This document shows positions 1 to 64,000 of a stretch of 64,000 nt of DNA, one piece after another (position 1 is the stretch's first letter; each line of letters opens with the position of its first letter). The position numbers were made by a program, and so were the translations under genes. Under the pieces are notes generated by a model, which was not told the origin of the DNA, ran no database searches, and saw only the letters and a list, made by a program, of their open reading frames with translations. Origin of the DNA: Malus domestica (lineage: Eukaryota; Streptophyta; Magnoliopsida; Rosales; Rosaceae); contig NC_091665.1 in the NCBI RefSeq assembly GCF_042453785.1, positions 26,317,501 to 26,381,500 of the forward strand. Direction: 5' to 3'.

Positions 1-161
1 GAAGGAATATCTTCTCTCCCTTTACTACTATAAATAAAGGCACAATGTAGAAGGGATAACAACACACACATTTCCCTACAATTCTACAAACACACATCTC
101 TCTCCTCTCTCTCTCTGCCGCCGGCCCTAGTCTCTCTGTCAGATAAATATAGACCACAACA
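1..161 (+). repeat. Truncated extra LTR of the first copia family
   Basis: The stretch ends in a CT-rich block, a GCCGCCGGCC core and a terminal ACAACA. It matches the 3' half of the two LTRs of the copia element that starts 85 bases downstream. It is cut by the window edge. It could be a solo LTR or the end of a neighbouring copy. Confidence 0.7.
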
Positions 162-245
162 TATTCAGATTTTTATTTATTTTTAAAAGTCTTTATGTTT
201 ATGGGCTTTAAATAGTCATTTTATTTCAGGTTTATAAATCATTTA

Positions 246-513
246 TGTTGCAATCCTATTAGATTATGAATATGATTGTGTAAATATTAACATATCTAGG
301 AAGATTCTATCATATCTCTTAGACTATATATTATCCTATTAGAGTTGTAATCTTATTGGGGTAAGGAATTTATCTTCCCTACTACTATAAGTAAATACAC
401 AATGGAGTGATATAACACACACCTCAGAATTAAATTTCTCTCTTCTCTCTCTTGCCGCCGGCCTCTCTCCCTCACTAGTCATAAATACAGTTCAATCAAA
501 GAGGCTTACAACA
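246..513 (+). repeat. 5' LTR of first copia element
   Basis: A 268-bp LTR starting TG and ending CA, preceded by the target duplication ATTTA. It carries a CTACTATAAGTAAA promoter-like stretch and a CT-rich leader. Confidence 0.88.
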
Positions 514-2296
514 CGTTATTAGCACGCTCTTGACGCTTCACTTAAGTGAGTTTGATCTTCCCGAGTTTGATCTTCAATCAGGGGAGTATTACGTTTTAAT
601 CATTCTTTTTATAATTAATTTATTATTTTATTGAATTGATCTACATGATATTGATTCAATTTAATTTTTTTTATTTGTTGAACGTAATAGAATGCATTGG
701 AGATGAAATTCCGACTTTCTGAGAATGATCTTCTACAAATTCAAAGGCTTTTGTTGTTTTCTGTCAATCAGGTACGCTTAAAATAAAGGAAGATATTTGA
801 AATGTCCATGAAGCATAAAAACATTCCTCATGATGCATGAACCCCTTATATTTATATTTTCCTTCCTATATATATATATATATTGTATATGTTTCATATA
901 TTTGTCAATATATATATACATGTTTCAATGCATTACGCAATTTTTGCTATGTAGAATTTGTGAGTCAAAGAATCGAAAGAAATTAGAAGCAATTACGGTT
1001 TTTCAAACCCTAAGAATTTCGAATAAAAAAAACAATTAAATTTTTGGGAAAAATTTACAGTTGAGTCGTCGTCGCACCAACCTCACCCCAAGCCGAGCCT
1101 GGAGCTCGAGGCTTAGGCGCTGGAACCGTAAGGCAACAACCCTTTGGGCTTTGTTGCATGTGTGGACTAGGCCCCTGGCCTGGGTTTAAACCTGATGGGC
1201 TTGCAGCACCTATAGATCGCATAACAACCTTGCTGGCCTCCTTCTTAAGATCCAGCCAACACCTTACCAAGCCAGCGCTGTTATTGGCCGCCTTTAGTAG
1301 CCTATACACTGCTGGGCTCTTCCCATCTCTTCGGCCCAAATATGTGCCTTGCCTTGCAGCCATGTCCCCAAGCCCAAAGGCTTGCAACTTTTATTTTTTT
1401 TGCAGGGCCGTATAATGCAACCAGCCCATATGTGCTAGGTTGCATTCCTCTTTCGACCCGATGCCATATTTTGGCATCTCGTGTTTCTTAACCATACCCA
1501 AATAATTTTTGGGACGTTTTTTGGTTAACGCTATTTAAGTTATAATTCACTTGTCACTTGACCCGCCGCTAGTTGAAGCTAATAAGACCCATATGTCATT
1601 ATTTTGCTTCCACGATCAATCTCGTATGGTCTCGATCTATTGAATTAATTAAAAGTGACCAGCAGTCCATTAATCTGACAAGACATCCAAAATTATTGGC
1701 CCGAAGATCAATTTTGGACATTAACGATTCAATAATTTATTTTTCTTCTTTGAACCGTTGACATCCTTTTGTAGTCTCGAAGCGCTCACACTTGAGTTCC
1801 CGAAACAACTCAAATCCACTACACTTAAATCAGCATATTGTATTATGTGTTCTTGCAGGAACCTCTTTTTTATGAACTAAACGTTCATAAACTAAATTGA
1901 ACCTATAGTTTCAAATTTAGTGCCTTTGAAACCCGAAGTTTTCTTAAAACAATACACCCATGAAAACCTGAAATTTTCATGTATACCATGTCTTAGAACT
2001 CGAATGTTCTAACTGTGATGCTTATGGATATTTTATTTCCATAGCACCAATCACAATCTTGTTCTTTCCACTCAATGGATTGTCAAACCGTCACAAGTTC
2101 AATTTTCCTGATTTGGACGTTTCCAATAGAAACCACTTCATGTGGGGTACAAGATGTGAATCTCCACTTGACTATCAAGAAACTGAGAAACCATGTAGCC
2201 AACAAAGGCATGGAAGAGCTGAATAAGCCTCCATCATGATCTTCATTCGAACGAGGATTTCATGGCTCTTTGGTTCGCTCCTACGAACCGTTTAAT

Positions 2297-3093
2297 TAGG
2301 GCTGGGTTCAGTTCAAATTGGTTTGGTTTGGTTCTTTTTTTTTAGGTTTGGTTTCGATTTTTTTTTTCAAAAAAATGAAAAAAAATTGAAAATTGAAATT
2401 TTAACATCTCCAACACAATCATAACATAAGCATTCCAACTAGAATCAAAGACAATGAAAATAAACATTTAAAGTTCAACTAGAATCATCAATCAAGTCTT
2501 CCAAAGTTAAAATAAACATCAAAGTTTAAGTCTTCAAAAAGTCCACAACACAAAAATCGAACAAAATTTGCAAACTGGCTCACTTTTTTCATTTGGGGTT
2601 TCACTCGGCAAGTGTGGGCAAAGTTTAGGGTTTGCAGGACTTGTGGGCTACTATTGATGTAGCCAAATACGAAGAGGGAGAAAAAAGAAGAGGATGATTT
2701 GAGAGCAAAATAGAATGAAGGTCTAACTGGGGAGAAAAGGGAGAGAAGAATGAAGGTGCGGCTAGAGTCCAGGAGAAAGAAATGAAAAAGGGAGACAGAA
2801 AAGAAAAATAAAGAAAGAAGATGGAGAGATGGTAAGGTGTAGCTAGGGTGAAAGAAAGGAAGGGGGAGAAATATTAGGTTAGGGTTTAGAGTTTCTAAAG
2901 GCTTTTTTAATATTTTGGGCTTAAAATTTGGCAACATGTTGGGTTTAAAAATAAATACCCAAAACAGATAATTAAATTTTAAAAATATTAATTTAATTAA
3001 TTCGATTCGGTTCAGTTTGGTTCCCTTTTTTTGGTCTTGGTTCAGTGTTCGGTTCAAATTTTTTTTAGTTTCAGTTTTATGAACCCATCCTTA
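2297..3093. mobile_element. Non-autonomous hAT-like element inside the copia element
   Basis: The ends are near-perfect inverted repeats: TAGGGCTGGGTTC at the left and the complement of TAAGGATGGGTTC at the right. An exact 8-bp target duplication CGTTTAAT flanks it (2289-2296 and 3094-3101), which is the hAT signature length. The sub-terminal parts are rich in GGTTTGGTT/GGTTCGGTT runs. The interior has no transposase that I can recognise. It inserted after the host copia element did. Confidence 0.85.
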
Positions 3094-6000
3094 CGTTTAA
3101 TCATGAAAGATATTGCTTGAAACACACCATGATTACATCTACGAATGAGTACGATTATGAGGTTTATAAATCTGATAAAGTTTTGACTCGAGAATACTTT
3201 TTCGTCCTTCCATGTTTCTAACTCGTTCCCGAGGCAACAGTGTAAAGAGCGAAAGTTTACCAAATTCTTGAACGGTATAAACCCAGTTTGGTCAAGCCCA
3301 CGAACAACATGCCTTGCTTCGGCAGGGATGTACCGAACAGACTCCCATGGTTCGATTGAAACCTTTTGAACCCATTTGTCTCTCTCATCCGCTTTAGGGT
3401 TTGTTTTTACAACGTGTGGTAGAATCCTGGCCTGCCAAGGTGTGGCATCATGCCCGAAGCATGTTCCTTGGCACCTAAGACCTAAAACTTCAAGAATAAA
3501 GGATATTGTTCCTGAACCTCAACCCTGCATAATCTACTTTCATCTCGATGGAATAGATCATTGGTTATGCACCTGTTTGTGCCCCTACCAATGTTGTTGA
3601 GGAGTATTATTCTAGTAGACAATCTATTGGACTAATTTTGCTCCACCAAACACTGTTGGAAAAGCATATTTTTGACATGAATGGCCATGTTGGTCGAATC
3701 CACCTTAGTAACCTTGGTTTACTTTGTGAACATTTTTCTATGTTCTTGGATTCATGTTTGGTGTTTGTTTTCGTTATGGATAATCTTATCGATATTGTCC
3801 TCAAATATGAGTTAATTGAATCATGTTTCTTGTATACATGTGATCGAATTCAATTAAACACGTGATTAGGTACGAATGTGGGAACGTTAGTTGTCTGGAT
3901 GAATGTGATACTACGCATACTAACTTTATATCTAAATCACATCTCTAGCAACGACTTCAGGTTTATCCAACCTGATTAAAAGCATTGGCACGCTCCTCGT
4001 TGTATGAATGGTACTAAATTACCATTTCAGAGACCTTATATTCTCCTTGTGCTAGAAGAATGTCGTTGAACTTAAAAATATTCGAGAGAACAATGATTAT
4101 GAATGAAACCACTGATGGAAAATAGAGTGAAATATCTTTGCACCACCTCCAAAAATGAGCCTGAAGCTTTGTTTTGGGGCCAATCGGATGTCTCCCAACT
4201 GGGAACACGCCACATATAGCCGGCCTAAAGCCTGATGATTCGAGCAGTTTACTTGCCTTGGCATGACCATTTGGGACACTTAAGTCGAACAATGATGCCA
4301 CGACGCATCTCCTTACCCGAAGTAAGGATCTTGTGCCTACAAACACAGTTTGCCAAGCCTGCTCGTCAAAGAAATTGATTTTTTAAATCATCCCTAGCAA
4401 AGATACGAAATGACCCTCTTTTCACAATGGATTCAAGGGAATATATGTGGACTAATCCAACCAAATTGTGGACCATATAAATACTTATGGTTTTGGTTAA
4501 TGAATCGACAAACTGGTCACATGTTTGTCCACACACATTGCTGCTAAATCTCCTGGCCGATTTTAAAGGTTCACCACCCTAATTATCCCATAAAGTCTAA
4601 AAGACTGGATAATGCCAGAGAGTTTATATCGACGATTTTTTATAAAGTATTGCATATCTTTTAGGTTTATAATTGAACATCGAATTCCCATGTTCACCCC
4701 AAAACAACCTCGCATGGTGATCATAGAGAGCAATTTAAATGATTGTGTGGACCTTGGTGAACGCACCAAGTTTTCGGTTTCTACCTAGGGCTATGCAATC
4801 ATGTATGCATCGATGTTAGTCTGCCTTGAGACCCACTGCCACCCAACCATTTTCGAAGTTACAATTGGTTAATGGGTACGAACCTGACGCTTTGTATTTA
4901 CGCGTTTTGGGTGTGCATTCAATTCGCCAAGTTGCGTCGCCGCAACATACCAATATGGGTCCTCACAGAAGGTTGTGAATCTTTGTTGATTACGATTTTC
5001 CTTCATAATAACTCTCTTAAAGCCCTTGCAAGTGATCTCTTTACTGATCATTTGCGGATTGTCACTTCAATGAGACAGTTTTCCCGCCGTTAGGGGGAGA
5101 TAAGAATGTCAACGCTCCTGTAAAACGACGCGAATTTTCGTGGATGTTGCTCACTATGTCTCATCTTGATCCCCATACTGCACAAGTGTGATAAGAAAGT
5201 GCGATGAATTTTAGCTTTCAGAATGTTGCTCTAGACGCATTCCTCTGATTTAGCTAAAGTGACGAGATCATATACCAGCTGCAAACATACCTGCAATGAT
5301 AAATGTACATAAAGGACATTGAGTTAACATCCCCAAAGGGTGTGCCGCCCTTGTTGAACGGTTCAGTACACCGGCGGATAGCCAATCCATTTGTCTCAGT
5401 CTGAAGCATGACAGATTACTCGGTTCATAGGATTCACTTCCCTAGAAGAGGAAGATCACGACACAACAATGAATCCATCCTCGATCGCTGTCTCAAATCA
5501 TTTCCATCTCATGAGATTAATCCGGATTACTCCCGAGACTTGAAGTTCTTGGTCCAGTATACTAGTTTGGATGAGAAATGGAATTGGAATGAGATTATCA
5601 TCGATGATGTTTTCATTTGTATGGTAGCTACCGACATAAATGAAAAGCAACGATATCAAATAGTGTTTCGTTGATTAGTGACAATGCAGAACTGATTGGA
5701 CAACCAAAATTGCAATATATGTTAAATTTCTTACCAAAGTGTGTTTGGACCTACGTTCCTACCCTGCCCAAGGTAACCCTGTTGTGTTGCTAGTGGGAAA
5801 ATAAACGTAATGAGATGAATCAAAAAGTGCGATATAATGCATGTGTTACGGCGTAAGATTTCTCTTAAATGCCCTGTGATTGATATCAGCATTATGAAAT
5901 ATGGTTAATGTTTTTCCATGGGGATATTGATACAGAGATTGATATGTAAGTTCCTGAAGAATTACATGTAGTGGTTCAAATAGTTCCAGACTACATAACA

Positions 6001-7544
6001 GCCTCTCAACTTGTTTAAGGCGTTTACTTATGGATTGAAGCAATCCGACGGATGTGGTATACCCATCTAAGTGATTATTTGATTAGTCAGGGATGTGAAT
6101 GAATGCCCTTGCGTGTTAAACTATGAAGTCTTATTTTAAATTGCTAGAGTTACAGTTTATGTTAGTGACATGAATCTCACTAAGACTCTAGAACTGCTTG
6201 AGAAAACTGTCTTGCACTTGAAGATGGAATTTGAGATGAAGGATATTAGGAAAACTTGTTTATACCTTGAACTGAAGTTCAAGCATTGTTCTGACGGTAC
6301 TTTGGTCTACTAGTCAAACTACACCCCGAATGTGTTACCTTTGAGTATACCTATGATCTTCCATACGCTATATGCAAATGAGACCCTTGAAGAGGTTATG
6401 GAATCCGAAATTCAATATCTAAGTTCAACTTTGCGCTTTGTTGTACTTAGCTCATTGTGTTAGATTGGACATCTCATTCGCTATTGATTTATTGGTAAAG
6501 ATGCAGCACCACGCCTACATGCGATCACTGAATTTGTATTAAAGATGTTTTTCCGCTACCCTAAAAGGTGTTATAGATTTGGGCTAATCTCAAAGTATCT
6601 CGAGCAGATATGACCCTTTTGATCCTCGAAATGATGCTTGCCTTATTTGTTATGCTGACTTTGGTTACTTATCAAACCCGGACAAGGCATATTCCCAAAT
6701 GGTTATGTCTTTACCTTTAGGGATATCGCAATATCTTGGAGGTCCACGACATGACCTTAGTTGCGAAATCTTCAAATCGTTCCAAGACTCACCTTACTTC
6801 ATTATGCCACACATGAGACTTGGTTGAGAACTCTTGTTGAACATATTCTAAGTACTTGCTGTTTTCATCCATCGTTGAGTCCTGCTGACGATCCATGAAG
6901 ATTATACCGCATATCAACTCGACCAAGACATGATACATCAACGAAGTCAACGTTAAGACACATTGCGTCTACATCGACATCAACAAAGCATCATGAGATT
7001 AAAGTCATGCAAGCTGATCCCAGACAACCATGCCGACCTCTACACGATGTCACTGCCGAAGTCAACCTTCTAAAAACTTGTCCGAGGAATTGGTATGCCT
7101 AACTATTCATATGCAATGCTTATAGTTCTCATTTGGAAGTTCTGTCAAACTCAGGGGGAGTATCCAGAAGTATACTCACTTGATCTTAATGTACTATTTT
7201 CCCTACGATTAGGAGCATTTTTCCCACTGGGTTTTTGCTACCTAACTAGGTTTTGACGAGGCACCCATCCTGGCCTGGTCATACCCTTGTGAGTTCTTCT
7301 ACTTACGTTCAGAAGGCGTATATTTTTTACTTAATGCAACTTCTCACTTTTCTCCTTAGTCTATGGGTTTTTATCCCACATTGGGGTTTACCATAGCGAG
7401 GTTTTGTGAGTTTTACCTTTTATGCATTCTTTCGTTGATCTAAGACTCGCATTTGCTCATTGTGCCGACGACTCCATCAATTGAACTTCATTGCTGAAGA
7501 CTTGATGCGCCATTTGTTTGAGTATTTACACACTAAAGAGGGAG

Positions 7545-7822
7545 TGTTGCAGTCCTATTAGAGTAGGAATGCGATTGTATAAATCCTAAACTATCTTGGA
7601 TATCCTTATGAGATTTTACCATATCTCTTAGACTAGATATTATCCTATTAGAGTTGTAATCTTATAGAGGTAAGTAATTTACCTTCCCCACTACTATAAA
7701 TAAAGACACAATGGGATGATATAACACACATCTCACAATTAAATCTCTCTCTTATCTCTCTTGCCGCCGTCTTCTGTCCCTCACTAGTTCTAAATACAGT
7801 TTAGTCAAATAGACCTACAACA
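7545..7822 (+). repeat. 3' LTR of first copia element
   Basis: A 278-bp partner LTR, longer than the 5' copy mainly by one 12-bp indel. It is followed directly by the second ATTTA duplication. Confidence 0.88.
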
Positions 7823-7831
7823 ATTTAATAT

Positions 7832-7991
7832 GTTTTTATGTAATTATTTGTTTGCATATTAATGTTATTAGTTTAGTGATTTTTTTTTTTGGTGAAGATT
7901 AGTTTAGTTTGTTTTTTATGTAATTATTTGTTTGCATATTAATTTTATTAGTTTAGTGTCTTTTTTTTTTGGTGAAGATTAGTTTAGTTTG
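7832..7991. repeat. Two-copy 80-bp tandem duplication
   Basis: Two adjacent units, at about 7832-7910 and 7911-7991, share the run from TTTATGTAATTATTTG to GAAGATTAGTTTAGTTTG with only a few differences. They lie just outside the 3' LTR of the copia element and are non-coding. Confidence 0.8.
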
Positions 7992-8079
7992 ATAAAAAGC
8001 TTGAAGGGCCACAAAAAAAGAAAAAAGGTCCCCTGAGATTATTATAACATAATTACACGCAACCAAGGAGCTTAATGAC

Positions 8080-8301
8080 GGAATTGAATCTCATTTGGAT
8101 TCACTTTGTGAGAATCTTAAGGATCTCCACATCTTAACCATTCATTGTGTATCGTGCGTTCAAAAATTATTTGATTTTTTTTATTTAAAATTAAACACAA
8201 ATAATATTTGACAAAAACTAGCCGCACGATGTACGATGAACGGCTAGAATGTGGGGATCCCTAGGATCCCCACAAAGTAGATCCGGAGAGGATCCTCTTC
8301 C
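8080..8301. mobile_element. Small palindromic MITE, probably MULE-derived
   Basis: A 222-bp imperfect palindrome. The left arm (TTTGGATTCACTTTGTGAGAA...) pairs with the right arm, which reads GGATCTACTTTGTGGGGATC on the complement. A perfect 9-bp direct repeat CTTAATGAC flanks it (8071-8079 and 8302-8310). Nine bases is the usual Mutator-like length; an 8-bp hAT reading is less likely but possible. Confidence 0.8.
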
Positions 8302-8310
8302 CTTAATGAC

Positions 8311-9698
8311 AACTACTCATCTTATAATGCTCCATAAAAAATGCAATTGTCCTCTGCAAAGCTAATATATAACGTTCTCACATCCACAATAAGAGTCTGT
8401 TGTAACAAATATTATTTTTTAAAAGGGGTACAAAATGGATTATGTATGGAAAATGTTCAACACCCCAGTCTCTTTTCGTTTACATTATAATTACAATGAT
8501 TAAGAATATTAATCCATGAAATTTATACATATTACTATAGTAGCTATTCATACATGCATGGCACAATAAGAGCTCATATCATATATTAGAGTTAATTAAC
8601 GTCAAATTAAGCAAAAAAAGATTAAAGAGAAAAATTAACGACATAAAACACAATGATAAACTCCTCAAACTAAAAAGACGGATACCAAATAAAAATCCGA
8701 GCAAAATACAGGACCAAAATGGTATTTTAAAAAAAACAAACTTTTCCTCTTCAATTTTAAATGCAAGAGAATTGTGTAGGTCCATCTTATATAATATGAC
8801 TTATAAAGAGAATTAAAATTAATTTATTATGTCATAAATAAAAATAGTGCTGTTATTTCCAGCCAGTACTTTATTTCTCTATCCATTTTTTTTAATAAAA
8901 TTTTTATTATAAGTTTGCCCATTTGTAAAATAACCAATAAATACCTTAAAAAATAATAATAGGTTGGGTGCGAAAATGTAACAGGAGCTCTAGACTTACA
9001 TTAAGTTGTGAAATGAATGGATAATACGTGAGCCAAATTCACAAAAGATACATATTAAAGAGTAAGAAGCTAGCAACCGATGTTGATTGGATACTGATGG
9101 TAATATTATTAGATTGCATAATCGCTCAACAACAGAGCAATTGAAGGGTTATTCATTTGCTAGTAGATCATCATCGGAGGAGACTTTGTTGTTGAGCAAA
9201 TAGCATTCCAATTTTTTTAGGAATAAATAGTGAGTGAGGAAATAACATTTCAAATTTTTAACTTTATATGGTGAGTGAGATTATTATGTAATTGGGGAAA
9301 CGTGACAATAAGGTAGGTCTAACCGCTATTATAACTAATAAGGTGATGAGCTTCATGTGAACCAGTACTTTATTGAATACGGTGTTAAATTTTTACTCAT
9401 ACGTTTTGAGTTCGGAACTTTTCTTTTCTATATTATTGAATAGTTTCACACATGAGCAAAAATGAGGTTGACCACTTAAACAAGTCATAGTCATAAACTC
9501 CAATTCCACAAGAATATGCGAACCTAAATGTAGAGACTCTCACCTCCCTATAATTGTTCTCTTACAAATAGGTTTCCCCTTGGGCACACAAACCCACCTG
9601 TACACTCCTTTTACCTGTTCGATTCCAAATCCTCTGCAATTTCCTTCGTTTTCATTACAATTTTAATTTTTTATTCCCCCAAAATTTTTATTTCCATA

Positions 9699-9738
<40 letters not shown>

Positions 9739-9878
9739 GTATACATTTAATCAGTAGCACAATTTTTCTGGGCTGTTACCTTTCACTTCAGAGGCATCGA
9801 TTTCAATTTCGTAATTTCTAGGGTTAGGGTTTTCGATTCATTCGTCCTTGCGATCGATCGATTGGTTGGGAGACAATT
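8311..9878. other. Intergenic and promoter region upstream of DSK2
   Basis: AT-rich sequence with no supportable gene. An uninterrupted TA microsatellite lies at 9701-9736, about 140 bases before the DSK2 start codon. The last 100 bases, containing GATCGATCGATTGG, are probably the DSK2 5' leader. Confidence 0.5.
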
Positions 9879-12800
9879 ATGGGTGGGGAGGGCGATTCCA
9901 GCGAGCCTAAAGTCAGTGGCGAAGGAGGAGAAGGAGGAGAGCAGATTAACATTCGATGCTCGAATGGTTCCAAGTTTTCAGTGAGGGCGAGCCTGGACTC
10001 GACTGTTGGGGCATTCAAGGAAGTTTTGTCTCAGAATTGCGATATTCCAGCTGATCAGCAGAGGTTGATTTACAAAGGTCGTATTTTGAAGGACGACCAG
10101 ACCCTCACTAGTTATGGTACGCTCGATTTTATTCTCTGCTCGTTTCGATTTTTTAATTTGTATTTTGTATCGAATCTGGGTTTGATTGTGATGTGGGTTT
10201 GTGTAAATTTGTCGAAATATGCTTATAATTTTGTTATATTTGTCTCGGAAAATTGATTTGGGTTTTGTGGTTTATCGATGAATGTTTCGGGGTGAGATAG
10301 TTGGATTTGGATGCTGTCAATGGTTGTGAAAGTGCCCATATGTCATGTTTTGGGTGATTTACTGTAATCTAATCCATGATTGGTTTCTTGTGTTGAAGGT
10401 CTGCAGACAGATCATACTGTTCACATGGTCCGTGCCTTTGCTGCACCTGCATCAACCCCCGCTCCTCCTGCTGCTAATGCTACTTCTGCTAGTCCTACAA
10501 CTGCTCCAGGTGTTACTCGCGGTGTTGGTTCCACTGAGCGTGAGGGGCTTCAGACTCCTGACCTTGGGGCATCTTTGTTGTTTGGGCAGGGTTTAAACCC
10601 ACTCGGTGGTGGTGGAGGACAGGGGTTATTTGGAGCTGGTCTTCCGGAATTTGAACAAGTGCAGCAGCAACTGACTCAGAACCCGAACATGATGAGGGAC
10701 ATAATGAACATGCCTGCCATTCAGAGTTTGATGAATAACCCTGATTTGATGCGTGGCTTGATTATGAACAATCCGCAAATGCGTGATATCATTGACCGGA
10801 ACCCAGAGCTTGCACATGTACTTAATGATCCTGGCATTCTCCGACAGACATTGGAAGCTGCAAGGAACCCTGAACTCATGCGTGAGATGATGCGAAACAC
10901 TGACAGGGCAATGAGTAACATTGAATCTTCCCCTGAGGGATTCAACATGCTGAGGCGGATGTATGAAAACGTTCAGGAGCCATTTTTGAATGCTACAACC
11001 GGGAATGCTGGAAATGATTTGGGTTCAAATCCATTTTCTGCTCTTTTGGGCAACCAGGGTGGGGCACAGGCCCGGGATGGGTCTAACAACCCTTCAACCA
11101 CTGGCTCAGAAACACCTGCAGGTTCTGTTGCTCCTAATACAAACCCACTTCCTAACCCTTGGGGCGCTGCTGGTGGTGAGCTTCTCCCTCTTTGTTCTCT
11201 ATTTTCCAAATATTAGTTTTGTTGATAGTGTTTTAATTTTATTATTCTTGGCAAATTATGGATATTAAATGGAAGAGACTTCACATGAAAGTATAATATT
11301 TTTATCGGCACTAAATTCTATCCTGAAAGTAGGACTGATATTGCTGTTGGAGATAGTCTTGGTTACGCAAACGTGTTGCTGGGTCTTGAATCTTAACACC
11401 AACATGCTTAGTTGTCAATTCCAACACTTGTTACATTTGTAGTTGTGGAAATTTTAGCATGATATGGCCATCTCATTTTTAATGGGGTATGTAGATGTTC
11501 TCAGTTTGTGCACCCTTCTGGAAGTTTATGTTCAAGTCTGCATAATATTATTTAAATCGTTGCATAAGAGTCTTTAGTAAATGCAGTTGGACCTTGAAAT
11601 TGATTATTAGGTTAACTTAGGCCATTTTCTGTTCTATTTTTGAGTTTTTCTTGTTTTTGTTTTTATTTTAATTTTATAGACTTTTATCTTTTAAAAGAAT
11701 AGGTTCTTTGAATATATTATGAAAACCATATTGATATATCATGATCTGAATTGTTAGGAGGAAATCAGCCAAATACTACCAGGACAAATCCTGTTGGGGA
11801 TGGAAGGGCAGCCGGTATTGCTGGCCTGGGAGGTCTTGGTCTCCCCGGAATGGAACAGATGCTTGGTGGCATGCCAGATGCTAATGCAATGAATCAGCTT
11901 TTGCAGAATCCAGCGATATCACAAATGATGCAAAGCATGCTTTCCAATCCCCAGTACATGAATCAGGTACCATCATTTGACAAAGTTTCCCTCACCCAAG
12001 ATGTTAGCATTTTCAGAAAGTGATGTTTTTTAATGTTTCTATTATGTTTAACTTTAGATTCTGAATCCACAACTACGCGGAATGGTTGATTCAAATCCTC
12101 AATTTAGAGAAATGATGCAAAATCCAGAGCTACTGCGGCAGTTAACAAACCCTGAAACAATGCAGGTATTTTCCCTTTCAAATGTTTGCTAATTTTCCCC
12201 ATTTCCTGCACGGATCTGTATGTCTTTGTTAATCTAGACATGCTGTCCCTAAGAACACAGAAATTGTTTGGCTTGTGAACCACAAATCTTTAACGTTAAT
12301 CTTTTTCGTGCTCTGACTTTTCATCTCTCAGCAAATGCTCGCGTTACAGCAGTCGCTATTTTCAGGCAATCGACAGCAACCAACTCAGTGAGTCTTAATA
12401 GACCTTACCATGCCTGCTTGGCTTCCACATTCAAATTTTGTAGTTACATTGTGTCGTTATGTGATTGGTTTTTTACTTCATACTTCTGTCTAAATACAGC
12501 ATCCTTCTAAGGTGTCAATGATTTCATAATATACTTGTGTCTAAATAAATATACATCATTTACCACTAAATTATTTCCATGTCCATGGAGGTGTGCCAAC
12601 TCATCTCAACTAGGAGTTTTGGCCACTGAAAAAGAAACAGAACAATACTTGTCCTTATGTTAACTTTATTACTAATCATTTGTTGCGTTCTTGCCAGGGA
12701 TCCAACTCTCACTGGTGGTGCTACAGGTACATTGATAATAAAGAAGTTCAAATATAATTACGGATTCTTGGAATTTTCTCCTTTTGGGTGTTCACTTTTG

Positions 12801-13178
12801 TTAATTTCTTATGCATAATCAGGTGCACCCAATAATGCTGGGTTGGAGATGCTGATGAACATGTTTGGAGGTCTTGGAGCTGGCAGCTTGGCCGCGGCAA
12901 ACCCTAATGGTTGGGCTCCCTATTCATTCTCAATACATCTTACCCTTTATGAATTCAACTTTTTGTCATAAGAAGTCGAATTAAATCAACTGTTATGTTG
13001 TCTCTGAACATTTGTCTTTGCGGTTGCAGTACCACCGGAAGAGCTGTATGAAAATCAGCTAAGGCAGCTTCAAGAAATGGGTTTCTTCGATACCCAAGAG
13101 AATATCAGGGCATTGCAAGCCACTTCTGGGAACGTCCACGCTGCGGTGGAGCGACTTTTAGGGAATCCCGGGGCGTAA
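9879..13178 (+). CDS. DSK2: Ubiquitin receptor DSK2 (ubiquilin)
   Basis: Eight exons: 9879-10116, 10399-11175, 11758-11966, 12058-12165, 12332-12387, 12698-12726, 12823-12909 and 13030-13178. They join in frame to 550 residues, the size of plant DSK2 proteins. A ubiquitin-like domain spans about residues 23-92 ([13 protein letters not shown]...[15 protein letters not shown]). Two Met/Asn/Gln-rich STI1-type blocks follow, one in exon 2 ([19 protein letters not shown]) and one across exons 3-5. A UBA domain closes the protein ([12 protein letters not shown]...[11 protein letters not shown]). The family carries ubiquitinated cargo to the proteasome through its UBL/UBA ends. In Arabidopsis it also links such cargo to ATG8 for autophagy. 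The protein is cytosolic/nuclear. The start is the first in-frame ATG, and no signal peptide is seen. The reading frame is intact at all junctions. Confidence 0.95.
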
Positions 13179-15317
13179 CTTTACTCGGCTTCATGTTTTT
13201 ATATTTATTCAATTGGGATTATTTTTCTTGTGGACGTGTAAAATTAGTAAAAACTTGGAGTGAAGTCGTCTCAAGACACAAGACATACAGGCACTTGTAG
13301 ATTACAGTTTGGGGGTGTGGATAAGCAACAACACACACGATGATGATACAGCCGTGAACTTGTGGCTAAGCTTACGCCTTGCCCCAACTGTTTACCTGCT
13401 TATCCTACTCTCACTCATGTTTGCTTGAAAAGTGCTTTGGTATACAAAAGTGCTTTCTGGTTCATGTATACGTGCACATTTTAATTAAATAAATGGTTTC
13501 ATATTTCAATGCCTTGATTTAGGAAAACAATTTACTTGACACGTGTATACTGCTGTTATAAATAGTACCCGTACATGAGTATCCTTGTGTAGGGGGAACA
13601 TGGCGATGAGATCCTTTATCAATTCTCTTTGTTCTGTAATTTGGGTGTTTATCTGTGTTAACCTATTACTAGCGGGGATCAAATTTGAGATTTTAGATGC
13701 ATGAAGAAGACTTTTTAACCGATTAAGCTACAACTTAAGTCCAATAATATACAACCAAAATAAAAGTTGAGGCCCAACAGGCTTCTGTTGAAAATGACAA
13801 TCAGGTCCTTCTGGGGTGAAAATTAAATATCCAAAGACTCTAGGACCAATTCCAAACTTTCTAAAAGTAGTAAACATAACGGAGGGACCGGACTACAAAT
13901 TCGTTGCGTTGTTAGAGAGCCAAAGCTTCTGGCTTTTGAAACCCCTTCTTCCTTTATATGTTTCGAGCGGTTCCAATGAGCTAAGGTAAATGCTCTTCCC
14001 ATTCACCTTCCATTGCTTTTTCTCGATCAACGTCTTCCTTTTCTTTTTCGAATCATTCGCTGTTCTGGTCTTTTTTTTTTGGTTAGGTGTTGTGGTGATA
14101 GAACATGAATAAAATTTCAATTGCATGTGGGTCTTTTCGTATGGATTTTGATTTTAAAGTTAAATTGATCAAATGGGTGTTGCTTAATTTTCGATCTTAG
14201 TAGAACCCATGTCTCGAAATCGATAAATTCATGCATAAATGCAGTGATTTGGGTAAGGGTAATGCTTTGATGCATGTTTGTCTTGAAGTTTCCGGAATTA
14301 GATAGAGGTATCGAAATGTGCGAATAGATCAAGTTATTTGATCATTCATTAGGGTTTGAGCTGCTTTTCGTGTGGAAAAAAGTATGCATTGTTGGGAATT
14401 TGGAGGCAAAAATTGTGTTTCTATGGGATTTGAGTTTGGGTCTTGTGTGTAAGTTGTTAAAGTTCAAAAGAAACTTGCAATGCAATTTTAGGTCATAATA
14501 CCGAACTTAGAGTTTTCCCGCCAAGAAAGAACTAGAAAGATAAAATGTTGATCATACAACATTTAATGTTTTTGCCCAGTTGGATAAGGGTAGTTTCTTT
14601 GATGGATAATTGTCTCAAAGTATCCGGAATTAGATAGAGGTATCAAAACGCATCCATAGAGCAAATTAGTTGATCATTCATTAGCCTTTAAGTTGCTTTT
14701 GGTGTGAAAAAAGTATGCATTGTTAGGTATTTGGAAGCAAAATTGGTGTTTTTATGAGACTTGAGTTTGGGTCTTCCATGTAAGTAAGTTAAAAATAAAC
14801 TTGCAATGCAATTTTAGGTTACAATACCAAAATTGAGTTTTTCCCGCCAAGAAAGAACGAGGGAGATAAAATGTTGAGCATACAACATTTAATGTTTTTG
14901 CTGATTTCGCTTATTTGTTTATTTATAATGCACTTATTAGCACCTTCTTGTTTTAGAAATAGTAGTTTTCTACTCCTGTGTAGATAATTACAGAGGATGA
15001 ACACTTGGTCAAACTACCTCTTGTAAGATATTACTTTTGTAGTATTGTGCTTAGATGAACTCTCCCAACGGTTTTAGCTATGTGTACTACTTTGCAACCT
15101 ATGTCAATGATGATCTAGTCTCTTATGCGCACCATTAGGGTCTGTAGGAGAGAATTTCCGATCAAGAACATTCTTTGTTTGTCGTGCTCTGGTGATCTCA
15201 TGCAAATAAGCTTGTCTGTTTTAGTTTCCCATTATAAGTTGGATTTAGTAAATCATCGGGTTACTATTTTGTTTCTAATTTTTACTGGTTTTTCCGTCAC
15301 AAGGTCAATTACTTCAG
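13179..15317 (+). other. DSK2 3' region and 5' leader/intron of the next gene
   Basis: The first part is the DSK2 3' UTR. Around 13925-13985 there is a leader-like exon ending in CTAAG followed by GTAAATG, a good splice donor. The long stretch to 15317 would then be a 5' UTR intron of the downstream gene. It contains a 330-bp tandem duplication (listed separately) and no other gene I can support. Confidence 0.4.
14248..14905. repeat. Tandem duplication of about 330 bp in a leader intron
   Basis: Copy 1 is about 14248-14577 and copy 2 about 14578-14905. Both contain CCGGAATTAGATAGAGGTAT, GTATGCATTGTT, CTTGCAATGCAATTTTAGGT and a CCCGCCAAGAAAGAAC block, in the same order with an offset of about 331. 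Divergence looks to be near one base in five, so the duplication is old. Confidence 0.85.
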
Positions 15318-17378
15318 ATGGTTCAGCAAACCATAGATTCTATAGTCAGTGAATATGGGATGGGAACTACAGAATCTGAGTCGTCTATTCATGATAAACA
15401 ACAGCCAGTTCCTGTAAAGAAGACAGTGTTAAGAGATCTGCAAAATGTGCCCAAGGATGGACCCACTAGTAATGCCCCTAGAGTTTCGGGCATCAAGAGA
15501 CCTTTACCTGAGCAGCCAATGAGCCCTCCTCAACACCAATCCCCCAGTAGCAGTGCTGCAAATGCGCAGCTTGTCTATGTTCGTAGAAAATCTGAAGCAG
15601 ATGCAGTCAGAAATAGTTCATGTGATAATGCAAGCATTAATGCTGAGTGTCAGGTGTCAAGGAAACTTAGTCACCATGAGGCAAGCACCCGACCCATACC
15701 CCAAACAAAGGAAACAAAAGTTTATTGTGTGCCTGCTTTTGCACCTTTTCCAGTGGCAGCTTCAACCATTCCGCCTGGAAAACCTTCAGTTCCGGTCCTG
15801 CCTAGTAAGTCTGGTACTGGACTACCACCAGCAGGAGCCAATGGTCATCCCCATACTTCTTCTACAGTGCCTTGTTCATTGGGTCTAAAATATCTGCACT
15901 GGGAAGAGCGATTCCATCAATTGCAGTTGCTATTGAGGAACTTGGACCAATCAGAACATGAGGATTATATCCAGAGTACGCACTTGAATTGAGAAAATCC
16001 ACCTTAATATGTTTTGTTTGGATTTCCTTAAATTGTAACTGTACTGACTTACCCTTTGGATTTTGATTATCTGTTAGTGCTGCGGTCGCTCTCCTCGGTT
16101 GAACTGAGCAGACTTGCAGTTGAGTTGGAAAAGAGATCAATTCAACTTTCACTGGAGGAAGGTAATGTGATTCTCTTCTTTTTATGTTTTTTAAATATCT
16201 ATTGTAGTTAAAAGGATGTTAAAATGGAAATTCTTGTTTTATTGTCTTACTACAAATATAATTATCATGGTCTTTGTGTAACTCCACATTGGGAAAGTTA
16301 GCTATAATATAGATTAAGAAATCTATGACCTGCTTTCAAGATTTTTAGGTTGCAAATGTTTGCCAAATCTGCAAAATATCTGTCTACTTAATCTGTGAAG
16401 ATTCACAGGTTATTTTGGTTGAAATGATCTTGTACTGTGGTCCTACCTATTTTAGCAACATTGTGAATAAATAGTCAGTTGACTTTCTTTTATAACCATT
16501 GACACCTTCAGTGTCTGCTATTTGGTTTCTCAAAATTCTCAAAGTTTTTCACATGTTTGGTAGCTAATATGTTTTGCCATAGTTGTTGTTTGTGTAATAG
16601 GATAAAAGAGAATGTTTATATGAAGATGATTTAAACAATAATAATCAGTAAGTTTCTAAATTTCTTCTTCTTTTAAGGTAATAAGTAGAGATGTTTATGT
16701 CCACATGGCGCATGGCACACATATTTGTCCAGGTTCTGTAAGCAAGATGATATTTTTATCCTATCCTCATGCATAGAAAAATTAAGTCATCCATTGAGTT
16801 GGCCATTGTAGCGCCCACATGATACGGGTGAGTTGGTGATGACAAACCTTGCAAGGCAGCTTGCGCCTTATTCATTCTTGTCAATGAGTTAGGTTACAAA
16901 TGTATGTGATCTGTGAATTGCTATCACTTTTAGATCCACTAAACTGATGGATGATATTTTTATCGACCTCTTTTGGGTGGATTTGTGTTTTGGTACTTCA
17001 ATGTAAGTGCAGTCGTCCAAATACGTGGCATTTACCTTTTTTCAAAATAATCCGTTACTCTTTACTCTTTATCATTAAAAACTCTTATGATTCGTTTGAA
17101 AGCATAATGTTTCATGTCATATCTGGTAATCATGACTGTTCCTTTTGTCGTCATAACTGTTGTAGCGAGATGGTGGTTACGTATCAACTTTTCAAGCTTT
17201 CTATTTATTTTTCCTATTATACCGCCCTGAATGTCTGGACGCAGCACAAAACCTCTCTCTTACATTCCTCTTTACATCTCCCATTACTGCAGCAAAAGAG
17301 TTGCAGCACGTTGGGCGATTGAATGTTCTAGGGAAATCTGCGAAGCAGTTTAAAGTGCCCTCAACTCAGGAAGACTGA
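15318..17378 (+). CDS. Plant protein of unknown function with a conserved-looking helical C-terminus
   Basis: Three exons, 15318-15975, 16078-16161 and 17293-17378, join in frame to 275 residues. I do not recognise the family. The first 180 residues are Ser/Pro/Gln-rich and look disordered, with basic patches such as VRRKSEADAVR. The last 90 residues are charged and helical: HWEERFHQLQLLLRNLDQSEHEDYIQ runs across the first splice junction into MLRSLSSVELSRLAVELEKR. They could form a coiled coil. There is no signal peptide, membrane segment or zinc motif. The start is the ATG at 15318, which directly follows a TTACTTCAG acceptor, so earlier exons are probably untranslated. The exon 1 boundary is supported by the clean phase-1 join. 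A nuclear or scaffold role is possible but not shown. Confidence 0.75.
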
Positions 17379-18777
17379 TCGGAGGATTGAAATGACACCA
17401 AGGAAGAAGGAGCAGATTGTGCTAATAGGTAAATTGCAGCTGGATAAAGGTGTGCCTGCTAGTTTATTTTCCACCGGTTCCGACCTTTTCCGCAGTTGGT
17501 TCTCCTGGTTGTATTCACCGCAAGTTGTCTGTAAAATTTGGGTTGCCGTATGTGCAGTGTTCTTACATCAGCTGTAGCCAAAGCTGCTGAAAGTATTGAA
17601 TTGTAACTGTTGAAAAATATAATTAAATGGGTAAATTTGTCAACTGCTATCTCAATGCTTTGTTCCTGCGGTGCAGCTTCTAATTTTATACTTGTTTGTT
17701 TGTGTATTGGGCTCTGTCCTCTGATGTGCATTGGGCCCAAAATATGGTGGGCCTGTCTATATTTTAAACCCAAGGTTTATGTGAAAGTTTGGTTTTACAA
17801 CTTATGATTTGTGACAAATCAATGTGGAGAAAGTATTTAGAATTGTAGTCATCCTTTTAAGCTTATGATAATCCCTTAATAACTTAAAACTTCGTCATTT
17901 GCTCCTAACCGTCAAAAACTTCCTTAGTTGATGGGACACTTTTTGGCACCTTATTTGTCGGTGCATGCCACGATGGACAAAATCAAATATATTATTTGGC
18001 ATTTGGCGTGGGTGACATGGAAAATGATGCTTCATGGACATGATTTCCTACAAAATTGAGAGGGTGCCATTGGAGATGTAACGGACTTGGTGTTAGTATC
18101 TAATCGGCATGGAAGCATCGGTAAAGCTGTGCAAACCGTGTTTTTAGAGGCACATCATGGAGCTTGTATGTATCATATAGGAAGTTTTAGTCATTAGAGG
18201 CATATTGGTATTTTTATATCAAGTTTTTGTTATAGTTATCATAAACTTAAAAAGGTGGCTATAATCCTATATAAGATTCAAATTTAGGTTATTTTTTAAT
18301 TTCCCATGCATCTTTAGAAGTCTCCTTTTTATCAATTTGAGTGTTCCATTTCTTGTAAACAGGAAGTACAGATTTGCCTAATTATAACCGCATAAAATCA
18401 TTTATAACATAGTTGTATGATTAAATCATACTTTTGAGTGTCATTAAAAATATAGTTATCATTCACCTTTGCAAGAGAATCTTGGGTCATGCAGCATAAT
18501 TGGGTCGCATTTTTTGTGTTATTGATTATCGATAAGTGGTCGATATTATTGATGTTATTGATACTTTAACCTTATAGTTAAATATATGTTTATTAGTGTC
18601 AGTCTAGGTGGAATTTTCACTGTGGAAAGTACATGACGATGTGGCAAGATTTGCGTTATTGAAAAAGAAGCATGGTTAGGAATAAGGGAAGTGAATAAAA
18701 CAAATTAAAAAATAAAAAATATTTGGGCTAAATACCCTAATCTGGATCCATTAGTTTAAGTTCATGGTTTAATCAGT
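17379..18777. other. 3' UTR and intergenic DNA
   Basis: The first 250-400 bases are probably the 3' UTR of the preceding gene. The rest is AT-rich and contains no gene or repeat that I could define. Confidence 0.4.
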
Positions 18778-19119
18778 TTGCTGCATATTCAAGTGTCCAA
18801 AGAAGACCTAACTCAAAAACACCAATTTAATAATTGCTTCCTAACCAACTTAGCTATTGGAATGGAACACAATTGCCAATTTGATTCAATAGCCGTAACG
18901 TCTGAACTTTCTGATTTTCAGACTAGATGTCCTTGTATTAGACAGCTTGTAGAGGAAGACTTACATATGTTCCAGTTAGAAGATGCGATTATGAGACATG
19001 CTCACGACAAAAAGAGTATAGGAATACTTAGGAATACTTTGAAAGAGATTAAGAAAAGATATGGAATACTTGAAGCTAGCGGAAAACTTGGTGCAAAACT
19101 GAGCGCAGTGGCGTTCTAG
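18778..19119 (+). CDS. Orphan 113-residue reading frame, possibly a gene relic
   Basis: A single uninterrupted frame in an otherwise stop-rich stretch. The second half (EEDLHMFQLEDAIMRHAHDK...) is charged and predicted helical, and amino-acid use looks protein-like. I do not recognise any family. There is no obvious promoter, and the first methionine lies in sequence that does not look like a 5' exon. It could be a last exon, a pseudogene fragment or chance. Confidence 0.25.
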   Translation: MLHIQVSKEDLTQKHQFNNCFLTNLAIGMEHNCQFDSIAVTSELSDFQTRCPCIRQLVEEDLHMFQLEDAIMRHAHDKKSIGILRNTLKEIKKRYGILEASGKLGAKLSAVAF

Positions 19120-19574
19120 TGTTCATACAGTGACCTCGCTTAAAGGGATAATGCTTGGTTGTTTTTGTCTTAGACAGCTTGTAGCTACAAATCGATCCGG
19201 TTGCCGCTCAGAAATTAGGTCTAACTACTGAAATTATACACAACATGGCTTGTAACTCAATCCCAGAGTTGAATCTGTAGTTCAGTGGACAACACAAAGC
19301 AAATGACAAACCAAACTAGCAAGAAGGTGCAAAGTTGAAGTTGAAAGTTGAACAGAATAACAAGCATTGATACAAACCAAACTCAGATAATTTGTAATTT
19401 ATGCGTATAAATATAAAGCTGTCTTTTCAGGTATTCTGTAAACCACAATATTAATTTATATATAATCTCCCAATTGAGGAGCCAATAACAAGTACTTTAA
19501 CTACAATACACATATATATCTTCCAAGTCAAATATCAATTGTTACAAAATAAATCACCTAATTATGTTCCAAGA

Positions 19575-19577
19575 CAC

Positions 19578-19616
<39 letters not shown>
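19575..19616. repeat. CATATA microsatellite in the 3' region of the zinc-finger gene
   Basis: About six copies of the hexamer ATACAT, lying just past the stop codon of the minus-strand zinc-finger gene. Confidence 0.85.
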
Positions 19617-19631
19617 CTAATTCAGATTCAT

Positions 19632-20810
19632 TCAAAGACCCAACCTTAAATCCAAAGTGAGTCCAGAAGAAGAGTAAGAAGAGGAGCAGTACTGATCATC
19701 TGCAGTGTGAGAAGTAGAAGCAGCAGCAGCAGGCAAATTCAAGTCCAGCCCACCACCACTACCACCAGAATTTTGACCTAATAATAATTCCTTTGAAGTT
19801 CCATAAGGCTGCTGCAGGTTGAACCCTAACCCTAACTCTAATTGGGTCTCCTCCCCCTTTTCCCAGTGACACCTCATGTGCCCTCCCAATGCCTGCCCAC
19901 TTGAAAATACCCTCCAACAAACACTGCACTTGTGCCCTGCTGATGATCCCACCAACTCCATGTGATCCTCATCCATCACATCATCATCACCATCACCATC
20001 ACCATCTTCATTGTGATGATGATGATCCTGATCAACCTCTCCATCACTCCTTGTAATTGCAAAACAGCCCTTCACATTCTTGTGGCTTGCCCTGTGGCCC
20101 CCCAACGCCTGGTGGGACGCAAACACTTTCTTACAACTCGAGCACTCAAACCTACCACTATTGTTACTATTACCACCATCAAACACCTCCTGTATACCTT
20201 GGAGATTACTATTATTACTCACACTCTGAGTAGCGGCGGTAGTAACGATGATCTCATTACTTGTCCCAGAAGTAATCCCACTGGAAAGCATTAGCAAACT
20301 CGAGGCGGCCTCGTGGTCCTCTTCACCCTTGGCCAATCCCAACTTGCTCAACGTGATGTTGGGTGAAGCGAGCACCCGCAGATTTGGCGGTGGGTCAATG
20401 CCCCTCCACTGGCGCTCGGGGTGGCACCGCATGTGCCCGAACAAAGCCTTCCATGACCAGAACGTCTTGCCGCACTCAGTGCAGGGTTTCGTGATCTTTG
20501 GGGCAGATGGGTCGGGTTTTTTAGCATACTTGGGCCTCAAAACCTTGTTCGGAGCAGCCTGGTTGTCGAGCCTGATCAGCTTGGAGCGTTTCTTCCTGCG
20601 ATTGTGGTGGGTTTTATCGTCTGCAGTGAAAAAAGTGGAAGAAGATGAAGCCAAGTAGGCAGTGGTGGTGGCGAGAGCGGCGGGAACGACGGCGTCTTGG
20701 TGGGTTGGAGGGGATATGGGGAATCGGAAATCGATGTCGGGAGAGTTGTTCATTGAGAAATGTGCTGTTTTCTTGTAAAAGATGAGTGGATTTGGTGGAA
20801 GAAGAGACAA
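19632..20810 (-). CDS. DAZ1: C2H2 zinc-finger EAR repressor of the DAZ1/DAZ2 type
   Basis: An intronless gene of 392 residues. It has three C2H2 fingers: residues 110-130 ([21 protein letters not shown], with the variant KALFGH), 223-243 and 295-315 (both with plant-type QALGGH). Two EAR repression motifs follow, LDLNLP (355-360) and a C-terminal LDLRLGL (386-392). The segment after finger 1 (PERQWRGI) and the [12 protein letters not shown] segment after finger 2 match Arabidopsis DAZ1/DAZ2 as I remember them. Those proteins act with the TOPLESS corepressor in male germ cells, below DUO1. A second in-frame ATG at 20753 (MNNSPDIDF) may be the true start, because the first 19 residues are not family-like. 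An Asp/His run between fingers 2 and 3 is encoded by a CAT/GAT repeat at 19963-20035. Nuclear location is inferred from the family. Confidence 0.9.
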
Positions 20811-23081
20811 GAAAATGGGGGAAGAGGAAAAAAGTTCAACAGTCGGAGTGGGTTCAGAATTTGTAGGGCAACAAAGGGCGGTTACTTTGGACTCATCTCT
20901 GAATTGGCAGTTATAGACAGTTATTCTAGTTCCTATCCGTACAGTTCAAACCCCACTAGCCCACAATATTTACCTTTTTTTTTTCTTTTTTTTTTCTTCC
21001 TCTGCTAGCACATTGCGTGCGCATGAAGGTGGTGGTGGGAGAGCTCTTGTATAGAGTTTTTATTGGCCTAAATTTTGTTTCCTTTTCCTGCCTGGAGATT
21101 TTGTGCAGGAAGGAGTAACCGAACAATGTTTACTTATTGCAAGTGGCTTGTAGCTCTATTGCTTAAATGATTTTTCTTTGCACTCAAGTTTTCATGTTCG
21201 AATTCCTCTTTCTGTAATTTATATAATTATGATAAATTATCCTATCATTTGTCAATAATTTTTTGTTTACTTACTAAGAAGGGATAGGAGAAAAAAAGAA
21301 TTATTTTTTCAATTCGCGGCTTTTTCATCTTTACCAACACATAGAGAGAATACAAAAGAATGTGCGCTCAACTTCAAATCATTATTTCCATACCATCAAA
21401 TACTAGAGTGAGGCAACATGCTATGCATGTGAGATAGTTTCTACACGAGAGTAGAGATAAAAGGACAGAAAAATTAGGGTGTGAAAGAAGAGAAGGACTT
21501 GCTTGGCAACGGTTCACCGTCACGTAGCTTTTCGTGTTAATAACGTAAGGACATGTGTTAGTTTTTTTCACATGTCCTTGTCTTATTGGCATGAGACGCA
21601 ACACTGTAGCAATGAACTCGTACCATACAAGTTGTTCTCGTAAAAGAGGAGGTTTTAGGTGCAACACAAACCAGAATTTCTGTTGACAGAGAGGGAGTGG
21701 GTAAACTGGAATTATAATGCCGCCTTTAGTTACTAAAGTTACATTTAAACCTTTTAAAGTATTAAGAACACTGTAGTTATTTTATCCTCTATATAGTATA
21801 GTTGACAAATAAAATTTTCATAATACATAGATGACCCCCAAGACCAATTACATAATGCCACATGGATTATTTAAGATTCCAAAATCTAAATGACCAAACT
21901 GTTGAGTTAGCAAAACATAAAGAGATAATTTGTGATAAAAACCCGTCTTAATTTTTCTCATCACAAATAAGTTGCTCAAAACTCTCACAATAAAAATTAA
22001 AACACCGCTGCTGAACACAATTAACAGCCGACTGATTTTGTATTATACATTGGTTTTGGAAGTGTTTTTCACTACTATTTTATATTTATACAATGCTAGA
22101 AATATGGATCAGTTCACAGATACAGGCAGAGTGGAGTACCCAAGTACAAAAGTATCGAATATGAAGCACGTAAGGGCCAACGGAGGCGTAATAATCGAGT
22201 AGATGCCGATCTGAGGTATTCAATGGACTGATGGAGGTCTCACAGTTGAGTAGAGGCCAGTTTATGACTTGGGGCAGCATGCACCAATGACGAAAATCAC
22301 ACACTTCCTTTCTCATGCATCCTCTGGAGGTAACAACTGAGGTTCTAGCTTCCTCTAACTTTGCTGTGTCGCCAACGCTATTGGAATGTCATCAAATCAT
22401 AGGAACAGAAGCTGAATCTAGTTAACTTGATGCACATCAGGAAGAAACTCCTGAAGAAGAAAGATTGGGTGAGCTTTTGTGACAGAAATTAAGGAACTAT
22501 AGCAGGTAGTGGAAAGGTTAGAATAAGAGACAACAAAGGTTGGATCTTCACAAGGAGAAGATAAGAATTCACCTAGTCAGTTAAATTTTATTCAGAGACA
22601 ATGTGAAACTATGTACACCAACCATGTTGGGGTGAAGAGAACTTTATGGAAGATAAGAACTCAAGCGAGCAGCTTAATACTGAGTGAGTTGCATAGCCAT
22701 AGATACCATAAACTTTTCCTTTTGCAAATTTTAGCAACTAAAAACAAAGGAAGAAGCATCGACACCATAGTAATAGATGCCTCCCATATCCACAATGAAT
22801 AAGGGCGTTCTAATTATGGACAGGACGCTAATCAATTTCTAGTTAGTCCATTCAATATCGGAAGGATTCCGGTATGTGTGTGTCATAAGATATCTGAAAT
22901 CAGTTAATGTATTCTGTTTAATCATTGAGCTGAGCAAGCATTAAAATCCAGCGAACTTGGCTGCAAATCTTAAATGCGATGTTAACAGGATTTACTTCTG
23001 GGCTGTCATTGATTTCACATTGCCCGACACTTGTGAGAAATTGTATAAAAATATAAAGTAGAAGAAAATTAAAGGAAAAAG
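20811..23081. other. Intergenic region without a supportable gene
   Basis: The first 200 bases are the probable promoter and leader of the zinc-finger gene, with a T-rich tract at 20975-20998. Beyond that I see only short frames broken by stops, and no transposon ends I could pair. Confidence 0.45.
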
Positions 23082-26000
23082 TCAAAACCAGAAAACCAAT
23101 TGTACCTGAGATCCTAAAGGTTGATATCTTTCTTGGCTTTGTTTTGGAGTTCCATCATCTCTCCAACCAACTGAAAGAAATTGACGGATCATTTCCTCAC
23201 AGTAATCGATAAATTCATTTGTCTGGGGCTGCAAACTCGTTAGGCTTTCTCGACCCCAGCCTTTCTGTACCTGCTTAAGGGTTTTCAATGCAATTCCACT
23301 GCCATCATCTCTGTGAAAGAAAAAAGGTAAGTTACCAAACATCATAATAAAATTAAGACTATATTGCACAAATAAAAGCGTAAAGAGCTTCAAGCATCAA
23401 GCCCGCACCACTGCAAGGGTGAGATAAAAAACCTAGTGAAATTAATATGGGCAGGCCTGCCTCAGCCATCAACTATTGATTTGATGATCAAGGCATTTAT
23501 GAAGTACCTCAAGGAGTCATTTAATAAGTTGTAAAGTGGAGAGCAGTAGAATAAAAAAGAGTACAACTCATGAAACATCAATTCAAAAATATTAAGAAAC
23601 CGACATGGTCCATGTATAATGGCAAAGCAATGCCAGAAGTTGTTTGAAACGAAACGGAAAAGAATCATGCATGTATGTCAACCATACCTGTGCACTATGG
23701 TCTGCCAATCACTTCCACATGTATTATTTGGTTTCCGACCAATCATTTACCTCTCAATTCGGTAAACCTTATCTGCTACCCTACCTTTGGTCTCCATTTC
23801 CATCATTATCTCTGAAAGTTCATCAGCCTCCTGCTTATTTCCCCTTTTACCTAATCCATCAATTACTGACAGGAATGATGCTGGATCAAATCCGTATTCT
23901 TTATTCTTCATTGCGTGAAGGATGCTAGCAACATCCTCTAACTTTTCATCCTTGCAAAGTCTGTCAATGAGATCATTGTAGTTAAAATTCCCCAGATAAA
24001 AATACCTGTCCAATGCAATTTCAAATAGCTCTTTAGCACTCCATATTTCCCCTCCAGCGAGCAACTCATTAAACATCAAACAATACAAGGCTTCCTTGTG
24101 GCCACATACACTTAAAGCAATGTCGAATACCTCATGCGCAGCTCCAAAATCTCATCCCTTGGCGAAAGCTTCAATCAATATTCTGAAGGTAGATATATTC
24201 CGGGATATGCCTGTCTGCAGGATTTCATCTAAAAGAGAAGTGGCATCTCTGACTCTCTCTCCTTCACAGAGACTTTTCATCATGTTATTATAAGTGCATA
24301 CATAAGGAGGGAATCCTCTTTCTCTCATCTCATCCATCAGTCCATATATTTCAAAAATTTGCTTTTTCCTCCCTAATCCCAGGATCAGTGAATTATAAGT
24401 TCGAATGCTCTTGTTGCAACCATTTTTCTCCATGTCCTTCAACACGCAAAATGCAGATGATATCTTTCCTTGTTCACAAAAACTTTGTATAAACATATCA
24501 TAAATCACTGAATAAGGGTGCAAGCTTTTCCCCAACATCTCCATGAACTTCTTCTTCGCTTCATCAAGCCTCCCAGCCTTGCATAACCCACCAATTATGG
24601 TTGAATACGTTATCAAATCAGGGATGCATTTCTTCCCATTATTACTATTGTCAACCAGGCCAATAAACGAGTTCCCTATGTTTCCAAGAGCCACACTTCC
24701 ATGAGTCCACATCCCACTCACAATTTCAATTGCTTTGTCCAATTTCCCATCGTTGCATAGACCATCAATCACAATATTGCAGGTCACCGTATCTAAGCCA
24801 TAGCCTCTCTCATTCATCTTTTTCGGTTGCTCCTCTGCTTCTGATGTCCTTCCCTCCTTCCATAGGCTATGCAGCAAAGTGTTGCAAGTATGAGTATTTG
24901 GGAAGCAATTATTCGTCATCATCTCATGCAGAATATTGTTGGCCTCAAATACCTTACCTTTACTGCAGAAACCATGAAGTAAAGTACTGTACATAACCGT
25001 ATGTGGGAAATATTGTTTCTTACCATTAGACTCATCACCATTCTTGCATCACGGAGTATCCCGCTTTTGCATAACCCATTTATCACAATGTTGTATGAGC
25101 AAATAGTGGGTTCTATGCCTTTATCTACCATCTCTTGAAGAGTCGATCATGCCTCTAAGAGCTTCCCGTTCCTGACCAGACCCAACAACCATATGTTATA
25201 ACTCTCTAAATTAAAAAAATTACCAGCCTTTTCCATAGATTTGATCAATGCCTCTGCTTCCTCTAACATCCCTTCCTTGCAAAATCCTTGCAACATCAAA
25301 TTATATGTTATAAATTAGGTTGAGGCAGCCCCAACTCTTGATCATCTATATGCATATCTCTAAATATTCTAGAAGCTTCAAGGATTTTCCCGGCACTACA
25401 GAGAGCTGAAATCCTAGAATTGGAAGTAACGGCATCCAGAAACAATCCATCCTCTCTACCAACTTCTCGGCCTCATCAGTCCTGCCTTGTTTACAAAAGC
25501 TAGAAATCAAAACTCCTCACCTCATCCAAACTTCCAAACCTCTGCCAGCAAGCCCAGCTCTATAATACCCACGAACCAAAATTCCGACACTGTACTCATT
25601 CGGTAGACAACCCTTGCCACGCATTTTATCAAACACCTCGCGGGCATCATACAACAATCTGATTCACAAAATGCCCATATCAAAAGATTAAAAGTATACG
25701 TTTCGGGCTTAACCCCGGAGAGAATCATGTCCTTATACAGCCACAACACGAAATCTACATAGTTCTCCGTGAGAGAAGACTCGAGGAGCAAATTATACAA
25801 ATACACAGAGGGGGGCTCATCAGGGAACCGGCTGCGGAGGGATTTAAAATGGGCAACGGCCTTATTGGGGAGATTCAACTTGGCCAGGATTAGCATGAGC
25901 GAAGGGAGGCAAGGGCGAAGGGTTTCGAGGGGCTGCGAGTGGAGGAGGAGCTGGTGAAGGCTGTCGATTTCGCGGTGCATTTTGGAGTCGATGAGGATAC

Positions 26001-26136
26001 GGGCAATGACAGGGAGGGAGCAGAGGCGGAGATCCGAGGAGGGGGAGGAGAGAATGCGCTTGAAGAGGTGCCATGCTAGCTTGGGATTGTGGGCGTTGTT
26101 GAACAAAGCTTTGGTGAGTGACGTTGTTGGGTCCAT
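23082..26136 (-). pseudogene. Decayed P-class PPR gene, At2g17140-like
   Basis: Reading on the minus strand, the N-terminus starts at 26136 (MDPTTSLTKALFNNAHNPKLAW). Tandem 35-residue PPR motifs follow, with the typical TYNxLIxGLCKxG pattern. The longest clean piece is 24152-24994. A C-terminal tail exon (DDGSGIALKTLKQVQKGWG) lies near 23310-23104, after an intron whose donor is near 23690. Order and wording match the Arabidopsis At2g17140 product as I remember it. Breaks seen: the frame is lost near 25660 and again near 25010; there are stops within otherwise homologous sequence near 25150, 24152 and 23748; and 25160-25520 is scattered over several frames. An intact member would be a mitochondrial or plastid RNA-binding protein. 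This copy cannot make one product. Confidence 0.85.
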
Positions 26137-26257
26137 GTTTTGGCGGGAGACGAAGAGCTGCTAACTGGAGTAACTAACTTTTAAATATTTTTTCTTCCTT
26201 TTTATTTTATTTAATTTAGTATTTAACAAGTGCCGTTTTTAAGAAATGAGATTATAA

Positions 26258-27431
26258 TAGAGATGGCAACGGATCGGTTTGGGGATGGAAATACGATATT
26301 CATTCCTATAACCACGAAAATTAATTATATTTATAACCGCAAATTAACCATCGGGTATTATCCATAACCATACCCACCAGATAACGGATTTCTCATCGGT
26401 TAACGGTTATATCCATCTTCATTAATACAAAAAATATATTCGCTCAATTGACGCATGATAATTTAGTAAATATTAATTTCGTCATTAAATATTTGATGTA
26501 TAAAATATTTAATTAATGGATCTTGTTAAACATAAAAATTAAAGCTAAACATTGATAATGTTGGTTGATCTTTGATATCTCGCATAAATACTATTAAATT
26601 CTCATCGACTTTGATTCATATAAAAACTTTTGAACTTTGCCACAAAATAAAACTCACACAATGCAATTTTTGTATTATCAAAGTAATGGATTCGGTGAAT
26701 AATGAAATACATATATGTACATATAATTATATTATATATTATTCGGTTCGGATTTGGTTACGGATATGGATTGGGGACCCTTATAACCATATCCAAAACT
26801 ATAACCGAATAATATTCACGGTTTTTCCCCATAACCAAAATATACCCGAATTTTTATACTCAAATCCAATCCATTCGGACGGGTTTAACGGTTAGAATTG
26901 TCATCCCTAGACAATGTCTAAAATATCGATATTATCCCAATATTTCCATCGAAATTTCCGTGTTTTTGGACTACCGATATTTCCGATATCTTCAATATTT
27001 TAGACCTTGATAGGAACTCTATGTGGTACTAAGTCACTCATGTATCTTACCATGCAATGTATGAAGTGTAAAATATTGTACTAATTCATTATATATAAAT
27101 GATTATGGTATGTTTAAACTTCTTTAATTAATTACTACATATTTTCTACACTCACAATGTTTGCCAGCTTGCTATATAATCAACTTAAATCAGTTAAATC
27201 CATCATGCAATGCATTTCTTTCCAATTTTTTTTGTGATAAACTAATAGATAATTGATTAAAGAAACATCTTGCAAAGTTTCAATAAAAATTTCCAAGTTT
27301 TTCTTACAATTTCCGTGGTTTTTATTCAATTTTTATCGATATCGATAATATCCCGATATTTCCATCAAAATTTTCGTGTTTTTGGACTACCGATATTTTC
27401 AATATCATCGATATGTTATACCTTGTCCCTA
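26258..27431. mobile_element. hAT-like element interrupted by a second hAT-like element
   Basis: The left end is TAGAGATGGCAAC (26258). The right end reads GTCATCCCTA, whose complement is TAGGGATGAC. The right terminus is duplicated because another element (26912-27425) inserted into its last bases. Allowing for that, the outer flanks are GATTATAA (26250-26257) and GATCATAA (27432-27439), an 8-bp target duplication with one change. The interior is AT-rich with CGGTTATGG-type runs and no transposase. Confidence 0.75.
26912..27425. mobile_element. 514-bp hAT-like element, nested, CAAGGTATA family
   Basis: The ends are CAATGTCTAAAATATCG and the complement of CAAGGTATAACATATCG. An exact 8-bp duplication TCCCTAGA flanks it (26904-26911 and 27426-27433). 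The right 320 bp (27107-27425) are about 93% identical by eye to 29872-30171, the right part of the element at 29055. Both carry ATATCGATA-rich ends. Confidence 0.85.
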
Positions 27432-27875
27432 GATCATAATCTCCTCTACCAAAATAAAGACAGGAGGTAATACGCGGCATGACATGGCTGCTAATGTGTA
27501 TACAATTAACATTGTCAACTTAATATATTAGTAAAATGATAATTTTTTTTCTTCATTTTTCTAATAAATAGTATGAGTTATCGTGTATCAATCAACTAAT
27601 AAATTGACACCAATACGACGTATATAAATGGATCAACCAAACGGTCATGTATGCGACTTTAGACCTACTTTTATTTACCAGTTGAAATGGTGTCCGTTGT
27701 GCCCGCAATTTGGACCTGCTTCACTTCCTCTTATTGTCAACCCTAATCCGTTTAATTACGTCTCACTTGGGTCCGCCCTGCCCACATGGTGCAGCAACTT
27801 AGCCTTGCTTGAGGGACGACGGTACGACGTCGACAATGCTCTAATTGCTACGACATTGCGTTTTAAGGTAATTAC

Positions 27876-28168
27876 CACATCATTGAGGATTCGAAGGTTT
27901 TGCTGCCAGGGGTCACTGGAGCTTCTACTTCCCATGCGCGTCGCCAAGCCAATGAAGCTGCTCACCGCCTTGCTTGTTTTCTCCTGTCCTCCCCAAGCGA
28001 CTGCACTTGGTTCGAGGAACCACTGGATGTTATTATCGATATATTGTTGTCGAACAATAGTTCATTGATGTAGCAGGAGCTTCTCCTGTTTCTTTGTAAT
28101 TGCTGCTGTTCTCTGAACACTTAATCAATGAAATACCATATCGTTCCTAAAAAAAGGAAAAAAAAAAG
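27876..28168 (+). mobile_element. 5'-truncated LINE tail (RNase H end plus poly-A)
   Basis: The frame encodes HARRQANEAAHRLACF and DCTWFEEPLDVIIDIL before a stop near 28070. That is the wording seen at the end of the RNase H region of plant L1-type LINEs. A 3' UTR and an A-rich tail follow (28148-28168). A perfect 11-bp target duplication AAGGTAATTAC flanks it (27865-27875 and 28169-28179). Only the last 293 bases were inserted, as expected for aborted target-primed reverse transcription. Confidence 0.8.
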
Positions 28169-28179
28169 AAGGTAATTAC

Positions 28180-29054
28180 TTAAATCTGTAAACAAACTAC
28201 CATTAAAAAGATGGAAGGTATACACGCGAGAGACTATGCGACCCTTGACGCGCCCACACAAGAAGCCTGCAACGTTGTATGTCTTTGCTACGTCATATGC
28301 CACGAACGTGAGACACCGGTTACATATTGGCAAAGTTTATTTCCACCCGTACAAATCGCAGCCCATATTAAGCATAAACGTGGTTCAGGTAACATTCCTC
28401 TTACTTAATGCACAATGTACCCACAAAAAGAGAATCATAATGGATGAATATTACAGATGAGGACACTATACGATTTCTTTACAAGATTTTTGTTATGAAA
28501 TTGAGGATATGTGTGCAGTGAAATATAAAGTAAATAAGACATAATATTTACGAGGTTTGAGAAGTGTGACTACGTCCTCGAGACAGCAATAGTATTTTAT
28601 TTCATTATCTGAAATAATAGGAATATAAAATAACTCTCATTATTTTCTCTATTTTCTCTAGCCTGGCTCACTAGTATTTTATCCAGCATATCTCTTCTTT
28701 CTTTTCTGTCTTCCTTTCCTCTTTCCTTTCCTTTCCTCCGAATGTTTCTCTTCTTTGTGTGTTGTGTTTTTTTTTTTACTCTAAAATGATCGATCTTTTA
28801 TCATATTGTTGTCATTTGTTTGTTACATCATCAATATTTAAGTTTTATGCTGTTGATATATAATTTTTTTCAATTCAGCAATGGTATTTGATTTTTACCA
28901 TTGCTAAATGATATAAAAATTACCCTGTTAGAATGAATCACCGTTCTATATATATATATTTGTCAAGTTAGGCTGTTACCTATCTCTCAACCGTATAGGA
29001 ACAATGTTATAAGGAGACTTCCAATGGCATTTGAATGCCCCTTATACGCACAAC
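28180..29054. other. Intergenic stretch
   Basis: AT-rich, with a pyrimidine-rich tract at 28650-28790. I found no gene and could pair no repeat ends. Confidence 0.4.
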
Positions 29055-29616
29055 CAATGACTAAAATATCGATAATATCGACGAAATATCGCCGATATCA
29101 TCGTTTTTCAGAGAGACCGATATTTTCCCACGTGTTCGCCTAATTATCGTCAAAATATCGCGATATATTCAATATTATCGAAACAGTCGTCGTTGCTCCG
29201 TCATTGGAAAGGCAGCCGAGGCTGCGTCGTCGCAGCTGCCTAGATCTCTCTCTGCAATCCAGTCTCAAACCCAAGATCTGCGCCTCAACGACGCCGATTC
29301 CGCCGACGTTGTCGAAGTCGCGAAAAAAGAGCTCGCGGAACGGATTGCAATTGTAGATCCAGAACCTGTGGTCTGTCCCCACGATGAAACAGGCGTGGTC
29401 TTGGTTGAAGCAGACGTGGAATAGAGACGGAGGCTAGCGCGGCGCCGGCTGGGCAGGCTCCGGGGGGGAGGAGGAGAATGGGTGGTTGTTGTGGAGGTTG
29501 AGGTTGGGGTTTGGGGGCGATTGGGGGTTGTGGTGATCGTCACTGGAGTCAACGACAGAGGTGGGGTTGTTGTTGGTGGGATCGGTGAGGAAGGCGGAGG
29601 CGGAGATGAAAGAGTG

Positions 29617-29647
<31 letters not shown>

Positions 29648-30171
29648 CAGAGATGAGAGAGTGCGAAGAATATGTGGTGGTTGTGCAAGTTGAGGACTTA
29701 AAAAATTGGGTAATGTGAGATAGCAGATGAGGTTGACGTTTTGGATGGTTTAAAAATTGAAAACCATGGACTCTGAGATGGTTTTAATCATGAAAACCAC
29801 CCAAGGTGGATGGGTGATGGGAAAGAGCAAGGTGAGGTGGACGGTTTATAAAGTGGTGTGTTTAAACTTCTTTTATTAATTACTACATATTTTCTACACT
29901 CACAATGTTTGTCAGCTCGCTATATAATCAACTTAAATCAGTTAAATCCATCATATAATGCATTTCCTTCCAATTTTTTGTGATAAACTAATAGATAATT
30001 GACTAAATAAACATTCTGCAAAGTTTCAATAAAAATTTCCAAGTTTTTCTTACAATTTCCGTGGTTTTTATTCAATTTTTATTGATATCGATAATATCCC
30101 AATATTTCCATCGAAATTTCCATGTTTTTGAACTACCGATATTTTCGATATCATCGATATTTTATACCTTG
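29055..30171. mobile_element. hAT-like element carrying a captured host gene fragment
   Basis: The ends are CAATGACTAAAATATCG and the complement of CAAGGTATAAAATATCG. The flanks are CGCACAAC (29047-29054) and CACACAAC (30172-30179), an 8-bp duplication with one change. It is the same family as the element at 26912. Unlike that 514-bp copy it has about 600 extra, GC-rich bases between its ends, which include the ATG18/WIPI-like piece listed next. No transposase is visible, so it would depend on another element to move. Confidence 0.82.
29282..29720 (-). pseudogene. Captured 5' part of an ATG18/WIPI autophagy gene
   Basis: On the minus strand one frame runs from an ATG at 29688 through a Ser/Pro/Asn-rich leader (PQSPPNPNLNLHNNHPF). 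After a single stop at 29434-29436, the same frame continues with [32 protein letters not shown] and [18 protein letters not shown]. This is the start of the first WD blade of ATG18/WIPI proteins, where Arabidopsis ATG18a reads FNQDHACF...NCDPFRE. The family similarity ends abruptly after VVE, where the host gene would continue MLFRCNILALVGGG. A CT microsatellite at 29617-29648 and upstream sequence may be the original 5' UTR and promoter. No FRRG lipid-binding motif is included, so the piece could not work as an autophagy protein. Confidence 0.85.
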
Positions 30172-30279
30172 CACACAACTAAGTGATTTGTGTACAAAAA
30201 ACTGTATTTCATTCCCAAAAAGTCATCATGCATCATCCACATTTTCGCGTTATAGGTCATACGAAAACAAGTCCCATAT

Positions 30280-31340
30280 ACTATCCTACGTCTTTCATTT
30301 CCTAATTTACTAGTCAATTTAGGATTATGTTTCCTAATTTATTTTAATTTATTTGGTTCCTAGTATTATTCTAAGTCCTTTTCTAGGTAGGGTTTTATTT
30401 TCTAGTAGTATAAATAAGGCTTTTTAGCCATTAGGGTTTAGAGGAGGAGAGGAAGAGAATGCACATATCAATACTTTGCTAGGATTTGAAGATTCAAGTT
30501 TATTTTCAAGGTGTTTTCTATACATATTTTTAATAATATTTTATTTTATGATTGTTCGTCGCTAGTTTCTTTTGCTAGGGTGAGGGCATGAACCTTAGCA
30601 AGAATATTTAGTTTATTTTCAATTTACTTATGATATTATGCATGCATGTTTTGAATTATTAATCACCATTTTAAACTATCTAAGTGTCTAAGTAATTTGC
30701 GGCCATTAGGATATTTAGAAAAGTAATTTGATTCAATTTTGGTCGGAAGGTTCCCTGAAATTGGCGCTAGCTTCTTGTGGTTAATAATTGTAATTTCACT
30801 TAGGATGAACACCACGTCTTAAGGGTTGCATGGTTTTTCGAAAGGTTTTCATAAAACATAATGAATCTTTCATGTTCATATTTGATCCAAACGTCCGGAT
30901 AGATTGTATGTTAGATATACATTCTATGTTGGAGCTTTCAAGTAGGATATATATTAGGAAAACCTAGCCTTCAAAATAGGCATGGGTAATTCATAAGTAA
31001 TTGGAAGAACTACATAAGATTGTTAAGGTGCCAGATAAACCCTAGGGCTTTTACAAATTGATTTTCTTTAAATTGGTTTCTAGTTGATTTATTTAATTGT
31101 TTTTAATTTAAATTCGTTTTTGTTATTTTAAGTCACAAAATCAACCATTTCGGAACTTTTTTCTAAATAATTAATTAAGAATTAGTTTAAATACAAATTA
31201 TTCATTCAATCCCTGTGGAAAACGACATTGCTTGAGCCGTTTGTACTATAACTACCTTGTTCTATTGCAAGTATTTTTTAGTGTTTTTATATTTACTTTT
31301 GCAGGTGATAAAAATCCTATCACCTATGTCATAGGGTTCT
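30280..31340 (+). mobile_element. Probable non-coding LTR-retrotransposon remnant
   Basis: It contains a TATA-like TAGTATAAATAAGG (near 30406), an untranslated AT-rich body, the phrase CCCTGTGGAAAACGAC (near 31212) and an ending GGTGATAAAAATCCTATCA. These are features I associate with long LTRs of plant gypsy/LARD-type elements. No coding region or target duplication was found, so the family and the exact ends are uncertain. It appears to be a solo or partial LTR. Confidence 0.35.
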
Positions 31341-31780
31341 CCCTGAAGTTTTTTCAATTTTTGACACTGAACCTACACCATCAATCCTAGTCACGACGAG
31401 TAACTGACTAACGAACTTTGTTCGATTAAGTCGAAATTTTAGAAAACATCCTTCTTTCGGTCTTGATCATGCAGGTATACAGCATCTCGAGCATCGAATG
31501 CGTATTTCCATGAGAGGGTGAAACGGATTTGGAGTGGGAATTATTGTCACCAGCAACAAATCTACATGCCTTGTTACCAATATGCACTAAGCTGTAACCA
31601 GCCACAACACTCACCCTTATTTCCTTCACCAGCCTTCTCATACTCGCTGCATCAATCCACAGCATGTTCGCTGCATAAATACTCAACGCCAGTAAGTACC
31701 CGGCTGAGTTTTCAGGCTCCAACTCAGGGACACGAGAGGCAACTTCTAAACCAACTTCGTTGTTCCTATAACTTCTACAA

Positions 31781-31978
31781 TGTTGGAACACCTTGTTTGT
31801 CCCACGTCGGCTAACGGAAGGAAATCAAAGCAATTTAAATATAATTACCCCACTCTAACTAACACCGAGACCTTTTGTGATAAAACCCCACACCTGAGGA
31901 TTGTGCAGGTGGTTAAGTGAGGACAGTATCAGTGTTGTTGGAGTGGGCCCTCGGCTAGTCAACCTGAAAAATTCCACA
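31781..31978 (+). repeat. 5' LTR of second copia element
   Basis: A 198-bp LTR followed immediately by the TGGTATCAGAGC primer-binding site at 31979. Confidence 0.92.
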
Positions 31979-32077
31979 TGGTATCAGAGCAGGTTTTTTA
32001 ACCTGCCTTTGGCCATTTTTTTCTGCTGCATCTTTCCTTCAATCTTAAGCCATGACTGACGAAGATTGACATCTCGC

Positions 32078-33397
32078 CAGGGGCGGATCCAAGATTTCAA
32101 GACCAGGGGGTCCAAGATAAAAGTTCAAAAAAATATTAGACTAATTTAGTTCTATATCATTATTTTATATTGAATTTGGTTCATTGAATAAATCAAGATT
32201 AATCTCAAGGGTAATAAAACCAACAAATTCCCCTTAGCAACATAAAGCAATTAGTGACTCTACAAAGATAAAATTTGTTAATGTAACATATATATTATCA
32301 ATTGGGAGTTGGGACTAGAGCCTGGGATTAAAAAACTTATATGAATTTGGAAGAAATAAAATTAGGCAGTTGAAGGCAATGGGGGATAGGGTAACTTGGG
32401 TTTAAAGTTGGAAGGTTGCGATGATTGGGGCTGCGAGTTTTTAAATATAATTTTGGACTACTGGACAAGATCGGGGTTCTCAGGCTCTGTAGAGAAAGCA
32501 GAGATATTTTAGTTTTTAAATTTTTATAACGACCTAGCTAAAAACCGTTGTTGGTTTGGTTAGGTCTTTTAAAAATAAAAATTACAAACCTCTTCTTCTT
32601 CGTTATAAGCACTGCTACCTGAACATCCATGGAGGCAACAAGCCTCTCCATTGCACCCAATGGCAGAAGCAGAATTTTAAGATTGAGTGATCCCAATATA
32701 AAAGTTCAAAAAAATATTAGACGAAAATACAAATTACAAAGACTAAAACTTGTCCCCGACAATGTTTCATACTCGAAAATGTGTCATTATAGATTTATTG
32801 TCAATTGGAGCGAAAATATCTAGAATATAATTGAAATTCTCTAAAATTGGAGTTGAACTATTTAGTTTGTGAAGATTGGGGAGGAGACTAGGGTTGTGCA
32901 GGTGGGTGGCCTTCGGTAGGGTGGGGAAGTGACTGGAGAATGGGATTAGCCAATTAGGAGTTAGAAATGGAATTGGAAAAGTTCTGACTCTGTTTGAAAG
33001 TTGAACCATATTTTTTTGATAAAAAATTACAAAAACTATATATTAAAGAACATTGTATTGAGCGCACCGTTTTACTTTTGCTTTCAAACCATACATCAAA
33101 CGCACCATTTTCCCAAGTCATTTGAATAAAAAGTAGTCGTCTTCTTCTTTCTTCCTTCTGGTTTGCAGAATACATACTCTATAACTCCATTACTATTCTC
33201 CTCCACCATATTCCCAGACTTGGGTGATCCTCGGAGGTCCTCACAAAAATTATCCCATCTTCTGGGTGGTCTAGGACCACCCAGGTCCCTTAATAGATTC
33301 GTCCCTTTGCACTTGTCCAAATTTTTTGAGGGTCCCAAAGGTCAATCACAAGTGTTTCTTCAAGCTTCCGGAGGGTCCTTATATGGATCCACCTCTG
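32078..33397. mobile_element. hAT-like element nested in the second copia element
   Basis: The ends are CAGGGGCGGATCCA and the complement of CAGAGGTGGATCCA, 12 of 14 matching. An exact 8-bp duplication CATCTCGC flanks it (32070-32077 and 33398-33405). Inside, the sub-terminal phrase AAAAGTTCAAAAAAATATTAGAC occurs twice, near 32121 and 32701, suggesting an internal duplication or a second nested copy. No transposase is recognised. Confidence 0.85.
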
Positions 33398-35157
33398 CAT
33401 CTCGCATACCTCTCCTTCAAATTTCTCAGATGTACGGGTTAACACCAATCAACGTTTGTGTTCAGTTCTCTTGAACGAGTTTAATTATCTCCCTTGGTCT
33501 TGAGCTGTGTCTCTTGCTCTCAGAGGCAAAGGGAAATTAGGGTTTGTAAATGGAAGTGTGGAAGCTCTAGACATCTCGTCCTTTACAAATGGTGCATGGC
33601 TTTGCAAGGATCAACTTGTCATGTCCTTGTTGCTCAACACCATGGAGAAACATGTTGCTGAGATTTTTAGCTACTACAATTCTTCATGTGAGATTTGAAA
33701 AGCCTTGCAAGATATGTATGGAAATTAAAACAACTATGCACGTGTCTTTCAACTTAAGAAGGACATTGCCAGTGCCCAAAAAGAAGGGAAAGCATTTGTT
33801 TAACACATTGGCCACCTCAAGGCTATGTGGAATGAGTTGGATGTATACCTTCCACATACCACAAATCCTGTCATTCTCCTGAAATGAGTCGAGAAAGACA
33901 GAATCTACCAGCTGTTGGGGAGTTTGAACTCCGAGTACAAGGATCTAAGGAGTCACGTCTTGATGAGTCAAGAGCTTCCTACCTTCAATAATGTATGTGC
34001 AACTATCCAACGAGAAGAAGCAAGGAAGAAAGTGATGAATGTTGAGCACAACTCGAGATTGATTGAGACTCGTGCATACGCCTCAAATTACAAGACCTTA
34101 GAGGCTAAGGTGTACAAAGGTAGAAATCCACACCTGAAATGCAAATATTGCAACGGCGTTGGTCATGTGGAAGACAAGTGTTGGGAACTTCATCCTGAAC
34201 TCAAGCCTAAGTTCAGCAAAGATGGAAAAATGAAACCAAGGTCCTCACAGCAATTTCAACCTCAGTATAAGGCCCAACTTGCTAATGCTTATCCCTCTAT
34301 TGTCTCCCAAGGATCCATGGAGTTCAATGTCTCTTATCAATGAGTTTGCAGCTTATCTTCAAAGCAAGGGACACGGAGGAGGTTCACAAGCTCAAGGAAA
34401 TGAAGAGAACAATCATGCAGCCATGTTGGGACAGTTTGCCGGCTTTCTTGCTGAAAATGAGAAAGTTTCACGGGATGAAGCACCAAGTATACTCAAAGCA
34501 TTCACTACTGCCTTGTTAACTAGTACTGAAAATGATTGTTGGATAATTGATTCAGGAGCCACATATCATATGACAAACAAAATCACAAATTTGCATCATT
34601 TTAAACGTTTTTCAAATCCCACAAATGTGTCTGTTGCAAATGGAAAAACTATTTTAGTTTTGGGAAAATGAGAAATAAACTTACTCTCACACAAAACACC
34701 TTCCACTGCTTTATATGTACCAACATTTCCCTTCCAACTTCTGTCAATTGGAAAGATCACAAACACCCTAAACTACCGTGCCATTTTCTCACGAAATAAC
34801 GTGATGTTTCAGGATGTTCTCACCATGAAGATGATTGGTGAAGGGGTCTTCATAAATGGACTTTACTACCTGTGCAAGAACGCTTGTTTTACTTAGGCTC
34901 TTCAAGCTCATTCGAATTCCATAGATGAAAACCAACTTTGGCATAAGAAATTAGCTCACCTCTCTGAAGTTATCTTGTTTAAACTGTTTCCAAATTTTTG
35001 TAAATCACATTTTACTTGTGATACTTGTCAATTTTCTAAGTTTACTAGACTACCTTTTGGTAACTCAATGTCTAGGACAAGTAAACTTTTTGAAATGGTG
35101 CACACCGATGTGGATTTTCACGTGTGACCCATAAATGGGGTCTCACGTGCAGAGGAA

Positions 35158-35355
35158 TGTTGGAACCCCCTGTTTGTCCCACATCGGCTAGGGAAAGGAA
35201 AGCAAAGCAATGTAAATTGAATTACCCCACTCTAACTAACACCGAGGCCTTTTGTGATAAAACCCCACACCTGAGGATTGTGCAAGTGGTTAAGTGGGGA
35301 CAGTATCGGTGTTGTTGGAGTGGGCCCTTGGCCCGTCGACCCAAAAAATTCCACA
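35158..35355 (+). repeat. 3' LTR of second copia element
   Basis: A 198-bp partner LTR of the same length and ends as the 5' copy. Many of the differences are C/T and G/A changes, as expected from methylated DNA. Confidence 0.92.
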
Positions 35356-37584
35356 TACAAACACTCAATAATGCACCCCAAGCATTACTTGTTCCGGAGG
35401 CCATCAAACTTTCCGGGACTTTTCTTATAAATTCCATTGCTGTTACAAGCTTTCCTGCTCGACTCAACATATCAACGACACAAGTGTAATGTTCCAATCT
35501 TCGTTCAACTTCGTGATTTTGAACCATTGAAGCGAACAAGGAAAGGCCCTCTTAAATTAAACCTCCATGGCTACATGCAGATAGCAGAGAAAGAATGGTC
35601 ACTGCATTTGGTTTCAAACCATACAGCTTCATTTCTGCAAGCAAAGATAGCGCTTCATGGCCAAGACCATTCATTCCATACGCAGCTATCATGGCACTCA
35701 ATGACACAATGTTTTTTTTTTCTTCACAAATTTGTCCAAATGCCTTTCTTGATTCTCCTATTGCCCCACATTTCGAGTACATGTCAACAATTGCAGTTCT
35801 GATGGCTACTTGTGCAGCCAAACCTCTTCTAATAGCAATTCCATGAGCCCAATTCGACCTCTTCAATTCAACTGAAGCTGAACAAGCGTCAAAAACATAT
35901 ATGACGCCAATCTATTGGGCTTCTAATTGGCGTCATCAAGTCTGCCACAACTGGAAAAACCTCCAATCATATTGCTCCATGAAACCATATCCCTTTTCTT
36001 CTTCCCTCTAAAAAGTTTCCATGCAAGTTCAACATCGTTGCACTTTGCATAAGCATCCATGAGAGAATTTAGGAGCAATTCGTTTGATTCGTCTCCCGAT
36101 CTGATTGTTATGCAGTGCACTGACTTGCAATGAATCAAGCCCAATTGTCAGATGTTTGAAGAACATTCACAAGAGTCACTTCGTCCGCGTCAATTCCTTC
36201 CTTCTCCATAGAGAAAAAACAGAGACAGGGCCTCCAAATGCTTCTCGTTAAACACAAATCCAGATAAAATAGAATTCCACGAGACCTTATTCCTTCGCGG
36301 CATTGCTTCGAAAAGTTTTAGTGCAGAATCTGCATCGCAGCACTGCACTTGGTATACATATCGATCAAAGAGTTTCCAACAGACATATCACAATCTAGAC
36401 CTCTACAGATTACCAACCCGTGGACCGCCGTTCCCATGGTCAAGCCCTTCAAATTAGTGCATGCTTTAAGAACACTGACCATAGTAACACCATCCGGTCC
36501 AATGCCAAGCTCAGATACCATCTTTCAGAACATCTGCATCCCAATTCGAGCTTCCTCACAACACTCAAGGCCACCAATCATCACACTCGAAGAGACAACA
36601 TCTCACTCACGCGTTTCATCAACCAAGTTCCGCGCGCTGTCCATGTCACCTTCTTCTGCATACAGACTCAACGAAGAGTTCTGAACCAAAGATACAAAGT
36701 AAAACCCGCCTCGAATCACATAACCATGCACCGCCAGCCCCTTGCACTTAGCTCCGAGGCAGCGACAAGCTTGGATTACAAGCACCAAAGTAGAGTTATT
36801 AGGTTGAAATTGAAACTCATCAGCAGAAGCCCCAGCATTGTTAAACCACTACAACCCTTGTGCCAAATCACCCTCATCGAGGCACCCACAAACCACAATA
36901 TTCTCTGCTCCTCATGCCGTTGAAAAAAGACATACAGCCTTGGCAAGAACGACGTTCTGCGGAAGATACGACTCATGCTCAAAAACACACAATGCAGAAC
37001 CCAATTCCCCTGCTTTGACGTAAAAATCCATGGCGGAGTTCGCCACGGAAGTGCAGGATTCGAAACCGGTCTTGATCAAGCTTCTATGCACCGCCTTTCA
37101 ATGAGCGTAACGGTCATCACATGTGATGTTATGATAAATTATATATATACATATATATATATGTTCTATAATATTAGTGAATTCGTAACAGCGATCCTGT
37201 GTTCGATTTCCCCCTCCCCCAATCTCATTTGTATCAACAGAAAAAAGGGGAGAAAAATGACTATTTACGTTCAGCAGCCAGCATAGAAACAACAGAAAAG
37301 AGAACCGCCGTAACCATCAACGAGCATTTGATAAAAAGTGTATTTCTTAATATGATTTTGGGCAATTTTTCACACTCGAGACTATGGATTAGTTTTTGGA
37401 AGCTGTTAGTAGCACTCCAAAATAACAAGTACAGTTTCCAATCTGCAAAAACATCTTACTTCTCTTCCTAGGCTACAATGGCAACGTCTCTGAACGAAAT
37501 AAAGAACTTCAAATTTCCATTTCTTCTTCCGACAACGACGAATATTACAAGAGCGTGTGTGTGTGGTGAGGGGAGGGTAGGTTT

Positions 37585-40500
37585 TTATTCACTGATTCTA
37601 CAAAGTCGAAGGTAAGGGTTATCAAACATTACATATTTTGACCAGTATGCCTTGTACTTTGAAATAGCCAGATCCAACCATGGCTTGTAGTTTCCATTGT
37701 AATGGATCACAGCTGCGTTCTTTATCGCTGTTTGGTTGAGGGCCGGGTCATAGCCGAGTCCCAACGCATGCCAACCCCGATCCAGCGGATAGGTCAGGTT
37801 GTAAAAAGTTATAAGTCCTGGTGGCAATGTCCCAAGTTTCCAAAGAGTTCTATCCTCATTCTGCAAAACAGTTCTTCCATCAGTTACAGTTTCTTAATTG
37901 GGAATATCTTAAGAACTTGGGAATGAAAAATGGAAAATAATGGGAAGAACGGAAATGGTGATGAATTTTACCATGTCTTGCCAACGATGATATATTCCAG
38001 TGATGTTTCGCTTCCTCCACTCCTTCAAGTCGAAGATATTCATGCCGTATGCCCAGCCACAAGCATGGGGATCGAAGTTCGCAGAGATTAATGGATTTGA
38101 GAAGTTGAGATATTTATCATACCGATGGAAGCTCTCTTTACAGGTCTCTACTGCACCATTTACATTCCCTTGAAGATCAACAGACCAAAGAGGTGTCAAA
38201 TCCTTCTGAATGACAATATCATCATCCAGAAATAGGATCTTATCCAGCTTCGGGTAAACATCAGGAAGATAGAATCTCAGATGATTCAGCAGGGACAAAT
38301 ATTTTGGATTCCGATATTTGAGATGGTCAGAACCAATAGAGAGGGAAGAAGGATCATTTGCCTTGAAATAATATTCTTGAAGTCTGGCAGATTCAAGTTG
38401 ACGGAGAACAGAACACGAAGAAGAATTCAGCCACTTGAAATCATCAATGTTTTCAACCTGGACTGTTGCTCCTCCTGCAGGAGGGTTGACAATAAACCAC
38501 ATTCTCATAGCAGCATAATTTAGTTTGTCAGTGACTACATGAAAAACATGCTTGTTGGGTTCCTTCGCATGCACTACGGTAGAATTAACAACCACTGATG
38601 TTGCTAAAACATTATCAGAAAATATGGCATAGTGGTAGAGAGAAGGATCCTCAAGCTTTTCTTTTTTCGCATCCTCTCTATTATGATAACCCAACAAGAA
38701 ATAGTCAGATGCAAGTTGTAGAGGAAGGCAATGTAACGGTTTAGGGACTATTTTTGCAGCAAGCTGAATCAAGAATGCACTCTTTTTCTTCAAATCATTT
38801 ACTTTCTCTTCAGTTGACTGAAGCATGGCTCTTAACTTCCTTTCCACAGTGAGGCAGTCATATAGTTTGTCCTTCGCCGCGGAGAGAACACGGCCCATTG
38901 CTTTTGCTCGATTAAATGCACTGGTAAAAGAAAAAAGAAACGAAATAAAAACTCTGTATGAAAAATCAAAACTGACCCTGGTAAGCTTCCAAGCAGATAA
39001 GGAATAGAAAAACCTTGAATGAAGCTCAAGGTCTGAACTTGCTTCTCCAATAGCATGCTGACTGAGTTTAAGGTGTTTCATGAGAGAATTAAAAAGATCA
39101 GTTTCATTCTTAGACTTGGCAATGTTTGCGTAAGCTTTGGCCATTATGATCTGGTCCTGCATAAGTTTCAAGGTTGAATCAGAATTTGGGCTTTCATAAT
39201 CACTCCTCCATATGCTGTACTTTCCCTTGACTAGGGGGTCAAAGTCATTTGATCGTTCAATTGCTGCTGCAGCCATCTGGTTATTAGCTTCTGTATCTTT
39301 TCCTATCAACTCTGCAGTCCGAAGATTCCTCCTTTCTTGCCTCATTACCTAATGGGGCAGGAAAACGTTCAGAATTCAAACCCAACTGAACAAAATGAAT
39401 AGAGTGAAGTAAAACAAGAAGCATTTGACAATTCACCCGACGCTTGAGCTTCACTGGGCTCATTGATGATAGACGAGGATATGGGAGTTCACCTTCTCCA
39501 GATTGATGATCATCTGTGGGATGCTGAGTCTTTTCTTCAAATATCATTCCAGATTGAGATGAATCCTCCACCATCTGGAAAGTAGCATTAACTAAGTTAA
39601 TTTCCTATCTTGTTTCTATCTAGAACATACAACTCCAATCCAATTCAACTAAGAGCCTGTGACAAATAGATACATAGAAGTTGTGAAATTTCAATCTGTG
39701 TGACGTTCATTTCCTTCAGCTATGATTAGAAACTGAATATTCAATACCTGAAAACTCTTTGGATGTTCCTGCTTTCCATCAATAGGATTTTCCAAGACCC
39801 AGGAAGCAGATAGGTCCCCCATTCTAACCCTACTAATTTGCACAGCTCCAAGATTGTTGCTGTATGTTGCAATTATGTCAATATTCTGTTCAGGATAGGA
39901 TAAAAGACATGAGTACCAATGGCATATACTCCAAACATAAAGAAAAAGTACCCGTTATCAATTACCTTTTCATCTGGAAGAGTGCTGGCTCCAATAACAG
40001 AAGATGCACCCTCTCCCTGCTCAGCCAGCATATGGTAAAGATTTGGCAATATGAGACGTTTACATAGCCACTTTAATTGATGATAAAGATAAACATATGA
40101 ATGAAGGGTTTGTGGGTGTCAGTCACGGATACATATTACTTCAGCGATCAATCTACTCTACTCTAACAATCATATGAATTCTACCAGTCATTCTATATCA
40201 CTTCAGCGATCAATCTATCTCTCATATAGCAACCCAGTAAGGTAACTTAAACGATTGTAGATCAAATACAATTCCTTCGGAAATATCCTTCTGTGTAATG
40301 TATTTTCCTAGATCATCAAGAAAAATCACAAAGGATAACTTTTCTCATAAAATAAATATCTAGTAATCTATCTAACTAACTCCGAGAACAGCTATGCAGA
40401 AACTATAATTCCCAACTTAGGTTCCATTTCGTTGGCCTTTTCTAAATGGCCCCAAATGTTTCCAAACTAAGAACTCTCTCAACAAATAAAAAATATAACA

Positions 40501-41235
40501 CAACTGGATGCAAGGCCATGAAAGCAAAACGAACATAGGCGACTAAACATGTGTGTTTCCTACAGACTGGTACAACTAAACTAGCATCACCACAAATGCA
40601 TAGTTACTAAATGAACATTAAATGAGGAAAGACGGGATACAAACCTTGCTATCTCGACATTGCTCGCAATCACAGAGCGATCGGTATTTACTGATATCAC
40701 TTTGTCTGAATTAAAATCACCAACAATAATTAAAACAATAAGAGTACAAAAAATTGGAACAAAACAAACAGAAGCAACTCCGTAAAACCAAGAACAAAGC
40801 GGGACATACCGCGTTGTAGCATCAGATACATCTGCTCCAACCAGGTCACAGTGGAAGGCAACCTGAATTAATTGATTCATCAAAAGCAGAACTTAATACC
40901 GAATCTGAAATTAATTGATGCATAACCAGAAACTGCTCAAATAAGTGAATGATCTAACGGGAAAACACTAATCACTAAACCGAGATTAGCATTAATCAGT
41001 CAATCAGAGAATGCAGCATAATCTGAGCTATCGGTCTCGATTAATACAATTAGATGAATAATTAGCGGCTTATATGCATAATAAAGAGGGATCTACGAGT
41101 GTAAGTTATGGAAATCGATCCGCCATGGAAACAAAAAACCCTAGAAAATCACAGAGAGAGTAAACTTGGTACCAATGAGATGCAGAGGATAAGCAGAGAA
41201 GCGAAGCTAGCTGACGTTCTCGGAAGAACTTCCAT
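37585..41235 (-). CDS. GAUT3: Galacturonosyltransferase of the GAUT3 type (pectin synthesis)
   Basis: Nine exons on the minus strand: 41173-41235, 40810-40862, 40645-40705, 39966-40016, 39748-39885, 39437-39574, 39014-39348, 37972-38920 and 37585-37860. All phases agree and give 687 residues, close to Arabidopsis GAUT3. A hydrophobic N-terminus (SFASLLILCISLV) is the expected signal anchor of a Golgi enzyme. The stem carries IIATYSNNLGAVQ and MGDLSASWVLENP, and a KGKYSIWR segment with a coiled-coil-like region follows. The GT8 catalytic domain has the metal-binding DDD near residues 512-514 (KILFLDDDIVIQKDL), ACGWAYGMNIFDL, and KLGTLPPGLITF near the end. The family transfers galacturonate from UDP-GalA to homogalacturonan. 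Exons 1-3 are the least certain: they rest on splice signals and phase only. The kinase fragment at 41.9 kb lies upstream. Confidence 0.9.
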
Positions 41236-41944
41236 TGCCGATGTACAGACAGAGAGACAGAAAGAGAGAGATCGTCGCCTCTATTTCTGAATTCCCATTC
41301 ACTCGACGACATGCCGTCCTGCCTTTTTTCAATTTGATGTTTTCTCCGATTTACCCTTTTAATTTTTAAATATTTTTTAGTGTTATAATATTACGAGCCA
41401 TTCAACGTGTGATGGCCAACCCACTATATCCCACTCATCCCACTCTACATGTCCTTCCACTAGGAGCAGCCACTACTTACTTTGCCTATAAATCAAAGGA
41501 GATACGAAGAGAATAAAGAAAAGAAAAGAACGGAAGAGAGAAGCCAGAAGGCTCATGGCAGAGAGAGGAAAAAGAGATGAGAGAATAGATGGAGCTATTT
41601 TTATAATCTTATTATTTTAGATTATAAATGGAAAGTATCATTACTGCTCCGAGGACGCTGCACACACCGTTAATTTTACAACATTTAGGCAATTATACCT
41701 CTTAATTTTAATTTTTATATTCGTCACGTGTATAGTTTGTGACCTATAATTTAAGTTAGATATTTAATATATAGGCATAAACAACTTAGTAGTTCAAAAG
41801 GAAAATCTAACAGCATAACATTTCAAAGTATTTGATAAAAGGACATTTCTTATTTATATTTCAAGTTGTACAAGGATCGCACCAATACGAATCCAGCACG
41901 ATTACGACTCGTTTAAAGTGGGACAAGCACGGCACCAAATGATT
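41236..41944. other. GAUT3 leader and intergenic DNA
   Basis: The first 100 bases are the probable 5' UTR and promoter of the minus-strand GAUT3 gene. The remainder is AT-rich with no gene found. Confidence 0.4.
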
Positions 41945-42225
41945 AAAAATGGGACGGCTTCTAGCCTTGAAGATGAGCCATATGATGAGTAGAACGAGAA
42001 CCGATGTTAAAAATTTGAGCCTTACCAACAATTGGTGTTATTAGGAGTCCTCAAATTCCATAGGCTACGTACAATTACACGTGGGAACATACTTGAAAAC
42101 AATATAATTATATGTACCGCGTTGTCACGACTCACGTGCGATTAACTAGTTGAATGATTCATCTTGGCCAAGCCTAAGTCAAATATCTTGACAGTATGCA
42201 ACTGCACTACAAGATATGAAGGATT
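41945..42225 (-). pseudogene. Degenerate partial copy of the adjacent kinase gene
   Basis: Bases 41948-41995 (CGGCTTCTAGCCTTGAAGATG...) match the 3' coding end of the kinase at 43025-43072. Bases 42010-42225 (ACCAATTGGTGTTA...TTGGCCAAGCC...) match its intron and exon 5 at 43480-43690. The 400 or so bases between those two parts in the parent are missing here. The copy is in the same orientation, is about 1 kb from the parent and is diverged enough to have no open frame. Confidence 0.8.
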
Positions 42226-42943
42226 TGAAGGATTGTGCGTGTCATTGTACTAATAAATTGAATCCAATTAAAAAAAAAACATATAATTGATTGGGCACTA
42301 AATGAACATCATATGTGTACTGATGGGATACAAAACTTAATCGCGTGGTAATGTTTCAAATGACTAACCAATATCTAGTCTAAATCATAAAGTGGGAGAA
42401 TCTATTTAAGTAGCAAATACCACTTGTGTGTCATGCGTGACACACTTAAAACAGGCTATACTTGTGTTATATTTGTGTTGACTTCGTCCATTGTACGCCT
42501 CGAATTATGAGCTAGTGCTTACGTTTACGCTTATTTTAAATTTATAACTCAAGGTAGCATTCTAATAACAACTAGTGTAAACATCACTATTATAAAATTA
42601 ATGTAACGTCTCTATGTTTTACATGATTTGCGCTGAAGTTGCTGTAATACCAACATTTCAATACAAAAGGTAAACTGACAGTGAAATATTTTGTCCTTGA
42701 ATCTTTAAACTTGATAACAAAATAGAAGGTTAAATTTCCCTTCCAGAAAAATCACAACTAATTACTCTGCTTACAAGTTTTGAAGCTTAATCACCGAAGC
42801 TAAACAATAATTACAGTGTCACTGCTAACAGAACACACCCAGTTTAACACAACAATAAGCTTAATCTGACCTCCCAGGAGATACATACATGAACAAATCA
42901 AAACTTTTTGACACAATATTTCCTGACAGCAGTCGTGCTAGAG
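42226..42943. other. Intergenic DNA and kinase 3' UTR
   Basis: No gene found. The last 150-200 bases are the likely 3' UTR of the kinase. A short perfect hairpin GTGTGTCA-TGCG-TGACACAC lies near 42427. Confidence 0.4.
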
Positions 42944-45738
42944 TTACTTCACTCGAACCTGGTGCGACTGTTGGTAGCTTTGAGATCCGTCTTGCCTGGG
43001 GTGAAGTGGAGAGCGATGATGCAACGGCTTCTGGCCTTGTCGATGAGTCATAGGATGAGTAGAACGAGGCCTTGGTTCCCTTGTAAGTTCATTAGCAGAT
43101 TCTATCCGTTCCAATTCCTCCACGACATCCTTCATTGATGGCCTGTTTCTGTGTTCAGATTCGATGCATTTTAGAGCAAGAAGAGAAATTCGAAAGGCAG
43201 CTTTGGAAGGATATCTTCCCTGCAGCTGGGGATCCATAATGCCTTTCAGTTTTCTTTTGTCTGAAAGAAATGGTTTTATCCAGTCTACTAAATTCTGTTT
43301 TCCACTTGGACGATGTGTATCAAGGGCCCTCAAGCCGGTCAATATCTCGATCAAAACAACACCAAAACCGTACACGTCGCTCTTCACATACAGATGACCT
43401 GTAAAATTAAGCATGGTACGAGGAATGTCATGGCTTGAACTTGAATTTTGTAATTGGCCTAAATCTTTGCCAATCCAGCATCAAAAAGTTGACCCTTTCC
43501 ACCAATTGGTGTTAGGATCCCACAATAAGTTATATAGAATTACCTGTGGCAACATACTCAGGAGCAGCATAACCATATGTACCCATAACCCGTGTTGTCA
43601 CGTGCGATTGACTTGCTGAAGGACCCATTTTTGCCAAGCCAAAGTCGGATATCTTGGCAGTATATGACTGCAGTACAACAAAAAGTAAAATATAAGTCTA
43701 ATTTGTCTTCTTCTTTTGTTTTTTCAATCAACTACTTTTGAATTAGAAATGATTTCAACAATATGGTGGATAAAAATGAGTATGTGGCATGGGTAAGGTT
43801 TGAACATATGAAAAAATATCTCTTGAGCAATCGGAGAAGCACTTTGATGGTAAGAAAATGAAACATATAAGCGTTTCTTAGCTTAATTCTTGATAACTGT
43901 TCATAAATCAAATAGAATTTTACCCCGTCAAGAAGTATATTTGAAGCTTTGAAATCTCTATAGATAACTTGCTTCTCTGATGTATGCAAGAATTCCAGGC
44001 CTCGAGCAGCTCCTATTGCAACTTTAATCCGTGTATCCCATGGAAGTGGTTGAACAGCCGATCCCCCTGCAAAAGTAGAAAACATGAAGTGTCAGGTGAA
44101 GAACGAACTTGCTATATTTGCAAACACCATATGCCTGCACACAGGAAGATGCGCATGTATAACTTGTAATGTTTGAAACTTATTTATGCTTATTTACTTA
44201 CTTCCAAATAGATGGTTTTCCAAGCTACCCTTTGACATGAACTCATAGACAAGCAGCAGCTCCTTATCCTCCCAACAGTATCCGAATAGCTTTACAAGAT
44301 TAGGATGAGATAGTCGCCCTAAGAAATTCACCTCTGACTGCACCAGCAAAGAATACTCAGATAAGAATACAATGCATTAACTAAACTGACTTGACACACT
44401 GCTTGCAAACTTATACTCCCAGAAGACTGATAAAACAGGCCAGAAGTCTGCCAAATGTTAATATTTATGTGTGTGAGCAATGCATGCCAGGAATGCGGGA
44501 GAGAGATTATGGATTGAGTTTGGGGGTTTGGCGAAAAGAACTCGCTTGACTTAGCCCTTTTTTTATTCAAACTAGAATCCACAGTATCACCTAATCAAAT
44601 TTGAAGAAATTACATATCATGGCATTGTTTTATCATCCATAGAACTCTATATCTCCCTTAAATTGTTGTGGACTCAGGGCACCAGCTGCATTAACCAATC
44701 GGCACTCCGCCCTCCTAAGGGGCAGTGGATACCACAGTGATTGTAGCTACAAAAATAATTATTTACTGTTTAATTTTGGTAAAGGATCAGTATTTTACTT
44801 TCCACTTTCGATTAACATATCTAATCAGAACTGCAACTCTTAAGATCTTATTTCCTTGAACACTTGCTAATATAAAACAAGAGAGCATCACCAATTATAT
44901 TCATTCCCTCAAGTGCAGCTAATTTACCTGCCATTCCTCAAATCCTTGCAAGCTCTCAGAACTCAATTTTTTCACCGCGATAACTGTTGATTTTCCTGAC
45001 TTGGCCGGCGCCTTGTCCTCGAGCCAGCCTTTGAAGACCATCCCAAAACCTCCTTCCCCAAGCACTGTATCTGGTCTGAAGTTTCTGGTTGCAACCTTCA
45101 ACTCCAAAAAACTGAAGATCCTCAAGTTTGGGGTGGGTAAGATCTGCCCATGTGCACTGGCCTCGTCGCCGCTTGCAGCGGAGAACTGGCTATTCCGAGA
45201 AACAGTACACTCCCCTGAAGATGTGTTATTACTGGTTGTCTGAGATAAGTTGCTGATGTTAATACTGGTTGTCTGAGATAAGTTGCTGACCACTGAAGAA
45301 GTAGCACAAAGTCAGAAAATAATATTCAAATTAAAACCCATGGATTTTTCATTTTTCCCATTTGACTTGCAGAAAGAACATCAACTTTTCCTAGAAATCC
45401 AAACAAATACCAGCAGAAACCAATTATAGTAACTTGAAATCCAATAGCCACAATATTCATGATTTAGTAGTTACTGGTCAATCAATGACACAGTTCATAA
45501 ACACAATTTGCAGCTCAATTAATGATGGGCATTGCTCAAAATCTAGTCCCACAAAATCAAATACAACAAAAACCCAAATCAAAAGTCGAAAAATTTATTA
45601 AATCTAGTGAAAGAAAACAACAACAAAAAAAAAAATATATATATATATATATATAAAACTGTGGGTTTTACCTGTACTGAGATCACCAGTAGTTACTGGT
45701 GTTGGGTTTTCAACTGGAGAACCCCAACAATTCCCCAT
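42944..45738 (-). CDS. Receptor-like cytoplasmic kinase, RLCK VII type, At2g17220-like
   Basis: Six exons on the minus strand: 45672-45738, 44928-45292, 44202-44337, 43924-44066, 43544-43667 and 42944-43398, joining in frame to 429 residues. The N-terminus MGNCWGSP offers Gly2 for myristoylation and Cys4 for palmitoylation, placing it at the plasma membrane. A Ser/Thr-rich linker precedes the kinase domain. The glycine loop GEGGFG is at about residues 101-106 and the catalytic lysine follows in VIAVKK. The catalytic loop is [10 protein letters not shown], with ISDFGLAK and [10 protein letters not shown] after it, so it is an active-type RD kinase. The C-terminal tail is His/Gln/Arg-rich. Family members relay signals from surface immune or growth receptors. 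An in-frame ATG 51 bases upstream would add a basic stretch and hide the myristoylation site, so I favour 45738. It matches Arabidopsis At2g17220 as I remember it. Confidence 0.93.
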
Positions 45739-45761
45739 CTTCTTTTTCTTCTTCTTCCTCC

Positions 45762-45965
45762 TCTTGATTCTGCCTCCTCCAAGCTTCAACCACTAAAATG
45801 ATATTTCTCCCTCCTCCCTCTCTCTCTCTCTCTCTCCAGTTTCCCAGAAGAAGAAAAAAAGGCTACTCTTGGATTCTACCTCCTGAAAGCTTCAACCACT
45901 AAAATGATATTTCTCTCTGCTCTCTCTCTCGCCACTTACCCAGAGAAGGAAGAAAAAAAAGGCTA
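45762..45965. repeat. Two-copy duplication in the kinase leader
   Basis: Units of about 100 bp at 45762-45866 and 45867-45965 share GATTCTxCCTCCT, AAGCTTCAACCACTAAAATGATATTTCTC, a CT microsatellite and GAAGAAAAAAAAGGCTA. The unit starts just upstream of the kinase start codon. Confidence 0.85.
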
Positions 45966-48300
45966 TGACTTTGTTATGGCTTTGGTTTTTGTGAGCCAAT
46001 TGAGCATAAAAGAGAAAGCGAGTGAAGACTGAGTCCTTTACAAAGGAAGAAGGTGAAGAGCTTGGTGGCGGGTAATGCAGAATTTGCGGACTCTCTTATT
46101 CCAAGTCAAGTCAGCTGCCGCAACTATTTGTAAATCAGTTTGGTCACCACACAGAATTTCAATTCAATCAAAGTAACAAGAGTGCGCAATAAACTAATAA
46201 ATTTAAGAGCCAGGCTGTTACTGTTTTTTTTTTTTTTTAAAAGGTTGAACAGTAAACTTCGTTACGGTAATTCGTTACTTCAAAAGTCGGAAAAACTCAT
46301 AAAGACATTTTAGCTTTCCTTAACCACCATTGTATGATTCATCAGTGCCAAAATATAAACCTAAAACATATCATGTGGAATACAAACCTAAAATTCGTCC
46401 CTAGCTACTAAATCTCTTTGTGATGGCTACGTTGTTATTGTTAGATAGTAAGTTGTCCTGAGCAAAAAATAAGTCTCTCTCTTCTACCTTCAAATTATTA
46501 TTTAATTAGTGTGGGAACTAGACAAGTTTTGTCATTTGTTTCCAATTTGCCACCTTAAAATGAAATTTGTAACCCCAATTTAATTAAACTTTTGTTAAAA
46601 TTTATAATTGTGCTCCTTGACGTTGACTTCGTGTTTGTTAAGAATTGGGGGAATGACTAAAACGTTTTTTTTTTTTTTTGAAGAATTACGATACGTTTGA
46701 CAGAAAAAGTTATATATGTTTTTCGAGTTTTAAAGTGTTTTTTAGAGAAATACATAATATTTTGTTTTTTATGAAACATTTGGACTTCAATAAGAGTTTC
46801 CCAAGTGAGTTGCGTTTATCATTATGCTTCGAAATTTAGTGTATATTCTACACCGGATTTTAAAAAAAAAAGTGTTTACCGATATTTTCGCCATTAGGGT
46901 ACCCTTCAAAGAGGTCATCAACAGAAGACCCTAATTTTTGGAACAAAAAAGGTAAATGGAGTTGGAGTAGATGAGACATTGCAACCCCATTGACAACGTC
47001 TTTGGGAGGTGACAGATGGGGTACTGTTGGTCCTGAAAACTAAAGTTTGTGTTGTTGTTTCTTTGAAGCACAACAATTCCAGGCAAATATAAAGGTGATA
47101 AGGGTTTGCAAAATGTAATTTGGGTCAATAAATTAGCTAATGGAGTATTTGACTGGTCACCGAATATTCGAATTGATCCAAATAGAAGCCAAATCTTGTT
47201 AGCCATTTAACTTAGACAACTTTTCATATTATTAATAAAAATTTGGTCTACGCGTTTGAAAATTACATAATGTTAATGAGGGTTCGCAGCATATTAACAA
47301 CTCGCAATCATTCAAGAGCGTGTGTAAAGGGACTCGACATGGCCTCCAAGGTGCCAGCTGCTTGTCATCCATTTCTATGAGTGACGCTGTTAATTGCTAT
47401 GCTTAGACTGAGCAATTGAGTTAGCAACATCGTGCCATTGTTGACCAAGTTCCTTCCAAGAGCATAAAGACAGCACTACCTCTCTCTCTCTCTCTCTCAT
47501 GGGTCATCCACTGCCTCAGGTCAAGACCTTTTGTTCCCGGAGTCAAACCTGTGGCCGACTTTTAAATAACAAAACAATTTCACAAGGGTACGAGTCACGA
47601 CCAAAACTGAAGACAATTCCACAAGAAGAAAATGTGTACACACACTATCTAGATCGTACACATGTCTATTAAAAGGTAAGGGTAAAAGGATAATGTTATT
47701 TACGTATCCGTTTTTATTTTTCACACACTTTTGTTAATTTAATTTATTGATTTTTTTAATTCATTTCATTCGACGAATGAAATTGAGAAAATGTGTAAAA
47801 CGTAAAAATTGGTGTTTGGATAACACCACCCAAAGTAACAAAAGGATAAAAATGAAACAAAAGCTCGAACCTCTACCTGTAATTTCACATTAACACCATA
47901 AGACAAATAGTTTGTAACTTAGTTAAAAGTATTTATTAGTTTACTAAACGTCTCAAGTTTCGATTCTTGTTTCTGTAATGATCCTCTTCAACCAATGTGC
48001 GCATTGCTTGCAGGGGTGCAAGAGTCTTTTCAAGCCTAAATTAGGGTTAAGTTTACTTTAATGGCAGGCATATTCACAATTATAACTAAGACGTACTTAG
48101 GGGTTCTACTTTGGTGCTACGTAATATTAAATATTATGAGTATTGAATGATTTGAATTTAAAGAACCATATTAACGCAATAATTCATACCAATTTAGATC
48201 ATCCAATGCTATATAGCATAGAAGAATTTTTCTGCACATTGATCGAAATTCTACAAAATTTTGATGAAATATTCAATTTTAAACCGATAAGAAGAACAAC
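45966..48300. other. Intergenic DNA between the kinase and bromodomain genes
   Basis: No gene that I can support. It holds T-rich tracts, a CT microsatellite at 47480-47499 and a MITE-like palindrome at 47691-47828, listed separately. Confidence 0.45.
47691..47828. mobile_element. MITE-like AT-rich palindrome, copy 1
   Basis: An imperfect inverted repeat with TAATGTTATTTACGTATCCGTTTTTA at the left and TAAAAATTGGTGTTTGGATAACACC at the right, folding about an ATTCATTTCATTCGACGAATG centre. A related copy lies at 61495-61640. Target duplications are not clear, so the superfamily is not assigned. Confidence 0.5.
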
Positions 48301-49205
48301 AATGTATGAAAAAGAATTTTATTCATCCCAAAAGTAACTGTGTAATACATTAAAAATTAAAACTGTGCCCACTGCCCACGTTAAGAGAAATTGTCAATCA
48401 TGATTGTCCCATTTAAAGGGAAATTGTCTGACTCTCATCATCTCATTTTTCATAACTGGATTTTTTTTTTAAATTAAAAACTAATTATACTTCTTAATAA
48501 AAAATAAAAAATAATGAAAAATAAAGCTTTCACCAACTTTGATAAACTAAATTTGCAAATCATATGACGTGTCATGAATTACATATAATAAGACATCAAT
48601 TAAAACAAAAACCAATTCTGTCTTCCAAATCTGACGCTTATAAACACATCATTGAATAATCTCAATCGAACTTTTTTATACAAACTACATTCTATTGTAA
48701 TTTACATAAACCCGAGAAACAGTGAGTTAAAGCAAAAAACCCCAAACCACCAGGTCAATTTCACCGCTTACAAAACCTGAAGCAAACTTTATTTCTCCAG
48801 GCTAACAACAAAGATTCCAAATGTGTGAAATAACAATATTATCATCAGAGATTACACTCCTTGCAGGACTACACAAGGATTTTCTAAGTTGAAGAATAGA
48901 TTGTCGTACATCTTCTTCAGACAAACATCCTAAACCCTGCCTACATCATCGTTTCTTCCTAACCTCACAAATCAAGCCTTTTTCTTTTACTTTTGCCCCC
49001 CAACAATTAGCATTAGGATACATTAATAACCTGTACAAGAACACTCTACTCCTTTACATTACAGTCGAGTGGGGATGCGCTCGCCCACGCAGAGAGACCG
49101 CCTATGGTCTCGTCGCTACAAGGAGCAACTTGAATCACTCCCCATTCTATTGGTTAACTTAATCGAAGGAGAATCGTAATGGGGGAGGAAAAAAATGGAT
49201 TAATC
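48301..49205 (-). other. 3' region of the bromodomain gene
   Basis: AT-rich. From about 48650 it is plausibly the 3' UTR of the minus-strand bromodomain gene. No separate gene is visible. Confidence 0.4.
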
Positions 49206-52200
49206 TCAGAGCTGCAATGCTAAATCCGGCTGCGCTGAATCAGCCCGGCTAGAACTAGGGGACCCTGGGGACTGGAACCTCACATTCAGGTCTGGTGGAA
49301 CTGAGTCGGGCTTTTGTTGTGGCGACAATGCTGAACTGGCTTTCTGCTGTTGTGACAACCCTTGCCAAGATGGCCGAGGACGAGTTCCCATTGTCCGAGC
49401 TGCCGTTGCCTCATTCACTGAATTTGGAAATGAACTGGAAGAGCTTATTGTACCTGGAGTTTTGGAGAGTTTAGTTTCTTCTGAAGTTAAGCTGTTTGAA
49501 GTAGCTGGATGGAAGTTAGCGTTAGTCCTAGATACTGAGTCGAGCATTTGAGACGGCTGGAAGTTAAAACCACCGGGCCTGGCCACTCCAACTGGCTTTC
49601 CCATCTGAGCAGGAATGTTTAATCCGTATGTGCCGTTAAATCCGTTGATCCCAGGTCGGAATACAGAATTCTGATGGATCTGAAATGGAGACTTCGGTCT
49701 CATTACACCAAGATTGCTGCTCGGCATATTAAACCCAGTATGAGCGTTTGATCCTTCAGCAGTTTCTACTTTTCCAGGGAGGGGTTCAGGAGATTTATTG
49801 GCAACAATGGGGGGTGATGAGGTAGCAGCAGACAGAGGAAGAGGACTACTTGTATTTGCTGAAGGAATAGAAGGCACATGCTTCTCTGATGAGTTATGTC
49901 CCAATGGCTTCTCTGAAGAGTTATGCCCCGACAACTTCTCTGACAATTTATCTCCGTTAGACTCAACAGAGTAAGATGTTGCAGCAGAAGATGCATTTGG
50001 ACGAATGGGAAAGGGCTCTGATGAAGATGGCTGACCTAGTGAGGCTGAGGCTAATTGCAGTGGCCTATTTGGCGCAACATCATTTTCTCCAATCCACCCT
50101 GGGCCGAACTTAACACCAGGGGGCAAAGACCTTTCAATCTTCTTTGCAGCAATGTTCCATGCAACAGGTCCAAGATTTGCAGCAAATCGAGCCAGGCTCC
50201 TTGCATAACCATAGTCCGAGTGAAGCCCTACCTGATTCACATAAAAGACAAGTCAGCAAACCACACAAATTTAAATCCACACAAAAGACAAGTCAGCAGA
50301 CCACACAAATCAAAATCCACACAACCGACAAGTCAGCAGACCACATAATATCATCCACCAAAAGGCAGGAAGCAGGACGTGCTGGGGTATGTGAAACCAC
50401 CGCAACGAAAATCTCTCACAGGGCAGCAAAAAATCCAAACCTACTGCATGGTTTAATCGTATGTAATATAGAGTTAAATATCCTTTTTCCTTAAGTATGG
50501 GTTTTCCACTTAAATTAACACCCTAGACGGGTCATGACCATTCACTAGCAAACAAGTAAGCCCTAAATATATCTAAGACACCAATATACACAGTTCTTAT
50601 ACAAAGTTGTGGCAAAATTCAGGCACCAACTAAAGTATGAACTCAGAGAAATGCATAAAGTTATATACGTACAGCCATTAGCTGTTTCCTTTCTCCATCA
50701 AATGTAGTCAATACAGATGACTCTTGTCCACTGGCTGAAGGATGAGATTGATTATATGTATTACGCCTGTTCTCATCAAACACAAAATGTTTTTTCCCTA
50801 GCTTCAAATTAGCCTTCGTGAAACCTGAAATAATTGCAGATTTAAGATCCATATTAATCAAAGATCCACCAAGCCTATTAAAGGGACAAGTAATACCAGA
50901 ATTGATTTACATAAAAGCATTTGAAACCTGTGACGTCATCATTCCTCTCAAACTTGTTATCCGTCAACCAATTAGTATAAACATCATTATTCCGTGAACC
51001 TGTCAAACCAGACTTGTCTGAAAGATGAGATCCTTTTTTATGATCCAATGTGGCGTTTTCAGCCCCAGTAGCAAGAGTGGCATGTGAGAACTCTGAACCA
51101 GCACGGTCCAGGGAAGGCCTGCCCAGTTTTTTATGCAAATTTTTTGTTGGTGGTCTACCTCTTCTTACGACCTTTGGTCCTGATTCATTATCATCACTGT
51201 CTTGCCTCAAATTTTCAAAATTCTTTTTCGCAAGCTCTTGTATTGAGCGTGCCTGGAAAGAAGTCATCAAAGTTTAGACAACAAACAAATAACCTCAAAC
51301 AAAGTATGAAAGGAGCTGGATCTAACTGTACCTGTCGAAAATATATGGTATCTGGGGCATTGTACTGCATCGCATTGGAGCAGATTAAGAAAATATCATC
51401 CTGCAAGATCATAAAATCGATTTTTAATTCTGATATGCCATGTTCCAGCAAAAATGGAAAATTTAGATAATCATCCCTTCGTCAATGGCACCACCAAATT
51501 CTATTGCTAATTTTCAGCAGTCCAAGACAGAATTTGCTACATAGTACTCCATGAAGATACTACATACTAGAATTTCAACAGTCTGAACCAAAAGAAAGCC
51601 AAAAAGTTTTTAAAGAAAATGATTTTAAAGCAAAAATAGATTTTTGGAACATACAAGGTCAACACGAAGCAAACATTGCATGACAATCAAACATGGTAAA
51701 CTGTTATTGCTTAAACTAAATAAGGAGGGAATTATGCAGTTAGTAACTATAAAAGCAACATGTTGGTGGCCCGAATTTCAAGGTGTGAATATTTGATAAT
51801 GTCCTAGCTGAGCATCTACACATAAACTCCTAGCTGAGCATCAGAACAAAATGCTTTTTTGACAAATGCATCAGAAGATTGATCTTTTGATTCAGGGAAA
51901 GCAATACAGTGGAATCTTTCTTATTAGGTACAATCATGTTAACAAGTGAAGATTGAGCTGTCCAATTATGCTTCACTTCTGAATAGAATCTTCAGTAATT
52001 AACTCTCCAAACTGAAAAGGTTCTAAGCTGGAAAAATATAAACTGTTGAAGTTAATAATCTCAAATTCCCAATACGCATTGTATATTGACCTACTCGAAT
52101 GGCATTTAACAAAGTGCAAATTTTGTGAAAGTTAGAGAAAGGTACGTACTGGACTTAAGTACGCAGCTCAAAATAAAACCAAAATGAAACGTGAATGTAC

Positions 52201-54165
52201 ATAGACTAGAGCTTATAGTGTTTATTGTTTAACTAACAACTGATCAAAGTAATTCGTAACGCCACGATGAAAATGGATACTAGAAGAAGAACTAATCCAA
52301 TGGTCACTTAACCAATTAAATGTAAATGACCACTAGAAGACATGCAGGATGGATTTTCAGCCGACAAACTCTGATAAGGTGGGGTAACATGCTATTAAAA
52401 TAACTGCAAGGAAACCTCATTCCAAATCAGGACTTCTCATAATCAACCTATTCAAATGGCATACCGAAACACATCACACCAGTACCGGATAAAATAATTG
52501 GAGATCTCAAACAGATGATGCAAGAAGGACTAAAAGAAGATGATATTGGTGTAAGCTGACCTCAAACTGTTCCAAACTGGAGTACACTCCACTCGTAAGT
52601 TTCTTCTTCACCGTCCCGAAATCCATAGGGTGCTCTATTACTTCATGGTAGTCCGGGAGCTGCATAACATAGAATAAAAGTTAACAAAAAAGAAATCTTT
52701 ACACAAATCCTGGAGGTTAATGTGTTACCACAAGATATACCAACCTCTTTTGGGTCCACTGGTTCAGAAAACACTCCGTACGTGTCCTTCCTGAAAAAAA
52801 ATTGAAAAAACACAATCAAACATCATCCAACTCTGATGTTCTAGAAGCTACTGCAGCAAAGCAAGCATAGCACAAATCCAGAAAACCACAAAAACACACT
52901 TTTGGAGCCTGTCGAGAACGAACAGCAGCAACTTTTTATCAGGCAAAGGGGTAGAGGGTCCAGGGTCCAACGTTGTAGCCACTCCTGCACATGATTAAAA
53001 CCCCATTGTATAAAAAACAAAGCTTCCAAAATCCAAATCCCAACCAAAAAAAAATCAAAGTTGTTTCCAGTAAAAGCAAACCTTGGAGGCTGCTTGGTGG
53101 GTTTGCAGCAGGAATTGATTTCTCACCCTGCAAAAGTGAAAAATTAAATTTAGCAACCCAAAAACAGCAAATATATATTTTCCATTGTTGGCTGTGAAAA
53201 GGGATTCAAGGTACCCCAAAAGGGGCAAATAATACAGTTTGCAAAAACTGTGAAATAAAAATTATAAAATTTGAAAAAAGGACAAAAGACAAATTTAAAC
53301 TTTAGCAGATAGATATGACAGTCAAATCATCATTGAGGGTTAGTAAATAAAACATGAATCTAATCAACAAAATCTAAGAAAAACACTGACAATTATGATC
53401 AAAGTTAAAAACTTTTTGGGAAATTTATGCAGCTCTGCAGAAATTCAATAAAGACCAACCAGGTCAACCCTATTTACTAAAGATTCTAGAAAAGAAAAAG
53501 ACCTAAAATAAAACATAGTTCAAAGGTGCGAAATTCAAGGAATTTTGAAATAATAATGTCAACGTATAGTTTTCCAGACCCACAGAAAAATACCGGGTTA
53601 AAAAGGAGGTATATTTTTTGGCGCTTCGAACCCGCGAAAATTAAAGACAACTGAAAATCTGGGCATCTCGCCCAAAGCCCCAAAATTGAAATACCTTTTG
53701 AGGGTGAGCGAGACCAGATCCATCGCCGATCGCATTGATCTTGCGCTTCCGGTCGGTTCTGTAGTCGCCGTCGTCGTCGTCATTGGACTCGGAGCCGCCG
53801 CCGTGGGAGTTCCGAGTCGCGGAATTGGCCGACGATTTCTGATTGTTGGGGGGCAATTTGAGGACGAGCTTGAGTTTTTTCTCGCGGCGCTTCCCGGCCG
53901 AAGCGTATTCGTCTTCGTCTTCATCCTCCTCTTCGTCGTTTGAATTACCGTCGGGGTCAGGGTTGCGGCGGGTGGATCGACGCAGGGAAGCGCGGGCAGA
54001 GTCGGCAGGAGCAGTCCTGTAATTAGGGTTGGAATGAGGGGCAGAGTTGGGCTTTCGCTTCTGCTGCTGTTGCAATTGCTCCTGCTGCTCTCTGAGAGTC
54101 CTTTTTTGAAGATCCAAAAGAGAGGGCCGTCCTTTCTTCTTCTTCCTCTCCACTACCTTACCCAT
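49206..54165 (-). CDS. Bromodomain protein of the SWI/SNF subunit type (BRD1/BRD2/BRD13-like)
   Basis: Nine exons on the minus strand: 53695-54165, 53082-53127, 52900-52984, 52745-52790, 52561-52659, 51332-51400, 50928-51252, 50673-50824 and 49206-50231. All phases agree and give 772 residues. The N-terminus is basic ([15 protein letters not shown]), followed by Gln-rich and Asp/Glu-rich runs and a likely nuclear localisation signal (RTDRKRK). The bromodomain covers about residues 185-290: [40 protein letters not shown] and [16 protein letters not shown], which has the acetyl-lysine-binding Asn. An AT-hook-like RRGRPP lies after it. The long last exon is Ser/Pro/Asn-rich and probably disordered. 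Arabidopsis relatives BRD1, BRD2 and BRD13 belong to BRM-type chromatin remodelling complexes. It faces the TANGO2 gene head to head. Confidence 0.93.
50238..50350. repeat. Three-copy minisatellite in intron 8 of the bromodomain gene
   Basis: Three units of about 40 bp each contain ACAAGTCAGCAGACCACA or a near variant, ending about 50277, 50316 and 50350. The array starts right next to the acceptor of the last exon. Confidence 0.85.
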
Positions 54166-55444
54166 TTTTGGTGCCCTCTCTTTCTCTCTCTCTCTCTCTC
54201 CTCTCCTCCTCTCTCTCTAGGCAGACAACAAACAGGGTCTTATTTTTAAAAATTTTAATTATATTTATCTTTTTTTACTTTATTTATGTGGGAAATTATG
54301 ACTTTTGGCGACGGAAGGCGCATGCGAATCACGTGATTCACACTGCCTTCGCGTGGTGAATCGACACGTGGTGCGGGAGATGCCTGGAATGGGAGCCGTG
54401 TCAGAGGGGAACCTCCCGGTTCTGAGAACTGACTCGGTTTTTTGTCTTTTTGTGTACCTACGACTGTCGACGTGGCGGAATTGCAGACGGAAGGGACAAG
54501 AGCTTTGTGAGGCGAGGTTCCACAACGTGTTTTAATGTCGACTGATCTGACAAAACAGTAAAAGAGTGGATTATAAAACATAAATAGGTTGTTTTACAAG
54601 TACGAGTAGTTTCGGGTGCTGTTATTGTCAGCTCGAAAAATATTTATACTGCATCCTCATGGAAGAATATAAAAAAAAAAAGTTTTACTTAATTGACTCA
54701 AAGTAATTAAATTTTGCGTAAATTTTAACAAAGAGACCTGAAATGAGTTTTAAGATTGTAATTGGGAAACGATAGGGGATTCAAATGAGCTTATCAATCT
54801 TCAATATTTCCAAAGACTCAAGTGACCGGCTATTTTTAAAGACTCAAGAGCGCAACTATCGTTATATCAATAAGAATTTAAATTGCATGTTGATTATGTT
54901 TTCGGTTGTCATTTAATGTCGATCTAGAATCTCATATTTTTCATTGGTTATGACATTTATCTCCCCTCCTTGTTCTACCTGTTTATGTTCTCGACATTTA
55001 TTCTCATTTAATGTCGTGGTCTTGAGTTAATATGTACTAAAAATAAATAGAGGATCCAAAATGCATGTAAATTTCATCTGATCATTGTAAAATGAAGCAT
55101 TTGCTTCTTTGGGTCTTGTTAGAACATGAATCAGACAGATATTAAAAGTACGCTTCATGTGATATGTGACACAAAATCCTCCGCAGCTAAAAAAGTTTCC
55201 TCTTTTAGAATCAAAACCTTACCGCCAATCCCACGTAAAATCCTGAAAAAGTGCAGAGCTTTACCCCAAGGAGGCAGCTATTGACCCACGTTTCAGTGGG
55301 CCCAACTCACGACGTGGAGAGAGAAAGCGAGAGGGGATGGACCGACCTTCAACGCAGAATCGTTGTAGATTGTAAGCGTTGAGGAACCAAAACTCTGCAA
55401 AAACGAAGTAAAAATTGTGGGGAAAAATAAAAAAAGGCTACCAA
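54166..55444. promoter_or_regulatory. Head-to-head intergenic region between the bromodomain and TANGO2 genes
   Basis: This 1.28-kb region must hold both promoters. A 14-bp perfect palindrome GAATCACGTGATTC (54326-54339) centres on a CACGTG G-box. A second CACGTG lies at 54365-54370. Wider arms GAAGGC and GCCTTC surround the first box. A CT microsatellite at 54180-54220 lies in the bromodomain gene leader. G-boxes bind bZIP and bHLH factors; which gene they serve is unknown. No gene is visible here. Confidence 0.5.
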
Positions 55445-58075
55445 ATGTGTATAGCTGTGTTCGTGTGGCAAAATCACCCAGTTTACCCCTTCCTTCTGCT
55501 GCTCAACAGGGACGAGTTTCACAGCAGGTAAGTGTGGCAATTCTGGGTTGTTCTTAATTTTCTATTTTCTGATTGAAATTTGATGACAGATCTGATTCAA
55601 TCGGGAGACTAAGCTAAAACCTAAAAGTAAAAGTGGTTTTTTTGGTTAATTGGTTTGGTTTTTGGATGGCTCTTCTGGGTTGCTGTTAATTTTATGTTTC
55701 CGATTGAATTTGAAATCAATTTATCCAATGAATTAGTGAGCTAAAATTGCAAGTGGGGTTGTTTTGGTTTTTGGGTTGTTCTTAATTTTCTGTTTTCTGA
55801 TTGAATTTGATTTTATTCAATGGGGTTAGTGAGCTAAAACTGCAAGTGGGGGTTTGTTTTGGTTTTTGGATGGTTCTTCTGGGTTGTTCTGAATTTCACT
55901 TTTCTGCTTGAATTTCATTTGATTTTATGGGTTGTTCTTAATTTTATATTTCCTGATTGAATTTGATTTGGTTCGATGGAGTTAATGAGCTAAAATTTCA
56001 AGTGGGTGTTGCTTTGGTTTTTTGTTTTTGGAGGCCAACAGAGCCTCTGGCATGGTGGGAAGGAGGGGAGATCTTAGGGGGAAGAGATGGATTGGCAGGT
56101 GGGACATGGCTGGCTTGCACCAGAGATGGTAAGGTGGCTTTTATCACAAATGTTAGAGAAGTTCAGAAGCTTGCTCAAGCTAAGAGCAGAGGGGACCTTC
56201 CGGTTCGATTCTTGGAGGTGATTATCCTGTTTGATTTCATATGTTTTGCTTCACCCACTCCATCTGCTTGTTTAATTTTCTCTACCATCTGTTGGCAAGA
56301 AGTTTTGTTTGCATATATTGATGGGGTTTTGGGCACTTTTAGTTAGTTTAATGGATTGCAAGCTGAAATCCCATGTGCAGGGAGATAATTGATGGAAAAT
56401 CCGGTGGAACATTGAAGTATAGGGATCCAATGAGCTTGTGATACACCAGTTATTCTCCTGGCAGGATTTAAAGAACGCACGCCATTTAGAGCTTAAACTT
56501 AGGATTCTAGTCTCGGATTGGTTAAAAATCGATTCGTTTTCAGATTGAAGTATCATATTTTCGGCAAACCAGAAAACAAAGTATAAAGGTTCAAGATTTA
56601 AGGTGTAGGTGAAAACTTATTAACTTATATGAAGTTATGGAGCAGGTTCCATCCCCCCAACCTTCTAGATTGGCAGTGAAGAAAGTTACTCCACCGGTTT
56701 GTGTTTACGTGGTTAATTAAGTTTTAGGTTCTTATTGATGTTATTGTTTGAGTAGGGTGAATGATTTTACTGCAATGTACTGTAGAGAGCTTCAACTCTG
56801 ACATGTGATTCAATTGCCAGCCAATTCTTCAGATAATATCGAAAAGGAAATTTTGTTGGTAATAATGTTCAATTCTTATTTTTATCTTGGTTATCTGTAT
56901 GGAGGTAACGGAAGACTTGTGCAAAAACTGAGAGCAATAAGATTCGTATAACCGACCCCACTTAATGGGATAAGGCTCTGTTGTTGTTGTTGATTCTCTG
57001 TCTGATTTTCTCTAGTGAATTCAACAATCATTCAATATTTCTTGGTTTATTGCTATTCCTTTTTCTTCTAAGCATGGTGATTTCCAATCTAAACTCTAAA
57101 CTTTAATGTTTCATCAGACTAATTCCTTTTATTAGAGACAAGCTGAGAAATTTCCTCGGATAATTATCGCAGCTTTTTGTGACTGCAGAGCAAGAAGAGT
57201 CCCATGGAGTTCGCCGATGAAGTTGTGGAGGAGGCGGATCAATACAACGGGTTTAACCTGGTATTGGCCGATCTTTGTTCTAGGACCATGGTTTATGTAA
57301 CCAACAGACCGAAGGAGGACAGGAATTTTGTCACTGAGGTCTCTCCCGGGATCCATGTCTTGTCAAATGCACAACTAGATTCTCCTTGGCCTAAGGTAAG
57401 AAAGCTTCTTGTTCCACCTTGTTTGCTTTGAAATAGTAAAATATCGGTCCTGGGATCGGAACCTGGAACCCGACTCCACCACCATATTAGAACGAGAGCA
57501 TCCAACCCAACGGACCCGGAGAGGTCCTGCATCGTTTAAACTACTATCAATTGTGTTGCCATCTCTATATTTTTGTTCAACTTTCAATCCCCGGGCTTAC
57601 AGATTTCCGAGTTATCTCGCATATCGTTTTGATTCAGCTTCCTCTTTTGCAGGCTCAACTACTAGGCGATAGTTTCAGAGAGACACTTACGGAATCCAGC
57701 GGCGACGATCTTCCGATAAAATTAATGGTTGAGAAACTAATGACGAACACGGTTAAAGTCGAGGACGAAAGCCTCCTGCCTCACATATATCCTCCAGAAC
57801 TGGAGTACCATCTCAGCTCCATATTTGTGGAGAAAGCCCCTCCGTTGGTAAATCCATTTATCTATCTATCTCCCCATGCAGCTTTTGTCTGTGTTTCAAC
57901 AGAATCTCTCAAATGCTTTGTTTTGCATATATAGGGACACTATGGCACTCGAAGCACCTCGGCATTGTCTGTGAAGACAAATGGGGATGTTAGCTACTAC
58001 GAGAGATATCAGGAAAATCAAGTGTGGAAAGAAGGAACAGTAACTTATCAGATTGGAGATGTCTGTAACTTGTAA
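55445..58075 (+). CDS. TANGO2: TANGO2/NRDE family protein
   Basis: Five exons: 55445-55527, 56034-56217, 57189-57395, 57653-57847 and 57935-58075, in phase, giving 269 residues, the family's usual size. The defining NRDE motif appears as LLLLNRDEFHSR near the N-terminus. It is followed by PLAWWEGGEILGGRDGLAGGTWLA, then VAFITNVRE, DQYNGFNLVLADL and a C-terminal GTRSTSALSVKTNGDVSYYE. The N-terminal Cys2 is typical of the family and is a candidate catalytic nucleophile by analogy with Ntn-hydrolase folds. In animals TANGO2 affects Golgi organisation, lipid and heme handling; the plant role is poorly known. Exon 2 could be read open to 56345, but the GTGATT donor at 56218 gives the correct join. 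The sequence is intact. Confidence 0.93.
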
Positions 58076-58522
58076 CTCTTTCAGCTTTGTAAGATTAAAT
58101 TCTTGTGCTAAATTTTTACTGACTATCCAGTTTGGACTCATTGAAAGGAAAATGATTTCCGCAAATCCTTTATCGCCTTATAAATACTTGCGTTTGTTTA
58201 TTTATGTCTCTCGATTCTCCGAGTTATTGTAATCTTCCAAAGGAGATTGAACCCCAATGCTTTGGTGGGATTTCAGTATCAATAATATCGATAACTGTAA
58301 TTGTGAGGAGGAATAATCATCTAAAGAGGAACAAAGAGGGGAAACATAAAACACTAAAAACACACTTTACTTATTCTACCATTCCAAAGCATCATAGAGC
58401 CAGTAGGGTTTATAACTACTTGATTACACGACACTATCCATCGACCGCGATGGAGCTTAACTTAAGCTGTCTAAAGCTAATTACACCTTCTTAGATACTT
58501 GGGGGTTCACGAGTCTGAACCA
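58076..58522. other. Convergent 3' regions
   Basis: This holds the TANGO2 3' UTR and the 3' UTR of the minus-strand metallothionein gene, which run towards each other. No gene is seen. Confidence 0.5.
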
Positions 58523-59066
58523 TTAGGCTGCGCAAGAGACGCATGCGCAGCCCGCGCCACACGTGCATTTGGCCTTGCCAGCCGTGACGACGCTCTCAGC
58601 GCAAGTGCATGGGTTGCAGCTGCAGTGCTCGCCACAGGAGCATGTCATGTGGTCGCCCCCGCTTGTGGTGTCGGAGGTGGTTGTGCACCTGGAAATACAT
58701 ACAAGTACGTAACAAAGAGTTAGATGCGTCAAATTGTGAATTAGAATCATCAGATCGATGAAATGATTTCGAAAACTATGGCAGAACATTCTGTTTAATT
58801 CCAAATGGAATCTAAAAACATAGTATATCTCAATTGATGTGGAATCTGATAACCAAATACGATATTTTCATAACTAAATATAATATCCAAAAGTCTGGTA
58901 ATTTAACATACCAACTATCTGAAGGTCTTACAACACAACATATCAGATATGCGATTTCTTTAGCAGTTACTTACTTGCAAGAGGCGCCACCGGGGCACGG
59001 ATTAGTGCAGCAGCATCGATCGTTGCAGCTGGCCCTGAGACCCCCCGCTGTGGTTGTATCTGCCAT
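58523..59066 (-). CDS. MT4: Type 4 (Ec) metallothionein
   Basis: Two exons on the minus strand, 58975-59066 and 58523-58688, give 85 residues: MADTTTAGGLRASCNDRCCC..., ending CTCGAGCACVSCAA. There are 18 cysteines in three clusters separated by short linkers, plus the family His in CGEHCSCNPCTC. That is the plant Ec (type 4) layout, which binds zinc in seeds. The first cluster reads RCCCTNPCPGG where the usual form is KCGCxxPCPGG, so Cys19 replaces a Gly and adds one cysteine to the normal 17. The exon join (TGC AA|G TGC) is clean. Upstream lie a TATA box, an ABRE and RY boxes consistent with ABA-driven seed expression. Confidence 0.94.
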
Positions 59067-59126
59067 TGTTGCTTCTTGCTGTGAGATGTACTGACAGAGC
59101 TAGCAGCTGCTAGAACTAACTGCTTC

Positions 59127-59269
59127 CTTTTATACTGCTTGGAAGAAGGGACACGTGTGATGCATGCCGTATTCGTTCGCACTGGAGACCAACAAGTGGT
59201 AGATAATAGATATCGTGGTGATTCGATATTTTAGGAGCAGTGGAGGTGGCAATATTTTTCCATGCATGT
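59127..59269 (-). promoter_or_regulatory. Metallothionein promoter elements: TATA, ABRE, RY
   Basis: On the minus strand a TATAAAAG box lies at 59134-59127, about 60 bases before the start codon. An 8-bp palindrome ACACGTGT (59151-59158) is a strong ABRE/G-box. A CATGCA RY element is at 59161-59166 and a CATGCATG RY at 59262-59269. RY boxes bind ABI3/FUS3-type B3 factors in maturing seeds. This matches the known seed expression of type 4 metallothioneins. Confidence 0.7.
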
Positions 59270-61494
59270 ATTGTAGTTGCACCACGTACACAAAACATTC
59301 AATATCCTTCTAGCGATTGGGAATTTATTGGAAAAGTGAAGAGATAATTATCATTAAATTCAGGGAAAATATTGTTCCTGAAAATTCCAGCCTCGTGTGC
59401 GTGCTTCCCATCCTCGCTCGAAAGTCAAAGTATTTAACTCAACTGTCTTTTCTTTAAATTGATAAATGTTTAGTATTTTTCATATTTATTTATTTTACAG
59501 TAATTTCCCACCTAAATAGATATTATTGTTTATTAAAAAAAATAAAAAATAAAACTCTAGATGATTAAGTTGACTATAATATCAATAATGTTGGTGATCA
59601 ATCATATTTAGTTTAAAATGTTCACCAAAACTTAAGCATGTCTGATACCTCTCTGAAAAATAACTTGCACTCAACGATTATAAATTAATATTTATATTTC
59701 TCTTATCACGTGAACATAAAAAGGTTAGTGTTTGAAAGGGTCATATAAAATTGAGCAAAGAAAAGAAGACAGTGTCCCATGGAGGGCCTGCTTAAGGATG
59801 TTTTTATGTGAATTTCATTGTTTACACGAGCAGACAACAGAAATTAAGCTCCACCATCTTTTTAGCTAGATTGAATTAAGCATCCACCTTCGCTTTTGGG
59901 GGGTGGGGGCAGAATGGCCGGTGGGGTGGGGTGCGAGCGTTAGATATTTCACAAATATCATTGACAAAACAGTGAGAAACAAATCATTCCATAATCGATA
60001 ATTGAGGTAGTTCACATGCACAACATAGAAATTTACTGCGACAAAAATTGGACCCAACTTTTAAGTGACAATCATTTAAGGGGTTGTAAATTATGAACAA
60101 GTTTGAGTATATATCATAAACTAAAATTAAACAATTGGATATCGTTCGTCGCTCATGCGTTTTTTTACAGGATCTGATTGTTGATATATACTATGAGCTA
60201 ATATGTAAGATGAATATGAAATTTTCATGCAAGCAAGGGCAATGAGAAGACAAAAACACTTACATTATATTTGGATAAGGGAAATAAACTTGAAATTTGG
60301 ATAAACGTTAGAATTTATAAATTGACATGCATCAGTTCCCTTGTTTGAACTCGTAAACATAGAAATTTAGAATTTTCGCATGGAAAAAAAAACTTGAAAT
60401 TTGGGACCTCCAATTCCCAAGTTTAAATTTCATGTAAATAGGTGTCATTTTCCTAATTTCTATGATTGAGAGTTAAAAATAACAAATTCCGTATTGAATT
60501 CCATTGTTCCTTTTTAGGTTAACTAAACAAGAAAATTTACAAATTCTAGAAAAAAAAATCTCATCATTTCAATTTCCTCCATTTTAGAATTGCTTAGTAA
60601 TCTCAAATTTCTTCATCCAAACATAGTGTTAGTTTCTATTTGGCTTTCTAATTAAAATTGTCTTTTAGATTGAGATAACTCTTTAACTTTGGTCCCTAAT
60701 ATTTGAAATCAATAAAAGTGGTCAGAGAGTTTGTCCATCATCAATCATTTTGATCATTTCATAAAAAATTTGTTAATAAGGACTAAAATGACAAAAGTAT
60801 TCTCAATTTAATAAACAATGTGCCAAAATGATTTTATAAAAATTAAAGATATTTATGTCTTTTTATCCTCGTTTAATGATGATTTTACACCGAATGACCA
60901 AAATGAATTATGGTAGACCAACTCATAGACAAGTTTCATCCAATTCAAATCGCATGGACCAAAATAAAGAATTATACCAATCTTATAAACCATTTTGGCT
61001 AAAAAGCATTCCTAATTTAAAAACGTTGAGAAATTATAAGTGATTTGATAGATGAGCCAAGTGGGCAAAGTTTTTGACAAGGAGTGTATACATACAAACT
61101 TAAAATGTTTTATGGTGGTTATTTTACTTAGCTGGGCAAGACAAGTTATATGTACAATAAAAGGAATAAAACTGTTGTGTTTATATTGTATAGATTCTTC
61201 TAGGTAAAATAGGATAAATTGTTGTAGTTATGTAGTTGAAAGCTTTCAAACTAGCTCTCCCTCTTATATTTTAATCTTAGCACATTAGCTCATTTAAATT
61301 ACCAAGGTCCTTAAAATGGAGCACCGTCTATGATTCTGTATATTTTTTAATTAAAATGCAGCTTAATAACTGTGGCGGTAATTGAAATTAACGTGTTAAC
61401 TCTAACATTGACATCCTTTCAAGAAAAAACGAACAAAAACTATCATGATTAAAGAAATGACAACGTCACATCATATCATATAAGAAGTTTTAAA
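59270..61494. other. AT-rich intergenic DNA
   Basis: No gene that I can support; reading frames are short. A GC-rich patch with G-runs lies near 59893-59940. Confidence 0.45.
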
Positions 61495-61640
61495 GGAGTG
61501 AATTTTACACTCTTTTTATCTCTTACACATCTTTATTAATTTTTGTTTATTGATTATTTTTAATTCATTTGATTCGATAATTAAAAATTTTTAGAATGTA
61601 TAAGAAGTAAAAACGGAAATATAAATAGCATTAGCACCCC
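61495..61640. mobile_element. MITE-like AT-rich palindrome, copy 2
   Basis: It shares the core TTTATTGATTxTTTTTAATTCATTTxATTCGA with 47691-47828. The ends also correspond: the complement of its right end (GCTATTTATATTTCCGTTTTTA) resembles the left end of copy 1. Confidence 0.5.
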
Positions 61641-62053
61641 CAAATATTATTGTCAACGGAAGGGGGGAAAACGAGTCAGAGTTTACCACCGCCATCTGCA
61701 GCAGAGCCTGGTGTTTGGACTTTTTGGACCCACCGCCACCGTAGTCATAATTTGGTATAATTAAATTTAATTCCTTCTTTATTTTTTATTTTACAAGCAG
61801 CCACTCCAAAGGCTTTGCAAAATTGCAAGGCCCAGGGCCCTCTTTTGTAAATAATAATATGTGTACTTTTGTGGTCCCCAATATTAGCTGTAGATCTCGA
61901 ATATGCCATTAAAGTTGGGACCTTTGGGTCATGGGTGCGGCCTTATTGTCCAAGTTTCCACCACCACACAATTTGACTACAGAAAGCTTAAATATGCCAA
62001 TGTTCATCCAACTCAAAGATAAGTAAGAACACTTAAAATTCTTCATGCTTGAA
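61641..62053. other. Intergenic DNA
   Basis: A GC-richer patch at 61660-61740 (CACCGCCATCTGCAGCAGAGCC, in part) could be a leftover of a gene or a leader. Nothing can be assigned. Confidence 0.3.
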
Positions 62054-62328
62054 TTATAGAATTTTATGTTTATGATTAAAAATATTCATATTATGAATCA
62101 TTCTGTAATATTATATCTACTAAAAATAAATTAAAACTAAGGTGGTTTAGTCAATTTATTGTAACATATACATAGATGGTTAGTAATGTTTTTACCAATT
62201 TCGTTTATCTGTTTTTATACAGCTAGATGACCAAATGACCTTAGTTTTAAATGAGTATATATAGAGATAATCTTTATAGTGTGATTTATATTATGAACGA
62301 TTTTGATCATAAACACGAAATTCTATAA
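62054..62328. mobile_element. 275-bp MITE with long inverted repeats
   Basis: The left arm TTATAGAATTTTATGTTTATGAT pairs with the complement of the right arm, TTATAGAATTTCGTGTTTATGAT, for about 48 bases. A second inner pair, TTAAAACTAAGGT, also matches inversely. No clear target duplication was found, so the superfamily is open. Confidence 0.65.
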
Positions 62329-63437
62329 CGGTCTCCTTTTCAAAATCTTAAAAAAAAAAATCTTTTGGTTAAAATGAAGTTTTGGCAATGGCGGCGAGGT
62401 TACAGAATCAACATTGATTGGCTCTTGGACGACGTACTTCTCTTAACCTGCAAATTACGGTTGGAAATGCTTACATTTTAAATTATAATAAATTAATTAA
62501 CAATAATAAATAGGCCCAAGAGATTCAAGACCTTTTAAGTGATTAGAACCGTTGGACATGCCACATGGATAATAAGAGAATTTAAAACTAATTGCATATT
62601 GTTGTGTGTTGGAAATCTGACGTAACAAGTATATTCGGTTATTTTACTTCTGATTGTACGAAGATCTCTTGTGGCATGTGATCAAGATAACAATTGATGG
62701 ATCAGACTCTGAATTTTTATCACATTATGTAGAGACAGATGTGCTCGTGAGGTTGAATTTCTCTTCCCGCACTTTGGATAAAAGGGCATGTTTACTTAAT
62801 AAAATTGGGGAAATGAAGGCATTAGAGAGCTAAAGATACGAGAAGAAAAAAGAATCAGATCAATTAGTCTTTATGGATCGATTTGGTTTCTGATTTTTAG
62901 GTATTTAATATGGATTTCAAGGGAACTTTTCCATTTTTTTATGTGCAAATAAATACAGTAGAAAATTAAGGAGTGAAATGATTCCCTTACGTATATTTTA
63001 GTGAACGCAAAGAACTCAAGAATCAAAAAAATTTATATTTCTAACTCATGGAAGTAAACATGCTCAATTTAAGCTTAACAAAGATCCATTTTCAATATGA
63101 AGGTCGAGATACAGTCAACATAAATGACTCCTTTCATGCATGAAGCGAAGCATTTTGTTTAAAGATTGAAGGGAAGGGGCATCAAATCACATGACCAAAA
63201 TGCTTGTAAGGTAGGTGGCGACGGTGATTAGCTGCATAATACAAGATTTCGTCCGCCAAATGACAAACAATTAAGATTATGTAATCAAACTTTTGGACTT
63301 ATGTTCAACAAATACTTTAAAATTATTTAATCTTAATTTTATTTTTTAAAATTTTTCTTTAATTTTGTATTGAGTAAAGACACGAGAACCCCAATTGAAA
63401 TGGTGACTTGAAATTCCAATGGTAGTGCCTTTGACAT
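62329..63437. other. Intergenic DNA
   Basis: AT-rich. I see no gene or paired repeat ends. Confidence 0.4.
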
Positions 63438-63556
63438 CATGACCATGACGACAACCGTGAAATATGACATTTTTGGCTCTCTAGCTTCTATTCAAAGCAT
63501 GACAATGACGACGACCGTGAAATATGACATTTTTGGCTCTCCAGCTTCTGTGTATC
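63438..63556. repeat. Two-copy 60-bp tandem repeat
   Basis: Units at 63438-63497 and 63498-63556 share ACCGTGAAATATGACATTTT and TGGCTCTCxAGCTTCT with few differences, so this is a recent duplication. Confidence 0.88.
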
Positions 63557-64000
63557 AAAATCTAAGTAAAATGCTTAAGTAAATGCTACACTTTATTCAC
63601 TTTGACAAGCTTCTAAATTCTACTACTAAATAGTGAATTCCACAAAGGATCCCTTCCACCTAATCATTTTCACCAAACAATCCGGACTCTTGAAATTTGA
63701 TTTAACGGTTAAAGTTATTATAATTTTTTGAGTGAGCTCCTGTTTATAGTCGTTTAATCAAATTTTAAGAACCCAGATTGTTTGATGAGGAGAATCAGGT
63801 GAAAGAGATCCAAAAAGTATCCATTTTCCGTTTAAAATACCTAACTCTTTGTCCAAGTTGTTAGTGTTGATAATGACATCGGCATCCACTTTTATCCATT
63901 TTCATACAACCCAATTTCCCAATACGTATCAACATATTTTATAATACGTGAATTTGTAACTTTACGTGAGAGTACTGGTTACTTGCATTCTTATCAACTT
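63557..64000. other. Intergenic DNA to the window edge
   Basis: AT-rich with no supportable feature. Confidence 0.4.

Follow-up and report, generated by a model that had tools for sequence, protein, structure and literature searches.

Capture of host gene fragments by hAT transposons is already on record for maize (PMC3260210, PMC8903248), grapevine (PMC2528002) and fungi (PMC6710886), and the capture of ATG18, an autophagy gene of the WIPI (PROPPIN) family, that we describe in apple is a further example. In the available excerpts of these articles, Pack-hAT elements of maize and rice are counted among the Pack-TYPE transposons, which are described as non-autonomous (PMC8903248), gene fragments are reported in two Ds2 and nine Ds-l4 elements of maize (PMC3260210), and a histone H3-bearing hAT of Pseudocercospora fijiensis is present in many copies, with 133 full-length elements (PMC6710886). 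Among the titles and abstract openings listed from the open-licence PMC literature, none gave an ATG18 sequence in a transposon or the present hAT family, and the available portion of the review PMC13317346 makes no mention of hAT.

In this study, we analysed a window of 64,000 nucleotides of apple DNA, part of contig C5, and searched the genome to which it belongs (651 Mb, 19 contigs). A hAT element of 1,117 bp at 29055-30171 of the window carries 322 bases of ATG18 exon 1, and we consider it highly probable that a hAT lineage captured part of the first exon of the ATG18 gene on contig C3 a single time and that the result was then amplified by transposition. As in Pack-hAT, to judge from the accessible text (PMC8903248), hAT ends and a target duplication surround a fragment of host coding sequence, and the window copy is without detected transposase; unlike in Pack-hAT, 7 of 44 carriers also have transposase sequence downstream of the ATG18 cargo. 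The excerpts on Ds2 and Ds-l4 likewise concern the hAT superfamily and captured genic DNA, but Ds2-22 and Ds-l4-354 are named there as single elements (PMC3260210), whereas the ATG18 cargo occurs in dozens, between other ends. Hatvine-6 of grapevine resembles the apple family in its shared transposase coding sequence and terminal inverted repeats around variable regions that match genic or non-genic DNA, yet its variable sequences are described, in the excerpts of that article, in few elements each (PMC2528002), as against dozens for ATG18. The P. fijiensis hAT has DUF659, 8-bp duplications and an amplified host gene in common with the apple family; according to the excerpted account it differs in being fungal, in having a cargo with exon junctions but without introns that stems from a transcript or a retrocopy, and in having copies inactivated by repeat-induced point mutation (PMC6710886). 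The apple family is a firmly grounded example in which hAT elements have spread a single host exon, some copies being short and others lying next to transposase sequence; the parent gene is identified, and its duplicate serves as a yardstick.

The window element is bounded by 27-nt terminal inverted repeats, short as in hAT elements, at 29055-29081 (plus strand) and 30145-30171 (minus strand), which pair imperfectly at 85% complementarity, and is flanked by target-site duplications CGCACAAC (29047-29054) and CACACAAC (30172-30179) that agree at 7 of 8 positions. From left to right, the left end and subterminal backbone (29055-29283, plus strand) is followed by the captured exon-1 fragment (29284-29605, minus strand, running from about position 378 to 48 of the parent coding sequence), by an internal non-ATG18 segment with a GA run that also occurs in other family copies (29606-29856, plus strand) and by a right end region common to other members and to a small neighbouring element, with 93% identity there (29854-30171, plus strand). 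The backbone includes a GC-rich part at about 29184-29283 that is common to relatives without ATG18 sequence; no host gene was recognised there among the fetched matches looked at (12 of 71 fetched, E up to 10), and we treat it as family backbone. A degenerate end pattern, at up to three mismatches, occurs five times in the window against none in 100 shuffles, and all five sites are ends of the two elements or a repeated end within the small one; at up to two mismatches the right-end pattern has 2,512 matches genome-wide against none for a reversed control. Pfam searches of the three longer frames, which cover part of the 1,117 bp, detected no transposase and gave a single weak, unrelated match (E 0.086). 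The window copy thus has the terminal inverted repeats, duplication and enclosed host coding fragment of a Pack-hAT and, with no internal transposase detected, the make-up of a Pack-TYPE transposon, to which the seven transposase-linked carriers would not conform.

The initial annotation had described this locus as a hAT-like element with paired ends, an 8-bp duplication and a smaller relative without cargo, and each part of that description is now better founded: the ends by the 27-nt arms, the end pattern and genomic copies, the duplication (7 of 8 here) by full 8/8 agreement in 13 of 19 carriers with both ends, and the hAT type by transposase evidence (PF05699 and DUF659). The smaller relative, at 26912-27425 on the plus strand, is flanked by exact 8/8 duplications, TCCCTAGA, at 26904-26911 and 27426-27433. 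Over 320 bases on its right side it is 93% identical to the larger element's right end, and over its right 434 bases it shows 93% identity to the cargo-free relatives L072 and L076. It contains the final codons of the family transposase frame (RNSMWY and the stop, 27012-27032, plus strand) and would, judging by its sequence, have arisen within this family by internal deletion. The small element also starts with a second, direct repeat of its own right end (26923-27009), which is joined to those final codons. Seven relatives (L071, L072, L073 and L075-L078) have the same family ends around differing middles and may hold other captures.

The cargo lies antisense to the element. It had been read as the 5' part of an ATG18/WIPI gene in a frame with a single stop, accompanied by a CT-rich leader and perhaps a promoter. 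Its identity is upheld, in that a 42-residue stretch matches WIPI3 (2.5e-6) and ATG18 chains in the PDB and the minus frame has one stop; Pfam found no ATG18/PROPPIN match in the window frames. We identified the parent as L061, an intact gene for ATG18 on contig C3; its 288-residue first-exon frame matches PROPPIN at 3.4e-24. A close duplicate on contig C11 (L062), with 91% protein identity, is more distant from the cargo. Family match and same-genome parent together place the origin of the cargo in ATG18/WIPI. Its extent has to be revised: the homology of the window copy corresponds to positions of about 48-378 of the C3 coding sequence, and since exon 1 of the C3 gene runs on beyond GGIGVVE, both breakpoints lie within that exon. 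The GA/CT run falls outside the ATG18 homology. GC content is 65% over the first 378 bases of the parent coding sequence, against 38% in the window. Capture of a leader or promoter was rejected on comparing some 2 kb of sequence ahead of the parental ATG with 46 loci, as the cargo homology ends at -8, in L013, or within the coding sequence; an isolated 94-base match in L025 (75.5%, -395 to -302) lies outside the cargo. Alone among the fetched carriers, L013, an element of 1,857 bp with an 8/8 duplication, retains the start codon and 8 bases upstream, in a frame of 140 codons.

A protein search of the genome gave 63 matches, 19 of which were dropped (two ATG18 genes, one MULE-like copy, 11 unclassified half-matches and five ATG18-like places with long frames, of which the one on C4 was fetched) and 44 counted as carriers; in the DNA search the best 40 of 3,159 candidates were scored, so that its counts are lower bounds. 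We read 35 of the 44 carriers, and L081, from a further DNA search, makes a 36th copy. Nine carriers are unread, including one of the seven linked to transposase, and three of the nine have element sequence alongside in the DNA searches. Two unread half-matches (C17:3620153 and C5:30606332) were retained since their frames resemble those of carriers that were read. The prediction of several carriers with the same ends is borne out by the 36 fetched copies, 19 of which have both ends within the fetched stretch. Among these 19, 17 have duplications of at least 6/8 (13 at 8/8, three at 7/8 and one at 6/8), in keeping with the 8-bp duplications of hAT elements. The script used here allowed shifts of up to two bases per end (L002 and L035 reach 8/8 with one end shifted by one base) and misplaced the left end in L022 and L026, giving 4/8 and 5/8.

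The junctions between cargo and element bear directly on how often the exon was captured. Right junctions, sorted by eye, fall into four types, present in 13, 18, 3 and 1 of 35 carriers, with the window copy belonging to the first, and L013 retains more of the 5' side of the gene; both observations would suit a scenario in which related elements captured this exon more than once, independently of each other. We hold this to be highly improbable, however, given that all 35 carriers compared have an identically placed left junction, at which CTC occurs in both backbone and gene (with a point change in L010, L013, L021 and L028), and that 33 copies form one group in the tree (91/91, recovered in 90% of 200 bootstrap trees and under the tool's star level). 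The tree, which omitted L045, L057 and L081 as short or gapped, leaves 22 of 34 inner branches open and has a long-branched C4 outgroup. At sites that distinguish the C3 from the C11 gene, the C3 base is more frequent than the C11 base in 36 of 36 fetched copies, and the window copy has 21 C3, 6 C11 and 4 other states at 31 such sites. Because the group of 33 copies adjoins the C3 gene (96/93, starred), capture most likely took place after the C3 and C11 genes separated. The constant left junction also opposes the notion that the ATG18 copies are segmental duplicates or processed pseudogenes with hAT ends as coincidental neighbours. Although the cargo lies entirely in one exon, which means that intron loss cannot be judged, the copies have matching ends with 8-bp duplications, and in both near-identical pairs tested (L005/L006 and L027/L029) the 500-base left flanks are unrelated, so that the members of each pair represent separate jumps. 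We therefore regard coincidental neighbourhood as exceedingly improbable.

It could also be argued that the transposon uses the ATG18-like stretch as a functional exon or micro-gene, conserved under selection, since 28 of 36 copies have no stop over the matched codons (with insertions dropped and frameshifts uncounted), every one of the 36 has a pN/pS below 1 relative to the parent, and L013 keeps its start codon and long frame. Constraint on the parent's own branch also lowers pN/pS measured in this way, however, the cargo is antisense to the transposase, and eight of the 36 copies, that of the window among them, do contain stops. Moreover, the changes found in one copy only (27 silent, 77 replacing, one stop) are near the neutral expectation of 30.9, 71.4 and 2.6. 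From the sequences, these private changes look neutral; selection on the cargo is unsupported, and a functional exon appears very unlikely. Under the preferred reading of a single capture followed by amplification, a hAT lineage would have copied part of C3 ATG18 exon 1 once, after the C3/C11 separation, presumably through template switching during gap repair, and the cargo would have been joined to the left backbone at the 3-base microhomology CTC. Ordinary cut-and-paste transposition of the hAT kind, producing 8-bp target duplications, would then have dispersed the chimeric element, and remodelling of its right side would have produced the four junction types, one of which is that of transposase-holding elements. 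The window copy, being short and without transposase, would have to be moved in trans, and the cargo would probably have evolved neutrally.

The ATG18 cargo is also present outside short elements, upstream of hAT transposase sequence. The right end of L072 and L076 holds a C-terminal transposase frame, and L073 aligns with L076 there at 96%. This frame was used for a genome search, in which the best 150 of 832 candidates were scored. The hAT dimerisation region PF05699 was detected in L085 (7.5e-11), and the carrier L065 has, about 2.1 kb downstream of the cargo, a 336-residue frame matching DUF659 (PF04937, 5.3e-52); transposase with a dimerisation region or DUF659 is thus found with the same ends, each copy being read in part. 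From coordinates, a carrier was scored as linked if transposase sequence lay no more than 7 kb downstream of it and on the strand of the element; at least 7 of 44 carriers are linked, compared with none in three control arrangements. This number is a lower bound, since the best 150 of 832 and 120 of 626 transposase candidates were scored; a PF05699 genome search (best 150 of 1,495 candidates) was not used for linkage. An eighth carrier with such linkage, C5:14516277, is left out of this number, as it already forms a complete element of 1.3 kb by itself. The carrier on C17 was read at both ends and is an element of 5,444 bp that includes the family C-terminal frame; its right end was found at 20423663, where the 394-base spacing seen in L072 and L076 had predicted it, with a 6/8 target duplication (GTTATACA/ATCATACA). 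The six fetched linked carriers (L007, L008, extended as L065, L019, L020, L045 and L060) have the second right-junction type. In linked carriers, the cargo lies upstream of the transposase sequence and antisense to it. Five transposase-linked copies fall in a 23-row group of the tree (86/93), nested among short copies, so that entry of the cargo into a short element may have come first. Directly after the transposase stop codon, L085 contains a further insertion (61-435) with a CCCCAGTTTGGGG-like start.

An exact 21-mer is shared with the first exon of the C3 gene by 36 of 36 copies and an exact 24-mer by 34, and the longest exact run in the window copy is 33 bases. Because the copies share exact 21-mers with the gene, small-RNA effects on ATG18 are possible, as are antisense effects of the carriers. 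That a captured piece in opposite orientation could give antisense transcripts was put forward in the grapevine work, in the portion available (PMC2528002). We consider it unlikely, though conceivable, that antisense ATG18 transcripts or small RNAs of the transposase-bearing lineage act in trans on ATG18 and so tie autophagy gene expression to transposon activity. Overexpression of apple ATG18a is reported, in titles and abstract openings, to improve drought tolerance, heat tolerance and leaf blotch resistance, and carrier small RNAs, if they reach the ATG18 gene, would be of agronomic relevance. The C3 gene is a candidate match for MdATG18a, for which no chromosome or accession was found in PMC5787838.

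Ten nearby open reading frames of the window were scanned, and six give Pfam matches to ordinary plant gene families: ubiquitin/ubiquilin (two), C2H2 zinc finger, PPR, galacturonosyltransferase and protein kinase. Rfam at gathering score and a tRNA scan found nothing in the whole window. Frames at 33888-34671 contain a CCHC-like motif and DSGAT, and this stretch resembles a decayed copia-type retrotransposon; Pfam gave no match on 33888-34343. Elsewhere in the genome, ATG18 matches at C5:39908857, C3:37305838, C7:36843831, C10:24043264, C13:20853420 and C11:30335718, of which five consist of two halves with about 50 bases between them, are either intron-bearing ATG18 genes or another element subfamily. 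A separate, second capture is present on contig C7 (L063:3389-4587), where C11-type ATG18 pieces at 3792-4223, joining positions of about 80-392 of the coding sequence to 605-720, show 21 C11, 3 C3 and 3 other states. Inverted repeats of about 370 bp flank these pieces, together with a possible but weak 9-bp duplication, TTTTTATTT, which is AT-rich and was found with shifts. This element presumably resembles a Pack-MULE, and the same ATG18 gene pair seems to have been captured by two different kinds of transposon.
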